DNA from: Cohaesibacter haloalkalitolerans
GTDB lineage: Bacteria; Pseudomonadota; Alphaproteobacteria; Rhizobiales; Cohaesibacteraceae
Direction: 5' to 3'
DNA: 64,000 bases
Assembly (NCBI RefSeq): GCF_003574655.1
Contig: NZ_QNUM01000001.1
Location: forward strand, 806,001-870,000
Shown here: positions 1 to 64,000 of the stretch, piece by piece
Position numbering within the stretch: position 1 is the stretch's first letter
Layout: every line of letters starts with the position of its first letter
The notes under the pieces: generated by a model
The model's input: only the letters and a program-made list of their open reading frames with translations
The model's database searches: none
What the model was told of the DNA's origin: nothing
Made by a program: the position numbers and the translations under genes

Positions 1-678
1 CAGCACCAGCCAGACCAGCGCGAAGATGAAATCCGGGCTCCAGATGATGGTCTGGGTTTCCGTGAACAGGCTGAGCCCGCCGCAGAAGAGGAGTGCGGCA
101 CAATATTGCCAGATGGTGGCGGTGCGCATGTCCAGATTGGCGGCAAAGCGCTTCTGGTAGACGGTGCCGAACGAAATGCTGATCACGGCAACAAGAGAAA
201 CAAGGATCTGGATCGGGGTCACGGAGAAGGTGCCGCCGGAGAGGCGTGGTAGCAGCACCATGCAGATGCCAACAAGGCCCAGCACAAAGCCGATGACATG
301 GTTGCGCGTGATGCGTTCGCTGAGCAGAAGATGGGCAAAGAAGGCGGTCAGCACCGGCTGCAGGCCGGTCATCAGCGCAAACAGGCCCGCAGGCATGCCA
401 TCATCGATTGCCCAGAACACCCCTGTCAGATAGAGGCCGTGGATCATGAAACCTGAAACGAAGGCGTGGGCGCTCTGGCGGGGGTTTGGCCAGCGCACCT
501 TCTGGATGAAGGTGATCGCCAGCAGCAGCGCCAGCACGGCGCCAAAGCGCATGCTGAGGAAGGTGAGTGGCTCCGAATAAGGCGCTCCCATGCGCGAGCC
601 GACAAAGCCGGTTGACCAGAGAACGACGAACAGCAGCGGGGCCAGTCTTGAAAGGAGGTTGGCAGATCGGGAAAACAT
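1..678 (-). CDS. EamA/DMT family permease, 3' end cut by window
   Basis: The reverse frame is open from the window edge to an ATG at 678, giving 226 residues of a hydrophobic protein that begins MFSRSANLLSRLAPLLFVV. Early residues read LWSTGFVGSRMGAPYSEP, then a run resembling the GLFALMTGLQPVLTAFFAHL segment typical of EamA repeats, where the first domain packs before a second similar repeat. This is an inner-membrane drug/metabolite-type exporter; its substrate cannot be told from sequence. The C-terminal part of the second repeat lies outside the window. Short reading frames in the other reverse frames over this interval are shadows. It is divergent from the YihY gene, with about 265 bp between them that would hold both promoters. 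Confidence 0.85.
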   Translation of the reverse strand, partial: MFSRSANLLSRLAPLLFVVLWSTGFVGSRMGAPYSEPLTFLSMRFGAVLALLLAITFIQKVRWPNPRQSAHAFVSGFMIHGLYLTGVFWAIDDGMPAGLFALMTGLQPVLTAFFAHLLLSERITRNHVIGFVLGLVGICMVLLPRLSGGTFSVTPIQILVSLVAVISISFGTVYQKRFAANLDMRTATIWQYCAALLFCGGLSLFTETQTIIWSPDFIFALVWLVL

Positions 679-943
679 GGCGTTTCTCTGAAGGCTTTGG
701 GCGGTCGCAAGGACCAGTTGGTGGGAGGAAGGTGTTAGGGCAGGACAATATGCTTTATCCTGTTGTTGCCAGAATGTCCATCGGTGGTCGTTCGTCGGGT
801 TCCGGGGTTGCGCTGCTAGCCATGCCCGACTGAACGGGCTGACTGTTTCCCGGACACTGGCTTGATTGCATTTTTGCTTCAGTGGCCTATAAAGAGGACA
901 TGCGGCCTCGGGGCAGATCTTTGGACCTTTCGGAAAGCTGGAA

Positions 944-1855
944 ATGACGCGTCTTTGGGAATGGGTATTGGTGCCGATCCGGATTTTCTGGCGGTTTTCA
1001 GACAATCACGGTTTTGCATTGGCCAGCAATATTGCCTTCTCGATGCTGCTCTCCATCTTTCCCTTCCTGTTGCTGCTGACCGGGGTTTCTGTCTGGATCG
1101 GTGGCGATGCTCTGGGTAAGGTCCTGCAGGATCTTCTGGTGCTGCTGTTGCCCGATTCGATTGCCGATATTCTGCAACCGGATGTCGATGCGGTGATTGC
1201 CGAGCGCGCCAGCAGCCTTTTGTCCATTTCCCTTGTGATCTTCCTCGTCACCCTCACATCGCTGGTAGAAAGCCTGCGTGAAGGGCTCAACCGCGCCTAT
1301 GGCTATTATGAGCGGCGTTCGATCCTGTCGCGGCGGGCGATGGGGCTGCTGGCCATTCTCGGCGCCATGGTGGTGATGATCGTCGTGGCGGCGGCGCTGT
1401 TCTTTGCGCCGCTGGCGTGGAATGTACTCAAACCGCACTTTTTGTGGTTCGAGGATTTTCAGGCCACCTTCAACGTTGTCCGCTTTGGGGTGGCTATCCC
1501 CATTCTGATGTTGTTTCTGGTAGCCAGCCATCGCTGGTTGCCGATGCGGATGACCGAATGGGCGGATCTGTGGCCTGGCGCACTGGCGACGCTGCTGCTC
1601 TGGTGGATCACTGCCGAGGCCTATTCCTACTATCTCTCCCACTTTGCCCAATATGCCCGCGTCTATGCGGGTCTGGCCGGTGTCGTGGCGACCCTCATCT
1701 TCCTACAAATCATCTCGATGATCTATCTCTACGGGGCGGAGGTGAATGCCTGGATCATCCGCCTCAGACGGATGCAACGCAGCCAGATGACGAGGCCCTG
1801 CCCGGACGACAAAACGGCGATGCCGTCATCGGATGAGCCGACCAACGACCGCTGA
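944..1855 (+). CDS. YihY/virulence factor BrkB family membrane protein
   Basis: Encodes 303 residues, the usual length for the YihY/BrkB family. The sequence shows the family pattern: an N-terminal WRFSDNHGFALASNIAFSML stretch with a conserved small-residue helix, an FPFLLLLTGVS helix, an EGLNRAYGYYERRS loop, and further long hydrophobic helices ending in an YLYGAEVNAWIIR motif. The family is often mis-named ribonuclease BN; its true role is unknown and it probably acts as an inner-membrane transporter or membrane-organising protein. The ATG at 944 follows a purine-rich GGAAAGCTGGAA. A strong hairpin terminator follows at 1899. I see nothing odd in it. Confidence 0.9.
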   Translation: MTRLWEWVLVPIRIFWRFSDNHGFALASNIAFSMLLSIFPFLLLLTGVSVWIGGDALGKVLQDLLVLLLPDSIADILQPDVDAVIAERASSLLSISLVIFLVTLTSLVESLREGLNRAYGYYERRSILSRRAMGLLAILGAMVVMIVVAAALFFAPLAWNVLKPHFLWFEDFQATFNVVRFGVAIPILMLFLVASHRWLPMRMTEWADLWPGALATLLLWWITAEAYSYYLSHFAQYARVYAGLAGVVATLIFLQIISMIYLYGAEVNAWIIRLRRMQRSQMTRPCPDDKTAMPSSDEPTNDR

Positions 1856-1898
1856 GCCCCTGCTGTCAGGGTGAGGGAGCGGACCTGAGGCGGCATGA

Positions 1899-1930
1899 AA
1901 AAGCCGGGTTGTCCCGGCTTTTGTCTTTTT
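1899..1930 (+). terminator. Intrinsic terminator, probably bidirectional
   Basis: AAAAGCCGGG (1899-1908) pairs with CCCGGCTTTT (1913-1922) around a TTGT loop, followed by a T-rich tract. It lies between the convergent YihY and ccrA genes, and the A-run on the other side gives a U-tract for the minus strand too. Confidence 0.85.
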
Positions 1931-1971
1931 TTCCAACCTGTGTTCGATCTGATACGATTTTTCTGCGCGGC

Positions 1972-3258
1972 CTATTCGCCACGGCTTGCCAGAATGGCCT
2001 CTTCCAGCGTCCTCAGCCCGGTTCGGCTGGTGTTGACGAGGCAGGACATGTTGCCCGGCTGGTGCTTGTTGCCCAGCATCAGCTCGTGTGCATGCGGGAT
2101 CTGGTCCCAGCTGAAGACATCGGACATGCACGGGTCGACCTGACGGTTGATGACCATCTGGTTGGCGGCCATGGCCTGCTTGAGGTGGGCAAAGTGAGAG
2201 CCCTGCACACGCTTCTGGTGCATCCAGAGATAACGGGCGTCCATGGTCAGGTTGAAGCCCGACGTGCCAGCGCAGATGACCACCATGCCGCCGCGCTTGA
2301 CGACGAAGGTCGAGACAGGGATGGTCGCTTCGCCGGGATGCTCGAACACCATGTCGACATTCTTGCCCTTGCCCGTGATGTCCCAGATGGCCTTGCCGAA
2401 CCTGCGCACTTCGTTGAACCATGTGGCATATTCGGGGGAGTTGACCTTGGGCAACTGGCCCCAACAGCTGAAGTCCTTGCGGTTGATGACGCCCTTGGCG
2501 CCCAGATTCATGACGAAATCGCGCTTGCTCTCATCGGAGATGACGCCGATGGCATTGGCTCCGGCTGCGGCGGCAATCTGCACACCGAACACGCCAAGGC
2601 CTCCCGAGGCTCCCCAGATCAGGACATTCTGACCCGGTTTCAGCTCGTGTGGCATGTGGCCGAACATCATGCGGTAGGCCGTGGCGAGGGTCAGCACGTA
2701 GCAGGCGCTTTCTTCCCACGTCAGATGTCTGGGGCGCGGCATCAACTGTTGGGCCTGCACCTTGGAAAACTGGGCAAAGGAGCCGTCCGGCGTCTCGTAG
2801 CCCCAGATGCGCTGGGTGGGCGAGAACATCGGGTCGCCGCCATTGCATTCCTCGTCGTCGCCGTCGTCCTGATTGCAATGGATGACAACCTCGTCGCCAA
2901 CCTTCCAGTTGCGGACCTTCGACCCGACGGCCCAGACGATGCCGGAGGCGTCGGATCCGGCGATGTGGTAGGGTTGCTTGTGCACATCGAACACCGAGAC
3001 CGGCTCACCAAGACCGGCCCAGATGCCGTTGTAGTTGACACCGGCGGCCATGTTCAGCACCAGCACCTCGTGGCTGTCCAGTTTCCAGGTGGGGACGACC
3101 TCGACCTGAAAGGATTTCGTCGGTGGGCCGTGGCGTTCGCGGCGGATCGTCCAGGCAACCATTTCCTTTGGCACATGGCCCAGAGGCGGTATCTCGCCAA
3201 TCTCGTACAGATCCTTTTTCTCGCCGGTCGTGCCCTGGGCAAGCAGTTCATCGGTCAT
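1972..3258 (-). CDS. ccrA: Crotonyl-CoA carboxylase/reductase
   Basis: Encodes 428 residues starting MTDELLAQGTTGEKKDLYEI. It belongs to the medium-chain dehydrogenase/reductase fold and carries the long CCR-specific N-terminus (GEIPPLGHVPKEMVAWTIRR), a nucleotide-binding loop WGASGGLGVFGVQIA, and a C-terminal FEHPGEATIPVSTFV segment. The family reduces crotonyl-CoA with NADPH and carboxylates it with CO2 to ethylmalonyl-CoA, the key step of the ethylmalonyl-CoA pathway for acetyl-CoA assimilation. The frame extends 12 codons upstream, but GGGAGGAGCATCA directly before 3258 is a strong ribosome site and gives the family's usual start. It is divergent from ethylmalonyl-CoA mutase, which uses its product after epimerisation. 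Confidence 0.95.
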   Translation of the reverse strand: MTDELLAQGTTGEKKDLYEIGEIPPLGHVPKEMVAWTIRRERHGPPTKSFQVEVVPTWKLDSHEVLVLNMAAGVNYNGIWAGLGEPVSVFDVHKQPYHIAGSDASGIVWAVGSKVRNWKVGDEVVIHCNQDDGDDEECNGGDPMFSPTQRIWGYETPDGSFAQFSKVQAQQLMPRPRHLTWEESACYVLTLATAYRMMFGHMPHELKPGQNVLIWGASGGLGVFGVQIAAAAGANAIGVISDESKRDFVMNLGAKGVINRKDFSCWGQLPKVNSPEYATWFNEVRRFGKAIWDITGKGKNVDMVFEHPGEATIPVSTFVVKRGGMVVICAGTSGFNLTMDARYLWMHQKRVQGSHFAHLKQAMAANQMVINRQVDPCMSDVFSWDQIPHAHELMLGNKHQPGNMSCLVNTSRTGLRTLEEAILASRGE

Positions 3259-3338
3259 TGATGCTCCTCCCGATCTCATCAGTTGTATGGCCAATGCTGC
3301 GGTGCAGCAAAATGGGTGGGAACTGTCGCATTCTATGG

Positions 3339-3350
3339 TGCGTATGCGAA
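3339..3350 (+). repeat. Direct repeat copy 1, candidate operator
   Basis: TGCGTATGCGAA. It matches the copy at 3405-3416 in 11 of 12 positions. Each copy itself contains two TGCG cores 6 bp apart. Confidence 0.5.
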
Positions 3351-3404
3351 ACTATCCGAAATTATTTGGTCGGAAGATATAAGTCTTATTGCCAATTTGC
3401 ATTT

Positions 3405-3416
3405 TGCGTGTGCGAA
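3405..3416 (+). repeat. Direct repeat copy 2, candidate operator
   Basis: TGCGTGTGCGAA, the second copy of the 12-mer in the ccrA/ecm intergenic region, preceded by another TTTGC at 3397. Confidence 0.5.
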
Positions 3417-3609
3417 GAGAAACTCAGCCGCCAAGAGAGATACTCTCTCCCGGCGGCGGTTTGAGCAGGGCCGGTTGCGGGAGGCGAGAGGGAAAAAGCC
3501 GTAACACCTTGTCTCTATTGCGCTGTCCGGAGTGCTTGGACAGCCGGGAACAGGGGGAAGCTCCCTTGAGGGAAGGGAGCGGGAACGGCCTTTGCGGGAG
3601 GAGCGCAAG

Positions 3610-5628
3610 ATGACGAGCGAAACAGCTGTAAACCAAAGTATGGAAGCTGCCGGTGTGAAAAAGTCTCCCTCCGGCAAGCCAAAGGATAGGCCGTGGATCT
3701 TTCGCACCTATGCGGGCCATTCCACGGCGCGGGCATCGAATGAGCTCTATAAGATGAATCTGGCCAAGGGGCAGACAGGCCTTTCGGTGGCCTTCGATCT
3801 GCCAACCCAGACCGGCTATGATCCGGACCATCCGTTGGCGCGGGGCGAGGTGGGCAAGGTCGGTGTGCCGATCGCCAACATCGGCGATATGCGCGAGCTG
3901 TTCGACCAGATTCCGCTTGAGCAGATGAACACCTCGATGACGATCAATGCGACGGCGGCTTGGCTCTTGGCACTCTACATCGCGGTGGCCGACGAGCAGG
4001 GCGCGGACCGGACCAAACTGGCCGGGACGACGCAGAATGACCTCATCAAGGAATATCTGTCGCGCGGCACCTATGTGTTCCCGCCCAAGCCGTCGCTGAA
4101 GCTGACCACCGATATCATCGGCTTCACCTACAGCCACATGCCGAAATTCAACCCGATGAATGTCTGCTCCTACCATTTGCAGGAAGCGGGTGCGACACCG
4201 GTGCAGGAACTGGCCTACGCGCTGTCGACGGCAATTGCCGTGCTCGATGCTGTCAAGGCCAGCAGTGTGCTGAGCGAGGAAGATTTCCCCGAGGCCGTGG
4301 GACGTATTTCCTTCTTTGTCAACGCCGGCATGCGCTTTGTGACCGAGATCTGCAAGATGCGCGCCTTTGCGGAGTTGTGGGACGAAATCTGTCATGAACG
4401 CTATGGCGTGGAAGAGGAGAAGTACCGCCGCTTCCGCTATGGAGTTCAGGTCAACTCGCTGGGACTCACCGAGCAGCAGCCGGAAAACAATGTCTATCGC
4501 ATCCTCATCGAGATGCTGGCGGTGGTCCTGTCCAAGAATGCCCGTGCCCGTGCGGTGCAGCTGCCTGCATGGAATGAGGCGCTTGGCCTGCCACGTCCGT
4601 GGGATCAGCAGTGGTCCCTGCGCATGCAGCAGGTCATGGCGTTCGAGACCGACCTTCTGGAATATGGCGATCTGTTCGATGGCTCGTCGGTGATCGATGC
4701 CAAGGTGCGAGCACTGAAGGCCGAGGCGCGCGAGGAAATGGTGCGGATCGAGGAAATGGGCGGGGCGATCTCGGCCATTGAATCAAGCTACATGAAGCAG
4801 AAGCTGGTGGAATCCAACGCCAGACGCCTTGAGGGGATCGAGAGCGGCGAGCAGATCCTTGTCGGCGTCAACAAATATCAGGAAAGCGAGCCGTCGCCCC
4901 TATCCTCGGGCGAAGACAGTGGCATCCTGACCGTCGATCCGGCAGTAGAAGAGGAAGCCATCGCCAAGATCAAGGCATGGCGCGAGTCCCGTGATGCGCT
5001 GGCCGTCGAGGATGCCCTGACTGCCCTCAGCGAGGCCGCCAAGGCCGGGGCCAACATCATGGAACCATCGATTGCCTGCGCCAAGGCCGGGGTGACCACC
5101 GGTGAGTGGGCGGCGGTATTGCGCGAAGTGTTTGGCGAATACCGTGCCCCAACCGGGGTCGGCAAGGCGGCGCGTATCGATAGCGATGATCTCACCGATG
5201 TCCGCGCGGCGGTCAATGCTGCGTCCGAAAAGCTGGGGCGGCGGCTGAAGATTCTTGTCGGCAAGCCTGGTCTTGATGGTCACTCCAATGGGGCCGAACA
5301 GATCGCCGTCAGGGCGCGGGATGCGGGCATGGAGGTGGTCTATCAGGGTATCCGCCTGACGCCTGAGCAGATTGTCAACACTGCGCTGGAAGAGGGCGTC
5401 CATGTGGTGGGCCTGTCGATCCTTTCCGGATCGCATCTGGCGCTGGTGGGTGACGTGATGAAGCTGATGAAGGAAGCCGAGCTGGACGATGTGCCGGTGG
5501 TCGTCGGTGGCATCATTCCGCCCGCTGATGAAGCGCAACTCAAAGGGTATGGCGTTGCGGCGGTCTATACGCCGAAGAATTTCCAGATCAACGAGATCAT
5601 GAAGAATATCGCCGAACTCGTGGCGTGA
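3610..5628 (+). CDS. ecm: Ethylmalonyl-CoA mutase (B12-dependent)
   Basis: Encodes 672 residues from MTSETAVNQSMEAAGVKK. The N-terminal two thirds form the acyl-CoA mutase barrel (for example RPWIFRTYAGHSTARASNE, then TGLSVAFDLPTQTGYDPDHP and NTSMTINATAAWLLALY). The C-terminal approximately 130 residues form the B12-binding domain with the DxHxxG signature in KPGLDGHSNGAEQIA and the GLSILSGSH and VVVGGIIPP segments. The family converts (2R)-ethylmalonyl-CoA to (2S)-methylsuccinyl-CoA. The reading frame opens at 3532, but ATG 3610 is preceded by GGGAGGAG at ideal spacing. The divergent ccrA supports ecm over methylmalonyl-CoA mutase. A terminator follows at 5655. Confidence 0.93.
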   Translation: MTSETAVNQSMEAAGVKKSPSGKPKDRPWIFRTYAGHSTARASNELYKMNLAKGQTGLSVAFDLPTQTGYDPDHPLARGEVGKVGVPIANIGDMRELFDQIPLEQMNTSMTINATAAWLLALYIAVADEQGADRTKLAGTTQNDLIKEYLSRGTYVFPPKPSLKLTTDIIGFTYSHMPKFNPMNVCSYHLQEAGATPVQELAYALSTAIAVLDAVKASSVLSEEDFPEAVGRISFFVNAGMRFVTEICKMRAFAELWDEICHERYGVEEEKYRRFRYGVQVNSLGLTEQQPENNVYRILIEMLAVVLSKNARARAVQLPAWNEALGLPRPWDQQWSLRMQQVMAFETDLLEYGDLFDGSSVIDAKVRALKAEAREEMVRIEEMGGAISAIESSYMKQKLVESNARRLEGIESGEQILVGVNKYQESEPSPLSSGEDSGILTVDPAVEEEAIAKIKAWRESRDALAVEDALTALSEAAKAGANIMEPSIACAKAGVTTGEWAAVLREVFGEYRAPTGVGKAARIDSDDLTDVRAAVNAASEKLGRRLKILVGKPGLDGHSNGAEQIAVRARDAGMEVVYQGIRLTPEQIVNTALEEGVHVVGLSILSGSHLALVGDVMKLMKEAELDDVPVVVGGIIPPADEAQLKGYGVAAVYTPKNFQINEIMKNIAELVA

Positions 5629-5654
5629 TGGCGTTTGATGGTTGACGAAAGAGC

Positions 5655-5680
5655 AGGGCCCGACGGGATCGGGCCCTTTT
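5655..5680 (+). terminator. Intrinsic terminator of ecm
   Basis: AGGGCCCGA (5655-5663) pairs with TCGGGCCCT (5669-5677) across a 5-nt loop, followed by TTT. It sits 27 bp after the ecm stop. Confidence 0.85.
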
Positions 5681-5685
5681 CGCGT

Positions 5686-6813
5686 TCAGGCGGGCAATTC
5701 TTCCGCAAGGGCCCCTTCGATGAGCGTATAAAGCTCTTTGGGCTGGATCGGTCTGCGGATCCAGTCGCGGAACGGAGCGATGTCCTTCGGGGGCTCGTCG
5801 GCGGAAATGGCAAAGACCGGCAGGGCTGCAAACCCCGGTATTGCCTTGACGCGGTCCAGCAGGTCCCAGCCGCTCATGTCTTCCATATGGATGTCGAAAA
5901 TGGCGAGGTCCAGAGGCGTTTCGGCCAGCAGAGCCAGCGCTTCAGCCCCCGTCTGGGCCGCGACCGGCAGATAGCCCAGCGCCTTGAGCAATTCACCAAG
6001 GATCAGCAGATTGGTCCTGTTGTCATCAACGATCAGGATCGTTGCGCCATCATGGTGTGGGTGCTCTTCCTCCGGCTGACCGATGCTCCCGGTAGGGAGG
6101 CCCTTTTTCTCGTTACGGCTCTCGATCGGTAGCCGGATGTCAAAGCGGGCACCGTGCGGATGGTTGGCTGTCGCGGTTATGTTGCCGCCGAGACCGGAGA
6201 GAATGTGGCGGGCGCTCCAGAGGCCCAACCCCTTGCCGTCGACTGCGTCGTGGCCTGCACCGCGATGGTAGGGTTCAAACAGCAGGTCGGGGGTGTCGCT
6301 GCCAAAGCCCGGCCCGGTATCGCACAGGCTGAGGAGCAGCATGGAGGGTTCGGAGCCGTGTCGCTCCATGGCGGTGTTGAGCGTTATCTCCGCTCCGGGC
6401 GCATATTTGAGTGCGTTGTCGAGCAGCAGCATCAATGTCCGGTGTAGATAGACCGGTGCCGGGGCTGGCGGGTTCGTCGCTTCAAGCGCCGGATCAACTG
6501 ACAGCGAAAACCGGGTTCCATGGGCGTTGGCAAGCACACCTGCCAGACCTTCGAATTCGGAAAGCCAACGAACAAGGCTGATCTCATCCTGCTGCGAAGG
6601 CTTGTGAATCTCCGAGCCGCCCTCGACCATGGCCATGGCATTGCTGGCCGCGAAATGCAGTGCATCAATGAGCGCGGCCGTCTTGTCCGGATCCGATGAG
6701 GCTCTGATCAGGTCGGTCAGAGACACGATCGCGCTCAGATGTGTGCGCAAATCGTGACGAAAGCTGTCCGTTTTTTGATTTTTTGTATCGGTATTCAGGC
6801 TGTTTCTTGTCAT
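5686..6813 (-). CDS. Hybrid sensor histidine kinase with C-terminal receiver
   Basis: Encodes 375 residues with no membrane helix, so it is cytoplasmic. Order: a dimerisation/H-box with FRHDLRTHLSAIV (H20), an ATP-binding domain with NALKYAPGAEI, DTGPGFG and GKGLGLWSARHIL, then a receiver domain (from about residue 255) with TILIVDDNRTN and phosphoacceptor IFDIHM. There is no input domain, so signal perception must come from a partner. The conserved receiver lysine is replaced: the loop reads WIRRPIQP, with Arg before Pro. The minus-strand gene ends close to the ecm terminator and is divergent from an AEC transporter. Its target is not evident. Confidence 0.88.
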   Translation of the reverse strand: MTRNSLNTDTKNQKTDSFRHDLRTHLSAIVSLTDLIRASSDPDKTAALIDALHFAASNAMAMVEGGSEIHKPSQQDEISLVRWLSEFEGLAGVLANAHGTRFSLSVDPALEATNPPAPAPVYLHRTLMLLLDNALKYAPGAEITLNTAMERHGSEPSMLLLSLCDTGPGFGSDTPDLLFEPYHRGAGHDAVDGKGLGLWSARHILSGLGGNITATANHPHGARFDIRLPIESRNEKKGLPTGSIGQPEEEHPHHDGATILIVDDNRTNLLILGELLKALGYLPVAAQTGAEALALLAETPLDLAIFDIHMEDMSGWDLLDRVKAIPGFAALPVFAISADEPPKDIAPFRDWIRRPIQPKELYTLIEGALAEELPA

Positions 6814-7006
6814 AATCTATGCTATAGGCACACACTGTTGTTCATTAGAGTGCGGGCATGTGTCTTATGATGCCCTGTATTCTATACAGGTTCCAACACT
6901 ATTTTCCTCAACCCGCTTGTCATTTCGGTCTAGGCCCGTTTGTCGCGGGGCTTTCTGTTCGTCCCGGACATCATCTCTTCTGATCCCTTCCTTCCGGAGC
7001 TTCTAT

Positions 7007-7963
7007 ATGCTCGATATTTTTAATATTGTCTTTCCCATCTTTGCCCTGATTGCCATCGGCTATGGCCTGATCTTCTCCGGGCTTATCCCGCGGGAGGCGG
7101 GTGCGGCCCTTTCGAAGTTCGTCTTCACCGTGCCATTGCCGTTGACCATGTTCCGGTCTCTGGCAACCGCCAATCTTTCAGAGCAGGCCCCCTGGTCCCT
7201 GTGGGGTGCCTTTTTCCTTTGCCTGTTTGTCATGTTCGGTCTTGGCATGCTGGTCACACGCATCCTTTTTGGGAGGGAAGGGAGCGTGTTGGCCGTTGCG
7301 GGGATTTCGGCGGGCTTTTCCAATCTGGTGCTGCTGGGCATTCCGGTCATTTCCTCGGTGTTCGGGCAGGACAAGCTCGTGCCACTGGTCATGCTGCTGA
7401 CAATCCATCTGCCGATCATGACGCTGCTCAGCTCGATCATGGTCGAGATCTACGCCCGCGAACCGGGGCAGGCGCTCGATTTCGGTGCCATCCTGCTGAA
7501 GGTTGGCAAGGGGCTGATGCGCAACGCGATCATCATCGGCATTCTGGCCGGTGGGGTCTGGGGCTTCCTTGGCCTGCCGATCCCGCATCTGGCGTCTGCG
7601 GTCATCGACCGGATTGTGCCGATCACCGTGCCTCTGGCGCTGATGGCCATGGGCATGAGCATGCGGGAATACGGGTTGCAGGGCGACATCCTCAATGGTC
7701 TGGCGCTGGCGATCATCAAGACGATGGCCTTTCCGGCGATGTTCTATCTCGTCACGGCCACCATTCTGCCGCTGCCCAATGAGTGGATCGCCGTGATCCT
7801 TCTGGGTGCTGCCAGCCCGACGGGCGTCAATGCCTATCTGCTGGCCAGCCATTTCGGCGTCGGGCACCGGCTGTCAGCCAACGCGATTTCCCTGTCGGTG
7901 CTGGTCTCGCTGGCGACCCTGCCGTTCTGGATCTCGGTGGCCCATTCGATCATGGGGCAATAG
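7007..7963 (+). CDS. AEC family permease (malonate/auxin-efflux-like)
   Basis: Encodes 318 residues starting MLDIFNIVFPIFALIAIGYG, which is the family's characteristic first helix. Further signs are FSNLVLLGIPVISSVFGQD, RNAIIIGILAGGVWGF, the SPTGVNAYLLASHFGVG segment and about ten hydrophobic segments. AEC proteins are inner-membrane exporters or importers of organic anions such as malonate; the substrate here is unknown. The frame is open from 6860, but the first 49 codons are not family-like, and ATG 7007 follows CCGGAGC. The 3' end overlaps the convergent gluQ by 14 bp. Confidence 0.88.
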   Translation: MLDIFNIVFPIFALIAIGYGLIFSGLIPREAGAALSKFVFTVPLPLTMFRSLATANLSEQAPWSLWGAFFLCLFVMFGLGMLVTRILFGREGSVLAVAGISAGFSNLVLLGIPVISSVFGQDKLVPLVMLLTIHLPIMTLLSSIMVEIYAREPGQALDFGAILLKVGKGLMRNAIIIGILAGGVWGFLGLPIPHLASAVIDRIVPITVPLALMAMGMSMREYGLQGDILNGLALAIIKTMAFPAMFYLVTATILPLPNEWIAVILLGAASPTGVNAYLLASHFGVGHRLSANAISLSVLVSLATLPFWISVAHSIMGQ

Positions 7964-8864
7964 CGGCCGGTTCTTTCGATGTGAAGGCTTCAAGATCGGC
8001 GTCGCTCCAGCGGATCAGGCTTCTGATCTGGTTCGGGGTGACGCCGTCTTGCCTCAGTGCCTTCAGGCTGAGGCTCTGGCGGGATTTGGACAGCTTCTGC
8101 CCGCCAATATCGGTCAGCAGCCGGTGATGATGATAGACCGGCGCGGGCAGGCCCAACATGGTCTGCAGCAGACGGTGCAGGCTGGTCGCCGCGTAAAGAT
8201 CCTGACCACGAACAATGTGCGTGATCCCTTGGGTGGCATCATCGATTACCACCGACAGATGGTAGCTGGTCGGGCAGTCCTTGCGCGCCAGAATGACATC
8301 GCCCCAGACTGCTGGCATGGCGTCGATGCTGGCGCAACGCGGATAAAACGGCGAGAGCGGGCCGTTCTCCTGCCAGATGAGGGGGGCGGTGTGCTGTTGT
8401 CGGGCTTTCTGCATGTCAACCCGCCATGCCACATCTCCCTTGTCGCTTTCCTTTTCCGACAGCATTGCGCGCGGATAGAGAAATGCGCCGTCCGGATCGC
8501 GGGGCCAGTCCTTGCCGGTTTTGTTCTGCCAGTTGGTAACGGCGGTTTGGATGTCCTTGCGGCTCGCAGTTGAAGGATAGACGAACCCCTGCTGCTTCAG
8601 GGCTTCAAGCTGTCCGGCATAAACGGCAAAGCGGCCTGATTGCCGCATGACCGGTTCTTCCCAGCGGATGCCGAGCCAGTCAAGATCATCCAGCATCTGC
8701 GCAATTTTATCGTCGGTGCAGCGGATCGTGTCGATATCCTCGATGCGCAGCAGGAAGCTGCCTCCGATCCGTCTTGCCGCCTCGAAATTGAGGAGGGCTG
8801 ACAGGGCATGACCCAGATGCAGGGCGCCGTTGGGGCTAGGGGCAAAGCGGAAGGTCGGTTGCAT
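7950..8864 (-). CDS. gluQ: tRNA glutamyl-Q(34) synthetase (GluQ-RS)
   Basis: Encodes 304 residues, the size of GluQ-RS and about 160 shorter than glutamyl-tRNA synthetase because the anticodon-binding domain is missing. The class I HIGH motif appears as FAPSPNGALHLGH at residues 7-19 and the KMSKS motif as GGQKLSKSRQS. Other signs are LRIEDIDTIRC and the YHHHRLLTDI segment. GluQ-RS attaches glutamate to the queuosine base at position 34 of tRNA-Asp. The 3' end overlaps the convergent AEC gene by 14 bp. A queuosine-precursor transporter lies 45 kb away in the same window. The start has a weak ribosome site. Confidence 0.93.
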   Translation of the reverse strand: MQPTFRFAPSPNGALHLGHALSALLNFEAARRIGGSFLLRIEDIDTIRCTDDKIAQMLDDLDWLGIRWEEPVMRQSGRFAVYAGQLEALKQQGFVYPSTASRKDIQTAVTNWQNKTGKDWPRDPDGAFLYPRAMLSEKESDKGDVAWRVDMQKARQQHTAPLIWQENGPLSPFYPRCASIDAMPAVWGDVILARKDCPTSYHLSVVIDDATQGITHIVRGQDLYAATSLHRLLQTMLGLPAPVYHHHRLLTDIGGQKLSKSRQSLSLKALRQDGVTPNQIRSLIRWSDADLEAFTSKEPAAIAP

Positions 8865-8917
8865 GGGGCAGTAAGAGGTCCGGCTGGTGTTGCGCCCTGC
8901 ATTGATAGCCTCTAGAT

Positions 8918-9604
8918 GTGAGGTTCGTCCAGCAATTTGGCTGGAGGAAAGGGAGAGCCTTGTTGACCTGTTTGCATAGTCAGAAAGACCTTGATGCCTC
9001 GCTCGCGCGGCTCGTTGCGCTCGACCCGCGCCTTGCCGGGCTGGTGGCCCCCTGCGGGGCGATTGCCTTGCGGCGGCAGCCGGCAGGGCTTGAGGGGTTG
9101 TTGCAGATCATTCTGGCGCAGCAGGTTTCCGTGGCGTCGGCGCGAGCCATCTGGCAAAAATTTACCGACCGGTTCCCTCGCTGCGATACCCGTCTGCTGA
9201 TGGAGGCCAGCGAAGAGGATTTGCGTGCCTGCACCCTTTCCCGCCCGAAGATCCGCACAGTGATGCGGATCATGGCTACGATCAGGGACGGATTTGACCT
9301 TGATGGTCTGGCTGACGAAGAGCCGGAGGCTATCCGCCGCGCCCTCATTGCGCTCCATGGTGTTGGTCCGTGGACTGCGGATGTCTATTTGCTGTTCTGC
9401 CTTGGGCGGGCCGATGTGTTTCCTGCTGGCGATCTTGCCCTGCAGGTGGCTGTTGCCGATGCTTTGGGGCTTGATGGTCGTCCTTCAGAAAAGCAGCTGG
9501 CTGCTATGGCTGAGGAGCATTGGGCGCCGGAGCGCGGCGCGGCGGCGCATTTGTTCTGGGCGCACTATCGGGTCATGAAAAAAGGGCGCGAAGGCATTCT
9601 CTAG
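8918..9604 (+). CDS. DNA-3-methyladenine glycosylase II, AlkA-type HhH-GPD
   Basis: Encodes up to 228 residues of a helix-hairpin-helix DNA glycosylase. Hallmarks are LEGLLQIILAQQVSVASA, the hairpin ALHGVGPWTADVYLLF, and the catalytic Asp in FPAGDLALQ. It would excise alkylated purines in base excision repair. The frame opens with GTG 8918, but tandem TTG codons at 8960 and 8963 follow a better ribosome site (GGAGGAAAGGGAGAG) and may be the true start, giving about 214 residues. The gene's last codons lie inside the terminator hairpin of the convergent dsbB-like gene. Confidence 0.88.
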   Translation: MRFVQQFGWRKGRALLTCLHSQKDLDASLARLVALDPRLAGLVAPCGAIALRRQPAGLEGLLQIILAQQVSVASARAIWQKFTDRFPRCDTRLLMEASEEDLRACTLSRPKIRTVMRIMATIRDGFDLDGLADEEPEAIRRALIALHGVGPWTADVYLLFCLGRADVFPAGDLALQVAVADALGLDGRPSEKQLAAMAEEHWAPERGAAAHLFWAHYRVMKKGREGIL

Positions 9605-9615
9605 CCTTCACGCCC
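9578..9615 (-). terminator. Intrinsic terminator of dsbB-like gene
   Basis: On the minus strand GGGCGTGAAGGC pairs with GCCTTCGCGCCC and is followed by a run of six Ts. It overlaps the 3' coding end of the convergent glycosylase gene. Confidence 0.8.
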
Positions 9616-9641
9616 GAAAGGATCATTGTGGCCGGTTGGGG

Positions 9642-10226
9642 TCAGTCGCGGTCCTTGTGGATGGCCTGCATCCAGGTGCCGAGGAAAGGCAGACGGGAGA
9701 ACAGTGGGGCCAGCGCGTTTTTGGACAGGAAGGCACCGCAGAGCGCAATGATGACCTCGATGGAGGACAGAACCGCATTCCAGCCGCCGAACGACAGGCC
9801 GAGGATACGCAGCTGGGCTACATCGCAGCTTACGAGCTTGGTGGTGCGCAATTGTGCCAGAAGGTTGGAGGCATCCTTGGTGATCGGCACGGTGTTGGCA
9901 CAATCATTCGGGCCAAGCCAGAATTCCCATTCCGCGCCAGCCTGATAGACCCCCACGCTCGCGCCATAGAGCAGAACCCCTGCCAGCACGATGAAGGCCA
10001 CGCGAATGACAACCGGCGGCAGATTGCGCCAGACCAGCAGCAGGGTGGCCAGTGTGAGCGGGATCAGCGAATAATGCACGTGGCGCTGGATGTAGCACAG
10101 CTGGCAGGGCTGATAGCCGCCGATATGCTCAAAGCCCAGCGAGCAGGCAGAAATGAAGAGGGCTCCCAGAACAAGAAGTGTTGCTGCCAGAGCTTGCGGT
10201 TTGCCGATCGGGGCTGTCAGTTTCAT
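9642..10226 (-). CDS. DsbB-family disulfide bond formation protein
   Basis: Encodes 194 residues from MKLTAPIGKPQALAATLL, with four membrane helices. The first periplasmic loop carries the CXXC pair in GGYQPCQLCYIQR, and the second loop carries the partner cysteines in GPNDCANT and KLVSCDVAQ. DsbB proteins re-oxidise DsbA and pass electrons to quinone. The frame is open from 10376, but the first 50 codons there lack family features, and the position of helix 1 supports the start at 10226. It lies downstream of the yqaA-like gene on the same strand, with 124 bp between. Confidence 0.85.
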   Translation of the reverse strand: MKLTAPIGKPQALAATLLVLGALFISACSLGFEHIGGYQPCQLCYIQRHVHYSLIPLTLATLLLVWRNLPPVVIRVAFIVLAGVLLYGASVGVYQAGAEWEFWLGPNDCANTVPITKDASNLLAQLRTTKLVSCDVAQLRILGLSFGGWNAVLSSIEVIIALCGAFLSKNALAPLFSRLPFLGTWMQAIHKDRD

Positions 10227-10350
10227 GGATTTGGTCTTTCGGATAGGATCTTGTTCTGTGTCGTTATAGACGAACCATGACCAAATTTTGTCAATGGCCC
10301 TGCATGCTGCAAATCGTCCCAATTCCGAGCGGGAAGGATCTGTGGCACGC

Positions 10351-10932
10351 CTACAACAGATATTTGACTGCGGCAAACCCGCCGACCAGTAGAAGCATCA
10401 TCAGGGTGAATACGAGGCCAAGGCGCCTTTCGATGAAATCGCGAATGGGAGGGCCAAGCCAGTAGAGCAGGGCGGCCAACACGAAGAAGCGCAGACCACG
10501 GGCCACAATGGACGCGGCCATGAAGACCGGCAGCGACAGGCCCGTTGCGCCAGAGGCGATGGTGATCACCTTGTAAGGGAACGGAGTCAGGCCCGCGATG
10601 AGGACGATCCAGACGCCCCAGTCGTTGTAGCGCTCGGTGAACGAGGCGAACTTGTCGGCATAGCCGTAGAAGGCAAGGATGGGCTCGGCGACTTGTGTGA
10701 ACAGCAGCGCGCCAATGGTGTAGCCCAACAACCCGCCAACCACCGAGGCAATGGTGCAGATGGCGCCATAGAACCAGGCCTTTTCCTTTTTGGCGATGAC
10801 CATCGGCACCAGCAGGGTATCTGGCGGGATCGGGAAAACCGAGCTTTCGACGAAGGAAACACCGGCCAGTGCCCAGGTGGCGCGACGGCTGCTGGCCAGC
10901 CCCATTGTCCAGTCATAGAGTTTGCGAAGCAT
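10351..10932 (-). CDS. YqaA family (DedA/VTT-like) membrane protein
   Basis: Encodes 193 residues with the YqaA pattern: an N-terminal SRRATWALAGVSFVESSVFP segment, PPDTLLVPMVIAKKEKAWFY, then GGLLGYTIGALLF, and the ITIASGATGLSLPVF re-entrant segment. These are DedA-superfamily inner-membrane proteins; members have been linked to lipid carrier flipping or membrane homeostasis, but no function can be claimed here. ATG 10932 is preceded by AAGGGAAA. It is the first minus-strand gene after the tRNA-Leu locus. Confidence 0.88.
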   Translation of the reverse strand: MLRKLYDWTMGLASSRRATWALAGVSFVESSVFPIPPDTLLVPMVIAKKEKAWFYGAICTIASVVGGLLGYTIGALLFTQVAEPILAFYGYADKFASFTERYNDWGVWIVLIAGLTPFPYKVITIASGATGLSLPVFMAASIVARGLRFFVLAALLYWLGPPIRDFIERRLGLVFTLMMLLLVGGFAAVKYLL

Positions 10933-11185
10933 GGGATTTCCCTTGCGCTGGTTGAAGATGCGAACCGGTCTTGTTTGTGGTCCAACACGCTTGCATGCGG
11001 ATCTTGCCGTTGTTTTGCGAATACCTTGCGTGTTCGGCCTATATATGGGGGCAGATGGCTCCCTTTTTCCAGACCGGTCTATATCGGAAGCACGGAATGG
11101 CTGTCAATTCGTGTTGAATATGGAAGTTTTATGGCGGTTATGAGTTGACGGGGAAGATTTCTCTTCTATATTCGGCCCACACGAT

Positions 11186-11272
11186 GCCCCTGTGGCGGAA
11201 CTGGTAGACGCGACGGATTCAAAATCCGTTTCCTTCACCGGAGTGCCCGTTCGAGTCGGGCCAGGGGCACCA
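11186..11272 (+). tRNA. tRNA-Leu, anticodon CAA
   Basis: The acceptor GCCCCTG (11186-11192) pairs with CAGGGGC (11262-11268), followed by discriminator A and an encoded CCA (11270-11272). The anticodon stem ACGGA/TCCGT encloses loop TTCAAAA, so the anticodon is CAA. A long variable arm and GTTCGAGTC in the T arm fit a class II leucine tRNA. Total length is 87 nt. Confidence 0.97.
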
Positions 11273-11387
11273 CTTTTCCTTTTTTCGCAGACGCTGAGGA
11301 ATGATCCGGACACGGATGTCATTTTCCTCGCCGATGCGCTCTTCTAGAGCGCGATCTGCGTCTGCATGGCATTCTGGGGAACTGAGC

Positions 11388-11996
11388 ATGAAGCTGCTTT
11401 CTGCCGCAGGGCATCGGTGCATGCCTTGGAAGAACGGCAAGGGAGAGACGGTGGAAATCGCCATCTCACCGGAAGGTGCCGCGCTTTCCGAGTTCGACTG
11501 GCGGCTTTCCATGGCATCCGTCACGGAGCCAGGGCCCTTTTCACCCTTTCCGGGCATCGCGCGTGTGCTTGCCATCGTATCGGGTGGTGGTTTGCAGCTC
11601 ACCCTGTCCGGGCGAGACGTCCGGGTGGAGCGGCATGGTCAGGCCATTGCCTTCTCGGGGACAGAGACGGTTACCAGCGTTCCTTTCGACGGGCCTGTCC
11701 GTGATCTGAACCTGATGGTGCGCGAAGGCCGCTATCTGGCCGGTATCGAGCGCTTGCCGGGAGAGGGTAGCCAGACTCTGGCAGTTGCTGAAGGTGTCAC
11801 CTTCATTGTCGCCCTCTCATCCTGCCGTGTCATCCATGAAAACACGGTCTTGCCACTTGAGCCCCTTGATGCCCTGCGTCTGGACCCCGGCGATCCGCAA
11901 GTGAGGCTCGAGGGGGACGGGGGGCACTACGAGGTCCTTGTGGCCCGGGTCAGTGAGGCTTCTTTGCCAATGACGGATTTGCCAGAGGCAAACTGA
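11388..11996 (+). CDS. HutD family protein
   Basis: Encodes 202 residues starting MKLLSAAGHRCMPWKNGKGE, where PWKNGxGxT is the HutD/Ves hallmark. Later segments DWRLSMASVTEPGPFSPFPG and IARVLAIVSGGGLQL also fit this bicupin family. HutD is linked to histidine utilisation in pseudomonads, perhaps as a urocanate-binding governor, but no other hut genes are in the window, so the role here is open. The frame opens at 11301, but ATG 11388 has GGGGAACTGAGC before it and begins the family alignment. The gene is followed immediately by a transposase remnant. Confidence 0.87.
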   Translation: MKLLSAAGHRCMPWKNGKGETVEIAISPEGAALSEFDWRLSMASVTEPGPFSPFPGIARVLAIVSGGGLQLTLSGRDVRVERHGQAIAFSGTETVTSVPFDGPVRDLNLMVREGRYLAGIERLPGEGSQTLAVAEGVTFIVALSSCRVIHENTVLPLEPLDALRLDPGDPQVRLEGDGGHYEVLVARVSEASLPMTDLPEAN

Positions 11997-12187
11997 AGCG
12001 TGCCATTGCCGGGCATGGCAACGGGAAAACCCAGATCATCAAGCCTCCCGACACCGCAGAAGGATTTCAGCGGTTCCCAAGCCGATGGGTGGTTGAACGG
12101 ACATTTGCATGGCTGGCCGACCTGCGGCTGTCCGCGTGTAACAGGCCTGACCAGTTATATATTGGCGCCGGTCATCTGAGCGTTTGA
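11996..12187 (+). pseudogene. Fragment of IS5-type (IS427-like) transposase
   Basis: Read in the frame of 12017, this stretch gives KRAIAGHGNGKTQIIKPP, then DTAEGFQRFPSRWVVERTFA followed by WL. The RWVVERTF(A/G)WL block is the classic C-terminal DDE-domain signature of IS5/IS427-group transposases, and the preceding DTAxGF spacing also fits. Homology appears to stop after WL; the last 23 codons do not resemble the usual RCRRLAKDWE continuation. There is no start and no upstream DDE core, so it is a dead fragment. It directly abuts the hutD-like stop codon. Inverted terminal repeats were not found. Confidence 0.7.
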
Positions 12188-12463
12188 TTCCTCAGGATGA
12201 TGAAGCCAGCTCCAGCGAATGGCGAATTGTGGGGCCGGTTGCGCCTGTTTGCAATCATGGGTGGATTTTCTGGGCTCGGTTTGTGGCTGCTTCTGGTCGA
12301 TTCTGTTCAATAATCTCTTTAGATTCAAGTCGATACAGCCATAATGAGTATTTGATTGCAAATTCTGATTGTGTTAATTTTTGGTTAATTTCTAGAATGA
12401 TTCGAAAACTTGTCTTTTCTTTTGTTTCTCGTGGTGGGCAGTGCTGCAAGCAGGAGCCGAGCT

Positions 12464-13735
12464 ATGCACCTAGACGGATTGGAGCGGGGAAGCGAAACAT
12501 CGCCTGAAAGCCTGCCGGAAGACTTTTCACTGGAGCTATTGCACGAACAGTCCCTGCCGCCGGAGAGACATCTTCAGGTCCTGGTCATCGAGGATGACGA
12601 AGCCGATTTCCTCATCACCCGAAAATCTCTTAATTATCTGGACAGCTATAATGTCGACATAGATTGGGCCACTTCGGTGTCCGATGCGGTCATCAAGGCC
12701 AGAAGCAAGCATTATGACTTGGTTCTGGTGGATTTCTGGCTTGGCATGGAAACCGGCGTGCCGGCGATCAATGCCTTCGGGGGTGGGGCGCCCGGTACCA
12801 TCGTCATACTGCTGACAGGGATGCCCGGGGAGGACGTGCAGAAGATTGCCCTCAAGGCGGGGGCTCGCCATTGCATCAACAAGAGCCAACTGACGCCCGT
12901 CCTGCTGGAAGCGACCATAAGAAGTGCCCGCCATACCCAGCGGCTGGAACAGCAGTTGCAGCAGACGATAGCCAATCTCAAGAAGGCCAATGAAGCCAAG
13001 GATCGCTTCTATGCGCATATGGGACACGATCTCAGGACACCGCTCAATGCCATTCTGGGCTATTCGGAAATGATCCTGGGCAACAGTCTCGGCCTTGATG
13101 TGCCGGACCAGTATCAGGTCTTTGCCAGCAAGATCCACGCCGGTGGTCTGCATCTTCTCGAGGTCATCAACAATCTGATGCTGCAGAATGGCAACGCACT
13201 GGAGTCCATCAGGAAACAGGTTGAAGAGATCCGGTTGGACGATGTGGTGGGCAAGGCGCTGGAGCTGGTGCAGTTCTTCGCCGCCGACAAGGGCATCGAA
13301 TTGGCCGTGCATGGGGCTGGCCGTCCGGTCCATGCGCGATGCCATCGCTCGTTGATGACGCAGGCGCTTGTCAATCTCCTGTCCAACGCCATCAAATACA
13401 CGCCGACAGGCGGCAGGGTGGAGGTATCGCTTTCAGGCAACGCGCAGCAAAGCGTCATCACCGTCAGCGACAACGGAGTGGGGATGGCGGCGGCGGACAT
13501 CGAGCTTGCCCGCAAGCCTTACGGGCGTGTCGATCTGCCACCCGAACTGGCTCAGGAAGGCACCGGGCTGGGACTGCCGATTGTGGAACGCATCCTTTCG
13601 GGACATGGTGGCCATGTCGAGATTGACAGCGAGCCCGGCAAGGGAACGCGCGTCAGTCTGCATCTGCCCGGATTGTCGTCACCGGGTGCCGCCAGCACCA
13701 TGAATAGAGAAGTGACCAGATTTGAAAGCCAATGA
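12464..13735 (+). CDS. Receiver-histidine kinase hybrid (N-terminal REC)
   Basis: Encodes 423 residues from MHLDGLERGS, with the start supported by CAGGAGCC upstream. Residues 37-150 form a receiver (VLVIEDDEADF, phosphoacceptor D90 in LVLVDFWLGMET, conserved Lys in CINKSQ). A short coiled coil (155-180) leads to an H-box HMGHDLRTPLNAILGY (H188) and an ATPase domain with NLLSNAIKYTPTGG, DNGVGM and GTGLGLPIVERILSGHGG. It is soluble and probably receives phosphate from another kinase and passes it on. Its stop overlaps the next response regulator by 14 bp. The DFWxGxET receiver motif recurs in the protein at 19950, suggesting related members of one relay. Confidence 0.88.
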   Translation: MHLDGLERGSETSPESLPEDFSLELLHEQSLPPERHLQVLVIEDDEADFLITRKSLNYLDSYNVDIDWATSVSDAVIKARSKHYDLVLVDFWLGMETGVPAINAFGGGAPGTIVILLTGMPGEDVQKIALKAGARHCINKSQLTPVLLEATIRSARHTQRLEQQLQQTIANLKKANEAKDRFYAHMGHDLRTPLNAILGYSEMILGNSLGLDVPDQYQVFASKIHAGGLHLLEVINNLMLQNGNALESIRKQVEEIRLDDVVGKALELVQFFAADKGIELAVHGAGRPVHARCHRSLMTQALVNLLSNAIKYTPTGGRVEVSLSGNAQQSVITVSDNGVGMAAADIELARKPYGRVDLPPELAQEGTGLGLPIVERILSGHGGHVEIDSEPGKGTRVSLHLPGLSSPGAASTMNREVTRFESQ

Positions 13736-14147
13736 AGAGAGCGAAACCACGCTGTTGCTGGTGGAAGATGATCAGGCCGATGTGTTTCTGGTCAAGCGGG
13801 CGCTGTCCAAGCATGGGGGAGCGATCCGGGTTCAGGTGGCGCGCGATGGCATGGAGGCGTTGGAGATGCTGCGCGGGGGGGAGGTGCCGCGGCCTTATGT
13901 GATCTTGTCCGATCTCAACATGCCGGGCATGTCCGGCTATGAATTTCTCGATGAAATCCGCTCTGACAAGGACCTCAGTGACAGCATCATCTTTGTCATC
14001 TCCAGCTCCGATCTGCCCGAAGACGTGACCCTCGCCTATCAGCATTTCGCCTCTGGCTATATCGTCAAGGAAATGGACCCTCCCAGGATGATGCGCTCCA
14101 TGAACCTGCTGTTCGATTTTTGTGAAATCATCCGGCTGCCCGGTTAG
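13722..14147 (+). CDS. CheY-like single-domain response regulator
   Basis: Encodes 141 residues and nothing beyond a receiver: TLLLVEDDQADVFLVKRAL, phosphoacceptor D64 in ILSDLNMPGMSGYEF, and the conserved Lys in GYIVKEMDP. It resembles the Rcp1-like regulators that pair with phytochrome-type kinases. The only in-frame start near the overlap is TTG 13722, which lies 14 bp inside the upstream kinase gene, so translational coupling is likely. The convergent giant CheB-CheR kinase (14190-18848) has a phytochrome-type H-box and is a plausible phosphodonor; this is inference. Confidence 0.87.
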   Translation: MKANEESETTLLLVEDDQADVFLVKRALSKHGGAIRVQVARDGMEALEMLRGGEVPRPYVILSDLNMPGMSGYEFLDEIRSDKDLSDSIIFVISSSDLPEDVTLAYQHFASGYIVKEMDPPRMMRSMNLLFDFCEIIRLPG

Positions 14148-14189
14148 GGCAGTGATCAGCAAGGACGGTGTGTGCCCTTGCTGGCGGGG

Positions 14190-17100
14190 TCAACTGACCG
14201 CCGATTTCTTCGGCCAGGTGAAGCAGAAGGTGGTGCCGGGCTGCCTTGCCGGGTCAGAGATGATGGTGAAGGTCCCGCCGAGGGATTCGATTGCCTTCTT
14301 GACCAGCGCCAGCCCCATGCCGTTGCCGGGAATCTTGTCCTTGCGTTCCAGCTTTCTGAACGGCAACAGGATCTTGCTGTGATGTCGTGGGTCAATTCCA
14401 GGGCCGTCGTCGATCACCGCAAAGCGCCATGTCTTTCCGAGATCCTCCTGGGTGATCCGGACCGTGCCCTGATCCTTGTCGTGGTATTTGATCGCGTTTT
14501 CGACCAGATTACGGAACACCAGCATCAGGGGCGCCCGGAAGGTATGGATGGTGTCGACCAGCAGATCAACCTCCATCTGGATATCCCGGTTCTTGTCGAT
14601 GATGGCGAACATGTTTCGGAGGCTGGTTGCCAGATCGAGCTCTTCGGCCTCCTGCAGATTGGATCCGGCCTTGGAATAATCGGACAAGTCGGATATCAGG
14701 CTGCCAAGATGCGATATCTGGAATTTCAGCCGATCGATATGCTCCTGAATCTCGTCCTTGGCGCTGACCTCCAGATCTTCCTCGATCCATGTCGCCGTGT
14801 GCTGGATGGCCCGCAAGGGGCCGGCCAGATCATGGCTGATGATATGGGTGAACTGGTTGAGATTGTCGTTGATGATCTTCAGTTCCTGATTGTGGGCTTC
14901 CAGCTCCTTTTCCGCCCTGATCCTGCCGGACACATCGGCCAGAACGGTGCGCGTCTGCTCGATACCCTTGTTGTCGGCAACGATGACGGTCGACATTTCG
15001 ACATCGATGACGTCGCCGTTCTTCTTGCGCATCTGGAACAGGATATTGTCAGCCTGCTTGGTCCGGGTCGCCTCGGGAATGACGACCTCATAGGCGTAGC
15101 GGGTTGAGGCTTCGGTCATGAATTCTTCCCAGTGATGGCCGATGACTTCCTCGCGCTCGTAGCCAAGCGAGGTCAGCCACTTCTGATTGGCCTCCACGAT
15201 GGTGCCGTCCTTGTCGAGGGAATGCATGATGACCGGGGTCTCCATGTAAAGCTTGCGGAAGCGTTCTTCCTCCTCCATGAACAGATTATTGAGCAGCTCG
15301 AGCTTTTCCTGCTGATCCCTGCGAAACAGTTCATAGCCGATCCAGTCGGAAATCCTGTCAACGATGGGCTGATAGGTCTCCAGATGGAACCTGCTGACCG
15401 GATATTTGGAGGCAAACATGATCGCGCCGATGGTGGCATTGTTGCTGATGATCGGGGAGCCGATGATTGATACAAAGCCATAGGCGCGCAGGATCTGGGC
15501 GTTGTCCTTGACGCAGTCCATCATGTTGCCGCTGCAGGACATCACCCCACCCTCGCCAAGCAGATTGCCACATTCATCGCAAGGGGTGCCGAAGGCCTGG
15601 CGCAGGGCAATGTCGGTATCGTCGAGCCCGATCATCTGCTTGACGATGAACCGCTGGTTCGCAAAGCTCAGCTTCAGGGCGGCCGGCAGATGGGAAACCT
15701 CGCAGACGCGTTTCAGAATGAGCCTTATCTTGTCATCGAGATCAAGGCTGCTGTCGGCGGCGATATGGTTGAAGTCAACCATCATCTTTTCGCGTTCGAC
15801 GCTTTCGGTCACGTTGTGAATGACGGTCTGGATCTCGATGGTGTGGTCTGCTTCATCCCTGACCAGACTGAACTGGCACAACAGCCACCTGTTGGTGCTG
15901 CCGGGCAGCTCGCAGGACCACTCGGTCTTGCCTTCCTTCTGCAGATCCCGAATGGCATGCAAAAGGCCTTCTCTCTGTGAGCCGATGAACAGGTCATGAA
16001 AGAAGGTCCGGGTGATCGTTCCCGGCTCGATGTTGAAGAAGGACATGAAGGCGGTGTTGGCGAAGGTGATGGCATAATCGGGCTTGAAACGGCAGACCAG
16101 ATCGCTTTGCAGGTCGACGACCGCCTTGTAGAATTCCCGCTCCTTGTTTGCTTGCTCCTTTGCCCGCTTGAGGGCGTCGATCTCGAAAATGGTGATCACC
16201 GCGCCACTGACCTGCTCCTGCTCTGTCCTGTAAGGGAGCACGGTGATGAGATGGGCTACGCCGTCGCACTCCACTTCGAGACTGCGCTGTCTGCCGCTCT
16301 TGATCGTGTCCACAATGTCATCGTAAAAGCCTTCGCCATTGAAGCGGCAGGTGACATGACTTATCGGGCGGCCAATGTCGTGCGGAACCAGATTGAAGGC
16401 TTTGGTCGAGGCCGGAGTAAAGCGTCTGATTTTGGCGGTCTTGTCGAGGAAGATCGTGCCGATTTCGGTGCTGAGCAGCAGGTTTTCCATGTCGTCGGTC
16501 AATTCGGTCAGTTCAACGATCTTGCGCTGATGCTCGGCGCTGACGGTATAGAGCTCCTCGTTGACCGAATGGAGTTCCTCGTTGGTGCTCTGAAGCTCTT
16601 CGTTGGAGGCGGTCAGTTCCTCGTTTGTGGCCTGAAGCTCCTCGTTGCTGGTTTCCAGCTCCTCAATGGTCGTCTGAAGGCTTTCCTCGGTGGATTTCAA
16701 CTCGTTTTCCAGCTCACGGATCCGCTGGGCATAGACCGTGTCGGCTTCGGGCGCTGGCGAGATGTAGGACAGGATTTCCTGATCCGGAAATTTCTCTTCT
16801 CGCTCTTCGAGGATGATGAGCAGGAAGGTGCTGCGGATTTCGATATCCACGATCTTGGAAATACGGACGGTCAGGCGGATCTTGTCGCCACTGAGGTCTT
16901 CGATCCGCACGGCCCGTTCGAATTCCACCTCATGGCCGATGGACAGGGCGCGTTCGATCCCGGCATTGATCACCAGCCTCAGGTCCTTGACGACCATGTC
17001 GGAAAGGCGATTGCTGAACAGGCCCTTGCGCACGTGAAGGAATTTCTCGGCATGTCCGAATACATGAACCAGTTCCCCGTTTTCGCTGATCAGGAAGCCC

Positions 17101-18848
17101 GTCGGAGCATAGCGTTCCAGAAGCCGGTCGTAGGCGCCATAAAGCGCCTGCCGGGCGAGGCGTTCCTTCCGCGTTGCCTCAAGGCTTTGGGATCGGGTGT
17201 CCCTGAGGGACAGCCCTTCTGCGGCATCATCCCGGACGCGGGAAGAGGACGGCAGCAGAAAGGCCTGCTCATGCAGGCGTGTGTTGCGTTTTTTCTGGAA
17301 GATCCGCCAGCGCTTGTCCAGAGTGATGAATTCCATGTCGAGATTGCCCACCGTCTCGCTTGACCCGAGAAACAGATAGCCGTTCTTTCGCAAGGAGAAA
17401 TGGAACAACGAGAGGACCTTGCGCTGCGCCTGATCGTTGAAATAGATCAGCAGATTGCGACAGGAGATGATGTCGATCTTGGTGAAGGGCGGGTCCTTGA
17501 GCAGGTTCTGCGTTGAAAAGACGACGTGTCTTCTAAGACTCTTTCTGACCTTGTAGCGACCGTCGGAGACCTCGAAATAGGTGGCAAGGATCTTTTCCGG
17601 AATCTGGCTGACGCTTTCGGCGCTGTAGCTGCCAGCGGCTGCGAACTCAAGTGAGCGGAAGTGGATGTCCGTTGCGAATATCTTCAGATTGGGAGCGACG
17701 CCCATTTCCTTTGCCAGCTCACAAATGAGGATTGCGATCGAATAGGCTTCCTCGCCTGTTGCGCACCCCGGCACCCAGAGCCTGAGTTGCCGGTCCGGGG
17801 CCATCAGCCCGACGAGGTCGGGCAGCACCTTGGTCTTGAGAATTTCGAAGGCACCCTTGTCGCGGAAGAATTCGGTCACTCCGATCAGCAGATCGCAATA
17901 GAGCGTGTCCATCTCTTCCTTGTCGGAACCCAGAGTGTCGCAATAGTCATCAAGGCTTGAGAGGCGTTTGAGCAGGGCTCGTCGCTGGATCCGGCGGTGG
18001 ATGGTGGCCTGTTTGTATTGGCTGAAATCGGTGCCATATGCCTTTTGCAGGATGGTCAGGATACGGGCTTCGGGGTCGCTTTCCTCAACGATATCCCTCT
18101 CCTGCAGCGGCATGCCGGTGCCGGCAAGGATTGCCTCTAGAATGTCGGGCATATCGGCGACCTTTGCAGAGAAGGCAGAGGCGATCGTTTCAATGACCTT
18201 GCGCGGCATGGAATCGAACTTGGCGGTGGCCGGGTCCTGTGCAATGACGACGCCGCCATGGTGGATGATCTGCTGGCTGCCGCGGGTGCCGTCCGAACCG
18301 GTGCCGGACAGAACGATCCCGATGGCCTGTTCTCCCTCCTCATGGGCCAGAGAAGAGAAGAAGGCATCAATCGGCAGGCTCAGCATGTCGTTGTCCGGAT
18401 AGGCGGTCGCCTTCAGTCGTCCATCCTTTATCGAAAGCTCCGTGCGGGGCGGGTTGAGATAGATGACATTGGGCTCGATGGTCATCTCGTCTTCAGCATG
18501 GACGATGCGCATTTTCGTGTGGCGCGCGATCAGCTGGTCCATCATCGACTGGAAGTTGGGAGAAAGATGTTGGATGATGACAAAGGCCAGACCGGGGGGG
18601 ATCGGCATCGCTTCGAACAATTGTTCGATGGGCTCCAGACTGCCGGCAGATGCGCCAATGGCAACAATGCGGACAGAGGTCTCTGCGGTCTTTTGTGTTG
18701 CAGCTACCGTTGATCTGTCAGGCTTTTGCCCCTTTGGTCGCGACGCCTTGGCGGAAGGCTTGCCTGTGCGCTTTGCCACCCGCCGGGACCTGGCCGGTTT
18801 TGCTGCTCCCGATGGAGAGGAGACTGAGCGTTCAGCATCCTTACTCAT
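14190..18848 (-). CDS. CheB-CheR-PAS-GAF-histidine kinase fusion
   Basis: Encodes 1552 residues. A basic tail (1-55) precedes a CheB methylesterase (about 58-245; Ser in AIGASAGSLEP, His in QHLSPN, Asp in GTGSDGTRG) and a CheR methyltransferase (about 258-530; SAM loop VPGCATGEEAYS). After a PAS-like domain comes a heptad coiled coil of EELQSTNEELHSVNEEL type (about 705-785), two PAS domains, a cysteine-rich GAF domain, another PAS, an H-box with HIISHDLAGPLRAI and an ATPase domain with NAIKYHDKDQG, DDGPGI and GNGMGLALVKKAI. No receiver domain is present. ATG 18848 follows GGGGGAGGATTGACC. Such fusions are sensors, not classical chemotaxis adaptation enzymes; substrate and signal are unknown. 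Confidence 0.9.
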   Translation of the reverse strand: MSKDAERSVSSPSGAAKPARSRRVAKRTGKPSAKASRPKGQKPDRSTVAATQKTAETSVRIVAIGASAGSLEPIEQLFEAMPIPPGLAFVIIQHLSPNFQSMMDQLIARHTKMRIVHAEDEMTIEPNVIYLNPPRTELSIKDGRLKATAYPDNDMLSLPIDAFFSSLAHEEGEQAIGIVLSGTGSDGTRGSQQIIHHGGVVIAQDPATAKFDSMPRKVIETIASAFSAKVADMPDILEAILAGTGMPLQERDIVEESDPEARILTILQKAYGTDFSQYKQATIHRRIQRRALLKRLSSLDDYCDTLGSDKEEMDTLYCDLLIGVTEFFRDKGAFEILKTKVLPDLVGLMAPDRQLRLWVPGCATGEEAYSIAILICELAKEMGVAPNLKIFATDIHFRSLEFAAAGSYSAESVSQIPEKILATYFEVSDGRYKVRKSLRRHVVFSTQNLLKDPPFTKIDIISCRNLLIYFNDQAQRKVLSLFHFSLRKNGYLFLGSSETVGNLDMEFITLDKRWRIFQKKRNTRLHEQAFLLPSSSRVRDDAAEGLSLRDTRSQSLEATRKERLARQALYGAYDRLLERYAPTGFLISENGELVHVFGHAEKFLHVRKGLFSNRLSDMVVKDLRLVINAGIERALSIGHEVEFERAVRIEDLSGDKIRLTVRISKIVDIEIRSTFLLIILEEREEKFPDQEILSYISPAPEADTVYAQRIRELENELKSTEESLQTTIEELETSNEELQATNEELTASNEELQSTNEELHSVNEELYTVSAEHQRKIVELTELTDDMENLLLSTEIGTIFLDKTAKIRRFTPASTKAFNLVPHDIGRPISHVTCRFNGEGFYDDIVDTIKSGRQRSLEVECDGVAHLITVLPYRTEQEQVSGAVITIFEIDALKRAKEQANKEREFYKAVVDLQSDLVCRFKPDYAITFANTAFMSFFNIEPGTITRTFFHDLFIGSQREGLLHAIRDLQKEGKTEWSCELPGSTNRWLLCQFSLVRDEADHTIEIQTVIHNVTESVEREKMMVDFNHIAADSSLDLDDKIRLILKRVCEVSHLPAALKLSFANQRFIVKQMIGLDDTDIALRQAFGTPCDECGNLLGEGGVMSCSGNMMDCVKDNAQILRAYGFVSIIGSPIISNNATIGAIMFASKYPVSRFHLETYQPIVDRISDWIGYELFRRDQQEKLELLNNLFMEEEERFRKLYMETPVIMHSLDKDGTIVEANQKWLTSLGYEREEVIGHHWEEFMTEASTRYAYEVVIPEATRTKQADNILFQMRKKNGDVIDVEMSTVIVADNKGIEQTRTVLADVSGRIRAEKELEAHNQELKIINDNLNQFTHIISHDLAGPLRAIQHTATWIEEDLEVSAKDEIQEHIDRLKFQISHLGSLISDLSDYSKAGSNLQEAEELDLATSLRNMFAIIDKNRDIQMEVDLLVDTIHTFRAPLMLVFRNLVENAIKYHDKDQGTVRITQEDLGKTWRFAVIDDGPGIDPRHHSKILLPFRKLERKDKIPGNGMGLALVKKAIESLGGTFTIISDPARQPGTTFCFTWPKKSAVS

Positions 18849-19149
18849 GGTCAATCCTCCCCCAAGGAATGAAAGCGGTTGGAACCGTTCTGTTGTGCCC
18901 GGACAATAAATGAAGCTGCGTCGAAATTGTTCTGGACGAGTTCTAATTGTTTGGTTTTATATATTGTTATCCGAAACTTAGGGTAGAGATTAACATTTTA
19001 TTCATTCTGGGGAAACGGTCTTTGCGTTGGGCGAAGCTGCCATGTTGACAAGATGCCGTAGCGCGGCGTCAGGTGTTCTTTTGACTGTGGTTCGTTCTTG
19101 ACGAAGGCGTGTTTTGCCCTCCATCCTGCTTTGGGGATGAGGGGGAGAC
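18849..19149. promoter_or_regulatory. Divergent intergenic region
   Basis: This 301-bp stretch lies between the CheB-CheR kinase (minus) and the H-box protein at 19150 (plus). It has an AT-rich core near 18950-19005 and ends with GGGGGAGAC before ATG 19150. I see no gene and no clear operator. Confidence 0.4.
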
Positions 19150-19890
19150 ATGAGCGAAAACAATGAGGGCGATCTGGCGCCCGATGCCGAGAGCAAAGGG
19201 GTGGCGTGCCCCGAGGCTGGAGATCTGGGGGCAGGGGGACTGCGCCGCAAATCGGCCTATGAGATCAGCCGCAGGGTGGCGCATGATGTCAAGGCACCGA
19301 TCCGGCAAATCGCGCAGCTGTTGGATATTCTGGCAACGGAGCAGGCCGATCGGCTTGATGACGACGCCATCACCATGCTGGATCTGGTCCGCAGTCGCGC
19401 CCGGCATCTGGGGGATGTCACGGATGCGGTGCGGGCCTATTCCGATGCCATCTGCAAGCCGATGTCCATGCAATCCGTTGATCTTGGAGCTCTTCTGCGG
19501 CGGCAGATAGAATCACTCCAATGTGGAAGCGGCCGGTTCGAAAGCGCCGAGCCGGTGGCTGTCATGGCTGACGAGCCGCTTCTGGCGCAGTTTTTCAAGA
19601 GGTTTTTTTCTCTCAAGCCATTTGCCTTTACAGACAACAGGCAGGTCGACCTCATCATTTCGATCATCTGCGGTCAGAGTGATTGCCGGAAGCTGGTAAT
19701 TGAAATTTCGCCTTGCCAGTTTGAACTTACGACAAAACTGGATCTGTTCGAGCTTGAACAGTTCAACGGCGATACGCTCTATGGTCTTCTTGCCAGCCAT
19801 GAATGTTTCGAGATCGCCCGGCGATTCGCATGGCAGGTTCATCTTGAACCCGGCACCGGGGGCAGTGCCCGCCTTACTATTTGTTTGTGA
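19150..19890 (+). CDS. H-box protein without ATPase motifs, ChpT-like phosphotransferase candidate
   Basis: Encodes 246 soluble residues. An H-box is clear: EISRRVAHDVKAPIRQIAQL (H45), followed by a second helix DDDAITMLDLVRSRARHLGD, i.e. a two-helix dimerisation domain. The C-terminal approximately 130 residues align in position with a kinase ATPase domain but show no N box, no DxGxG and no GLGL loop. A dimerisation domain plus a degenerate ATPase fold in about 250 residues is the architecture of the Caulobacter phosphotransferase ChpT, so a relay role is plausible. This is inference; direct similarity to ChpT is not evident by eye. GGGGGAGAC precedes the start. The next gene, 59 bp downstream, is a receiver protein. 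Confidence 0.7.
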   Translation: MSENNEGDLAPDAESKGVACPEAGDLGAGGLRRKSAYEISRRVAHDVKAPIRQIAQLLDILATEQADRLDDDAITMLDLVRSRARHLGDVTDAVRAYSDAICKPMSMQSVDLGALLRRQIESLQCGSGRFESAEPVAVMADEPLLAQFFKRFFSLKPFAFTDNRQVDLIISIICGQSDCRKLVIEISPCQFELTTKLDLFELEQFNGDTLYGLLASHECFEIARRFAWQVHLEPGTGGSARLTICL

Positions 19891-19949
19891 TTTACGCATT
19901 TTTAACTATCCTTTTCTGACGCAGAATAACTGATCGTGGGGGCTTTCAG

Positions 19950-21128
19950 ATGTGCGCTGCCTGGATGAACCATTCTGATGGAATGGCAAATGAGCTCAAG
20001 CGGGTGACACAGGTCGCCGCGCCGGACATTCATCTTTCCTGCCTGCTTCTTGATGATGACCCGATCGACCGCCGCTATGTGCAATGGTTGTTGGGGCGGC
20101 TCAGTGGCTTTCAGCTTGATGTCGAGATCGCTTCCACCCTCAAGGAGGCCGCCGCCCTTTGCGCCCAAAAGCAGTATGACCTCTATCTTCTGGATTTCTG
20201 GATGGGGGAGGAAACCTCCCTCTCACTGGTCTCGTCCTTGAGAGCGGACGGGCCGGACGGCAGGACCATCGTTGTCATGTCGTCGCTTGACGACAGCACG
20301 TTTCAGGACATCAGCATGAAAGCGGGGGCTGATCTGTTCCTGGCCAAGCAGGACCTCTCCTCCGGAACGCTTGAGCGGATGCTGCCGACCATCGCCCAGA
20401 TTGCTTCCAAGACCCGGCTGGAGCATCGCCAGAAACAGCTGGATGCGGACATGATCAGCCGGTGGCTCCGGCATATCAGCGGGCGGCTGGACAGCTCGCA
20501 CGGCTTTGCCGTGCTTGCCCTGTCGGCCCTCAGGGGGCAAAGGGGCGGGGAGGCCGAAAGCCTGATCGCCGATGCGCTTGAGCAGATTTCAGCCCTCAGG
20601 AACGAGATCAATTTCATCGGGGTCGGCCTGTCTGTGCTAAAGAAGGAAAGCGAGATTGATCTGAGACCGTTTGATGTCAGCGCCCTGTTGACGGATGTGG
20701 TCGATGAATGTCGCTTCGAAGCGGAGCAATTCGGCAAGAGGCTCAGCTTTTGCGAACATGTGGCCGACTCGATCATCCTGAGCGATGAGGGATTGCTGAG
20801 GGAACTGGTCTTCGTGCTGTTGCGCGGTGCGCTGCGCTACTCGGACGTCAATTCCGATATTGCCGTCAGCTATGAGCTGGGGGTGGAGTTTCTCGAGATC
20901 TTCATTTCCGAATTCGGATCAGACGAGGAAGCCGATTTCGAGACCAAGGCTCTGGACGCGCCCGGCGCCATCAATCTGGCTGACCTGTTCGGGGCTGAAC
21001 GCGCTGGCAATCTGCTGGTGGCCGAGCATCTGCTTCAACATCTGGGGGGCAGCTGGAAGGTCGGCCATTGCGGCTCGAATCTCGAGATTACCTGCAGCAT
21101 TCCGCTCAATTACGACCTGATGCACTAG
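19950..21128 (+). CDS. Receiver protein with degenerate kinase-like C-terminus
   Basis: Encodes 392 residues. Residues 29-150 form a receiver: LSCLLLDDDPIDRRYVQWLL, phosphoacceptor D82 in LYLLDFWMGEET, conserved Lys in LFLAKQDLS. Residues 160-250 look like a kinase dimerisation domain with a weak H-box (ISRWLRHISGRLDSS, H175), and the last 130 residues have the length of an ATPase domain but lack recognisable N, G1 and G2 boxes. It likely acts as a relay element, not an autokinase. The receiver shares DFWxGxET with the hybrid at 12464. ATGs at 19950, 19965 and 19983 are all possible starts. A very strong hairpin follows. Confidence 0.75.
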   Translation: MCAAWMNHSDGMANELKRVTQVAAPDIHLSCLLLDDDPIDRRYVQWLLGRLSGFQLDVEIASTLKEAAALCAQKQYDLYLLDFWMGEETSLSLVSSLRADGPDGRTIVVMSSLDDSTFQDISMKAGADLFLAKQDLSSGTLERMLPTIAQIASKTRLEHRQKQLDADMISRWLRHISGRLDSSHGFAVLALSALRGQRGGEAESLIADALEQISALRNEINFIGVGLSVLKKESEIDLRPFDVSALLTDVVDECRFEAEQFGKRLSFCEHVADSIILSDEGLLRELVFVLLRGALRYSDVNSDIAVSYELGVEFLEIFISEFGSDEEADFETKALDAPGAINLADLFGAERAGNLLVAEHLLQHLGGSWKVGHCGSNLEITCSIPLNYDLMH

Positions 21129-21146
21129 GCGGACGATCGGATGGAA

Positions 21147-21180
21147 GAAGGCCTCCGGATGTTGCCATCCGGAGGCCTTC
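21147..21180 (+). terminator. Long perfect hairpin terminator
   Basis: GAAGGCCTCCGGATG (21147-21161) pairs perfectly with its complement at 21166-21180 over a TTGC loop. It lies between convergent genes (receiver protein and hydrogenase). The T-tract is weak, but the 15-bp stem is strong and could serve both strands. Confidence 0.75.
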
Positions 21181-21201
21181 TGTTCTGTCTGCTGCCCCTT
21201 G

Positions 21202-23061
21202 CTAGTAGAGTACTGAGCTCATCGACAGGCTGTCCCAGATCTCCTTGACCGTGTGCTTGAGTTCGCGGCGGCGGTCCTCATAATGGGTGTGCAGCAGATG
21301 ATGGGCCTTCTCCGAGTTGGGCGCTTCGAGGAAATCCCGATAGAGGGCCTGAACCTGCTCGTTCTTGTGAGACTGGCGCACGTTGGTCTTGCGGTCCACA
21401 TTGTAGATTGTCTCGCGCCGTGCCATGGCAAGAGGCAGATAAGCCTTCTTGGAGCGTAGCGAGCCGCCGCCATCGACGCAGCCACCGGGGCAGGCCATGA
21501 CCTCGATGAAGTCGTAGTCGGCTTCTCCCGACCGGATCATCTCGACCAGCTTGCGCGTGTCGCCAAGGCCATGGACCATGGCCACTTTCACTTCGCCGAT
21601 CGGGTCGCCCAGATCGACTGTTGCTTCACGGATGCCTTCGAAACCGCGCAACTGGGTCAGCTCGATCCTGTCAAGCTCCTTGCCGTTGACCACTGCATAG
21701 ATGGTGCGCACGGCGGCCTCCATGACGCCGCCCGTGGTGCCGAAAATGGCAGCTGCGCCGGAATATTCGCTCATGTAGGGATTGTCAAAGCTCGATGGCT
21801 TGATGGTCTTGAGATCGATCCCCTCCCGCCGGAGCAGGCGGGCGAACTCCCGCGTGGTGAGCACCACATCCGTATCCCGCTCGCCGAGCGTTGCCAGCTG
21901 GGGCCGGGCGGCCTCGTCCTTCTTGGCGATGCACGGCATGATCGAGATGACGCGAATGCGGTCTGCCGCGATATCCTGTTTCTCCGGCAGATAGGTCTTG
22001 GCAATCGTCGAAAGCACCTGCTGGGGTGACTTGGTCGAGGACAACAGCGGCAGGATATCGGGATAGTGGGTTTCGGCAAAGTTGATCCAGGCCGGGCAGC
22101 AGGAGGTGAAGGTCGGTTTGCGGCCTTCCTTGAGGCGCCCGAGCAGCTCGGTGCCCTCCTCCATGATCACCACATCGGCAGCGAAATTGGTGTCGAGCAC
22201 GATGTCGACGCCGATCTTGCGGCAGGCGGCGATCACATGGCCCTCGACATTGGTGCCGGCGGGCATGCCGAATTCCTCGCCAAAGGCAACGCGCACGGCG
22301 GGAGCAAACTGCACCACGGTGATGATGTCCGGATCGCAGATATAATCAAGCGCCCGGTCGGTTTCATCCCGTTCTCCCAGCGCTCCTGTCGGGCAGACCA
22401 GAACACACTGTCCGCAGGAAACACAGATGTTGCTCAGTGGGTCATGGCCATCGCGCAGGGCGACAACGCGGTTGTTGCCGGTGCCTTCGATGACGAGGGC
22501 ATCGATGCCCTGATGATCGCGGCAGATGGCAACGCAACGCTGGCAGCGGATGCAGCGGCGCATGTCGCGGACCATGGCGGTCGAGGCCTCATCCACCGGT
22601 CGGCTTTCTGCCAGAGCCCGGTCAAAGAAACGGTTCTCCTTGAGGCCGACATATTGGGCGACATCCTGCAGTTCGCAGTCGCCGTGGCGAATGCACGTGG
22701 CGCAGTCCTGCAGATGGTCGGCCATCAGCAGCTCGACCTGCAGCCGCTGCATGTTGCGGGCCTTCTTGCTGCGGGTCTCGACCGTCATGCCCTCCCGCAC
22801 CGGTGTGTTGCAGGAGGTGACGATCTGGGCTCCGTCGTGGCCCGAATGGGTGATTTCGACCAGACAGACACGGCAGGTGCCCGGGGTGTGGTCGATGTCG
22901 TCCAGCTCGCACAGGGTCGGGATGTAGATGTCGTAACGACGGGCACAGGACAGGATGGTCTCGTTCGGGAAGGCCATGCAGGTCTTGTTGTTGATCTGGA
23001 GCTTGATGGTTGCCTCGGCAGGGTCGCGTCCGGCGTGGCTGATCGGCTCAATGGTGCACAT
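21202..23061 (-). CDS. [FeFe]-hydrogenase catalytic subunit
   Basis: Encodes 619 residues. Order: plant-type [2Fe-2S] (C51, C63, C66, C84), His-Cys [4Fe-4S] (H116, C120, C123, C129), two [4Fe-4S] clusters (C170/173/176/180 and C213/216/219/223), then the H-cluster domain. All three H-cluster signatures are intact: TFTSCCPAW (C321, C322), SIMPCIAKKDE (C377) and EVMACPGGCVDGGG (C524, C528). The proton-path residues equivalent to clostridial CpI E279, E282, C299 and S319 appear as E302, E305, C321 and S341, aligned from memory. A small-subunit-like tail follows. It is cytoplasmic, with no signal. The adjacent GltD-like partner, 3 bp upstream, matches what is called the glutamate-synthase-linked group (A2). 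No hydE/F/G maturases are in the window. Confidence 0.95.
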   Translation of the reverse strand: MCTIEPISHAGRDPAEATIKLQINNKTCMAFPNETILSCARRYDIYIPTLCELDDIDHTPGTCRVCLVEITHSGHDGAQIVTSCNTPVREGMTVETRSKKARNMQRLQVELLMADHLQDCATCIRHGDCELQDVAQYVGLKENRFFDRALAESRPVDEASTAMVRDMRRCIRCQRCVAICRDHQGIDALVIEGTGNNRVVALRDGHDPLSNICVSCGQCVLVCPTGALGERDETDRALDYICDPDIITVVQFAPAVRVAFGEEFGMPAGTNVEGHVIAACRKIGVDIVLDTNFAADVVIMEEGTELLGRLKEGRKPTFTSCCPAWINFAETHYPDILPLLSSTKSPQQVLSTIAKTYLPEKQDIAADRIRVISIMPCIAKKDEAARPQLATLGERDTDVVLTTREFARLLRREGIDLKTIKPSSFDNPYMSEYSGAAAIFGTTGGVMEAAVRTIYAVVNGKELDRIELTQLRGFEGIREATVDLGDPIGEVKVAMVHGLGDTRKLVEMIRSGEADYDFIEVMACPGGCVDGGGSLRSKKAYLPLAMARRETIYNVDRKTNVRQSHKNEQVQALYRDFLEAPNSEKAHHLLHTHYEDRRRELKHTVKEIWDSLSMSSVLY

Positions 23062-23064
23062 GGC

Positions 23065-25062
23065 TCAGGCCGCTCCTTCGGGGATGGAATGCTTGGTGAT
23101 CACGGAATAGAGGCGATAGCAGCGCATGCAGCGTTGGGCCTCCTTATAGGCATCTGCCAGACTGATGGTCTGTTCCACCTCTCCGAACATCGTCTTGCGC
23201 AATTCCGGGTCAAGCGCCGGATTGTGCACCCGGTAGCCGTTGCGCACCGGGGTTTCGACCGCATCGCTGGCGAGAAAGGCGTTTTCGTTGATCAGCTCGC
23301 GCATGCGGGAGCGCTTGAAGAAGCGCGGTGTGCCGAACTGGATCCAGTCGTCGATGCTGCGCGCCGCCTTGAGCCCTGCCGACATGGCATAGATGAGGGT
23401 CGAGGGGCCGGTGACGCAGTCACCACCGGCAAAGACGCCGGGGCGGGAGGTTGTGAGGGACTTGTCCGCTTCCACGCATTTCCACTTGTTGAAGTCAATG
23501 CCTTCCTCGGCGATGGTTTCCTGATTTTCCACCTGCTGGCCGATGGCAGCTATGACTGTCGAGCAGGGCATGATGTGTTCAGTGCCGTGGATCGGGCGGA
23601 CGCTGCGGCGGCCGCTTTCGTCCGGCTCGGTTTCTTCCATCTCGACAAGCTCGACCCCGGTGATCCTGCCATTCTCGGAGATGATCCGGATCGGGGTGCA
23701 GAGGGTGTGGAAGTCGATGTCTTCCTTCTCGGCCTCTTCCACCTCTTCGGTGTCGGCGGGCATGGCCTCGCGGGTGCGGCGATAGATGAGATGGGCCTTG
23801 GTCGCCCCGAGGCGCACGGCAGAGCGGACACAGTCCATGGCGACGTTGCCGCCGCCGACAACCACGACGTCGCCCTTCAGCTGGAAGGTGTCGATGCCGT
23901 CGACATGGTCGTGGACCTTGAGCAGGAAGTCGATGCCGGTGAAATAACCCTCGCGGACCTTCTCCTCATCACGGACGCCGAGCATGGTGCCTTCCTGGCA
24001 GCCGAGCCCGAGGAAGATGGCCTTGTAGCCGCGCTGGAACAGATCGTCGATGGTAAAGTCGGTGCCGAGCTGCTGGCCAAACAGGAAGCGGCCGCCGAGG
24101 TCGACGATGATGTCGGTTTCCATCGCCAGAGTATCCTTTGGCAGGCGATAGTTCGGGATGCCGATCTGGGCCATGCCGCCCGCCTTGTCCTGCTTCTCGA
24201 AGACATCGACGTGATAGCCGTGCAGCAACAGGTGATAAGCGCAGGAGATACCTGCCGGTCCGGCACCGATGACCGCGACCTTCATGCCATCGGCGAGGGG
24301 CTTCTGGATCATTTCGCGGGTGAACTTGAGGGCATGAGGCCCCTTCTGCTGGTCGGCAACAAAGCGCTTGAGGGTCTTGATGCCCACCGCTTCATCAACG
24401 AACTTGCGGCGGCAGGCCTGTTCGCAATAGCGCACGCAAACCCGACCACAGGTCGCCGCCATGGGATATTTCTGCAGCAGAACGCCGAGCGAATTCTCTG
24501 GCTTGCCGTCGCGGATATAGTCGATGTAGCGCGGCACATTGACCTTCGACGGACAGGCCTCGATGCAGGGGGCAGTCATGTAGGCCATGCCGTGCTGGGC
24601 GCGGATGGGCAAATGGTTGGCCACCTCCTTCTCGATCTGCTCACGGAAATTGCGAATGACTTCCAGCAGGGCGACACAGCAGGTCTGCCCCAGACCGCAA
24701 AGGGAAGTCTCCTTCATCTGCTCGCCCAGCATCTCGATGTCGTCAAAGTCGAGTGGCGTGTCGAGACCCCGGCGCATCTTGTCAAGCGCATCGCGGATCA
24801 ACACTGTGCCCATGCGGCAGGGGGTGCAGGCCCCACAGGACTGCTCAGCGGCCTTGCTCATGTAGTGAAACAGGCCGTCAACCAGACTGACGGTTTCATC
24901 GAAGACGAAGAACCCCCTGTCGGCAAAGAAGGCCCGCACGGCGTTGCCTTCATCGAATTCGTCGAAATTTCTGAGTGCGGACAGAGGGGTGTCTTTGCCA
25001 GGCAGATTGCGCCTCGCATCATGAACAACCCCGTCCCAAACGCCATACACCACGTGTGCCAC
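23065..25062 (-). CDS. NuoF-tail/GltD-like NAD(P)H oxidoreductase, hydrogenase partner
   Basis: Encodes 665 residues from a GTG start. Residues 55-135 match the C-terminal iron-sulfur domain of NuoF/HydB (SCGACTPCRMG with C76, C79, C82 and the fourth Cys C122); the FMN- and NADH-binding parts of NuoF are absent, and residues 1-55 are unassigned. Residues 155-640 form a GltD-type module: N-terminal cysteines C166, C170, C205, C209, C213 and C217, FAD loop VAVIGAGPAGISCAYH, second nucleotide loop VVVVGGGNVAMDCVRSA, and C-terminal GVFAGGDCVTGPSTLIYAMS. It should pass electrons between NAD(P)H and the hydrogenase; direction and cofactor specificity are open. It is cotranscribed with the hydrogenase gene. 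The start is preceded by GGGGGTCACT. Confidence 0.9.
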   Translation of the reverse strand: MAHVVYGVWDGVVHDARRNLPGKDTPLSALRNFDEFDEGNAVRAFFADRGFFVFDETVSLVDGLFHYMSKAAEQSCGACTPCRMGTVLIRDALDKMRRGLDTPLDFDDIEMLGEQMKETSLCGLGQTCCVALLEVIRNFREQIEKEVANHLPIRAQHGMAYMTAPCIEACPSKVNVPRYIDYIRDGKPENSLGVLLQKYPMAATCGRVCVRYCEQACRRKFVDEAVGIKTLKRFVADQQKGPHALKFTREMIQKPLADGMKVAVIGAGPAGISCAYHLLLHGYHVDVFEKQDKAGGMAQIGIPNYRLPKDTLAMETDIIVDLGGRFLFGQQLGTDFTIDDLFQRGYKAIFLGLGCQEGTMLGVRDEEKVREGYFTGIDFLLKVHDHVDGIDTFQLKGDVVVVGGGNVAMDCVRSAVRLGATKAHLIYRRTREAMPADTEEVEEAEKEDIDFHTLCTPIRIISENGRITGVELVEMEETEPDESGRRSVRPIHGTEHIMPCSTVIAAIGQQVENQETIAEEGIDFNKWKCVEADKSLTTSRPGVFAGGDCVTGPSTLIYAMSAGLKAARSIDDWIQFGTPRFFKRSRMRELINENAFLASDAVETPVRNGYRVHNPALDPELRKTMFGEVEQTISLADAYKEAQRCMRCYRLYSVITKHSIPEGAA

Positions 25063-25238
25063 AGTGACCCCCGTCGCTTGAATAAACCAACGTTAACTGC
25101 AAGGCGCCGTTTCAGGTCGCGGGTCGATTGTCTTCAGATTGTCCCGATACTGACTTGGAGCCTTCCTCTAAGATCCACCCATTTGGACAATGCCTGTTGT
25201 TGTTTTGCTTCATGTTCAGGCAGGAGCGGAGAAAAATC

Positions 25239-25252
25239 TTGCGGCAAATCAA
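25239..25252. promoter_or_regulatory. FNR/FixK-like half-conserved site
   Basis: TTGCGGCAAATCAA matches TTGAT-N4-ATCAA in 8 of 10 defined positions. It lies about 177 bp upstream of the hydrogenase-operon start codon, where oxygen control would be expected. Confidence 0.3.
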
Positions 25253-25289
25253 ACTGGTGCATGGTTTGCGTATAATCGGAAAATGCGCG

Positions 25290-25301
25290 TGAATTAATTC
25301 A
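25290..25301. repeat. 12-bp perfect palindrome
   Basis: TGAATTAATTCA in the AT-rich region upstream of the hydrogenase operon; a possible operator but short enough to occur by chance. Confidence 0.35.
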
Positions 25302-25420
25302 TTTCGCAAATTTTACGACACGGTTTTGTTGTAATTTCTGGAAGTATTAAAATGTGGTGAAACTTAAACAGGTTAGAGTGCTGTTGAGAGCTCTTCAAAA
25401 CTGATAATGCTCAAGAATAG

Positions 25421-25445
25421 AAGCAGGAAATGGACTTTCCTGCTT
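25421..25445. repeat. Inverted repeat, 10-bp arms
   Basis: AAGCAGGAAA and TTTCCTGCTT flank a 5-nt spacer (TGGAC). No T-tract follows, so an operator or mRNA leader hairpin is more likely than a terminator. Confidence 0.5.
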
Positions 25446-25584
25446 GAGTTGGCTTGTGATTAATACTTTAGTATTGCTCGTCGTTTGATGTGTTGACTAT
25501 GGTCCTTTGGGCTCAGTTTTTATAATTTTCCTCGAAAGATATTCAGCTGCCGCGAAAATGATGGTGTTGTTAAGCGGAGTTGTC

Positions 25585-26622
25585 ATGCGTCAATCGGAAG
25601 GTCGTAAGATGTCCCATTCATCACAGTCATCTTTGGATCGTCGTGCCATGCTGCGGTGGGGTGCCGGGGCGGCGCTGGCCGGTGCATTCGGAGGGCTTGG
25701 CGGTATCGGGGCTAGTGCCAGCGACAGCGGGCTTGTCCTCTGGGGTATTCCAGCTTCGCCGTCTGCGGTCTTTGCCCGTGCGGCGCTGTCTTCAACCCTA
25801 GCAAAGGCTGCGCCGGGTGTCCGCTTCGACGTCTGGAAGAGCACCGACCAGATGCGGGCCGGGATCGCATCCGGTGACTTCAAGATGTTTGCCACGTCCA
25901 CCTATGCGGCTGCCAACTTCTTCAATCGCGGGGCGGGAACCGTGATGGTCAACGTGGTCACATGGGGTGTGCTCTATGTGATGGCGCGAGACGAGAGTAT
26001 CCATAGGATTGAGGATCTGGCAGGCAAACGGGTGTTGCTGTCGAACAAGAATGAAGCGCCCGATCTGCTGTTTCGTCTGGTACTCAAATGGTCTGGACTG
26101 GACCCGGACAAGGATGTGACGCTCGACTATGTCGGCTCGCCGGGGGAAGCCGTGCCGCTTTATCTGGCCGGGCGAGGGGATGTGGCGGTGTTGCATGAAC
26201 CCTCGTCCACCGCAGCCCTGTTTCGTGCAAAGAAGGCGGGCGTGCCGCTTTATCGGGCGATCGACATCACCGAGGTCTATGGTGCCCATACCGGCCGAGG
26301 CCCGCGCATTCCGCAGGTCGGGCTGGCGGTCAATCCTGCCTTTCTGGAAGAAAAGCCGGAGGTTGTCCGGGCTGTGCACGAAGCCTGCGTTGAGGCCGGG
26401 CAATGGACGATGGCCAACTGGGACGAAGCTGGCAAGCTGGCCGCCCAGTCACTACCGTTGCCCGCGCCGGTTATTGCCAAGTCCCTGCCTTTCGTGCATC
26501 TCGATGTGCTATCGGCCAAAGAGGCGCAGGCTGACATTGAGCTGTATTTCGAGCATCTGATGAGCCTTGATCCGGGGATTGTCGGCGGGCGGAAACCGAC
26601 TTCAGACTTTTACTGGGGGTAG
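25585..26622 (+). CDS. ABC transporter substrate-binding protein, NitT/TauT type
   Basis: Encodes 345 residues if started at ATG 25585 (AAGCGGAG upstream) or 337 from ATG 25609 (GGAAGG upstream). The N-terminus carries a Tat-like signal: SLDRRAMLRWGAGAALAGAF followed by GLGGIGASA. The body has the pattern of SsuA/TauA/NrtA-type binding proteins: KSTDQMRAGIASGDFKMFA, VLYVMARDESIHRIEDLAGK, NKNEAPDLLFRLVLKWSGLD and GDVAVLHEPSSTAAL. It would act in the periplasm and deliver a small anion or aromatic/sulfonate-type ligand to the permease encoded next; the ligand is unknown. It is the first gene of a three-gene operon with 1-2 bp or overlapping junctions. Confidence 0.85.
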   Translation: MRQSEGRKMSHSSQSSLDRRAMLRWGAGAALAGAFGGLGGIGASASDSGLVLWGIPASPSAVFARAALSSTLAKAAPGVRFDVWKSTDQMRAGIASGDFKMFATSTYAAANFFNRGAGTVMVNVVTWGVLYVMARDESIHRIEDLAGKRVLLSNKNEAPDLLFRLVLKWSGLDPDKDVTLDYVGSPGEAVPLYLAGRGDVAVLHEPSSTAALFRAKKAGVPLYRAIDITEVYGAHTGRGPRIPQVGLAVNPAFLEEKPEVVRAVHEACVEAGQWTMANWDEAGKLAAQSLPLPAPVIAKSLPFVHLDVLSAKEAQADIELYFEHLMSLDPGIVGGRKPTSDFYWG

Positions 26623-26623
26623 T

Positions 26624-27436
26624 GTGGGCAAGACCGATCAGCGCAGAACACAACGGGGAAAAAGGGGCAGGGGGATGCGTCGCGCCCTGCTGTTTGCGGC
26701 CGGGGTCGGGCTGATGCTGGTGCTCTGGCAGGCGGGCCATGTTGCCTATGGCTCTCTTGTTCTGCCCGGTGTTGGCGAAACTCTTGTCAAGCTTCAGCGG
26801 CTAATCGGGAGCGGTGAGGTTGGGGATGCGCTTCAGGCCACGGCCTTCAATGCGCTGACGGGCTGGTGCCTCAGCGTGCTGATTGGCGTTGTTGCCGGTG
26901 GGCTTGCGGGTCGGTTCGAGGAACTGCGCTTTCTGTTGCAGCCAGTGGCGATCATTCTTCTGGGCGTTCCGGCGATTGCATGGGTGGTGCTGGCGCTGTT
27001 GTGGTTCGGAGGCCGGTGGGCGGTGGTGTTCACTGTGGCGGTTGCCACGGCGCCGATGGTTTTTGCCGCCGCTGTTCAGGCTGTGCGAAGCCTTGACAGT
27101 GATCTGGCCAGAATGGCGCGGGCCTTCCGTGCTCCGCCCCGGGCGATGCTGTTCGATGTCTATGCCCCGCATATGCTGGGCTATCTCTATCCGGCCCTTG
27201 CGACCACGCTGGCGATGTCGTGGAAGGTGTCTATTATGGCTGAGCTGCTTTCCGGCTCCGGCGGCATTGGCGACGGGATCGCGGCTGCGCGGGCACGAGT
27301 CGATACGGCCGAGCTGCTGGCCTGGGTCGTGGTGGTGGTGGCTATCCTGATCATGCTGGACCAGCTGTTGTTGCGGCTGGTGCGTGAGCGGATGCATGTC
27401 TGGCGGCAAGAGGAGGAGGGCCATGGCGATGGATGA
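26624..27436 (+). CDS. ABC transporter permease, NitT/TauT type
   Basis: Encodes 270 residues from GTG 26624, which follows the substrate-binding gene's TAG by one base and has GGGGGTAG as ribosome site; ATG 26675 is an alternative. It has a basic N-terminus, then about six helices. The SsuC/TauC-type coupling loop is seen in ARMARAFRAPPRAMLFDVYA followed by PHMLGYLYPAL, and the typical LLGVPAIAWVVLALLWFG segment. It forms the membrane channel for the neighbouring ATPase and binding protein. It overlaps the ATPase gene by 14 bp. Confidence 0.88.
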   Translation: MGKTDQRRTQRGKRGRGMRRALLFAAGVGLMLVLWQAGHVAYGSLVLPGVGETLVKLQRLIGSGEVGDALQATAFNALTGWCLSVLIGVVAGGLAGRFEELRFLLQPVAIILLGVPAIAWVVLALLWFGGRWAVVFTVAVATAPMVFAAAVQAVRSLDSDLARMARAFRAPPRAMLFDVYAPHMLGYLYPALATTLAMSWKVSIMAELLSGSGGIGDGIAAARARVDTAELLAWVVVVVAILIMLDQLLLRLVRERMHVWRQEEEGHGDG

Positions 27437-28154
27437 CGCCCTGCTTGCGCTTTCCGGCGTTGGGTTTGCTTATGGCGAGCGAGTGGTGCTGTCGGGCATC
27501 GATCTCGCCTGTCGGCGCGGACAGGTGGTTGCCCTCATGGGGCCTTCCGGGGCTGGCAAGACAACGCTGCTGTCGCTGGTGCTTGGAGGCAATCAGCCCG
27601 CAGAGGGGAAGCTTGCCTGTCGGGCAGAGCGATTGTCCGAGATGTTTCAGGAACCGCGTCTGTTGCCATGGCGCAACGCTTTGGACAATGTTGCCTTCGC
27701 GCTCAAGGCACAACCCGTCTCGGGGCGCGAACGGGTGGCGAGGGCAGAGGCGATGCTGGATGCGGTGGGCCTGCCGAGGGCCAGTCACCGGCAGTTTCCC
27801 CATCAGCTCTCAGGCGGCATGCGGCAGCGGGTGTCACTGGCGCGGGCGCTGGTCATCGAGCCGGACCTGTTGCTGCTCGACGAACCGTTTGATGGTCTTG
27901 ATGTTGCGCTGGTCAGGCAGATGCAAACCCTGCTGCTTTCCCGTGTCGCTGATCGGGGCATGGGCATCGTGATGGTGACCCACGATGCCCGACACGCCGC
28001 CGCGATGGCTGACCGGATTTGGGTGCTGTCAGAAGCCCCGGCTCGCATCGTGGCCTGCTTCGATGGGGCGAAAGACCGCTCCGGCCCATCCTGTCTGGCG
28101 CTGGCCGATCGGATCGAGCAGGCATTGCTCTCCGCTTCTAGAGGAAGCCCTTGA
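27423..28154 (+). CDS. ABC transporter ATP-binding protein, NitT/TauT type
   Basis: Encodes 243 residues from ATG 27423, preceded by GAGGAGGAGGGCC. Walker A is LMGPSGAGKTTLL, the Q-loop MFQEPRLLPWRN, the signature LSGGMRQRVSLARAL, Walker B LLLLDEPFDGLD and the switch His VTHDARHAA. The MFQEPRLLPW sequence is characteristic of the SsuB/TauB/NrtD group. It energises import by the two preceding gene products. The 3' end overlaps the convergent TauE/SafE gene by 17 bp. Confidence 0.93.
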   Translation: MAMDDALLALSGVGFAYGERVVLSGIDLACRRGQVVALMGPSGAGKTTLLSLVLGGNQPAEGKLACRAERLSEMFQEPRLLPWRNALDNVAFALKAQPVSGRERVARAEAMLDAVGLPRASHRQFPHQLSGGMRQRVSLARALVIEPDLLLLDEPFDGLDVALVRQMQTLLLSRVADRGMGIVMVTHDARHAAAMADRIWVLSEAPARIVACFDGAKDRSGPSCLALADRIEQALLSASRGSP

Positions 28155-28905
28155 GGCCGCCAGCGAGCATGAGCAGGGCGAGGGCCGTGATGACGACCCG
28201 GAAGGCTTTGCGAAACAGCCCCTCATCCATGATGTGCAGCAGCTTGCTGCCGGTAAGAGTGCCCAGATAGCCGGACAGGATCATCGCACCAATGAGACCC
28301 AGCCAGTCGGTATAGACAAAGCCGATGAAGCCGAAGGCGATGATCTTCAGGCCGTGCGACAGGGTCATTGCAGTGGCGTGGGTGGCCACGACCTGTTTAC
28401 GATCTGCAACCCGGCTGGATATCAGGGCTGCAATCAGCGGCCCTGTTGCGCCCACGAACATATTGGCAATCGCCGCTATCAACGCCCCGACGGTGACGAT
28501 GCTGTCGCCTCTGGCGGCGAGCCGCGGGGTTGGCAGCCATGTGATGGTCAGCACGAACAGGGCAAGAATGATTTTCAGCACGGCATCAGGCAAGGCAACG
28601 ACGATCTGCGAACCGATGATGGTTCCGACAACCGAGCCGACGAGCAATAGCCCGATCAGCCGCCATCTTATGTGGCTGCGCAAATGCCAGGCGCGTCCGG
28701 CGTTGGATCCCATCTGCACCGTTCCGTGCAGGGGAATGAGCGTGGTGACGGGGATGACCATGCCGAGTATGGCCAGAAGTGCCACCCCGCCGCCGATGCC
28801 GAAGGCCGCTGTGAAGGCCGATGTGCAATAACTGGCAAAGATCAGACCCCAGAGGGTGATCTCGTCGAGTTGGGTGTTGGCAAACAGGGGCAGGGCTTCG
28901 AGCAA
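28138..28905 (-). CDS. TauE/SafE family sulfite exporter-like permease
   Basis: Encodes 255 residues, starting at TTG 28905. It shows the two-repeat TauE/SafE pattern: FTAAFGIGGGVALLAILGMV with PLHGTVQMGSNAGRAW in the first half and MFVGATGPLIAALISSR with HATAMTLSHGLKIIAFG in the second. The family exports sulfite, sulfoacetate or other organic anions. Its convergent position beside a sulfonate-type ABC operon hints at sulfonate metabolism, but there is no desulfonating enzyme nearby. The start codon is weakly supported, with no good ribosome site. Confidence 0.87.
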   Translation of the reverse strand: MLEALPLFANTQLDEITLWGLIFASYCTSAFTAAFGIGGGVALLAILGMVIPVTTLIPLHGTVQMGSNAGRAWHLRSHIRWRLIGLLLVGSVVGTIIGSQIVVALPDAVLKIILALFVLTITWLPTPRLAARGDSIVTVGALIAAIANMFVGATGPLIAALISSRVADRKQVVATHATAMTLSHGLKIIAFGFIGFVYTDWLGLIGAMILSGYLGTLTGSKLLHIMDEGLFRKAFRVVITALALLMLAGGLKGFL

Positions 28906-28936
28906 CGGCTATTGTCTCGTCTGTTGAGGGCACATG

Positions 28937-28966
28937 TTGATACGTCTTGATACGTCTCGATACGTC
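28937..28966 (+). repeat. Three tandem 10-bp repeats
   Basis: TTGATACGTC, TTGATACGTC, TCGATACGTC in direct succession, immediately upstream of the TauE/SafE gene on its 5' side. Confidence 0.8.
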
Positions 28967-28976
28967 GGGGAGGGGC

Positions 28977-29006
28977 AAAAAAAGAGCCGGGCTTTGACCC
29001 GGCTCT
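28977..29006 (-). terminator. Intrinsic terminator of M20 amidohydrolase
   Basis: On the minus strand AGAGCCGGG pairs with CCCGGCTCT over a 6-nt loop, followed by a run of seven Ts. Confidence 0.9.
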
Positions 29007-29018
29007 CTGTGACTGTCA

Positions 29019-30185
29019 TCAGGCGGGCAGCAACTCTTCAACCAGCTTGGCCCAGTAGGAGGCTCCGATCGGAATGATCTCGTCGTTGAAATCATACTCC
29101 GGATGGTGCAGTGGGGCCGAGTCGCCGTTGCCGATGAAGATGAAGGCACCCGGGCGCTCCTGCAGCATGAAGGAGAAGTCCTCTGCGCCCATGGTGGCGA
29201 CGATATTGTCCTCGACCTTGTCCGCGCCCGAGATGGATTTGGCCACCTTGACTGCGATTTCTGTCTGGGCCGGATGGTTGACGGTCACCGGGTAGTCGCG
29301 CTTGTAGTCGAGGGTTGCCTTGGCGCCATAGACGGCCGCCGTGCCCTCGATGATTTCTCTGAGGCGCTTTTCGGCCATGTTGCGGGTTTCCGGATTGAGC
29401 GTGCGCACAGTGCCCTCGATGAGACCGGTTTGCGGGATCACGTTGTCGGTAAAGCCGGCTTCGACGTGGCACAGGGAAATGACGATGGAATCCTGTGGGT
29501 CGACATTGCGGCTTGCGATGGACTGCACCGCCTGAATGATGGCCGCGATCACCAACACCGTGTCGATGCACTCATGCGGTTTGGCAGCATGGCCGCCACT
29601 GCCTTCGACATTGATGTAAATGCGGTCGGCTGATGCCATCAAGGATCCCGGACGGGTGTGGAACGCGCCCAGTGGCACGTTTGGCCAGTTGTGCATGCCA
29701 TAGACCTGCTCGATGTTCCAGCGATCCATCAGGCCGTCCTCGACCATGGCGCGGGCGCCGCCGCCACCTTCCTCGGCCGGCTGGAAGATGAGAACGACTT
29801 CACCATCAAAATTGCGGGTTTCCTGCAGATATTTGGCGGCTGCGAGCAGCATCGAGGTGTGGCCGTCATGGCCGCAGGCGTGCATTTTGCCCTCGACCTT
29901 GGAGGCATAGGGCTTGCCGGTTGCTTCGTGCAGCGGCAGGGCATCCATGTCCGCGCGCAGGCCGATGGTACGGCCCGATTTGTTGCTCTTGCCCTGAATG
30001 ACGGCGACAACGCCCGATTTGCCAACACCTGAGGTGATGTTGGTGATGCCGTAGGATTTCAGTTCGGCAATGACTCGGGTGGTCGTCTTGTGGACGTCAT
30101 ACTGTAGCTCCGGATATTGGTGAAGGTCCTGGCGAACTTTCTGGATCTCGTTCTGAAATTCGGCAATTCGATTGATAATGGGCAT
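29019..30185 (-). CDS. M20 family amidohydrolase (hippurate-hydrolase-like)
   Basis: Encodes 388 residues, the usual M20D length. Metal-binding and catalytic signs are GLRADMDALPL, KMHACGHDGHTSMLL (Cys/His ligands), the FQPAEEGGGGARAMVEDG Glu pair, GMHNWPNVPLG, and the dimerisation segment VEGSGGHAAKPHECID. A final metal His lies in LHHPEYDFND. The family hydrolyses N-acyl amino acids or amino-acid conjugates in the cytoplasm; the exact substrate cannot be told. It is divergent from the D,D-carboxypeptidase gene and ends at a strong terminator. Confidence 0.92.
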   Translation of the reverse strand: MPIINRIAEFQNEIQKVRQDLHQYPELQYDVHKTTTRVIAELKSYGITNITSGVGKSGVVAVIQGKSNKSGRTIGLRADMDALPLHEATGKPYASKVEGKMHACGHDGHTSMLLAAAKYLQETRNFDGEVVLIFQPAEEGGGGARAMVEDGLMDRWNIEQVYGMHNWPNVPLGAFHTRPGSLMASADRIYINVEGSGGHAAKPHECIDTVLVIAAIIQAVQSIASRNVDPQDSIVISLCHVEAGFTDNVIPQTGLIEGTVRTLNPETRNMAEKRLREIIEGTAAVYGAKATLDYKRDYPVTVNHPAQTEIAVKVAKSISGADKVEDNIVATMGAEDFSFMLQERPGAFIFIGNGDSAPLHHPEYDFNDEIIPIGASYWAKLVEELLPA

Positions 30186-30565
30186 TGGGTTGACCTTTGT
30201 CTTTCCGGAAGGCTTGTTCGGGCTTTGTCAATCAGTGATGATTTTGGTTTTGTGTCCGTGTGCGGCGCTATGAAGGACAGCTTCGCGCACAAGACTGACT
30301 GGGATGGGCACGGCTCTCGGGGGTGCCATGCAATGGGGCCAGATTAGTCAGATGGCCGGAGCGGGGCAAGGGCTTTTGTTGGAAATGGTGGCCTTCTTCG
30401 CAGGCTTTCTAAGGAAATGCACTGATCCTTTCCTGCATAGTGATTTGAGGTGTTTTTGGGGCTTTTGCTCTGGCCTTGTCTTGTTCGTGCCTTTATCTTG
30501 CGATAGAGATGAAACGCAGCCGCCCGTCCTATCATTGCCATTTCCTTTGGGAGTTTCAGTTCTTC
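30186..30565. promoter_or_regulatory. Divergent intergenic region
   Basis: 380 bp between the M20 amidohydrolase (minus) and D,D-carboxypeptidase (plus) genes, expected to hold both promoters. No gene, repeat or clear operator was seen. Confidence 0.4.
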
Positions 30566-31813
30566 ATGAGTGACCTTATCGTCATCAGACGCCGGTATTC
30601 GCTTGCCCGACGTGCTGTTTTTCGGCCCCTTGTCACCACATTCCTGCTGGTGCTGGCCGTTGTTCAGGCGCAGGTCGCATGGGCCAATGCAAGCGGTGCG
30701 AAAGCGGCCTCCGGTCAGGCTCCGAAGCCAGAGCTGGAGCTTTCGCAGAATCCGATGCTGCTGATGGATGTGGCAACGGGCAATGTGCTCTATCAGAAGA
30801 ACGCGAACCAGAAATGGTATCCGGCCTCGCTGACAAAGCTGATGACCGCCTATGTGATTTTCAGGGCAATTGAAACGGGCGAGATTTCCGAGGACAGCGT
30901 GCTCACCGTGTCCGAGCATGCGCTGTCCTATCCGCCTGCCAAGATGGGCCTGCCGGTTGGCACCAAGCTGACCGTTGGCAATGCGCTGCGCATGATGCTG
31001 GTCAAGTCGGCCAATGATATTGCCGCTGCGCTTGCCGAGCGGGTCGGTGGCAGCGAAGCGGGCTTTGCCGAGCGGATGAATGCGGAAGCCCAGCGGCTTG
31101 GCATGCATGCCTCGCATTTTGTCAACGCCAATGGCCTCTACGCCTCCGGCCACGTGTCCTCGGCTCGGGACATGGCTGTTGTGGCCCGGCAGATCCTGAT
31201 CGAGTTTCCGCAATATAGGACCCTGTTCCAGATCCCGGCCATTCGTCATGGCAAGCGGGTTCTGCGCTCGTACAACACGCTGCTGGAGCATTTCCGTGGC
31301 GCCAATGGCATGAAGACCGGCTTTGTCTGTGCGTCCGGCTACAACATCGTCGGCGCTGCGACCCGCAACGGGCGGCAGTTGATGGCGGTGGTCATGGGGG
31401 CTCCAACCTCACAGATCCGGGCCGAGACGGCAGCCTTCCTGCTGACCGAGGGCTTTGAGCGTCAGGACATGCGGTCAGGTTCTGGTGTTCCGATCACGCA
31501 GGAAACAGCCTTCGGCCCCATCAGGTCGGTGGGGGACATGCGGTCTCAGGTTTGCCCCAACGGGCAGGTCAAGTGGACCCCGGAGGTCAAGTATAACGTC
31601 AGCTATCTGTCGCCGCGCTTCACGCTGATGGATCCAGTGCGAGTCTATGCCGGTGTTCGCTCCGTGGAGCAGCCGGTCATTCTGCCGCCATCGCTGCCGC
31701 ATCTGCCGCAGTTTGCGCCGAAGGAAAAGGTTGCGGCCCAGCCAGTCCAGCCAGCCCAGCCGCAGAAGGGTGACGTCATCCGGCTTGCTCAGTTGCCGCG
31801 ACCCAAGCCCTGA
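30566..31813 (+). CDS. D-alanyl-D-alanine carboxypeptidase (S11, DacA/DacF type)
   Basis: Encodes 415 residues from ATG 30566; ATG 30509 is possible. A signal peptide is visible (FRPLVTTFLLVLAVVQAQ then VAWA). Penicillin-binding motifs are SxxK in WYPASLTKLMTAY, SxN in VKSANDIAAAL and KTG in NGMKTGFVCASGYN. It trims the terminal D-Ala of peptidoglycan stem peptides in the periplasm. The C-terminal approximately 90 residues are Pro/Gln-rich (PVQPAQPQKGDV) and have no clear amphipathic anchor helix, so it may be soluble. The TusA-like gene is convergent with it. Confidence 0.92.
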   Translation: MSDLIVIRRRYSLARRAVFRPLVTTFLLVLAVVQAQVAWANASGAKAASGQAPKPELELSQNPMLLMDVATGNVLYQKNANQKWYPASLTKLMTAYVIFRAIETGEISEDSVLTVSEHALSYPPAKMGLPVGTKLTVGNALRMMLVKSANDIAAALAERVGGSEAGFAERMNAEAQRLGMHASHFVNANGLYASGHVSSARDMAVVARQILIEFPQYRTLFQIPAIRHGKRVLRSYNTLLEHFRGANGMKTGFVCASGYNIVGAATRNGRQLMAVVMGAPTSQIRAETAAFLLTEGFERQDMRSGSGVPITQETAFGPIRSVGDMRSQVCPNGQVKWTPEVKYNVSYLSPRFTLMDPVRVYAGVRSVEQPVILPPSLPHLPQFAPKEKVAAQPVQPAQPQKGDVIRLAQLPRPKP

Positions 31814-31840
31814 CGTCCGCGCTTCGGGACGGGCGCGGGG

Positions 31841-32071
31841 TTAATCCTGCCCACTTCCCTTTTCAAGGATGAAGGACAGCCGGTCGCCGCACTGGCTGGC
31901 CTCGATCAGTCGATGCCCCTTCTGAGTGCAGAAGTGGGGAATGTCGATGGCGGCCATCGGATCAGTCGCCAGCACATGCAGTCGCGATCCCTCTGCCATG
32001 TTTGCCAATGCCTTTTGTGTGTGCAGCACCGGCAAGGGACATTTGAGGTCTGACAAATCCAGTTCCTGCAT
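31841..32071 (-). CDS. TusA family sulfurtransferase
   Basis: Encodes 76 residues from ATG 32071 (MQELDLSDLKCPLP), the normal TusA size. The hallmark CPxP is present as LKCPLPVLHTQKAL, carrying the sulfur-accepting Cys. ATGs at 32101 and 32119 are in frame and would add 10-16 residues rich in Gly and basic residues; AGGAAAGG lies before 32071. TusA proteins carry persulfide sulfur to tRNA thiolation or other sulfur pathways. No tus partner genes are nearby, so its specific pathway is open. Confidence 0.9.
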   Translation of the reverse strand: MQELDLSDLKCPLPVLHTQKALANMAEGSRLHVLATDPMAAIDIPHFCTQKGHRLIEASQCGDRLSFILEKGSGQD

Positions 32072-32226
32072 CGCGCCGCCTTTCCTGCCGCCCTGTGACA
32101 TACCGCTCTCTTTTACCATTGAATGTGGCCCCCGAACGGGGTTCCTTGCTGGCGACTATATTTGTCTTCTGTTTTTCATTCAAATCAGCAAGGATGCTAC
32201 AACGTGTTTTTACATAGAATTGCGAG

Positions 32227-32772
32227 ATGATGATGATTGCACCAAATGATGTTCTGGATTTCTGGTTTTCCGCTGACCCCAAACTCTGGTTTGCCAAGAA
32301 CAATGCCTTTGACATGCGAATCCGGGTCGGGTTTGGCATGGCGCTGGAAGAGGCCCGGCAGGGGCGTCTTGATGACTGGCGCGAAACCTTCCGTGGCAAG
32401 CAGGCTCTGATCATTGTGCTCGATCAGTTCTCCCGCAATCTCTATCGCGGTATTCCTGATGCTTTCTCGCAGGATGCGGTTGCCCTTGCGCTGGCCCACG
32501 AGATGGTCCGGCAGCCCGAATGGGACAGCCTTTCTGGGCCCGAGCAGCAGTTTGCCGTCATGCCGATGATGCATTCCGAAGATCTGGCCGATCAGCAGAG
32601 CTGCCTCAGATGGATGGAGCAGACTGGCATAGAGGGGGCGATCAAGGCGGCACGGGAGCATCTCGACATCATCTACCGCTTTGGGCGCTTTCCGCATCGC
32701 AATGGGGTTCTGGGGCGGGAGTCCAGCGCCGAGGAACGGCAATTCCTGGCCGACGGTGGCTTTGCGGGGTGA
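32227..32772 (+). CDS. DUF924 family protein
   Basis: Encodes 181 residues with the DUF924 pattern: NDVLDFWFSADPKLWFAKN at the N-terminus, LIIVLDQFSRNLYRG in the centre, and RFPHRNGVLGRESSAEE near the end. The family is widespread in Proteobacteria and adopts a helical, TPR-like fold, but its function is unknown. Three consecutive ATG codons begin the gene; the first is used here. It is divergent from tusA with a short intergenic region. Confidence 0.9.
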   Translation: MMMIAPNDVLDFWFSADPKLWFAKNNAFDMRIRVGFGMALEEARQGRLDDWRETFRGKQALIIVLDQFSRNLYRGIPDAFSQDAVALALAHEMVRQPEWDSLSGPEQQFAVMPMMHSEDLADQQSCLRWMEQTGIEGAIKAAREHLDIIYRFGRFPHRNGVLGRESSAEERQFLADGGFAG

Positions 32773-33004
32773 TCAATCCGGCAGGGTTGCGCCAGGTGCA
32801 GTTAACCATTTGTAGATGATTTTGTTTCGCATAGTGTATTTTTCGTATATGAAACTACTTAAATTGAGTGGGCCTGCGGGCTTGTCGCGGTGACGTTCCA
32901 TGGTTCGGGATGTTTGCCTTTCGGAAACGGATTTATGCGAGACTGTCATTTCCCATTGGGCAACCGATTGCGCGAATGACATCTGCTTGCAGGGAACTGA
33001 TCAG

Positions 33005-34111
33005 ATGCTCCAGCAAACAAGGTTCATTCAGGAAAAGACCTGCTTGACTGATCGTTTTGATAATCCGTTTGTCGATGAACTGTTCATGCGCGCTGGCGAA
33101 GGTCGGATTTCCGCGTCAGGGCTCAAGGTTGTTCAGTCTGGCGGCTATCGGTTCCCTTATGAAAATCTCAGGGGCGCCAGTACGCTGGGTGCGCGCTCTG
33201 CCCGCTTCTGGGCGCATGGCTATGGTCCGGTTGGCGGCGCCTTCTGGGATCCGGATGGCTACCACCTGCGCAGTGAGGCCGACTTCCACGTCGGGCTCGA
33301 CAAGCTGGCCGAGGCCTCTGACGCCCAGGTTCTGATCTGGCCCTATTTCCCGATGCAGGCCCGCGAATATGGCTGGCTGGAAAACTGGGTATCGTTGAGG
33401 CTGGGACGCAACACAGCCAAGGGCTTGATTCCGCGGACGCGCGAGCACACCAGAGCCTTTCTCAATTGCGAAAGCAGTGCAGTGGGCGAGGACGATGGTG
33501 GCTTGCAGCTCAGCCGCAACAAGCGAAAGACCACCGGACGGCAATGGCGTCGGCTGGAGGAATTGGGAAGCTTGCAATTTGAGTCAACGCGGGACGGGCT
33601 CGACCATAACGAGGCCATAGAGGCCTTTCTGCGCGTCGAGGCTTCCGGCTGGAAGGCCAACAGGGGAACGGCGCTGGCGGTCAATGCCGAACTCAATGCC
33701 TTTGCCCATGCGTTCCTGCCGGGCATGCTGGCCAATGGGCGGGCGCAGATCGACCTGATGGTGCTGGACGGCCGTTGCCTTTCGGGGCTGGTGACCTTCC
33801 ATTGCGGACGGGGACTGTTCACCTGGAAGACCGGGATGGATGACGTCTACAAACGCTATTCGCCCGGAGTGCAGATCCTGCTTGAGGTCAGCCGTCAGGC
33901 GGTTTCCGACCCCGGTGTCGACTATATCGACAGCCTTGCCGACAGTGGCCATCCGGTGGCCGAACATATCTGGGCGGGCCGTCGCCAACTGGCAACGCTG
34001 TTTGTGCCGCTCACCGGATTGGGTCGGGTCGCGGCACAAGGGTTGTGTTCGGCCTATAGCACCAGAGATACGGCGCGCTACTGGGCGAAAAGGGCGCTTG
34101 GCCGGGTCTGA
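33005..34111 (+). CDS. BioF2-like acetyltransferase (GNAT fold)
   Basis: Encodes 368 residues from ATG 33005 (AGGGAACTGATCAG upstream); the frame is also open from ATG 32900. The C-terminal half fits the BioF2-like (CelD) acetyltransferase domain: LSRNKRKTTGRQWRRLEELG, FLRVEASGWKANRGTAL, and TWKTGMDDVYKRYSPGVQIL. Related proteins occur in polysaccharide and cellulose biosynthesis clusters, but no such genes are adjacent. The N-terminal half (about 180 residues) has no recognised motif. Its 3' end overlaps the convergent CAP lipoprotein gene by 34 bp. Confidence 0.8.
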   Translation: MLQQTRFIQEKTCLTDRFDNPFVDELFMRAGEGRISASGLKVVQSGGYRFPYENLRGASTLGARSARFWAHGYGPVGGAFWDPDGYHLRSEADFHVGLDKLAEASDAQVLIWPYFPMQAREYGWLENWVSLRLGRNTAKGLIPRTREHTRAFLNCESSAVGEDDGGLQLSRNKRKTTGRQWRRLEELGSLQFESTRDGLDHNEAIEAFLRVEASGWKANRGTALAVNAELNAFAHAFLPGMLANGRAQIDLMVLDGRCLSGLVTFHCGRGLFTWKTGMDDVYKRYSPGVQILLEVSRQAVSDPGVDYIDSLADSGHPVAEHIWAGRRQLATLFVPLTGLGRVAAQGLCSAYSTRDTARYWAKRALGRV

Positions 34112-34653
34112 GACACGGGCTGCTGGAACTTCTGCTCGTCCGGCTTGGCCAGAATGAGCGACCAGAAGACCTTGTATTTCGCATCACCCCGGAACTGGGT
34201 GGCAATGCCCATCTGGGTTACCCCTTCCTTGAGCATGTTGGCATTGTGGCGACTGGAATCGCGCCAGCCGGAAAAGGCTTCGGCCAGCGTATAGTAACCG
34301 GCGCCGATATTCTCGGTGGCCAGTACCGGATCATAACCCGCCCGCTCGAGACGCTTGATGAGCGTGAGGTCCGGGGTCAGCGCATGGCTGACCTGAGCGG
34401 CCTTGGCCATGGCGTTCGCTTCTTCCTGTGCCGCGGCATTGAGCTTTGCATCAAGGGTCAGGGTCGAAAGACCGTGGCGCTTGCGATAGACGTTGAGCAT
34501 GTTGAGCGCTTCCTGCGGATCAACACTCACGTTGCCCTTGCCAAGATTGGCATACATGGACGGGCTTCCGGGCCCCGGCCCCTCGGCGCAGCTTGCCAGC
34601 GCAGCGGCAAGAATCAGCGCGGCTATCGGGTAGAGACTAATTTTCGGCAGCAT
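34078..34653 (-). CDS. CAP/SCP domain lipoprotein
   Basis: Encodes 191 residues from MLPKISLYPIAALILAAAL, with a lipobox LASC that makes it a lipoprotein. The CAP domain follows: NVYRKRHGLSTLTLDAKLNA, MAKAAQVSHALTPD, ENIGAGYYTLAEAFSGWRDS and RHNANMLKEGVTQMGIA, with the expected His and Glu residues. The family is extracytoplasmic, with unclear function in bacteria. The frame opens far upstream (34863), but those codons overlap the MscS gene and lack family signal. The start overlaps the end of the upstream MscS gene by 17 bp, so the two are probably cotranscribed. Confidence 0.88.
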   Translation of the reverse strand: MLPKISLYPIAALILAAALASCAEGPGPGSPSMYANLGKGNVSVDPQEALNMLNVYRKRHGLSTLTLDAKLNAAAQEEANAMAKAAQVSHALTPDLTLIKRLERAGYDPVLATENIGAGYYTLAEAFSGWRDSSRHNANMLKEGVTQMGIATQFRGDAKYKVFWSLILAKPDEQKFQQPVSQTRPSALFAQ

Positions 34654-37213
34654 CGGCATCCCCATCAGATGAATTGTCAGAGGCGCTGTCTTCCACCTCG
34701 ACTTCGTCCGCTTTAGGGCGCGATCTGGTTTTCCGCAGCTTTTTTCGCGGCTCCTCGGCGACTGGCTTGAATTCTTCAGGCACCGTGACCGAACGCACAT
34801 GCACGTCCTGCTGCGGGAAGGGAATTTCGATCCTAGCATCCTTGAGCGCCTTGAATATGGCAAAGCGCAGATCGCTTTTGGCCGTCATCGAGTTGTTGAC
34901 GTCCTGAACAAAACAGCGCAGCTCGAAGTCGAGCGATGATGCTCCGAAATCCATGAAATAGACCACCGGTGCCGGATAGCTGGTGACATAGCCATTGGCA
35001 TCGGCCACGTCGAGCAGGATCTGGCGTACCTGTTCCGGATCTGCGTCATAGGACACTCCGACAGGAACGATGATCCGGCCCATGGAGCCGTTGTGCATCC
35101 AGTTCATGACCCGGTTGGAGATCAGCTCGGAGTTGGGCACGACAACCGTCGCCCGATCGAATGTCTCGATCTTGGTGGCGCGAACGGAGATCTTCTTGAT
35201 ATAGCCCTGATCGCTGCCAACAACCACCCAGTCGCCGGTCTTGATGGGGCGTTCCACCAGCAGGATGAGGCCGGAGACGAAGTTGTTGACGATGCTCTGG
35301 AGACCAAAGCCGATGCCGACCGAGAGGGCACCGGCAACGAGGGCGATATTCGACAGGTCAAGGCCCATGTAGGAAAAGGCGATCATCGCCGCGATGATCA
35401 CACCCAGATAGCCAAGGCTGGTCTGGATGGAACTCTTGAGGCCCGAATCGAGGTTGGTGGCTGGCAGCCATCGCTGTTCGATCCAGCGTTCAACGCTCTT
35501 GAGCAGGACGATGGCGATGATGAACACCAGCAGCGCGCCAAGGATATTGACCGGCGAGATAGTGAGGTCACCCAGCTTGACGTTGAAGATCGCATTCTTG
35601 AGCGAGGACAGGAAGTCGGTCGATTCAACGCCCCATGGGGAGAAGATCAGCAGGGCGGCGCTGAGATAGAGCAACACACGGACGATGCCGTTCAACAGCA
35701 CGCCAAGCTGGTTGACGGCGCTCGTCGAGACACCCATGGCCTTGGAAATGCGCTGCTTGGGGCCATCGGTCGAGCCCAGATATTCCAGCAGGAAGTTGTC
35801 GATCAGCGCGGACAGGATGCCCAACAGGCCCAGAATGACAAACAGGCGTCCCATCTGCTCGGCGACGAAGGCACCAAGCGAGACAAAGCCGAGGATGGGG
35901 GCGGCGCCAACAATCAGGCAGACGAGCCAGACGAGTGGTTGCAGGAGACGGATGAAGCGGGGCAGGGAGAAGCCGTTCTGAACCTCCTCGCTTTCCACCG
36001 GCGCTACCGACTGGTCGGGCTGAGCGGCGATCAGCAGGCGCAGGCCGATGAAGACGAGAACTGCGATCAGCACAGCCGCCACGCCATTGAGGAAGATGGT
36101 CGTTTCCAGCGGTGCGAACAGCAGTTCATCAACCTGATTGACCAGAGTTTCAACCATGAAAGTGACGATCAGGGCCAGGGCGACACTGAAGATCTTGCGG
36201 GCATCGCCGGTTTCAAGCTTGAGCAGCCGGTAGCTTGGCCGCCCCGGCGCCAGCAATACGCGGGCCAGCCCATAGGACAGGGAGCCGCTGAAAACAACGA
36301 ACGACAGGTGGTCGAGCAACAGTTCGATGCGGCCGGGCAGCAGGTTGGCATTGCTCAGGATCAGCGTGATGGCCCAGAGGATGGCAACCGGAAAGATGGT
36401 GTAGACGAGGACGGCCCAACTGGCAAAATAGCTGCGTTGCAGGGCGGTGGGCGATTCCAGGCTTGCGAGCCGTGACAGGCCGACGAACAACAGGATGCGC
36501 AACGGGCCGAAAATCAAGAGGATGACAAACAGCAGCATCGCCAGCATCGACCAGATCTGGTCCGCCGCCTTGGTCGAGAGATAGCTCGCCCAGTCCGAGA
36601 GCAGGGTGAGGGTTACCTGCCATGTGGTGATCAGCCCTGCAAGACCCTTTACCCAGAGGGTCGGGTCGAGAATGGTGTTGCTGCGTTCGAGCAACTGGCT
36701 GGTGAAACGTTGCTGACGAGCGACCGTGATCCTGTTGCTGAGCTGTTCGGTGCGGACGATTGCGGAGGAGACGAGCTTGATCTGGGCATCCAGCTCGGAA
36801 AGCTGGGCCTGTAGTTCCTGACGCCGTTTGGCCAGTTCCTCGGTTTCCGGGTTGGCCTCTGTACCATCCTTCTGGTCTGCGGGCTTGAGCGTGTTGGCGC
36901 GGGCCTGGGTTTCCTGCAATTGCGGTTGCAGTTTGTCTTGCAGGTCCTTGGCCTCGGTGCCGATCTGTGTCAGGTCTGCCCTGAGGCTGGTATAGGTCTG
37001 GTCAGACAGGGTTTCCCGGTTCAGCGTCGCCTCGATCTGGTCGAGGCGAGCGATCATGGAATCGGTCTGATCTTTGGCGTCGCCGTTCTGGGCGTTGGCC
37101 ATCGACAGGCCGCCAAGCAACAGGCAGAACACCAGATTGACGATGAAAAACAAATGGCGGACAGGTGTGAAGTGGGCCAAGGAGGCTTCCTCTCGCAAAA
37201 ACGATTCAGTCAA
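34637..37213 (-). CDS. Large MscS-family mechanosensitive channel with periplasmic domain
   Basis: Encodes up to 858 residues. A signal peptide (LFFIVNLVFCLLLGGLSMANA) is followed by a periplasmic coiled-coil/DUF3772-like domain (about 45-190), several helices, and a C-terminal MscS core with the pore helix and beta domain: ALSVGIGFGLQSIVNNFVSG, LLVERPIKTGDWVVVGSDQG, KISVRATKIETFDRATVVVP and NSELISNRVMNW. It would release solutes on hypo-osmotic shock. The acidic tail (DEVEVEDSASDNSSDGDADA) is unusual in charge. The start is TTG 37213; TTG 37180 is preceded by a better ribosome site (GAGAGGAAGCCTCC). Confidence 0.9.
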   Translation of the reverse strand: MTESFLREEASLAHFTPVRHLFFIVNLVFCLLLGGLSMANAQNGDAKDQTDSMIARLDQIEATLNRETLSDQTYTSLRADLTQIGTEAKDLQDKLQPQLQETQARANTLKPADQKDGTEANPETEELAKRRQELQAQLSELDAQIKLVSSAIVRTEQLSNRITVARQQRFTSQLLERSNTILDPTLWVKGLAGLITTWQVTLTLLSDWASYLSTKAADQIWSMLAMLLFVILLIFGPLRILLFVGLSRLASLESPTALQRSYFASWAVLVYTIFPVAILWAITLILSNANLLPGRIELLLDHLSFVVFSGSLSYGLARVLLAPGRPSYRLLKLETGDARKIFSVALALIVTFMVETLVNQVDELLFAPLETTIFLNGVAAVLIAVLVFIGLRLLIAAQPDQSVAPVESEEVQNGFSLPRFIRLLQPLVWLVCLIVGAAPILGFVSLGAFVAEQMGRLFVILGLLGILSALIDNFLLEYLGSTDGPKQRISKAMGVSTSAVNQLGVLLNGIVRVLLYLSAALLIFSPWGVESTDFLSSLKNAIFNVKLGDLTISPVNILGALLVFIIAIVLLKSVERWIEQRWLPATNLDSGLKSSIQTSLGYLGVIIAAMIAFSYMGLDLSNIALVAGALSVGIGFGLQSIVNNFVSGLILLVERPIKTGDWVVVGSDQGYIKKISVRATKIETFDRATVVVPNSELISNRVMNWMHNGSMGRIIVPVGVSYDADPEQVRQILLDVADANGYVTSYPAPVVYFMDFGASSLDFELRCFVQDVNNSMTAKSDLRFAIFKALKDARIEIPFPQQDVHVRSVTVPEEFKPVAEEPRKKLRKTRSRPKADEVEVEDSASDNSSDGDADAAEN

Positions 37214-37394
37214 GACCTGCAGAGCGATATGTCTTTTTGTCTAAAGGAAATCGAAGGTGAACTCAATCGCTTCGATCGTCCCCCAAACCATAGGCTAAAT
37301 ATGAAGGAAATATGGCGTTTTGGAACTTCATGGCTGGCGTCGGGGTTGTCTTGGCAGTAGGCTCGAGGGAATTGTGCATTTCAGAAGAGGTGGA

Positions 37395-38246
37395 ATGAGT
37401 AGGATGACTTTGGAATTTGAACTGGATAACCCCGAGTTTCCCGAAAAACTCGCAAAGAAGGCGATGAAAAGCGGTGGGTATCCCTACAAGGACAAACTCA
37501 AGCGCAGCACCTATGAAGAAGAACTGGAAGCGCTGCAGGTCGAACTGGTCAAGGCTCAGGAATGGGTCAAGGAAACCGGTGAGCGTGTCGTCTGCCTGTT
37601 CGAGGGGCGCGATGCGGCTGGCAAGGGGGGCTGCATCAAGGTTCTCACGCAATATACCAATCCACGCAACGTGCGCTCCGTGGCTCTATCCAAACCCAGC
37701 GACGTGGAGCGCGGGCAATGGTACTTCCAGCGCTACGCCCAGCAGTTGCCGACCCGGGGCGAGATCGTGCTGTTCGACCGCTCGTGGTACAACCGCGCCG
37801 GGGTGGAACCCGTCATGGGCTTCAGCACGCCGGAGCAGACCGAGAAATTCCTCGTTGATGCGCCGCGGTTCGAGAAGATGGTGCGGGACAGCGGCACGCG
37901 GTTGTTCAAGTTCTGGCTCAATATCGGCCGGGAGATGCAGTGGAAGCGGTTCCATGATCGGCGTCACAGCCCGCTCAAGCACTGGAAGCTGTCGCCGATC
38001 GATCTGGAGGCGTTGGATAAATGGGATGCCTATACCGAGGCTCGCAATCGCATGCTGAAGGAAACGCACCAGCCGCATTCGCCCTGGATCGTCATCCGTT
38101 CCAATGACAAGCGCCGCGCCCGGATCAACATGATGCGCTATCTGCTCAATGAGCTGCCCTATCCCAAGAAGGATCAGTCGCTGCTTGAGCATATCGATCC
38201 GGAAATTCTCGGCTTCGGCTATGATTTCCTCAAGCATGAGGAATAG
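37395..38246 (+). CDS. ppk2: Polyphosphate kinase 2 (PPK2)
   Basis: Encodes 283 residues from MSRMTLEFELDNPEFPEKLA. Walker A-like FEGRDAAGKGG and the lid/Walker B region LFDRSWYNRAGVEPVMG are the PPK2 hallmarks, with further NIGREMQWKRFHDRRHSPLK and WKLSPIDLEALDKWDAYTEA. PPK2 enzymes use polyphosphate to phosphorylate nucleotides, often GDP or ADP; the length and single domain suit class I. The frame starts at 37320, but ATG 37395 fits the family. A strong terminator follows at 38271. Confidence 0.94.
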   Translation: MSRMTLEFELDNPEFPEKLAKKAMKSGGYPYKDKLKRSTYEEELEALQVELVKAQEWVKETGERVVCLFEGRDAAGKGGCIKVLTQYTNPRNVRSVALSKPSDVERGQWYFQRYAQQLPTRGEIVLFDRSWYNRAGVEPVMGFSTPEQTEKFLVDAPRFEKMVRDSGTRLFKFWLNIGREMQWKRFHDRRHSPLKHWKLSPIDLEALDKWDAYTEARNRMLKETHQPHSPWIVIRSNDKRRARINMMRYLLNELPYPKKDQSLLEHIDPEILGFGYDFLKHEE

Positions 38247-38270
38247 GCCGGGGTCAGGCCTGACAAAAGA

Positions 38271-38298
38271 AAAGCGGGTTCCAACACCCGCTTTTTTT
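38271..38298 (+). terminator. Intrinsic terminator of ppk2
   Basis: AAAGCGGGT (38271-38279) pairs with ACCCGCTTT (38286-38294), followed by a T-run. Confidence 0.9.
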
Positions 38299-38330
38299 GT
38301 CTGCTGTGGCTATCCGATGGCGTGCTGCCT

Positions 38331-39338
38331 CTATTGCAGGCACTCACGGATCTTGTCGGCATTGTAATGCATCAGGGCGTCATAGAGATCCGGTCCGAGC
38401 TGGAGATTGGTGCCCATAGGATCCATCTGGCCAATTTTGGTGTCCGTGTCTTCGATAAGGGTATCAAGAATCTTGTCGGAAAACTGCGGCTCAGCCATGA
38501 TGCAGACCACGTTGAGGTCCTTAAGCTTGGCCCGGATCTCGCGGACACGGGCGACACCTGGTGAAACGCCCGGCTGCAGCATGACTGAACCGACAGCGGA
38601 GATACCAAAGCGGTTTTCGAAATAGTGATAGGCATCATGGAAAACGATGTAGGGCTTGTTCTTTATCGGTTCCAGATCCTTTTTGATGGTGTCCATCGAG
38701 GCGGTGAGCCTTGTTTGGAAGGTCTCGGCATTGGCCTGATATCTGGATGCGTTTTCCGGATCGATCGCGCTCAGATTTTCCGCAATGGCCTTGGCCATGG
38801 CGATGCCGTTGAGTGGGTCCAGCCAGATATGCGGATCGTGGCCCTCATGGCCCTCATGGTCATGATCGTCGTGCTCTTCATGATCCCCGTCTTGGTGGCC
38901 AGCGTCATGGTTTTCGTCATGGTCTTCGTCATGGTCATCATCGGCATGAACATGCTTTTCCCAGTTGCCGCCGGTTCTGACCGCTAGCTCTGTCAATCCT
39001 TCGATCTGGCTCAGGGTCAGGATGCGGGCCTTCGCGGGCAGTGTTTCAATCGGCTTTTCTAGACTTGGGGTCAGTGCTGCGCCAATCCAGACGATCAGAT
39101 CCGCTTCCTGCAGGGCCTTTGCGTCGGAGGGCTGCAGCTTGGCAGTGTGTGGCGAGGTCGCCTGATCGATCAGCAGGCTCGGAGTGCCAACATCTTGCAT
39201 GATGGCTGCCGTGATTGAATAGACCGGCGCGATGGAGGTTGCGACCTTTGGGGCTGCCTGTGCAGTCAGGCTGACGGACGCTGACAAGAGAGCGGCTGTT
39301 GATGCGATCTTGATGGCGCGGATGGTGCAATTGGACAT
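38331..39338 (-). CDS. znuA: Zinc ABC transporter substrate-binding protein ZnuA
   Basis: Encodes 335 residues. A signal peptide ends TAQAAPK, the mature protein starts VATSIAPVYSITAAIM, and the metal ligands typical of cluster A-I binding proteins are seen at SPHTAKLQPSDAKAL and HDPHIWLDPLNGIAMAKAI, with further His in YIVFHDAYHYFENRFGI. A His/Asp-rich loop at about residues 129-170 (HADDDHDEDHDENHDAGHQD and continuing) is typical of ZnuA and probably buffers zinc. It works in the periplasm with ZnuB/ZnuC, which are not in the window. A Zur-like palindrome lies 65 bp upstream. Confidence 0.94.
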   Translation of the reverse strand: MSNCTIRAIKIASTAALLSASVSLTAQAAPKVATSIAPVYSITAAIMQDVGTPSLLIDQATSPHTAKLQPSDAKALQEADLIVWIGAALTPSLEKPIETLPAKARILTLSQIEGLTELAVRTGGNWEKHVHADDDHDEDHDENHDAGHQDGDHEEHDDHDHEGHEGHDPHIWLDPLNGIAMAKAIAENLSAIDPENASRYQANAETFQTRLTASMDTIKKDLEPIKNKPYIVFHDAYHYFENRFGISAVGSVMLQPGVSPGVARVREIRAKLKDLNVVCIMAEPQFSDKILDTLIEDTDTKIGQMDPMGTNLQLGPDLYDALMHYNADKIRECLQ

Positions 39339-39676
39339 GATGGAATTTTCGTGCCTTTTGGGGTGGGCTCATTGAGTGCATTCACGGCAGAACCATGAAT
39401 ATGTAATGTTATAACGTTACGATTAAGCCGCTTTCCCTGATGTGTCAAGCGGCAATTAGCCCTCATTTGTGGCATATTTAGGATAATTGTCAGTGAATTG
39501 AAGACCTTGCGGGTTAATAGACTATTTTGATCTTCCCTGTTTAATTTTCATTCAATGTAATATCTGATTATCAATGAGTAAAGAGGAGAGAAGTAAAGTC
39601 GAATAATTTTCGCCGTTAACCAGCAATTTTTACCAATGATTGGTGTTTTCTTACTTTGATTAAAATGTGAAATGAA
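39339..39676. promoter_or_regulatory. znuA/chemoreceptor divergent region
   Basis: 338 bp, AT-rich between 39480 and 39680. It holds a Zur-like palindrome (39403-39420) on the znuA side. No gene was recognised. Confidence 0.5.
39403..39420. promoter_or_regulatory. Zur-like operator upstream of znuA
   Basis: GTAATGTTATAACGTTAC is an 18-bp near-perfect palindrome (one mismatched pair). It resembles the A+T-rich ATGTTATAACAT-type core of proteobacterial Zur sites and sits 65 bp upstream of the znuA start codon. Confidence 0.75.
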
Positions 39677-41221
39677 ATGTTCGATTTTCGAAAGGGGCGA
39701 GAGTTGTTTAATTTCGCGAGAGCCAGAATTACAACAGATGAAAAACAGGCAAACGCGGTGCTGCAGGAGGCAGCGCACAACCCGGATGACCTTGGCGAGG
39801 GTATGGGATCTGAGCCGGGACGCGGGCACACTGCCCGGCAATCGTCGGATCATGCAAATCTCGTCAGTATGGTCGGAGACCTCAACAATCTGGGGCAGGA
39901 CATGGCCGATGTGGCGGGCGAGGTTGAGCTGATCAACGCGGAAACGGAAGCGTGTTTCCAGTCACTATCGCAGCTAGTTGCCGCGTCTGAAGAGGTGCAG
40001 GCGACCAACAACCAGATCCTGAAATCGGCCAGCCAGTCCTTTGCCATCGCCGAAAAGACCTCGGTCAATGTCGGGCGCAGCCGTCAGATGTCGGAAATGA
40101 CTCTGGCACGGGTTGATGAACTGATGCAGGCGGTTTTGGGCATCAACAAACAGCTTCAGGGGTTGCAGGAGGCCTTTTCGTCGGTGCGGGATGTCGCCGG
40201 GGCGATTGATGCGATTGCCCGGCAGACCAACCTGCTGGCGCTCAATGCGACCATCGAGGCTGCTCGTGCAGGCGAAGCCGGCAAGGGCTTTGCGGTCGTT
40301 GCCTCCGAGGTGAAGGCGCTGGCCGGTCAGACGAGCAAGGCAACGGAGACCATCGGCGCAACGCTGAGCGATCTTGATAGCGAGGCCGAAGCCCTGATCC
40401 GCCTCAGCGATCAGGCCAGCAGTTTCATGGGAGAGGTCGAGCACAGCACCGCCGCCATGCAGGACGTGATTCAGGATCTGGATCAGGCCTTCGAGGCGAT
40501 CCGCGAGGCATCGGCATCGATCGAAACGCAGGTCTCCGAAAACAACAGCTCTCTTGCCTCGCTCGTGGGGGATGTTGACGCCGTTCACAAGGCGTTTGAC
40601 CTGACGCACACCGGCCTCGACAAGGCCAGTAAGCGTTTGCTGACGTCCGTTGGCAAGTCGGACAAGATGATCGCGTCTTCCTCGCTGGCTGGTGTTGAAA
40701 CGGAAAACACCTTCTGCATTCAGTCGATCCAGCGGCTGGCTGGTGAAATCGGGCAGGCTTTTGAGGAGGAGGTGAGGGCCGGTCGCATTTCGCTGCGAGA
40801 CCTGTTCGATTACAGCTACACGCCGGTTCCTGGTTCGAATCCGGAACAGGTGTTGGCCCCCTTCACTGACATGACCGACCGGGTGATGCCGCAGTTTCAG
40901 GAGCCGATTGTCGCTGAGAATGACATGGTGGTATTTGTCGCCGCCGTTGACAAGAATGGCTATCTGCCGACCCACAACAAGGCCTTTTCCAAACCACAGG
41001 GCAGTGACCCTGCCTGGAATGCTGCCAACTGCCGCAACCGCCGCATTTTCAATGACAGGGTCGGGTTGGTGGCCGGGCAGAATACCGAGCCGTTTTTGCT
41101 GCAGACCTATCGCCGCGACATGGGCGGTGGCAAATATGTGCTGATGAAGGATGTGTCGGCACCGATCTATGTGCAGGGGCGCCACTGGGGCGGCGTGCGC
41201 ATGGGCTATCGGGTGGCGTGA
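39677..41221 (+). CDS. Soluble methyl-accepting chemotaxis protein with C-terminal sensor
   Basis: Encodes 514 residues with no membrane helix. A helical N-terminus (about 60-170) leads to the conserved signalling hairpin [20 protein letters not shown] then [20 protein letters not shown] at about 177-217. The last approximately 150 residues form a putative Cache/PAS-like sensor domain, ending [20 protein letters not shown]. The sensor lies after the signalling domain, the reverse of textbook receptors. It would signal to CheA/CheW, which are not in the window. It ends near a perfect 14-bp hairpin. The start at 39677 has only a weak ribosome site. Confidence 0.85.
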
Positions 41222-41300
41222 GCGCAGGGGCATGGCCTTGCGGGCTTGTGGGCCGGTGCGCCAGTGGGGCCAAGTCGCATCAGATAATACATTCAGTAAC

Positions 41301-41332
41301 AACAAAGGGTGAGCTGCGGCTCACCCTTTGTT
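41301..41332 (+). terminator. Perfect 14-bp hairpin between convergent genes
   Basis: AACAAAGGGTGAGC (41301-41314) pairs perfectly with 41319-41332 over a TGCG loop. It lies between the convergent chemoreceptor and L,D-transpeptidase genes. The stem ends in A-T pairs that supply a short T-run on each strand, so it is likely bidirectional. Confidence 0.8.
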
Positions 41333-41391
41333 CATTCCATGGGGTAATTCCCGATGGCGCATTTCCCATGCGGCTTGTAGCTGCTGACTGG

Positions 41392-42657
41392 CTACTGGCG
41401 CGCTTCTGGCAAGGTGGTCAGGGTGGTTTCATCGCTGGTGACGCTGGCCTGTTCTTGCTTCAACAGTGGCTTGAAGGGAGAGCTGATTGCGGAGCCCAGT
41501 TTGGAAAAGAAGCTGTTGGAGGCGGGAGCTCCGGCATTTTGAACCGGTGCCTGTGCGGCCTCCACAGGTGTTGCCGTCGGTGTTGGAGCTATTGCCTGTG
41601 CGGGAGCCGGTGTCTGGCGCGTGGTGGTTGGCGTGCCTTTCAGCAGTCCTGCGAGGAAGCCATCGGGATTCTTGCCCTCGGCGATGCGATCCTTGCGCTG
41701 CAGGATTTCCAGCTGCGCTTCAACCATGGTGTCGTTGGCTTTGGCGTCTGCCTTGGCCTTGGCCTGTTGCTGCTTGGTCAGGGCTTCGTTGAAGCGGACA
41801 TTTTCCGTCGCACGCAGTTTCTCCAGAGACGCCATCAGGGTCGGGTCGAGCGTGTAGCTCGGGCAGGCCGCCGTGGCGTTGAAACTGCTGGCGCCCTGAG
41901 CGTCAAAGACATAGGTCCGGTTGCAGACGTCAACCTTGGGCGGAATGTGGGTGATCTGGAAATGGTCATAGCCATTCTTGAGATTCTGCCAGAAGGCGAA
42001 ATCCTCTTTGCCACTTACCCGCGCCATGTTCTCCGGTGTCATCCGGAACGGAAAGGCGTGAACGGGAAAGGCGCGCTGTCCGCCGTCAAAGGCCTCGCGC
42101 CCAAGGGCATAGATCTCTGCGATCTGCTCGTCTTCCATGGCATAGCAGCCGCGGGAGGAGCAGGATCCGTGCACCATCAGGTGAGCCCCCGTCCGGCCAT
42201 AGGAGCGATCGAACTTGTTGGGGTAGCCGATGTTGAAGGAGAGATAATAGCTCGAGTTCGGGTTCATCTGACCCGGCGTGATATCATAGAAGCCCTCGGG
42301 CGCCTGTCGGTCACCCTCTCTCTTCTTGGGGCCGATCTCGCCCGAGTAGGCGCAGATCGGATAGGTCTTGAGCAGGGCGTAGGTGCCGTCCTTGGTCTGC
42401 TTCCATGCTTCCAGAACCGACTCTTCCTTGAAGATCCGGATATAGAGCGGAGCCTTTTCAGTGGAACCGATTTTCTGGATCTGGTGCTTGAGCTTGATCG
42501 GAATCGGCTGGGATGCCTTGCCATCCTCGATCAGTTCCGGGTTGCACCCGGCAAGGGCCAGGCTGCCCAGGAGGGCGGCCATCAGAGCGACTTTACGGAC
42601 TATGTGCTTGTTGTCTTCTCTCACGCAGAAACCCAGTTTCACTCTCAATTGCTCCAT
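41392..42657 (-). CDS. L,D-transpeptidase (YkuD/YafK-like) lipoprotein
   Basis: Encodes 421 residues if started at ATG 42657; a GTG at about residue 12 and an ATG just before the signal are alternatives. A lipobox is clear: MAALLGSLALAGCNPE. The catalytic region is AHLMVHGSCSSRGCYAM, with His and the nucleophile Cys of YkuD domains, in the YafK-like arrangement. These enzymes form or modify peptidoglycan crosslinks or attach proteins. The C-terminal 120 residues are Ala/Pro/Thr-rich (PTTTRQTPAPAQAIAPTPTA) with a Lys/Ala helix before it, a likely periplasmic spacer. The far upstream extension to 42768 is not supported. Confidence 0.87.
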   Translation of the reverse strand: MEQLRVKLGFCVREDNKHIVRKVALMAALLGSLALAGCNPELIEDGKASQPIPIKLKHQIQKIGSTEKAPLYIRIFKEESVLEAWKQTKDGTYALLKTYPICAYSGEIGPKKREGDRQAPEGFYDITPGQMNPNSSYYLSFNIGYPNKFDRSYGRTGAHLMVHGSCSSRGCYAMEDEQIAEIYALGREAFDGGQRAFPVHAFPFRMTPENMARVSGKEDFAFWQNLKNGYDHFQITHIPPKVDVCNRTYVFDAQGASSFNATAACPSYTLDPTLMASLEKLRATENVRFNEALTKQQQAKAKADAKANDTMVEAQLEILQRKDRIAEGKNPDGFLAGLLKGTPTTTRQTPAPAQAIAPTPTATPVEAAQAPVQNAGAPASNSFFSKLGSAISSPFKPLLKQEQASVTSDETTLTTLPEARQ

Positions 42658-43018
42658 ACTTGGCCGTTTTGCCATGTTGTCTGGCGTCACGCAAGGATCC
42701 GGGCGGTCACATGATCGGGAGCAGAGGGGATGGCCGCTTGATGGCGCGCCTTGGGGGCAGTGCCACAAACGGCTGCTCTCGACGATAAGGCACCTGATCC
42801 AGTCTCCCGCTTTTGCCCATCTTGCGGGCGTGTCAGCGGGGCGGCCCTCACTAAAAATTAACCAAAACAGATTGATAGATCGTTACCATCCCATGAAGCG
42901 TCAATCAGGCCAGAGTATGGCGTAGCGACAGGCCTTGCGCTTTTGTGAAGGTTGCAAACAGAAAAGGCGGCAGAGTCTCTGCCGCCGGAGCGTGTTTCGG
43001 GCCTTCAGGGCGCTTGCC
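42658..43018. other. Intergenic stretch, accA to L,D-transpeptidase
   Basis: 361 bp between two minus-strand genes. It contains the accA terminator (42961-42986) and an AT-rich TTAACCAAAACAG patch near 42860. No gene was recognised; the L,D-transpeptidase promoter should lie here. Confidence 0.4.
42961..42986 (-). terminator. Intrinsic terminator of accA
   Basis: GGCGGCAGA (42966-42974) pairs with TCTGCCGCC (42978-42986); on the minus strand the hairpin is followed by CTTTTCTG. It lies 33 bp past the accA stop. Confidence 0.8.
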
Positions 43019-43972
43019 TTACAGCTTGGAGCCGATGGCCAGGAATTTCTCGCGGCGCAGTTTGCGCACTTCGTCCTTGCTCATGCCATCAAATTCGGAA
43101 AGGCAGTCGGCAATCATGTTGCCGGCGCGCTTGATGACCTTGGCCTTGTCGCGGTGGGCTCCGCCGACAGGCTCGGAAATAATGCGGTCGATGATCTTGA
43201 AGTCCATCAGGTCCTGAGCGGTGATCTTCATGGTGGTGGCAGCATCTTCGGCGCGGGTGGAATCGCGCCACAGGATGGAGGCTGCCCCTTCCGGTGAAAT
43301 CACGCTGTAAATGGAATGTTCCAGCATCAGCACGCGGTTTGCTGTGGCAATCGCGATGGCACCGCCCGAGCCGCCTTCACCAATGATGGTGGCAACATTT
43401 GGTGTGCCCAGCGCAAGGCAGGCGTCGGTCGAGCGGGCGATGGCTTCGGACTGGCCGCGCTCTTCTGCGCCGATGCCCGGATAGGCCCCGGCAGTATCGA
43501 CAAAGGTGATGAGGGGTATGTTGAAGCGGTCTGCCAGCTCCATGATGCGGACGGCCTTGCGATAGCCTTCAGGCCGGGCCATGCCGAAGTTGTGGCGCAG
43601 GCGGCTTTCGGTGTCGCTGCCCTTTTCCTGTCCAATGACAGCCACGGGGCGGCCGTGGAAGCGACCGAAACCGGCTTGAATGGCTTCGTCTTCAGCAAAT
43701 TTGCGGTCACCGGCCAGTGGGGTGAATTCCTCGATCAGGCCCGCAACATAATCCTTGAAATGGGGGCGGTCCGGGTGGCGGGCGATCTGCGTCTTGTGCC
43801 ACGGGGTCAGGTTGGCATAGAGATCCTTGAGAGCGTTGTCCGCTTTGGTCTGCAAGCGTTTGATCTCGTCGCCCACATCGACGGCCTCGCCAGTCTGCTG
43901 CAGAACAAGCAGTTCCTGCACTTTGCCTTCAAGGTCGGCGACGGGTTTCTCGAATTCCAGATAACTATGCAT
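43019..43972 (-). CDS. accA: Acetyl-CoA carboxylase carboxyltransferase subunit alpha
   Basis: Encodes 317 residues, the typical AccA length, starting MHSYLEFEKPVADLEGKVQE. Family segments are TPWHKTQIARHPDRPHFKDY, PVAVIGQEKGSDTESRLRHN, DTAGAYPGIGAEERGQSEAI and IGEGGSGGAIAIATANRVLM, the last around the oxyanion-type glycines of the crotonase fold. With AccD it transfers the carboxyl group from biotin to acetyl-CoA for fatty acid synthesis. The xerD gene lies 275 bp upstream on the same strand, as seen in many Rhizobiales. Confidence 0.97.
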   Translation of the reverse strand: MHSYLEFEKPVADLEGKVQELLVLQQTGEAVDVGDEIKRLQTKADNALKDLYANLTPWHKTQIARHPDRPHFKDYVAGLIEEFTPLAGDRKFAEDEAIQAGFGRFHGRPVAVIGQEKGSDTESRLRHNFGMARPEGYRKAVRIMELADRFNIPLITFVDTAGAYPGIGAEERGQSEAIARSTDACLALGTPNVATIIGEGGSGGAIAIATANRVLMLEHSIYSVISPEGAASILWRDSTRAEDAATTMKITAQDLMDFKIIDRIISEPVGGAHRDKAKVIKRAGNMIADCLSEFDGMSKDEVRKLRREKFLAIGSKL

Positions 43973-44247
43973 AGCGGGTTTGATCCAACTTCTTTCCTAT
44001 TGGTATCCACGGCACCTGACACTCCCTCTGTCTCCCGGCGCGAAAGCGCATTCGGGTGAGACAAGATCCGGCGGAGCGGGGCCATTTTTCATGCTTTCTT
44101 CAATGGAGAAAGCCCTGAACGATATGTCGCGGCCACGTTGGCCTTTTTTCGGTCCGGCTGTCAAGCAACAGACCGCCGTCGGTCTTTGCTTTGGGCCATT
44201 AACAACAACTATGATTAAGACAATGGCGGAAATAGGTCATGCCCATT

Positions 44248-45201
44248 TTAATCCGCATCGGGTTCGAAATCATCCGAGAGCGGATGGTGATGCTGGACCA
44301 GCTCGATCAGCCGCTCATCGAGAATGTGGGTATAGATCTGGGTTGTCGAAATGTCGCTATGGCCGAGCAGCTTCTGCACGGCGCGCAGGTTCGCGCCATT
44401 CTGCAACAGATGGCTGGCAAAGGCGTGGCGCAGCACGTGGGGGGAAACGGAACCGGCATCAAGTCCGACACCTGCAGCCAGTGCCTTCATTTCGCGGGCA
44501 AAGGCCTGACGGGTGTAATGCCCGTCCTCACCCGAAGAGGGGAACAGCCACGGCTGGGCGTTGAGCCCTTGCGGTAGCCCTGTGGCTTTCAGCATGGCGC
44601 GATAGCTGCGCATGGCTTCCTTGGCCCTGTCGGAAAGCGGCACCAGCCGCTCCTTGTTGCCCTTGCCGACAACGGACAGGAATTGCCCGTCCATATGGGC
44701 CGCAGAGGCGGGCAGGGTGACCAGTTCGGAGACGCGCAGGCCGGTTGCATAGAGCAGCTCCAGCAACACATAGAGCCGCATGGCCCGCACCTGGCGTTTC
44801 GGCGTCGGGCCTTCCAGCGAGGCATTGAAACGGGCGGCCTCGATCAGGCGGTCCACCTCCTGCACGGTCAGGATCTTGGGGAGCGGTCGCGCGCGCTTGG
44901 GGGCCTTGAGCGCTGTCGAGGGGTCGTCGGTGCGGTAGCCGTCGCGATAGAGGAAGCGGAACAGCTGGCGGATCGACGAAATCTTGCGGGCCACGCTGGA
45001 GGCGGCAAGTCCGCGTTCGGACAACTCGCCGATATAGGTGCGCAGATCCTCGGTGGCGCATGTCTCGAATTTCTCCGGCATGGTCTCGTTGAGATCTTCC
45101 AGATCCCGCTGATAGGCATCAAGCGTGTTGCCCGAGGCGCCTTTTTCGGCGCTCAGTGAATCCAGAAACAGATGAATGGCCTGATGGTTTGCCAGTGTCA
45201 C
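44248..45201 (-). CDS. xerD: Tyrosine recombinase XerD
   Basis: Encodes 317 residues from a GTG start (MTLANHQAIHLFLDSLSAEK). The N-terminal SAM-like core-binding domain is followed by the catalytic domain with Arg in LLYATGLRVSELV, Lys in GKGNKERLVPLS, HxxR in SPHVLRHAFASHLL, His in LGHSDISTTQIYTH and the tyrosine in that last segment. With XerC it resolves chromosome dimers at dif. It shows chromosomal context (accA on one side, aroK/aroB on the other), not integrase context. Confidence 0.95.
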   Translation of the reverse strand: MTLANHQAIHLFLDSLSAEKGASGNTLDAYQRDLEDLNETMPEKFETCATEDLRTYIGELSERGLAASSVARKISSIRQLFRFLYRDGYRTDDPSTALKAPKRARPLPKILTVQEVDRLIEAARFNASLEGPTPKRQVRAMRLYVLLELLYATGLRVSELVTLPASAAHMDGQFLSVVGKGNKERLVPLSDRAKEAMRSYRAMLKATGLPQGLNAQPWLFPSSGEDGHYTRQAFAREMKALAAGVGLDAGSVSPHVLRHAFASHLLQNGANLRAVQKLLGHSDISTTQIYTHILDERLIELVQHHHPLSDDFEPDAD

Positions 45202-45261
45202 GGTTGCAGCTCAATCCCTGTCGCAGGTCTTCCGATCGGTTAGGCTATCGGGTTTGGCGTG

Positions 45262-45402
45262 TCAGTTGATGGTTTTTGCCGGGATGCGGACGACCATCTC
45301 GCGCTGGGTCGGTTCGACGAAATTGGCCAGGGCAAATATCCCGCCCGCGACCAGTCCGCCAAGAACAAGAAGAAACACCAGCGCTTTGATCAGACTAGGC
45401 AT
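45262..45402 (-). CDS. 46-aa single-pass membrane protein between xerD and aroK
   Basis: ATG 45402 to TGA 45262 gives 46 residues. The sequence starts MPSLIKALVFLLVLGGLVAG, one membrane helix, and ends in a short polar tail VEPTQREMVVRIPAKTIN. It lies between xerD and aroK on the xerD strand, 61 bp upstream of xerD. Small proteins of this kind at the xerD/aroK junction recur, to my knowledge, in Rhizobiales; the function is unknown. The frame has coding-like composition and the tail is rich in charged residues typical of the cytoplasmic or periplasmic face. Conservation could not be measured here. Confidence 0.75.
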   Translation of the reverse strand: MPSLIKALVFLLVLGGLVAGGIFALANFVEPTQREMVVRIPAKTIN

Positions 45403-45631
45403 TGAAGAATCCTTGATTGGGGTTTTCGGCAACGATCATCTGCCAACCTAGCATCAATATATTGTTAATGTCATTTGTTTGGCATCGCTTTCCAATTCAT
45501 TTTGGCTCAATTGGGGACTGCGGCGGTCTGAACACATTGAATTTGAAATGGTTGCTTGACAGCTTTAACCTTTCCGGCGCAAACCTGACCCCGATTATCA
45601 TCGGCACAGGATGGCAGGTTTCAGGATACAC

Positions 45632-46222
45632 ATGGCGGATACGGATACAGCTGAGAACAAGGAACGGGAAGCGCGGGTCGTGGCCGCCCTGGCGGGGCGC
45701 CCGATTGTGCTGGTCGGTCTTATGGGGGCTGGAAAGACAACCATCGGGCGGCGCCTTGCCAAGCGCCTGTCGATTCCGTTTCGTGATGCTGACCAAGAGA
45801 TTGAAGCTGCCGCCAACATGACCATAGCGGAAATTTTCGAGCAACATGGGGAAGCGCATTTTCGCGATGGCGAGAAGCGCGTGATTGCCCGTCTGCTCGA
45901 CGAGGGCGATCAGGTGATCGCCACCGGTGGAGGTGCCTGGATGAATGCCGAGACCCGCGAGTTGGTGGCTGAACGCGGCGTGTCTGTATGGCTGAAGGCC
46001 GAATTCGATGTGCTGATGGAGCGGGTCAGGCGCAGGTCTCACCGCCCCTTGCTGCGCGACCCTGATCCTGAAGGGGTGATGCGCCGGCTGATGGATGAGC
46101 GCTATCCCGTCTATGAAACCGCCGATGTCATGGTCCTCTCCAAGGAAGCGCCGCATGATCAGATTGTCACCTCGGTCATCGAGGCGATTGAGCAGTTCAC
46201 CGGCATTGAAGGCGACAGCTGA
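45632..46222 (+). CDS. aroK: Shikimate kinase
   Basis: Encodes 196 residues from ATG 45632 (CAGGATACAC upstream); ATG 45611 would add seven residues. Walker A is LVGLMGAGKTTIGRRLAKRL, followed by DADQEIEAAANMTIAEIF (shikimate-binding Asp), FRDGEKRVIARLL (Arg), the ATGGGAWMNAET glycine loop, and the lid SHRPLLRDP. It phosphorylates shikimate in aromatic amino acid synthesis. It is followed by aroB, the next-but-earlier pathway gene, 107 bp downstream, a common alphaproteobacterial pair. Confidence 0.96.
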   Translation: MADTDTAENKEREARVVAALAGRPIVLVGLMGAGKTTIGRRLAKRLSIPFRDADQEIEAAANMTIAEIFEQHGEAHFRDGEKRVIARLLDEGDQVIATGGGAWMNAETRELVAERGVSVWLKAEFDVLMERVRRRSHRPLLRDPDPEGVMRRLMDERYPVYETADVMVLSKEAPHDQIVTSVIEAIEQFTGIEGDS

Positions 46223-46329
46223 GCGGAGGTCTGTGCATCTGTGCGCTGTGGCCGGTCGGGGTTTCTTTATTCGTGATGCGGGACTGTCCCTGTGATGCGA
46301 CGGTCCTTGTGAGTCTTGGGAGCAAAATA

Positions 46330-47445
46330 ATGAACAGTGTCAGTCATACGGTGCGCGTCGAGCTTGGAGACCGCAGCTACGATATCCTGATCGGGCGATC
46401 GATCCTGCCGGGTCTCGGTGACTATTTCAAGGAGCTGTTCCCGACCTCCCGGGCGATCATCATCACCGACAGCAATGTGGCGCGGCTGCATCTGGATACC
46501 GCTGAAACGTCGCTGGCCGAGGCGGGCATTGAATATCATGTCGTGGTCATGGAGCCGGGAGAGAAGAGCAAGAGCTACAAGGGGCTCATGAAGGCCTGTG
46601 ATGCGGTGCTCGACAGCAAGCTGGAACGTGGCGATATCGTCGTCGCGCTTGGCGGTGGTGTCATCGGGGATCTGGCCGGATTTGTCGCCGGTATCATCCG
46701 CCGCGGCATGCGGTTCATTCAGGTGCCGACAACCCTGCTCTCGCAGGTGGACAGCTCGGTGGGTGGCAAGACCGGAATAAACACCAGCCACGGCAAGAAT
46801 CTGGTCGGCCTGTTTAACCAGCCCCATCTGGTGCTTGCCGATACGGCGGTGCTGGATACCCTGACGCCGCGCGACTTCAAGGCCGGCTATGCGGAAGTGG
46901 CCAAATACGGGCTCATCAACCAGCCTGATTTCTTCGAATGGCTGGAAGCGCACTGGCAGGGCATTTTCGATGGTGGCCCGGAACGGGAGGAGGCGATTGC
47001 CCGCTCCTGTCAGGCCAAGGCTGATGTGGTGGCCGCCGACGAGAAGGAAGCCAACCAGCGGGCGCTGCTCAATCTGGGCCATACCTTCGGTCATGCACTG
47101 GAAGGCATGGCGGAATATGACGCAGCCCGGATCGTACACGGCGAAGGCGTGGCCATCGGCATGGTGCTGGCGCACGAGTTTTCAGCCCGGCTCGGTCTTT
47201 GCGATCCTGCCGTGACGGAGCGCGTTGTTGCCCACTTGCAAGCAGTGGGGTTGCCTACCCATATAAAGGACATTCCCGGGCAACTGCCGAAGGTCGATCT
47301 GCTGATGGACTATATCGCACAGGACAAGAAGGTGTCCCGGGGCAGTCTGAATTTTATTCTGACGCGCGGTCTGGGGCAATCCTTCGTGGAGAAGGGCGTT
47401 GAACCAGCCACCGTGCGGGCATTCCTTGAGGAGAAACTTGTCTGA
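46330..47445 (+). CDS. aroB: 3-dehydroquinate synthase
   Basis: Encodes 371 residues from ATG 46330, preceded by TTGGGAGCAAAATA. Family segments are EPGEKSKSYKGLMKACDAVL, GDIVVALGGGVIGDLAGFVA (NAD loop), QVPTTLLSQVDSSVGGKTGI, and metal ligands in GYAEVAKYGLI and NLGHTFGHALE plus GEGVAIGMVLA. It converts DAHP to 3-dehydroquinate, the second step of the shikimate pathway. The frame opens at 46273, but the first 19 codons are not family-like. Its TGA overlaps the ATG of the next gene by one base. Confidence 0.96.
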   Translation: MNSVSHTVRVELGDRSYDILIGRSILPGLGDYFKELFPTSRAIIITDSNVARLHLDTAETSLAEAGIEYHVVVMEPGEKSKSYKGLMKACDAVLDSKLERGDIVVALGGGVIGDLAGFVAGIIRRGMRFIQVPTTLLSQVDSSVGGKTGINTSHGKNLVGLFNQPHLVLADTAVLDTLTPRDFKAGYAEVAKYGLINQPDFFEWLEAHWQGIFDGGPEREEAIARSCQAKADVVAADEKEANQRALLNLGHTFGHALEGMAEYDAARIVHGEGVAIGMVLAHEFSARLGLCDPAVTERVVAHLQAVGLPTHIKDIPGQLPKVDLLMDYIAQDKKVSRGSLNFILTRGLGQSFVEKGVEPATVRAFLEEKLV

Positions 47446-48707
47446 TGGCTACCGGTCTCTGGCTGATTGCGCTGGCTATATTGATTCTGATCCTGCTGTC
47501 GGGCTTCTTTTCCGGCTCCGAAACGGCGCTGACCGCGGCGTCCCGTGCACGCATGCACCAGAAGGAGAAGAACGGCGAGCCGGGAGCGCAGGCGGTCAAC
47601 CAACTGCTGCAGATCAAGGAGCGGATGATCGGTTCGCTGTTGCTGGGCAACAATCTGGTCAATATTCTGGCGTCCGCGCTTGCCACAAGCCTGTTCATCC
47701 ATCTGTTCGGGCAGACCGGTGTTGTCTATGCAACGCTGGTGATGACTGTTGTCGTGCTGGTCTTCGCCGAGGTCTTCCCCAAGACATGGGCGATTTCCGA
47801 TCCGGACAATTTTGCCCTGCGGGTGGGGCCTTATGTTCATGTGCTCACCAAGGTGTTCGGACCGGCGATGGCCGCTGTGGAATGGCTGGTCAACCGGCTG
47901 ATTTCCCTTCTTGGTATCAGCGCCAAGGACAATCCGGCCCAATCCGGACAGGATGAATTGCGCGGTGCCGTCGACCTTCTGCACATGGAAGGCAGCGTGG
48001 TGAAGGCGGACAGGGACCGGTTTGGCGGTCTGCTCGACCTTGCCGATCTGGACGTGTCGGACGTTATGGTCCACCGGACCAACGTCATGTCGATCAATCT
48101 GGACGACGGCCCGGAGTCAATTGTCGATCAGGTGCTGAAGAGCCCCTATACCCGCATTCCGCTCTGGCAGGGCGAGCAGGACAATTTCATCGGCATCCTG
48201 CATGCCAAGGATGTGTTGCGGGCGCTGGCCGAGGTGCGGGGTGAGGCCAAGGATCTGGACGTGGTGGCCGTTGCTTCCGAGCCGTGGTACATCCCCGATA
48301 CGACAAGCCTCAAGGCCCAGCTCAATGCCTTCCTGAAGCGCAAGAGCCATTTTGCCCTCGTCGTGGACGAGTATGGCGAAGTGATGGGGTTGGTGACGCT
48401 GGAAGACATCATCGAAGAGATTGTGGGCGATATTGCCGACGAGCATGACATCGACGTCAAGGGCGTCCGCAAGGAGCCGGATGGTTCGGTGCTGGTGGAT
48501 GGGGCCGTGCCGATCCGTGACCTCAACCGGGCGCTGGACTGGGAGCTGCCGGATGAAGAGGCAACGACGATTGCCGGCCTTGTCATTCATGAGGCACGCC
48601 AGATCCCCGAGCCGGGACAGGGCTTTACCTTCTACAATTTCCGCTTCCGGGTTCTGCGCAAGGAGCGCAACCGGATCACCTCGCTGAGGATAACGCCGGT
48701 GCAATAG
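47445..48707 (+). CDS. HlyC/CorC (CNNM-CBS) transporter family protein
   Basis: Encodes 420 residues. An N-terminal DUF21/CNNM membrane domain begins GLWLIALAILILILLSGFFS with the family SGSETALTAASRARMHQKEK motif, followed by FPKTWAIS, a pair of CBS domains (ISINLDDGPESIVDQVLK... region and KSHFALVVDEYGEVMGLVTL) and a C-terminal CorC/HlyC transport-associated domain. Members move magnesium or cobalt ions or aid resistance. The start codon overlaps the aroB stop (TGATG), so it is the third gene of the aroK-aroB unit. A hairpin at 48764 terminates it. Confidence 0.92.
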   Translation: MATGLWLIALAILILILLSGFFSGSETALTAASRARMHQKEKNGEPGAQAVNQLLQIKERMIGSLLLGNNLVNILASALATSLFIHLFGQTGVVYATLVMTVVVLVFAEVFPKTWAISDPDNFALRVGPYVHVLTKVFGPAMAAVEWLVNRLISLLGISAKDNPAQSGQDELRGAVDLLHMEGSVVKADRDRFGGLLDLADLDVSDVMVHRTNVMSINLDDGPESIVDQVLKSPYTRIPLWQGEQDNFIGILHAKDVLRALAEVRGEAKDLDVVAVASEPWYIPDTTSLKAQLNAFLKRKSHFALVVDEYGEVMGLVTLEDIIEEIVGDIADEHDIDVKGVRKEPDGSVLVDGAVPIRDLNRALDWELPDEEATTIAGLVIHEARQIPEPGQGFTFYNFRFRVLRKERNRITSLRITPVQ

Positions 48708-48763
48708 GGTCCCTGGAGGGATCACTTTTGGTGATACCGATGCGGACGGATGCTGATGCTGGC

Positions 48764-48793
48764 AGGCCCCGGGTGGGGCCTTTCGGTTTCTTC
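48764..48793 (+). terminator. Intrinsic terminator of corC-like gene
   Basis: AGGCCCC (48764-48770) pairs with GGGGCCT (48775-48781), then TTTCGGTTTC. It sits between convergent corC and bolA and could serve both. Confidence 0.7.
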
Positions 48794-49052
48794 AGGGCCT
48801 GATGGTTTCCAGTGCCAAAGCATGGATTGGACCTGCGAGCTCTTCTTTGATAATATCATGCACCATTCTGTGGGCCTGGACCCGGGAGAGATTGGCAAAG
48901 AGCGGGCTGGCAACGCGAACCCTGAAGTGGCTTTCCCCTTCAGGACGAGCATGCTCGTGGCCTATGTGAAGGTCTGATTCATCTATCACCTCTAACATTG
49001 TGGGCTGAAGGTGGATGTTCAATTTTTTCTCAATGTTCTGCTTGACGGTCAT
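48792..49052 (-). CDS. bolA: BolA family protein
   Basis: Encodes 86 residues from ATG 49052 (MTVKQNIEKKLNIHLQPTML), the normal length; the upstream extension to 49124 is unlikely. Hallmarks are LEVIDESDLHIGHEHARPEG, SHFRVRVASPLFANLSRVQA and HRMVHDIIKEELAG, with the conserved His residues that bind [2Fe-2S] with monothiol glutaredoxins. It acts in iron homeostasis or cell shape control. It is divergent from the J-domain gene, an order frequent in Alphaproteobacteria. Confidence 0.94.
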   Translation of the reverse strand: MTVKQNIEKKLNIHLQPTMLEVIDESDLHIGHEHARPEGESHFRVRVASPLFANLSRVQAHRMVHDIIKEELAGPIHALALETIRP

Positions 49053-49349
49053 GGCTGGGAATGGTGAACTGTTGCACTTCCTGATTATGGGGTGATTTGG
49101 GTCTCTTTGTCTGATCTTATGCAAATGGGGTTCTTTTCCCGTTTCGCAATAGAATTCTGATTCAAATTATAGGTCTCACAGTTTGAGATCCTGTCATCCT
49201 TGACGGTTTCCTGAACGGCCCTCTGGTCGTTCACTCCCGGTTGCCTGTCAAAACAACGCCTTGGAGCGTTTCAGCGAGGGTCCGCCAGCGCAGATTGCTC
49301 CATAGATCATACACAAGATAAAACTAGCGTCCGGAGACAAGCTGAGTTC

Positions 49350-49979
49350 ATGAACCTTGACTCGAAACTGTTCGACTCTATCCGTATCAAACCTGATGCA
49401 GACCGTCGCAAAAAGCAACAGCAAGAAGAAACTTGCGAATGGCCTGGGTGTGAAAGCAAGGGCGGCTGCAAGGCGCCCAAGCGCGGTTCGGGTGGTCGAG
49501 AATTCCATAATTTCTGTGAAACGCATGCTCGCGAGTTCAACAGAAACTACAACTATTTTACCGGCATGGACGACGAAACCGCCGATGCCGCCAAGGCCAG
49601 CACGGCCACCGGTGACCGTCCGACCTGGAAGATGGGCGTCAACGCATGGGGCAATGCAACCGATCAGGCCGGGGAGTCCATGGGCAAGAGCTGGGAGACC
49701 ACCGGTTTCTCCGACGGCCGTGCCCAGCGTGCCGCCGAGCGGATGAAGCGCCGGTCCCGTCATCAGGGCCAGACCCGCAAGCTGCGCCCGCTTGAGGCAA
49801 AGGCCTTTGACACGCTCGGGCTGACGCTGCCTGCGTCGGCAGATGATGTCAAACGCGCCTACAAGCGGCTGCTGAAAGAGAACCACCCCGACCTCAACAA
49901 GGGGGATCGGGCGTGTGAGGAACGACTTCAGGACGTGATTGCCGCCTACAATACTCTCCGCGCTGGCGGCTATTGCTGA
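49350..49979 (+). CDS. J-domain protein with N-terminal cysteine cluster
   Basis: Encodes 209 residues. The J domain is at the C-terminus (about 148-205): AFDTLGLTLPASADDVKRAY, KRLLKENHPDLNKGD with the HPD triad. The N-terminus has a C/H-rich stretch (TCEWPGCESKGGCKAPKR, then FHNFCETHAREFN) that could bind zinc. It would stimulate an Hsp70-type ATPase. It precedes cobS in the same direction, 264 bp upstream, as in related genomes, but a link to cobaltochelatase assembly is inference. Confidence 0.9.
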   Translation: MNLDSKLFDSIRIKPDADRRKKQQQEETCEWPGCESKGGCKAPKRGSGGREFHNFCETHAREFNRNYNYFTGMDDETADAAKASTATGDRPTWKMGVNAWGNATDQAGESMGKSWETTGFSDGRAQRAAERMKRRSRHQGQTRKLRPLEAKAFDTLGLTLPASADDVKRAYKRLLKENHPDLNKGDRACEERLQDVIAAYNTLRAGGYC

Positions 49980-50243
49980 TCGCCTTTTGCCGTCTGGCCC
50001 GGGTGGCCGGACGGTGCTCGCCCGTTTGCGGCCCATTTGCCGCTGCTGTCCTCTTTTTTTGGCAAGGTGGGCGCAAAGTGGCAATCTTTCCTTTCCTTTT
50101 CGGTCGTGTTTGTTCTAAGTTGCCCAACTGAACAGCTAGGCATTTCAAGAAGGTCCTCTGCGGGGTTTATCTCGACCTGTTTCGATCTCAACCCCTCCAG
50201 GTAAGACACCTCAGTCCAGAGTGGCCTCATCCAGAGCAGTGTT

Positions 50244-51230
50244 ATGAATGATATGAGCAACGAGATTTCCAATTTGCCGGATACCGAGGTGTCTGTGCGT
50301 GACGTGTTTGGCATCGATATCGATCTGAAGGTTCCTGCCTACAGTGAAAGAAGCGATCATGTGCCTGATTTTGATCCCGATTATCTGTTTGACCGGGAGA
50401 CCACGCTGGCGATTCTTGCAGGCTTTGCCCATAACCGCCGCGTGATGATTTCCGGCTATCACGGCACGGGCAAGTCGTCCCACATCGAGCAGGTCGCCGC
50501 ACGCCTCAACTGGCCGTGTGTTCGCGTCAACCTCGACAGCCACATTTCCCGTATCGACCTGATCGGCAAGGACGCCATCGTCCTCAAGGATGGCAAGCAG
50601 ATTACCGAGTTTCGCGACGGCATTCTGCCTTGGGCGCTGCAGAACAATGTGGCGCTGGTGTTCGACGAATATGATGCCGGCCGTCCTGACGTGATGTTCG
50701 TCATTCAGCGCGTGCTGGAAGTGGCCGGTCGTCTGACCTTGCTTGACCAGAACCGCGTCATTCGTCCGCATCCTGCCTTCCGCCTGTTCGCAACGGCCAA
50801 CACGGTCGGGCTGGGTGATACCTCCGGGCTCTATCATGGTACGCAGCAGATCAACCAGGGCCAGATGGACCGCTGGTCGATTGTCACCACGCTCAACTAT
50901 CTGCCGCATGACAATGAGGTCAATATCGTTCTGGCCAAGGTCAAGTCGCTGGTCGGCGAAGAGGGCAAGGATATCGCCAACAAGATGGTGCGCGTTGCCG
51001 ATCTCACCCGTAATGCCTTCATGAATGGCGATCTTTCCACGGTCATGAGCCCGCGCTCCGTGATCACATGGGCAGAGAATGCCGAGATCTTCGGCAATCT
51101 GGGCTTTGCTTTCCGGGTGACCTTCCTTAACAAGTGCGACGAGCTGGAACAGCCTCTGGTGGCCGAATTCTACCAGCGCTGCTTTGGCGAAGAGCTGCCT
51201 GAATCCTCCCTGAATGTTGCCGTCAGCTAA
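50244..51230 (+). CDS. cobS: Aerobic cobaltochelatase subunit CobS
   Basis: Encodes 328 residues, an AAA+ ATPase of the MoxR-related type. It begins with a short [20 protein letters not shown] leader and shows Walker [21 protein letters not shown], Walker [17 protein letters not shown] and sensor region [20 protein letters not shown]. With CobN and CobT it inserts cobalt into hydrogenobyrinic a,c-diamide in the oxygen-dependent B12 pathway. It is followed by cobT after 48 bp. The B12 product is required by ethylmalonyl-CoA mutase in this window. Confidence 0.97.
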
Positions 51231-51278
51231 GGGCTGCGGATACAGATCGATCAAGAGGGAACAAGCGGGAAATCAGGC

Positions 51279-53171
51279 ATGTCGAGCAAGTCTTCATCCA
51301 AACTGGGCGGGTCAGGCGATCCTAACGAACGGTTCAAGCAGGCGGTGAGCGGTACGCTCCGCGCCATCGCCGGTCCGGTCGAACTGGATGTGCATTTTTC
51401 GGCAGACCGGCCGATGCTGGTCAACGGGCAGGCGCGCCTGCCTGAACCGCCCCGGGCGCTGACGAAAGAGAAGGCTGCCATCTTGCGTGGACAGGCCGAC
51501 AGTCTGGCCATGCGGGTCGCCTGTCATGACCCACGGGTGCATGCACGCCATGCCCCTGACGGAGCACGGGCACGCAGCGTCTTCGACGCCGTCGAGCAGG
51601 CCCGCGTCGAGGCCATTGGCTCGCGCCAGATGACCGGTCTTGCCAACAATCTCAACGCCATGCTCGAAGACCGCTACAGTCGCTTTGTCAGTGGCGATTC
51701 TACCCGCGTGGAAGAAGCGCCGCTCGACCATGTGTTGTCCCTGATGGTCCGCGAAAAGCTGACCGGCGCCCCGATCCCCGCTTCGGCCCATTATCTGGTG
51801 GAGCAGTGGCGTGGCTGGGTGGAAGAGACCGCCGGTGACAGTCTGGATGCTCTTGGCGACGACATGCTTGATCAGGCCAAGTTTGCCCGCCATCTGCGCC
51901 GGGTGCTGGCTGATCTCGATGTCGCCGACGATATGGGCGGCGAGGTCGAAGAGAGCGAAGAGAATGCCGACGACACCGAAAACGGCGCAGAGGAGGATGC
52001 TGACAGCAACAACAGCTCCGAAGATGCCGAATCCGGTGATCAGCAGCAACAGCAGACCGAAGCCGGAGCTGATGAACTGGAAGGCGGCCAGTCGGAGACT
52101 GACGAACAGTCCAGTCAGGACATGGATCAGTTTGATGATCTGGATGGCGATGACGCTGGCGATTCCATCATGCCGCCCGAGCACGGCCGCAACGAACCGG
52201 ACAAGGGCTATCGGGTGTTCACCCATGCCTATGACGAGGTGATTCACGCCGAAGAGCTGTGCGAACAGGCGGAACTGGACCGGTTGCGCGGGCATCTCGA
52301 CAAGCAGTTGCAGAATATGCATCAGGTGGTGGCCCGTCTGGCCAACCGTCTTCAGCGTCGCCTGCTGGCCCAGCAGAATCGCGGCTGGGACTTCGACCTG
52401 GAAGAAGGCATGCTCGATACGGCGCGTTTGACCCGTGTTGTCACCGACCCGATGCGTCCACTCTCTTTCAAATGGGAGCAGGATACCGAATTCCGTGATA
52501 CGGTCGTAACGCTGCTGCTGGACAACTCCGGCTCCATGCGCGGTCGTCCGATTTCCATCGCCGCTGTCTGTGCCGACATTCTGGCTCGCACGCTGGAGCG
52601 GTGCAATGTGAAGGTCGAGATTCTCGGCTTCACCACCAAGGCCTGGAAGGGTGGGCAGTCGCGCGAGGCGTGGCTGAAGGCTGACAAGCCAGCCAATCCG
52701 GGGCGCCTCAATGACCTCAGGCACATCATCTACAAGTCGGCCGACAGCCCGTGGCGGCGTTCGCGGCGCAATCTTGGCCTGATGATGCGGGAAGGGTTGC
52801 TCAAGGAAAATATCGACGGCGAGGCTCTGGATTGGGCACACAAGCGCCTGCTGATGCGCCCCGAACAGCGCAAGATCCTGATGATGATCTCCGATGGCGC
52901 ACCGGTGGATGATTCCACCCTGTCCGTCAACGCAGGCACCTATCTGGAGAAGCATTTGCGCGAGGTGATCGACGAGATCGAGAACCGCTCTCCGGTCAAT
53001 CTGCTGGCCATCGGTATCGGCCATGACGTCACCCGCTACTACAAGCGCGCCCTGACGATCATTGATGCCGAGGAGCTGGGTGGCGCCATGACCGAGAAGC
53101 TGGCCGAGCTGTTTGATGAAAAGGCTGTCAGAGAGCCGCGTGTCATGTCCCGCCGCCTGCGGAAGCGCTAA
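51279..53171 (+). CDS. cobT: Aerobic cobaltochelatase subunit CobT
   Basis: Encodes 630 residues. The N-terminal region (about 1-220) is followed by a strongly acidic linker (about 225-305, [20 protein letters not shown] and continuing), then a C-terminal von Willebrand A domain with the MIDAS motif [20 protein letters not shown] and the later Thr/Asp positions, ending [20 protein letters not shown]. This is the normal CobT plan. It partners CobS as the chelatase motor. The acidic linker is family-typical. It is transcribed with cobS and followed by the phytase-like gene 3 bp later. Confidence 0.96.
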
Positions 53172-53174
53172 GGC

Positions 53175-54233
53175 ATGGCTCAGCGACCGGTGTGCCGACG
53201 CTCAAGCAGACTGCTTCTGACAGTCTGCTTTTCCTTTATAGTGCTGTTGGCGGCAGTCCTTTCCATGTCTGGTCGTGCCGACCCGTTGGCCACGCTGCCC
53301 AAGTCCCCACCGCGATCGCTGCCGATTGATGTCTTTGCCGAGGTCATCCCTTCGCTTGGGCGGCTGGGCTCGGGCAAGGCGACCTATGGCAAGCTCGATT
53401 GGGTCGGCGGGCTGAAGCTCAGCAGCGATGCAGAGGCCTTTGGCGGTTTTTCCGGGCTGGTGTTTCTCGATGAGAGCCGCTTTCTGGCTGTCAGTGACCG
53501 GGGAACGGCTCTGTCTGCCAGTCTTCGGTTGCAAGATGGCAAGCCGACCGGTGTGTGGGATGCGTCGATGCGCAGCCTGCCGGGGATCGGGCCGGAGGTG
53601 GCTCAGTGGCGTCGGGATGCCGAAGGGCTGGCGATGCGCGATGGCAAGGTCTGCGTGAGCTTTGAGGGGGACACGCGGGTGGTCTGCTATGCGCTTGAGG
53701 GAGGCATGCCGGTGCGCATTGCCGAGCGCGTGCCACTTGATGCTTCCATCGATGCTGCCAATCGGGGAAACCGCGGGCTTGAGGCCATTGCCACCATTCC
53801 GGACACAGGTCCCTATGGTGGCGGTTTCGCGCTGCTTTCCGAGCTGCCGGTCAACGGCGAAGTGCTGGGCTGGATTGTCTGGGACGGGCGCAGCGAAGCC
53901 TTTCGGCTGCCGCAGTCCGATGGGCTGATGGTGAGCGACGCAGCTTTCACTGCGCGTGGTGACCTTATCATTCTGGAGCGGAATTTCTCGCTTCTTGGTG
54001 GGTTGGTGGTGCAGATCCGCCGGGTAAGGGCCGGGGACTTCAAGCCCGGTGTCATCAGGAATGCCGAGCTGCTGTTCCGGGCGAATCTCAGTGATGCCAT
54101 CGACAATATGGAGGGGTTGGATATTCAGCCCCAGCCGGATGGCTCCAGTCTGATCAGCCTGATCTCTGACGACAATTTCAACTTCATCCAGAATACGCTG
54201 TTGCTGCAATTCCGCCTGCCTGCCGACCGGTAG
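53175..54233 (+). CDS. Esterase-like activity of phytase family protein
   Basis: Encodes 352 residues with an N-terminal signal (SSRLLLTVCFSFIVLLAAVL then SMSGRA). The phytase-like beta-propeller pattern includes FGGFSGLVFLDESRFLAVSD, DAEGLAMRDGKVCVSFEGDT, NRGLEAIATIPDTGPYGGG and LIILERNFSLLGGLVVQIRR, plus IDNMEGLDIQPQPDG. It is periplasmic or secreted; the true activity is uncertain. It starts 3 bp after cobT, and phytase-like genes follow cobT in several Rhizobiales, but a role in B12 synthesis is not known. Confidence 0.88.
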   Translation: MAQRPVCRRSSRLLLTVCFSFIVLLAAVLSMSGRADPLATLPKSPPRSLPIDVFAEVIPSLGRLGSGKATYGKLDWVGGLKLSSDAEAFGGFSGLVFLDESRFLAVSDRGTALSASLRLQDGKPTGVWDASMRSLPGIGPEVAQWRRDAEGLAMRDGKVCVSFEGDTRVVCYALEGGMPVRIAERVPLDASIDAANRGNRGLEAIATIPDTGPYGGGFALLSELPVNGEVLGWIVWDGRSEAFRLPQSDGLMVSDAAFTARGDLIILERNFSLLGGLVVQIRRVRAGDFKPGVIRNAELLFRANLSDAIDNMEGLDIQPQPDGSSLISLISDDNFNFIQNTLLLQFRLPADR

Positions 54234-54298
54234 GCGAGGGCGACAAAGCCGGTTGGGCTTGTCGCCAGACCACAAAGGAAGGCAGCGCAAGAACACAG

Positions 54299-54331
54299 CA
54301 AAAAGGCCGGACTGACATTCAGACCGGCCTT
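54299..54331 (-). terminator. Intrinsic terminator of queuosine-precursor transporter gene
   Basis: AAGGCCGG (54303-54310) pairs with CCGGCCTT (54324-54331), with inner CTGA/TCAG pairing. On the minus strand it is followed by five Ts. Confidence 0.8.
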
Positions 54332-54370
54332 GCTCTATTCACTTTTGCTGATGTCGGATGGCCGCGCCTT

Positions 54371-55006
54371 TCAGGCTGGCATGACCAGAGCATCCTGACG
54401 GCTGAGCAGGGCCCGGTAAGGGGCCAGCATCAGCAGGGCAACAAACATCTTGCAGGAATAGTCGACGATGGCCCAGCTGACCCAGCGCGGTGCATCGATG
54501 ATGCCGAGACTGAGGAGCGAAGCGCTTTCCGTCGGGAACAGGTCTGCCGACATGCCAAAGCCCGTGTCAATGAAGGCAAAGGACGCTGCAAAGCTGATGC
54601 CGAAGAAAATCACCGTATCCAGAACCGAGCCAAAGAAGCTGGACGCCAGAGGCGCTTTCCACCAGCTGTTGCGCCGCAGACGGTTGAAGACCGTGATGTC
54701 GAGCAGTTGGGCAACCAGGAAGGCGGAGCCGGAAGCGATGGCGATGCGCGGTGTGGACAGCCAGATCGAGATCAGAACGGCGATGGCAAAGCCTGCCGCG
54801 ACGACGATGCGCGCATTCTTGGGGCCGCACTTGCGGTTGGTCAGGTCGGTGACCAGAAATGCCATAGGATAGGTAAAGGCGCCCCAGGTCAGCAGATCCT
54901 GAAGGCCGAATGGTTCAAACGGAAACTGAACCAGATAATTGGACGCCGCAACGACGCCGACCATGGCCAGCACAGCAAGGCCAAGGGTTTTACGAGTAGC
55001 AACCAT
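54371..55006 (-). CDS. yhhQ: Queuosine precursor transporter (VUT/YhhQ family)
   Basis: Encodes 211 residues with about six helices. Family signs are FPFEPFGLQDLLTWGAFTYP, MAFLVTDLTNRKCGPKNARI, and LVAQLLDITVFNRLRR followed by WWKAPLASSFFGSVLDTVIF, closing with RWVSWAIVDYSCKMFVALLM. YhhQ proteins import preQ0/preQ1 across the inner membrane. This pairs with gluQ at 7.9 kb, which acts on queuosine-modified tRNA-Asp. GGAGGGTGACAT precedes the start. Confidence 0.92.
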   Translation of the reverse strand: MVATRKTLGLAVLAMVGVVAASNYLVQFPFEPFGLQDLLTWGAFTYPMAFLVTDLTNRKCGPKNARIVVAAGFAIAVLISIWLSTPRIAIASGSAFLVAQLLDITVFNRLRRNSWWKAPLASSFFGSVLDTVIFFGISFAASFAFIDTGFGMSADLFPTESASLLSLGIIDAPRWVSWAIVDYSCKMFVALLMLAPYRALLSRQDALVMPA

Positions 55007-55064
55007 ATGTCACCCTCCTTCATGTTTGCCGCGGATGGGAGAATAGCCCAAAGCAGCGTTAATA

Positions 55065-55089
55065 TGAAAACAGCGCCAAAGAGGCGCTG
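55065..55089 (-). terminator. Intrinsic terminator of rpmB
   Basis: On the minus strand CAGCGCC pairs with GGCGCTG over TCTTT, followed by TTTTC. It lies 46 bp past the rpmB stop. Confidence 0.85.
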
Positions 55090-55134
55090 CTTCAAGACGA
55101 TCAAGCAAGGTTTTCGGTCAGAACCGAAGCTGCA

Positions 55135-55425
55135 TTAGGATACAGCAACCTGAGCCTTTTCAATTTTGCGTTTGATCAGCAGAGCGTTGTCTGACAGATC
55201 AGCTTCATTGGCTTTGGCCAAGAAGGCATCAAGGCCGCCACGATGTTCAACAGAACGCAAAGCGTGAGCGCTGACGCGCATCTTGAAACCAGTGCCGAGG
55301 GTTTCGCTCAGCAGAGTCACATTCACCAGGTTTGGCAGAAAGCGACGGCGGGTTCTGTTTTTTGCGTGGCTGACATTGTTACCGGACTGAACGCCTTTGC
55401 CGGTCAGTTCACAGCGACGTGCCAT
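55135..55425 (-). CDS. rpmB: 50S ribosomal protein L28
   Basis: Encodes 96 residues, slightly longer than the enterobacterial form, as usual in Alphaproteobacteria. It starts [20 protein letters not shown] with [15 protein letters not shown] and the C-terminal IKRKIEKAQ helix. It is an exit-side protein of the large subunit. It forms a single-gene unit with its own terminator. No neighbouring rpmG gene is seen. Confidence 0.97.
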
Positions 55426-55936
55426 GGAAAATCCCTCACAAATTATTAGGACGCCAATGGCGCCCGCTCATTTTCTGTTCTGTGTTCAGCCGTATTGCCC
55501 TGAAGCAATCCGGCGGAAAGTCGCCCCGGTATAGTGATCCTTGCGACGCTCGTCAAGCATTTCCGGGAGCTTTCGCGTCATCTTTTCAAGATTCTGACTC
55601 ATTTTCCGGATAAACCAGCATCTATCCATGCTTTTTGCAAGACTTGCCTGGTGTTTTTCTGTCAGTCATCGCAACCTGACTTGCGGCAGTGGGCCCCGAT
55701 CGTTGCAAAATTGCTTCAATTTGCATCCATCGAGTGGTTATATGGGGGGCTATCGCAATTTGTTAACCATATTCAGCAAGAGTATGGAAACGATCTTCGA
55801 CAGCAGGAGACCTGCATCCCGCCCTATTCACAGGGGGAAATGGCAGGCCCGACAGCAGGATCTGGTCGCTGGTGCCGGGGACGATTGGTTCAACAGGGCA
55901 GTTTGCTTTTGATTTTGGGGCGTTTGGGGAAAAACC
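55426..55936. promoter_or_regulatory. Divergent region, rpmB and DUF3108 gene
   Basis: 511 bp without a supported gene. It holds the rpmB promoter side (55426-55560) and the DUF3108 upstream side. A B12-box-like GCAGGAGACCTGC at 55803-55815 stands out, but the rest of a cobalamin riboswitch is missing (see rejected items). No RNA gene was recognised. Confidence 0.45.
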
Positions 55937-56800
55937 ATGCTTGATTGGATGTGCATGACCTCACATAGGAAAAGTGGTCCGCTTTCTGGCGGGCGTCGGT
56001 CCGGGCCGCTGCGCTCGGCTGCGTTGGGTGCTGCCTTGGGATTGCTATCCCTCGCTCCACAGGCACAGGCAACCGACATCGAGGCGAATTTCGGTATCAC
56101 CGTCGCCGGGATCCCCGTTGGTTCTGGCACTGTGAGTGCCTCAGTCTCGGGACACAATTATTCAATCGATGCCTTTGCCAAGACATCGGGCATCTCGCGG
56201 CTGTTCATCGACAGCAAGGGACGGGCCATCAGCAAGGGGTCCTTCAGCGGCGATCGCATGCTGCCGTCGATGTATGCGCTCAATTCCAAGGAAGACAAGA
56301 TTCACAATGTTGTCCAGATCGCGATGCGCTCGGGCAATGTCAGTGACTTCTCGGCCTCTCCGCCGCTGTCCCAGCATTCGGACCGGATTCCGCTGCGCAA
56401 GGTTCACACCCGCGGGATTGTCGATCCGCTCTCCAGCCTGCTGATCTCTGTTCCATCCAACTCGGATCGGGTTGGCAAAGCCGTCTGCGACCGCACCGTC
56501 AGAATGTTCGATGGCCGTTGGCGCTATAATATCGAGCTGTTCTACAAGGGAACCAAAGACGTCAAGACCGTTGGGGAGAACAGCTATTCCGGGCCGGCGA
56601 CGGTCTGCGGGGCACGCATCCGCTTTGTTGCAGGGCATCGCCCCAACAAGAAGAGCACCCAGTTCATGGAAGACAATAAGGACCTGGAGGCATGGTTCGT
56701 GCCGGTTGGCGATGAACCTGTGGTCGCTGTCTATCGCCTGCAGATCGGCACCATGGTCGGGCGGATGGTTCTGACCGCGCGAGAACTCACAATCAAATAA
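55937..56800 (+). CDS. DUF3108 domain protein, exported
   Basis: Encodes 287 residues. A signal peptide is visible after a basic start (GGRRSGPLRSAALGAALGLL then SLAPQAQA). The DUF3108 pattern begins EANFGITVAGIPVGSGTVSA, continues with HNYSIDAFAKTSGISRLF and GRWRYNIELFYKGTKDV, with two cysteines (AVCDRT, TVCGAR) that may form a disulfide. DUF3108 proteins are periplasmic or outer-membrane-associated with unknown function. ATGs at 55937, 55949 and 55955 are possible. A strong terminator follows. Confidence 0.87.
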   Translation: MLDWMCMTSHRKSGPLSGGRRSGPLRSAALGAALGLLSLAPQAQATDIEANFGITVAGIPVGSGTVSASVSGHNYSIDAFAKTSGISRLFIDSKGRAISKGSFSGDRMLPSMYALNSKEDKIHNVVQIAMRSGNVSDFSASPPLSQHSDRIPLRKVHTRGIVDPLSSLLISVPSNSDRVGKAVCDRTVRMFDGRWRYNIELFYKGTKDVKTVGENSYSGPATVCGARIRFVAGHRPNKKSTQFMEDNKDLEAWFVPVGDEPVVAVYRLQIGTMVGRMVLTARELTIK

Positions 56801-56831
56801 TTGTCATCAGCATGCTATGTTGATCGTCAGC

Positions 56832-56854
56832 AAGGGGCCTTCTGGCCCCTTTTT
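56832..56854 (+). terminator. Intrinsic terminator of DUF3108 gene
   Basis: AAGGGGCC (56832-56839) pairs with GGCCCCTT (56844-56851) over TTCT, followed by a T-run. Confidence 0.92.
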
Positions 56855-57132
56855 GTGTTGCCTGTATCCGGTGTCGCTTGCGGCTGTGGGGTGGCATTCG
56901 GGGGCGGGGCAGGGCTGCGGGCACGGTTCGGCTTGCCCTTGCCATTAACGTGGTGCGAGGCCTGAGGATGGGTTGTTTTGGCGTGATGTGTCTCATTTTG
57001 GGAAAGAGGCTTAACGCTGTGGCCCTCAAAGACTGCCGGGCTTTCGGTGGCCCTTCGGGGGAGCTCTAGATATGGTGGGTCGGTGGATAATCTGTATATA
57101 TTTTGTTGGAACGTAATAAGAACATGTCACCA

Positions 57133-57168
57133 TCAGCGATTCGTGCTGATTTTGTTCCGGCTGCGTTC
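57133..57168 (+). repeat. Degenerate repeat, copy 1
   Basis: Begins TCAGCGATTCG and ends CGTTC at 57168, with GATT and GTTCCGGCT in between. It shares this layout with the copy at 57387-57422. Confidence 0.6.
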
Positions 57169-57386
57169 AAAAGGTTAACTCGAGGGGCCTGACGCCGGTC
57201 TGCTCCTTAACGCATTGAAAATGGGCGTTTGTTTCATTTTGGTTCGTCTTAATTAAATTTGACCGATACAGCCGAGCTTCCATTGGCCGCTGCGTTCGGG
57301 CGAAGTTCTCCTTCTTCTCAAGATTTGGTAGGTGTAATGGGATTGTCATCCATATCTTCCAAGAACAAAATAGGAATCTTCCAGAG

Positions 57387-57422
57387 TCAGCGATTCGGCC
57401 ATGATTCGTTCCAGACTCGTTC
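57387..57422 (+). repeat. Degenerate repeat, copy 2
   Basis: Begins TCAGCGATTCG (11 of 11 identical to copy 1) and ends GATTCGTTCCAGACTCGTTC, close to copy 1's ending. The start-to-start distance is 254 bp. Confidence 0.6.
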
Positions 57423-57689
57423 TAATTCTTAATCTGGCAACGATCCGGTGTCTTCACTCGGTAACCACGGCTTGATCCGGCCCGGAGCGCTAGACCGTTG
57501 CGCTATGTCACGATTTGCTGCAAAGATGAAAACCGGGCTGATGGTGCAATGGCTTTGCTGTTGCACTGCCGCCTTCGGACGCTTATCTGACGTCCATATG
57601 AACTGGCAGCGGTCTTCCCGCAGCCACGATGACAACGACTGAGCCGATGCCCGGTGCACTTGGCTCAGAGATAGGCTAATGCCAGGCCC

Positions 57690-60600
57690 ATGAGTAAAAA
57701 ACACGATAGCGACTCCCCTTTTGCTTCGCTGGCCGAATTCGGGCAATCCCTGAAACAAGAGCGTGACAGGCAGGCCAGGGTGGAAAAGGAGAACCGCGCC
57801 CTAGCAGAGAAGCGGGCACGATTGGCCGACCCCGACGGGGGCTTCTCGGGCGTTGAGGCCGAACTCATGCGCCACGCGAGGTCTCAGGAAAAAGGCGACG
57901 GCAAGGACACGACCTCCCGATCGGGGGGTGGCGGTGCGGATGGTGTCGATCTGCGCCAGATGGTCAGAAAGGCCAGAAGCGCAGAAACAAAACCTGCTGC
58001 GACCAGATCCGAGAACATCACGGCGCGCCAGCCGAGCACCGCCCCACAGCCCGTTCCTGCCGCAACGCTGCTGCAGGCGAGGGCCGGGCAGAGCAATCTG
58101 GACGTCAGGGCGCCGGGATGGGCCGATGATTTTGCCGGCAAGGCATCCGGGGGATCGAACCTTGGGCGCGTCACGGCGATTCTGGGGCCGACCAACACCG
58201 GCAAGACCTATATGGCCATCGAACGGATGGTTGCCCATTCCTCCGGCATCATAGGGCTTCCCTTGCGCCTTCTGGCGCGGGAAGTCTATGGCAAGCTGGT
58301 TGCCAAGGTCGGTCGCGAGGCGGTTGCCCTGCACACCGGTGAAGAGCGAATCGTGCCCGATGGAGCCCGCTACCACGTTTGCACCGTGGAGGCGATGCCG
58401 TCTGAGGCCGATGTGGCCTTCGTTGCCATCGACGAGATCCAGCTGGCAGCCGATTTCGAGCGCGGGCATGTATTCACCGACCGGCTGTTGCATTTGCGTG
58501 GTCGCGAAGAGACGCTGTTGCTTGGTGCTGCGACCATGAAGCCGATGATCGAGCTTCTGCTGCCCGGTGCGACGATCATTTCCCGCCCAAGGCTGTCGCA
58601 GCTCTGCTACATCGGGCAGAAGAAACTGTCGCGCCTGCCGCGGCGTTCGGCTGTGGTGACCTTTTCCGTCAATGATGTCTATGCCATCGCAGAACTGGTT
58701 CGGCGTCAGCGCGGTGGGGCGGCTGTTGTCATGGGAAGCCTCAGTCCGCGCACCCGCAATGCTCAGGTGGAGCTTTTCCAGAATGGCGATGTGGATCATC
58801 TCATCGCCACGGATGCCATCGGCATGGGGCTCAATCTCGATCTGGATCATGTTGCCTTTGCTGCCGAAAAGAAATTCGACGGCTTCCAGCATCGCCGCCT
58901 GACTGCGCCGGAACTGGCGCAGATTGCCGGTCGCGCAGGGCGGCATACCCGTGACGGCACCTTCGGGGTGACCGGTCGGGTGGCGCCTTTCGAGGATGAT
59001 CTGGTCGAACAGCTGGAGATGCATGTTTTCCAGCCAGTGAAAATGTTGCAATGGCGCAGCCGGATCCTTGATTTCACCAGCTATGGCGATCTCATTGCCT
59101 CGCTGGAAGTGGCCCCGACGATCCCCGGCCTTACCCGCTCGCTGCCTGCCAGTGACCTGCAGGCGCTGGAGCTTCTCCACAAGAACAGGGACATTCGTCG
59201 GCGTATTCACGAGCCCGAGCAGCTCAAGCTGCTGTGGGATGTGTGTCAGGTGCCGGACTATCGCAAGATCGCTCCGACCAACCATGCCGAACTGATCGGA
59301 ATGCTGTTTCAGCAGCTGGAAGACCGAGGCACTTTGTCTCAGGACTGGCTTGCTGCACAGATTTCATATGCGGATAGAATAGATGGCGATATTGACACAC
59401 TCGCCAATAGAATTGCACATATCCGCACTTGGACCTTTGTTGCCAATAAAAAGGGGTGGCTAGATGATCCCATTTTGTGGCAAGAGAAGACCAGAGCCGT
59501 GGAGGACCGTCTGTCCGACGCCCTGCACGAGCGACTTACCAAGCGCTTCCTGGATAGGCGCACTAGTGTATTGATGAAACGTCTGAGAGAAAAAGCAATG
59601 CTCGAAGCGGAAATTACTCCTGCCGGTGACGTGCTGGTGGAAGGCCAGCATGTTGGTCAATTGCATGGATTTCGCTTTGCGCCCGATATGAGTGCCGAAG
59701 GCAACGATGCCAAAGCCATTCATGCCGCTGCGCAGAAGGTCCTGTCTGTTGAATTCGAAAACAGATCGGAAAAAATAGCCGGAGCGGCCAATGATCAGTT
59801 CTTGCTGTCTGGAGACGGCATGCTGCGTTGGCAGGGAGCCCCGATCGCCAAACTCGTGGCCGGTGATACGGTTCTGAAACCGAGGTTGATGATTCTGGCG
59901 GACGAAGGACTGAGCGGCGTCGCGCTTGAGAATGTCCAGTCGCGCATCAACCTGTGGCTGAACAATCATGTCACGCTGCTGCTGCAGCCTCTCGTCGAGC
60001 TGTCTGGAACCGGGGAACTGGAAGGAATTGCCAAAGGCTTGGCGTTCCAACTCGTTGAAAACCTTGGTATTCTTGACCGCCGTGCGGTTTCGGAAGACGT
60101 TCGGTCTCTCGATCAGGATGCGCGTGCATCGCTGCGCAAGTTCGGGGTTCGCTTTGGTGCCTATCACATCTATATCCCGGCTCTTCTGAAGCCGGCTCCC
60201 AGCACTCTGCTGGTGATGATGTGGGCCCTGCACAACGGCGGCATCGAGCAGGAGGGGGTCGTCGAAGTGCCATCCCTGTCTGCTTCCGGGCGGACATCCA
60301 TCCCGGTGAACGAAGAGATCTCTCCTTCGCTCTACAAGACCGTGGGCTTTGGCGTCTATGGCAAGCGGGCGGTTCGCATCGATATTCTTGAGCGTCTGGC
60401 AGACCTCATCCGTCCGCTGCTCAGCTGGCGGCCGACCGAAGAGGCCCCCGAGGCACCGGAAGGTGTGCTGGATCGTGGCTTCACCGTCACGGTGGCGATG
60501 ACCTCGCTTCTGGGCTGCGCAGGCGAAGACTTCTCGACCATCCTGAAGTCTCTTGGATATCGCGTCGAGCGTCGTAAGGTTGAGGCTGAAGCCGACGCTG

Positions 60601-61142
60601 CAGACGCTTCCAAGGAAGCTGCAGAGGGTGAAGCTGTTACTGAGTCACCTGCCGAATCTGCTTCTGCCGAGGTTGAAACAGTCGTCGAGGAGGGTGCCGA
60701 AAGCAGTTCTCCACAGGATAGTACACCTGTCTCCGAGGCGGATACCGACGCTTCCGCAGCGACCGAAGAGGCTGCCGAGGAAGAAAAATGGATCGAGATC
60801 TGGCGTCCTGCCGGTCGTGGCGATCGTCGTCCGAACCGTAATGGTGCCCGTCAGAAGTCCGGTCAGCGATTCGGTGCCCGTGATGGTCAGAAAGACGGCC
60901 AGAAGGATGCTCAGAAGGACGGCCAGAAAGACGGCCAGAGAGAGTTTCGTGGCAAGGGCGGCAAACGTGGTGGTCCACGTACAGACGGTGGTTTCAAGGG
61001 TGGCAACCGCTCCGGCAGCAACGAGAAGGGACGCGGCAAACCGCGTGACCAGGCTCCTCGCAAGCCAGAGAAGGTTGCTGATCCGGATTCGCCATTCGCA
61101 GCGCTCGCTGCCCTCAAGGCCAATCTGGACAAGAACAAATAG
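57690..61142 (+). CDS. SUV3-like DExH RNA helicase with long repetitive C-terminal tail
   Basis: Encodes 1150 residues. A charged N-terminus (1-150) precedes the helicase core: Walker A VTAILGPTNTGKTYMAIERM (about 161-180), DExH-type box VAIDEIQLAADFERG, PRLSQLCYIGQKKLSRLPRR, ATDAIGMGLNLDLDHVAFAA and QIAGRAGRHTRDGTFGVTGR. A SUV3-type C-terminal domain and a long spacer follow. The last approximately 190 residues are acidic (VEAEADAADASKEAAEG...), then basic and Gly/Arg/Gln-rich with KDGQ repeats (about 1065-1083). In Alphaproteobacteria such helicases are thought to act in RNA turnover. Codon use in 59330-59640 is more AT-rich than the surrounding gene. The S4-domain gene follows after 97 bp. 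Confidence 0.9.
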   Translation: MSKKHDSDSPFASLAEFGQSLKQERDRQARVEKENRALAEKRARLADPDGGFSGVEAELMRHARSQEKGDGKDTTSRSGGGGADGVDLRQMVRKARSAETKPAATRSENITARQPSTAPQPVPAATLLQARAGQSNLDVRAPGWADDFAGKASGGSNLGRVTAILGPTNTGKTYMAIERMVAHSSGIIGLPLRLLAREVYGKLVAKVGREAVALHTGEERIVPDGARYHVCTVEAMPSEADVAFVAIDEIQLAADFERGHVFTDRLLHLRGREETLLLGAATMKPMIELLLPGATIISRPRLSQLCYIGQKKLSRLPRRSAVVTFSVNDVYAIAELVRRQRGGAAVVMGSLSPRTRNAQVELFQNGDVDHLIATDAIGMGLNLDLDHVAFAAEKKFDGFQHRRLTAPELAQIAGRAGRHTRDGTFGVTGRVAPFEDDLVEQLEMHVFQPVKMLQWRSRILDFTSYGDLIASLEVAPTIPGLTRSLPASDLQALELLHKNRDIRRRIHEPEQLKLLWDVCQVPDYRKIAPTNHAELIGMLFQQLEDRGTLSQDWLAAQISYADRIDGDIDTLANRIAHIRTWTFVANKKGWLDDPILWQEKTRAVEDRLSDALHERLTKRFLDRRTSVLMKRLREKAMLEAEITPAGDVLVEGQHVGQLHGFRFAPDMSAEGNDAKAIHAAAQKVLSVEFENRSEKIAGAANDQFLLSGDGMLRWQGAPIAKLVAGDTVLKPRLMILADEGLSGVALENVQSRINLWLNNHVTLLLQPLVELSGTGELEGIAKGLAFQLVENLGILDRRAVSEDVRSLDQDARASLRKFGVRFGAYHIYIPALLKPAPSTLLVMMWALHNGGIEQEGVVEVPSLSASGRTSIPVNEEISPSLYKTVGFGVYGKRAVRIDILERLADLIRPLLSWRPTEEAPEAPEGVLDRGFTVTVAMTSLLGCAGEDFSTILKSLGYRVERRKVEAEADAADASKEAAEGEAVTESPAESASAEVETVVEEGAESSSPQDSTPVSEADTDASAATEEAAEEEKWIEIWRPAGRGDRRPNRNGARQKSGQRFGARDGQKDGQKDAQKDGQKDGQREFRGKGGKRGGPRTDGGFKGGNRSGSNEKGRGKPRDQAPRKPEKVADPDSPFAALAALKANLDKNK
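60882..60938 (+). repeat. 12-bp coding tandem repeat (KDGQ units)
   Basis: Four full 12-nt units plus one partial, of form AARGAYGGYCAG, coding for DGQ-KDGQ-KDAQ-KDGQ-KDGQ in the helicase tail. Copy number could vary by slippage. Confidence 0.85.
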
Positions 61143-61239
61143 CCTGATTCTGCTCTGGCAGAATGATGGTCAATCATCGGCACGCCGCAAGGTCGCATAG
61201 GGAAGCGGCTTTCCGGCGTGCCTTTCTATTTGGTGATGG

Positions 61240-61635
61240 ATGAGTGAAGAAAACACCAAACTGCGCATAGACAAATGGCTCTGGTTTGCCCGTGTCGCCA
61301 AGACGAGAAGTCTGGCGGCCAAGCTGGTGGTTGCTGGTAATGTGCGGGTCAACAAGGAAAAGGCTTCCGCGGCCAGCCGGTCCGTCAAGCCCGGTGACGT
61401 GCTGACCATTGCCAAGGACAACCATGTCCGAATTCTCGAGATTGTCGCGCTCGGGACGCGCCGTGGGCCAGCCCCTGAGGCGCAACTGCTCTACAAGGAC
61501 CTGACGCCGCCGCCGGAGAAGACCGACGAGCCGGTGCAAGTCGGCATCATTCACGAAGCGCACAAGGGGCGCCCGACCAAGAAGGACCGCCGCCAGTTGA
61601 TGCGCCTGAAGCAGGACCCGCTCGACGAGCTGTGA
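61240..61635 (+). CDS. S4-domain RNA-binding protein, HslR-like
   Basis: Encodes 131 residues. The S4 domain is at the N-terminus: LRIDKWLWFARVAKTRSLAA, KLVVAGNVRVNKEKASAASR and SVKPGDVLTIAKDNHV. A polar tail with KKDRRQLMRLKQDPLDEL follows. HslR binds stalled 50S subunits carrying nascent chains with tRNA. In Rhizobiales an S4 protein follows the SUV3-like helicase gene, then ferredoxin and carD, as seen here. Confidence 0.92.
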   Translation: MSEENTKLRIDKWLWFARVAKTRSLAAKLVVAGNVRVNKEKASAASRSVKPGDVLTIAKDNHVRILEIVALGTRRGPAPEAQLLYKDLTPPPEKTDEPVQVGIIHEAHKGRPTKKDRRQLMRLKQDPLDEL

Positions 61636-62036
61636 CTTTTCGGGGGATCCTCTGGCTGATGCTGGTGGTCTTTGGGTTGTTTCGCGAAATGTGGACTTGT
61701 GAATGCATGTTTCATTTGCAAAAGTGGAATGTGATTTGAGGCATTTCCTTTTGCCCGTCAGACGAATTTGATTGGCTGGCCGGTGCGATCCGTTTGCGTG
61801 AGCAGGGGCGCTGTCTGTCACCTTTTGGAGCGGTTATCGCTTGAACGCCCGGAGCAAAAGCGATAGCTAGAACATAACTCGAATGGGCGTGGGTGTGCAC
61901 ATCGCAGATGGTTCGTGTCGGGCAGACCGAAGGGTCGAGCGTCGGCGGAAGGGCCAGAGCGGAAAAGCGCTCCATTGCCAAAATAGATCAATAGTGCGCG
62001 TGCAGAGAGTTTGCTGCACTGTGAGCGGAGTTTGTT
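61636..62036. promoter_or_regulatory. Intergenic region upstream of fdxA
   Basis: 401 bp holding the fdxA promoter. There is an inverted pair GCGGTTATCGCTT and AAGCGATAGC around 61831-61868. No gene was recognised. GCGGAGTTTGTT precedes fdxA. Confidence 0.4.
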
Positions 62037-62372
62037 ATGACCTATATCGTGACCGATAATTGCGTCAAATGCAAATATACGGATTGTGTGGAGGTTTGTC
62101 CCGTCGACTGCTTCTACGAAGGGGAGAATTTCCTGGTGATCAATCCGGATGAATGCATCGACTGCGGTGTGTGCGAACCGGAATGCCCGGCGGAAGCCAT
62201 CAAGCCTGACACCGAGCCGGGGCTTGAAGAGTGGCTGGAGATCAACGCCAAATTCTGTGAAGTGTGGCCGAACATCACTGTTCAGAAGGAGCCCATGGAA
62301 GACGCAAAGAAATGGGACGGCGTTGAAAACAAACTGCAATATCTGTCCGAAAAGCCCGGCACCGGGGATTAA
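62037..62372 (+). CDS. fdxA: Seven-iron ferredoxin FdxA
   Basis: Encodes 111 residues with two clusters: a first motif [20 protein letters not shown] and a second [20 protein letters not shown]. The pattern matches the [3Fe-4S][4Fe-4S] ferredoxins of Azotobacter FdI type, and the tail ([20 protein letters not shown]) is family-typical. It is a soluble low-potential electron carrier. It sits between the S4 gene and carD. It is a possible electron partner for the hydrogenase, but with no evidence beyond coexistence. Confidence 0.96.
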
Positions 62373-62873
62373 GAATGGGTGTTATGCAATTTTAGTATAA
62401 TGAAGCCGGGCGCTATTCATCTTGCGACCGGCTTTTTCTTTGTATGCTGAATGCATCTTTTGCAGCGGAAAATCGGCTGAAATCCGGGCGTTTCAATGGG
62501 GGGATGGCTATGTCTGGAAAAAAGAAGGGAGCATGATTGTCATTTGATCACAATCAAAGTTTGGAAAATGTGCAAAAATATGATATTCTCCCTCAATCAG
62601 CTGATAAAGGAAGGTAAGCACGCTCCTACTTCAGGAGTTTTTTTATGCGTATTTCGAGCAAGATGCAATGTGAAAGTACGCAATCCACATACGTGTGCCT
62701 ATCCCAATCTGATGTAAAAGGGACCCGGGAAAGGCCTGCTTGAGTTACGGGCAGGTGCTATGCCGGTTTTACCTTAATGGATGCCGACAAGGAGGAACGT
62801 CCTCTCTTGTTTTGGAAAAGCGGGCGGGCAGTGTGTCCGCCTGTCAATGATGTGACGCGGGAGTTTCAAGCGT
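62373..62873. promoter_or_regulatory. fdxA-carD intergenic region
   Basis: 501 bp with the fdxA terminator (62403-62440) and AT-rich sequence. A small hairpin with a seven-T tail at 62623-62644 could end a short transcript. A 32-codon frame starts at the ATG at 62645 but has no recognisable features. No supported gene is present. GGGAGTTTCAAGCGT precedes carD. Confidence 0.45.
62403..62440 (+). terminator. Intrinsic terminator of fdxA
   Basis: AAGCCGG (62403-62409) pairs with CCGGCTT (62428-62434), with additional partial GCGC/GCGA pairing, followed by TTTCTTT. Confidence 0.8.
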
Positions 62874-63428
62874 ATGGCCATCAAAAAAGCCACCCAACGT
62901 CAGGGCTTTAAAATCAACGAATTCATTGTCTACCCGGCCCATGGAGTCGGCCAAATTGTCAATATCGAGGAACAGGAAGTTGCAGGCCTTGCCCTCGAGC
63001 TGTTTGTCATCAATTTTGAGCAGGACAAGATGACCCTGCGTGTTCCGACGGGTAAGATCACTTCTGTAGGCATGCGCAAGCTGTCGGAAGAAGAGACCGT
63101 TGAGAAAGCGTTGACGACGGTTACAGGGCGCGCCCGTATCAAGCGCACCATGTGGAGTCGCCGCGCACAGGAATATGAAGCGAAGATCAACTCCGGTGAT
63201 CTTCAGTCCATCGCCGAGGTCGTCCGTGATCTGTATCGCTCCGACACCCAGCCAGAACAGTCATATTCCGAACGCCAGCTTTACGAAGCTGCGATCGACC
63301 GGATGGCACGGGAAGTGGCGGCAATTCGCAAGCTGTCCACCACGGAAGCCGTTCATCTGATCGAAAAGAATCTCTCCAAGAGCCCGCGCCGCGGTGCAAG
63401 CAAGAGCGAGCAGGAAGTCGCTGCCTGA
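62874..63428 (+). CDS. carD: CarD family transcription regulator
   Basis: Encodes 184 residues. An RNA polymerase-interacting tudor-like domain starts FKINEFIVYPAHGVGQIVNI and EEQEVAGLALELFVINFEQD; a helical DNA-binding domain follows (EETVEKALTTVTGRARIKRT, MWSRRAQEYEAKINSGDLQS). CarD stabilises open complexes at many promoters. The length and order match rhizobial CarD homologues. The tail (KSPRRGASKSEQEVAA) is short and basic. It ends at a near-perfect bidirectional hairpin. Confidence 0.96.
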   Translation: MAIKKATQRQGFKINEFIVYPAHGVGQIVNIEEQEVAGLALELFVINFEQDKMTLRVPTGKITSVGMRKLSEEETVEKALTTVTGRARIKRTMWSRRAQEYEAKINSGDLQSIAEVVRDLYRSDTQPEQSYSERQLYEAAIDRMAREVAAIRKLSTTEAVHLIEKNLSKSPRRGASKSEQEVAA

Positions 63429-63471
63429 TGGCTTGTATCTGACGACATCCCACGGGACTGTTGGTTTCATG

Positions 63472-63508
63472 AAAATCCCGGAAGTGGCCGCCACTTCCGG
63501 GATTTTTT
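63472..63508 (+). terminator. Bidirectional terminator, carD and protease gene
   Basis: AAAATCCCGGAAGTGG (63472-63487) pairs with CCACTTCCGGGATTTT (63491-63506) over a CCG loop; T-runs occur on both sides. Confidence 0.92.
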
Positions 63509-63549
63509 ATGTTTGCTTGCGGGGTGTCTCTTGCCGGCCAGGGTGAGGC

Positions 63550-64000
63550 TCAGTTGGACGTCGTGACCAGCTTGATCTTCTGGCCGCGTCTCAGGTTTTC
63601 CCCCTGCTTGACGTCATTGAGAATCCGGAACAGGGCAACCTGATCATCGGTCCCGGCCATCCGGGCGGCCATTTTCTCGACGGTATCGCCATAGCCAGCG
63701 GTGACAATGCTGATTCTGAGGGGCTTGAAGGCCTGTGCCTGTTCGTAGGTCATGGTCTGGAAGCTGTTCACCGTCTCGGCAATGGCGCTTTCAAATTCGG
63801 CATTCGGCTCGGTCGTTGCAAAAACGAAGCGATAGGTTGCCGCACCGACGCGAATGAGGGCGACGCGGAAGGTCCAGCCCTTGGCTTCGGCGGCGGCAAG
63901 CACGGCCGGGTGGCCGTTGATCGTCTGCTCCCGGATCGAGCCGGTAATGAGCCCGCTCACCCAGCCCGAGGTCAGGTATTTTGTCAGTGGCACATCGGGG
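63550..64000 (-). CDS. C-terminal part of M48-type metalloprotease, 5' end cut by window
   Basis: The minus-strand frame runs open to the window end, giving 150 codons. It continues upstream of the GTG at 63993, so that GTG is not the start. The final approximately 60 residues, KPLRISIVTAGYGDTVEKMA then RMAGTDDQVALFRILNDVKQ and GENLRRGQKIKLV, are LysM-like and match the C-terminal domain of alphaproteobacterial M48 (YfgC/BepA-like) proteases. The catalytic HExxH lies outside the window, so the assignment rests on this tail. Confidence 0.7.
   Translation of the reverse strand, partial: PDVPLTKYLTSGWVSGLITGSIREQTINGHPAVLAAAEAKGWTFRVALIRVGAATYRFVFATTEPNAEFESAIAETVNSFQTMTYEQAQAFKPLRISIVTAGYGDTVEKMAARMAGTDDQVALFRILNDVKQGENLRRGQKIKLVTTSN

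Follow-up and report, generated by a model that had tools for sequence, protein, structure and literature searches.

An [FeFe]-hydrogenase and its flavoprotein partner under purifying selection in genomes without HydE, HydF and HydG

A gene pair encoding the catalytic subunit of an [FeFe]-hydrogenase (HydA) and a flavoprotein was shown to be under strong purifying selection in genomes that lack HydE, HydF and HydG, the maturases regarded as required for an active [FeFe]-hydrogenase. The pair lies in a 64,000-nucleotide stretch of DNA from Cohaesibacter haloalkalitolerans (the window). Many free-living bacteria from at least two lineages keep such a maturase-less hydA with a strongly selected active site. 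An intact HydA and its electron-transfer partner without maturases present a real and testable puzzle of function: either the H-cluster is made or obtained without HydEFG, or the H-domain has a role without the 2Fe unit. Both possibilities can be tested directly, since the relatives include several culture-collection strains. Our best reading, to which we assign a probability of roughly 0.4, is a hydrogenase linked to NADP(H) that would receive its [2Fe] subsite by a non-HydEFG route. As far as the best-ranked literature matches show, the multi-lineage maturase-less pattern, the evidence for selection and the link to a transporter are new; a maturase-less [FeFe]-hydrogenase gene was known before from Rhodospirillum rubrum, as noted in PMC4967309.

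The gene pair, its domains and its class

The open reading frames place the flavoprotein gene first in the transcript, followed after a gap of 3 bp (23062-23064) by hydA (Table 1), and both the pairing and the spacing given in an earlier note on this DNA were thus recovered. HydA is built from a 2Fe-2S domain, a His-Cys3 4Fe-4S site, two 4Fe-4S clusters, the H-domain and an SSU tail (Pfam matches Fer2_4, NADH-G_4Fe-4S_3, Fe_hyd_lg_C and Fe_hyd_SSU). The protein scored 519.5 bits against TIGR02512 (cut-off 405.95), which places it in group A by score and, with the H-domain matches, bears out the hydrogenase family named earlier. HydA matches the M3-type group A enzymes, among them CpI and HydA1 of the bifurcating complexes 8a6t and 7q4v (506.7 bits against 8a6t_A with phmmer), in how its domains are ordered and in its H-cluster motifs and proton path. 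Its partner combines the 4Fe-4S domain of the NuoF C-terminus (PF10589), Fer4_20 and Pyr_redox_2 (the GltD-type FAD/NAD(P) domain expected from the earlier description), and its own C-terminus carries a CxxC motif. PF10589 was the sole NuoF part in the Pfam scan, where the NuoF FMN/NADH domain was not listed. The flavoprotein gene adjoins hydA in all 80 relatives, five of them partial matches, and 15 of the flavoprotein cysteines are kept in 49 of 49 sequences.

Table 1. Coordinates of the hydA pair and of the neighbouring importer genes in the window
Feature	Position	Strand	Remarks
hydA, [FeFe]-hydrogenase group A catalytic subunit	21202..23061	-	619 aa, ATG start
Flavoprotein partner of hydA	23065..25062	-	665 aa, GTG start
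Substrate-binding protein, ABC importer, NMT1/SsuA superfamily	25507..26622	+	twin-arginine signal motif
ABC importer permease	26567..27436	+	
ABC importer ATPase	27384..28154	+	

The subgroup was compared with three described types. Group A2, "glutamate synthase-linked (putative)" in HydDB, has in common with our pair a GltD-type flavoprotein in the operon. The published rule, as stated in PMC5037454, asks that the protein immediately downstream of HydA contain a GltD-type domain but lack a NuoF domain; it does not apply cleanly here, because the partner is encoded upstream of HydA and carries the NuoF C-terminal 4Fe-4S domain. For the bifurcating HydABC enzymes of group A3, the partner shows PF10589 only, without the full NuoF FMN/NADH domain. 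In contrast to these M3-type group A systems, the host here has no HydEFG, and the partner is a NuoF-C/GltD fusion rather than HydB/HydC. Against the model of the NADH-dependent group A6 (NF040763), HydA reached 720.6 bits, below the curated cut-off of 765. The same two-gene operon was found in Pleomorphomonas and Magnetospirillum, with a HydA identity of 67-71%; unlike the host, the genomes of these genera that were searched have HydE, HydF and HydG. [FeFe]-hydrogenases passing the TIGR02512 cut-off occurred in 15 of 387 sampled Alphaproteobacteria, host included, in keeping with the rarity claimed in the earlier note. The window contained no RNA families.

Maturases in the host, the genus and other relatives

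The host belongs to the Cohaesibacter group and its genome is 99.85% complete; profile searches of it returned no HydE, HydF or HydG over the cut-off. The earlier note had called the operon complete, a description that does not hold, and had tied its functional reading to the presence of at least one of these genes. Since none was found, activity of HydA cannot be inferred from its cysteines alone. Divergent copies of HydE and HydG were considered in the host and rejected, as the weak matches are CofG and CofH of F420 synthesis, encoded beside CofD. The HydF model gave ten sub-cut-off matches in the host, the best at 79 bits, and control genomes also gave sub-cut-off matches. In the control Thermotoga maritima the maturases were recovered over the cut-off.

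HydF was absent from all 13 hydA-bearing genomes of the genus (the host and 12 others), six of them single-contig; in the 12 others, single-contig ones included, the search covered HydF alone. A wider sample comprised 49 genomes with close hydA relatives, namely the host and 48 of the 80 relatives, picked for isolates and long contigs. With E-value limits of 1e-20 for HydG and HydE and 1e-30 for HydF, all three maturases were absent from the same 22 of these genomes; all three exceeded the cut-off in 26 of the remaining 27, and the last had a sub-cut-off HydG. Because HydF is missing from every hydA-bearing genome of the genus and 22 of the 49 genomes lack all three proteins, the absence is no assembly accident.

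Active-site residues, selection and phylogeny

Cluster ligands and catalytic residues were placed by alignment to CpI and then counted across the 49 sequences. HydA has the H-cluster cysteines C322, C377, C524 and C528 and the proton-path residues C321, E302, S341 and E305; the CpI path is given in PMC6226526 as C299-E279-S319-E282 (CpI numbering). All cluster ligands and 2Fe-pocket residues checked were present, so the intact active site described earlier stands. HydA also has R309 (the R286 position), a residue that varies among relatives, and the accessory-cluster ligands are conserved in the 49 sequences. Seventeen pocket and proton-path positions were invariant in the 27 maturase-bearing rows, and all 17 were also invariant in the 22 maturase-less rows. 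This represents no clear excess, because 84 of the 97 H-domain columns that are invariant in maturase-bearing rows stay invariant in maturase-less ones. By an 80% criterion a single column, 237, separated the two sets (Ala in maturase-less versus Val in maturase-bearing sequences).

Within the genus the median dN/dS of hydA was 0.055 (64 of 78 pairs, a pairwise dS above about 1 being near saturation), which agrees with the view that the gene is not a relict. The H-domain had the lowest value at 0.044, with 0.071 and 0.067 for the other parts, and none of the 13 genus sequences contained an internal stop.

A HydA tree comprised 56 of the 81 rows, with maturase labels fixed beforehand. Loss of the maturases in a single clade was rejected (p-AU 0.0116; the test omitted the maturase-less L061 and the maturase-bearing L073 and L092, which were unsure or long-branched in a first tree). 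Maturase-less HydA is found in several families and in at least two lineages. Families are mixed within the maturase-less group of the tree, which suggests transfer between maturase-less hosts. The R. rubrum gene, known here from publication alone, is likewise alphaproteobacterial and without maturases, and protists such as Entamoeba also have hydrogenase genes without maturases, according to the same source (PMC4967309). Unlike that single R. rubrum case, the maturase-less genes described here are spread over several families and two or more lineages and are accompanied by evidence from selection and from a transporter. As a separate observation, five loci of a Rhodoplanes group have a gene of about 740 aa near hydA, in one scanned copy of which no Pfam family exceeded the cut-off.

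Possible roles of HydA and the linked importer

In the reading that we prefer, the redox partner of the GltD-type subunit would be NAD(P)(H), as judged from the domains, and probably NADP(H). Electrons would pass from the GltD part through the NuoF-like 4Fe-4S domain to the N-terminal clusters of HydA, in analogy to NuoF/NuoG. The active site would be filled and would handle H2/H+, because the residues that hold the 2Fe unit and relay protons are unchanged in at least two maturase-less lineages; its [2Fe] subsite would come from a non-HydEFG route. The absence of maturases, the strong selection with its maximum in the H-domain, the rejection of single-clade loss and the constant presence of the partner argue for such a route. 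However, we know of no established HydEFG-independent route to the [2Fe] subsite, our searches of named families yielded no candidate gene, and pocket invariance by itself is weak given the H-domain background. An FNR-like site (at least 9 of 10 positions) was found upstream of the flavoprotein gene in none of the 22 maturase-less rows and in one of the 27 others. In addition, E. coli without maturases yields only the apo form of algal HydA, as described in PMC9400101, and PMC4967309 reports that earlier authors judged the R. rubrum gene likely to be inactive or to serve another purpose. The [NiFe] Hyp proteins were rejected as a general supply of the subsite. HypD exceeded the cut-off in 23 of 34 genome entries, host included, and such a supply is unlikely because it was missing in the other 11, among them the single-contig G444 and G447 (G438 and G435 apparently equal G001 and G006, with identical match places in the binding-protein search, and both are counted twice wherever totals run over genome entries).

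Nearly as likely is a redox role without the cofactor, in which HydA would hold only [4Fe-4S] and [2Fe-2S] clusters and the pair would form a module linked to NAD(P)H, for electron transfer or as a reductase, that acts on another substrate, possibly one delivered by the importer. The missing maturases, the conserved accessory-cluster ligands and the importer linkage are consistent with this role, as is the published opinion on R. rubrum (PMC4967309). On the other hand, drift of the 2Fe pocket and proton relay would be expected, yet these positions do not vary and constraint is strongest in the H-domain; the importer family also stands beside the pair in maturase-bearing Pleomorphomonas.

The binding-protein gene is divergent from the hydA pair; its TTG start (25507) was set mechanically and an ATG at 25609 is likelier. 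A match lay within the flank analysed at 27 of the 80 relatives' loci, and the importer is linked in several arrangements. Scores at ortholog level for the binding protein (at least 450 bits) were obtained in 20 of the 22 maturase-less genomes versus 7 of the 19 maturase-bearing genomes searched (out of 27), all seven being Pleomorphomonas. Within the genus it exceeded 500 bits in 10 of 13 genomes with hydA versus none of five without.

These counts would fit scavenging, in which other microbes release a [2Fe]-type precursor, or some different component that the active site needs, and the importer takes it up; HydEFG would therefore have become dispensable. Also in favour are the twin-arginine motif, visible in 25 of the 27 relatives' binding proteins listed and in the window protein, the PQQ-binding PqqT as second hit of a structure search (a superfamily-level match at about 20% identity), and a TonB receptor next to one locus. 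Added synthetic cofactor does mature apo-hydrogenase in whole E. coli cells, according to PMC9400101. We nevertheless consider such scavenging improbable. Three genus genomes with hydA and without HydF (G437, G443 and G449) had no binding-protein match at E<=1e-40, and in the two remaining maturase-less genomes the score was as low as 264 and 292 bits, a level at which four of the five genus genomes without hydA likewise have matches (326-338). The bit limits were chosen after the scores were known, 13 genomes had contributed rows to the query alignment, and the independent contrasts behind the co-occurrence number about three. Importer and maturases occur together in Pleomorphomonas, and release of such a precursor is hypothetical.

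Many bacteria import vitamin B12 instead of making it. A parallel, that the organometallic subsite of the H-cluster or its precursor is a shared nutrient taken up through the linked ABC transporter, is very improbable; if true, an active [FeFe]-hydrogenase would be run on an imported subsite without HydE, HydF and HydG.

Decay of the pair after loss of all maturases is scarcely credible and was rejected on the dN/dS of about 0.05, with no internal stop in the genus, an intact partner and ligands, and a tree that suggests transfer among maturase-less hosts. Equally hard to credit is that maturases exist and escaped the searches because of gaps in the assemblies, loss of a plasmid or strong divergence of the copies: most genomes are drafts, the single-contig ones were searched for HydF only and the host has sub-cut-off HydF matches (as do controls), but six single-contig genomes lack HydF, and the same searches recovered all three maturases in 26 of the 27 other genomes and in the Thermotoga maritima control.

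The hydA-flavoprotein pair and the search for maturases

Both open reading frames of the pair were found on the minus strand in the order that had been described, separated by 3 bp. HydA scored 519.5 bits against the NCBI group A model (cut-off 405.95) and 720.6 bits against the A6 model, which is under the cut-off of 765. A domain search confirmed the proposed GltD-type partner, as the flavoprotein consists of a NuoF C-terminal 4Fe-4S domain fused to a GltD-type module. Its best solved structures (9bov_A, a molybdopterin oxidoreductase; 9n5u_A, NfnA; and 8oh5_C, listed as formate dehydrogenase-O major subunit) all match over the GltD part. NADP(H)-linked electrons would be passed through the NuoF-like domain to HydA. 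The role of group A2 in HydDB is given as undetermined in PMC5037454.

Features of the window around the hydA-flavoprotein pair
Feature	Coordinates	Strand	Remarks
Fused sensor kinase-like ORF	14190-18854		1554 aa
hydA	23061 to 21202	-	619 aa, after flavoprotein gene
Flavoprotein gene	25062 to 23065	-	665 aa, GTG start, first in order
ABC importer	25507-28154	+	divergent from the pair
Tyrosine recombinase ORF	44248-45201	-	Phage_integrase family

The operon had been called complete in the earlier note, which named the absence of all three maturases beforehand as its refuter. The host genome (5.01 Mb, 24 contigs, 99.85% completeness) carries a single hydA over the cut-off, and model searches returned no HydE, HydF, or HydG over cut-off in it; the operon is therefore not complete in that sense. 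The sub-cut-off HydE and HydG matches fall in the F420-synthesis proteins CofG and CofH and were rejected, and the HydF model gave 10 sub-cut-off matches, the best at 79 bits (cut-off 325.55). The F420 biosynthesis genes cofG, cofH, and cofD are consecutive in the host genome (G000:C20, about 188770-192350; locus L015), and an ORF upstream of them (L016) resembles an NMT1-type binding protein by inspection.

Spread of the pair and history of maturase absence

A genome scan returned 80 relatives, in all of which the flavoprotein gene adjoins hydA (five matches are partial); the nearest named one is Cohaesibacter marisflavi, with 94% HydA identity. A genome assigned to the host's genus (G438) gives binding-protein matches at positions identical to those in the C. 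marisflavi genome (G001), which would place the host in Cohaesibacter. The HydA reads of two Accumulibacter bins (L067 and L068) contain one in-frame stop each. Maturase searches were submitted for 50 of the 80 and covered 48. HydG exceeded the cut-off in 26 of these 48, and HydF and HydE each did so in 27 of 49 genomes (the 48 plus the host). The three sets are concordant: 22 genomes have none and 27 have HydE and HydF. In one of the 27, a 1.8-Mb bin (G044), the HydG match stays under the cut-off. The 22 maturase-less genomes include Cohaesibacter, Rhodovulum, Rhodopseudomonas, Tropicimonas, Aliiruegeria, Rhodobium, Rhodoplanes, and Blastochloris.

In the host's family, hydA was present in 13 of 20 genomes, all from the host's genus (13/18). 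HydF was found in none of the 12 other hydA-bearing genomes of the genus, six of them single contigs, nor in one hydA-negative genome searched alongside. Across the Alphaproteobacteria, hydA passed the cut-off in 15 of 387 sampled genomes, in agreement with the statement that [FeFe]-hydrogenases are uncommon in this class. Among the 14 besides the host, HydF was over the cut-off in eight and had no match at E<=1e-30 in five (G122, G123, G201, G217, and G423); G078 had a sub-cut-off match only. The hydA genes of those five differ in type from that of the window (36-40% identity), and the short hydA flanks available for the 14 contained no match to the window's flavoprotein beyond its NuoF-like part.

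According to PMC4967309, R. rubrum has such a hydrogenase gene without maturases, deemed probably inactive or differently employed by earlier authors, and Pleomorphomonas and Phaeospirillum have maturases. Among the literature matches listed (titles and abstract starts, few subscription journals), there was nothing on maturase-less Cohaesibacter hydrogenases or on a link between hydA and an importer. Going by its title, a 2008 paper cited in PMC9449697 reportedly deals with how the Fe-only hydrogenase of R. rubrum produces H2.

A HydA tree of 56 rows splits those lacking maturases into two starred groups and one lone row, with three rows of no maturase assignment included in one of the groups; maturase state changes at least three times. 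A single clade of 21 maturase-less rows versus 25 others was ruled out (p-AU 0.0116) in a test that omitted L061 (maturase-less) and L073 and L092 (both maturase-bearing), which an initial tree had placed uncertainly or on long branches. Because rows of different families intermingle within the maturase-less group, transfer between maturase-less hosts is likely, as read from the HydA tree rather than a species tree. Two pairs (L041 and L049) from bins labeled Eisenbacteria and Acidobacteria are placed among proteobacterial rows, reflecting either binning error or transfer.

Selection on HydA and the state of its site

The description of HydA as not relict was borne out by its dN/dS, with a median of 0.055 and a maximum of 0.154 among 13 genes from the genus (based on those pairs with dS between 0.05 and 2, 64 of 78); the values were 0.044 for the H-domain, 0.071 for the N-terminal part, and 0.067 for the C-terminal part. 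Pocket and proton-path residues were checked at 19 positions, 17 of which are invariant in maturase-less and maturase-bearing relatives alike; variation occurs at the R286 position in both groups and at the Q325 position in the maturase-bearing group only. This invariance is no excess by itself, since 84 of the 97 H-domain columns invariant in maturase-bearing rows are also invariant in maturase-less ones. Judged from these alignments, the site that maturases should fill bears no sign of relaxation. Fifteen cysteines of the flavoprotein are kept in 22/22 maturase-less and 27/27 maturase-bearing relatives.

Intact sites, absent maturases, strong selection, and association with an importer are observed together. 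We slightly prefer the reading that HydA contains its 2Fe subsite, supplied by a route other than HydEFG, and would give it a probability of roughly 0.4. An apo-enzyme role for HydA follows close behind this filled-site reading and is also quite conceivable.

The linked importer and other neighbors

The importer's binding protein was matched in the available flank of 27 of the 80 loci, and its placement relative to the pair takes three or more forms (divergent upstream, downstream in line, and upstream in line). It lies near the pair in 16 of the 22 maturase-less rows, the window counted, and five of the other six (the Rhodoplanes group) have the genes for binding protein, permease, and ATPase grouped at another genomic location. 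With limits chosen after the scores were known, and with 13 searched genomes having contributed rows to the query, the binding protein was detected at E<=1e-40 in 22/22 maturase-less versus 8/19 maturase-bearing genomes searched, at >=450 bits in 20/22 versus 7/19 (all seven Pleomorphomonas), and, within the genus, at >500 bits in 10/13 hydA-positive versus 0/5 hydA-negative genomes. Four of these five have a weaker match (326-338 bits). The genome search gave no binding-protein match in hydA-positive G437, G443, and G449, and the 19-kb stretches around their hydA contain no importer of this type.

A twin-arginine motif is present in the window's binding protein and in 25 of 27 relatives listed, the other two reads being over-long. 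The structure model (pLDDT 87.6) matches NMT1/SsuA-class proteins at about 20% identity, the top match being 3hn0 and the next one the PQQ-binding protein PqqT; this predicted fold leaves the ligand unfixed. Uptake of a 2Fe-subsite precursor is the bold option, and we regard it as very improbable. Supply of [NiFe] type was rejected as a general source because HypD was found in only 23 of 34 genome handles, the host included.

In a Xanthobacteraceae genome, a TonB-dependent receptor gene (L042:11501-13744) directly precedes the gene for the binding protein of the importer linked to hydA. In five Rhodoplanes-group loci (L050, L053, L054, L057, and L071), a gene upstream of the flavoprotein gene and in line with it encodes a conserved protein about 740 aa long; the one copy scanned matched no Pfam family over cut-off. 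The 1554-aa ORF of the window, which on inspection resembles a CheB/CheR-type fused sensor kinase, also adjoins hydA in C. marisflavi (67% identity).
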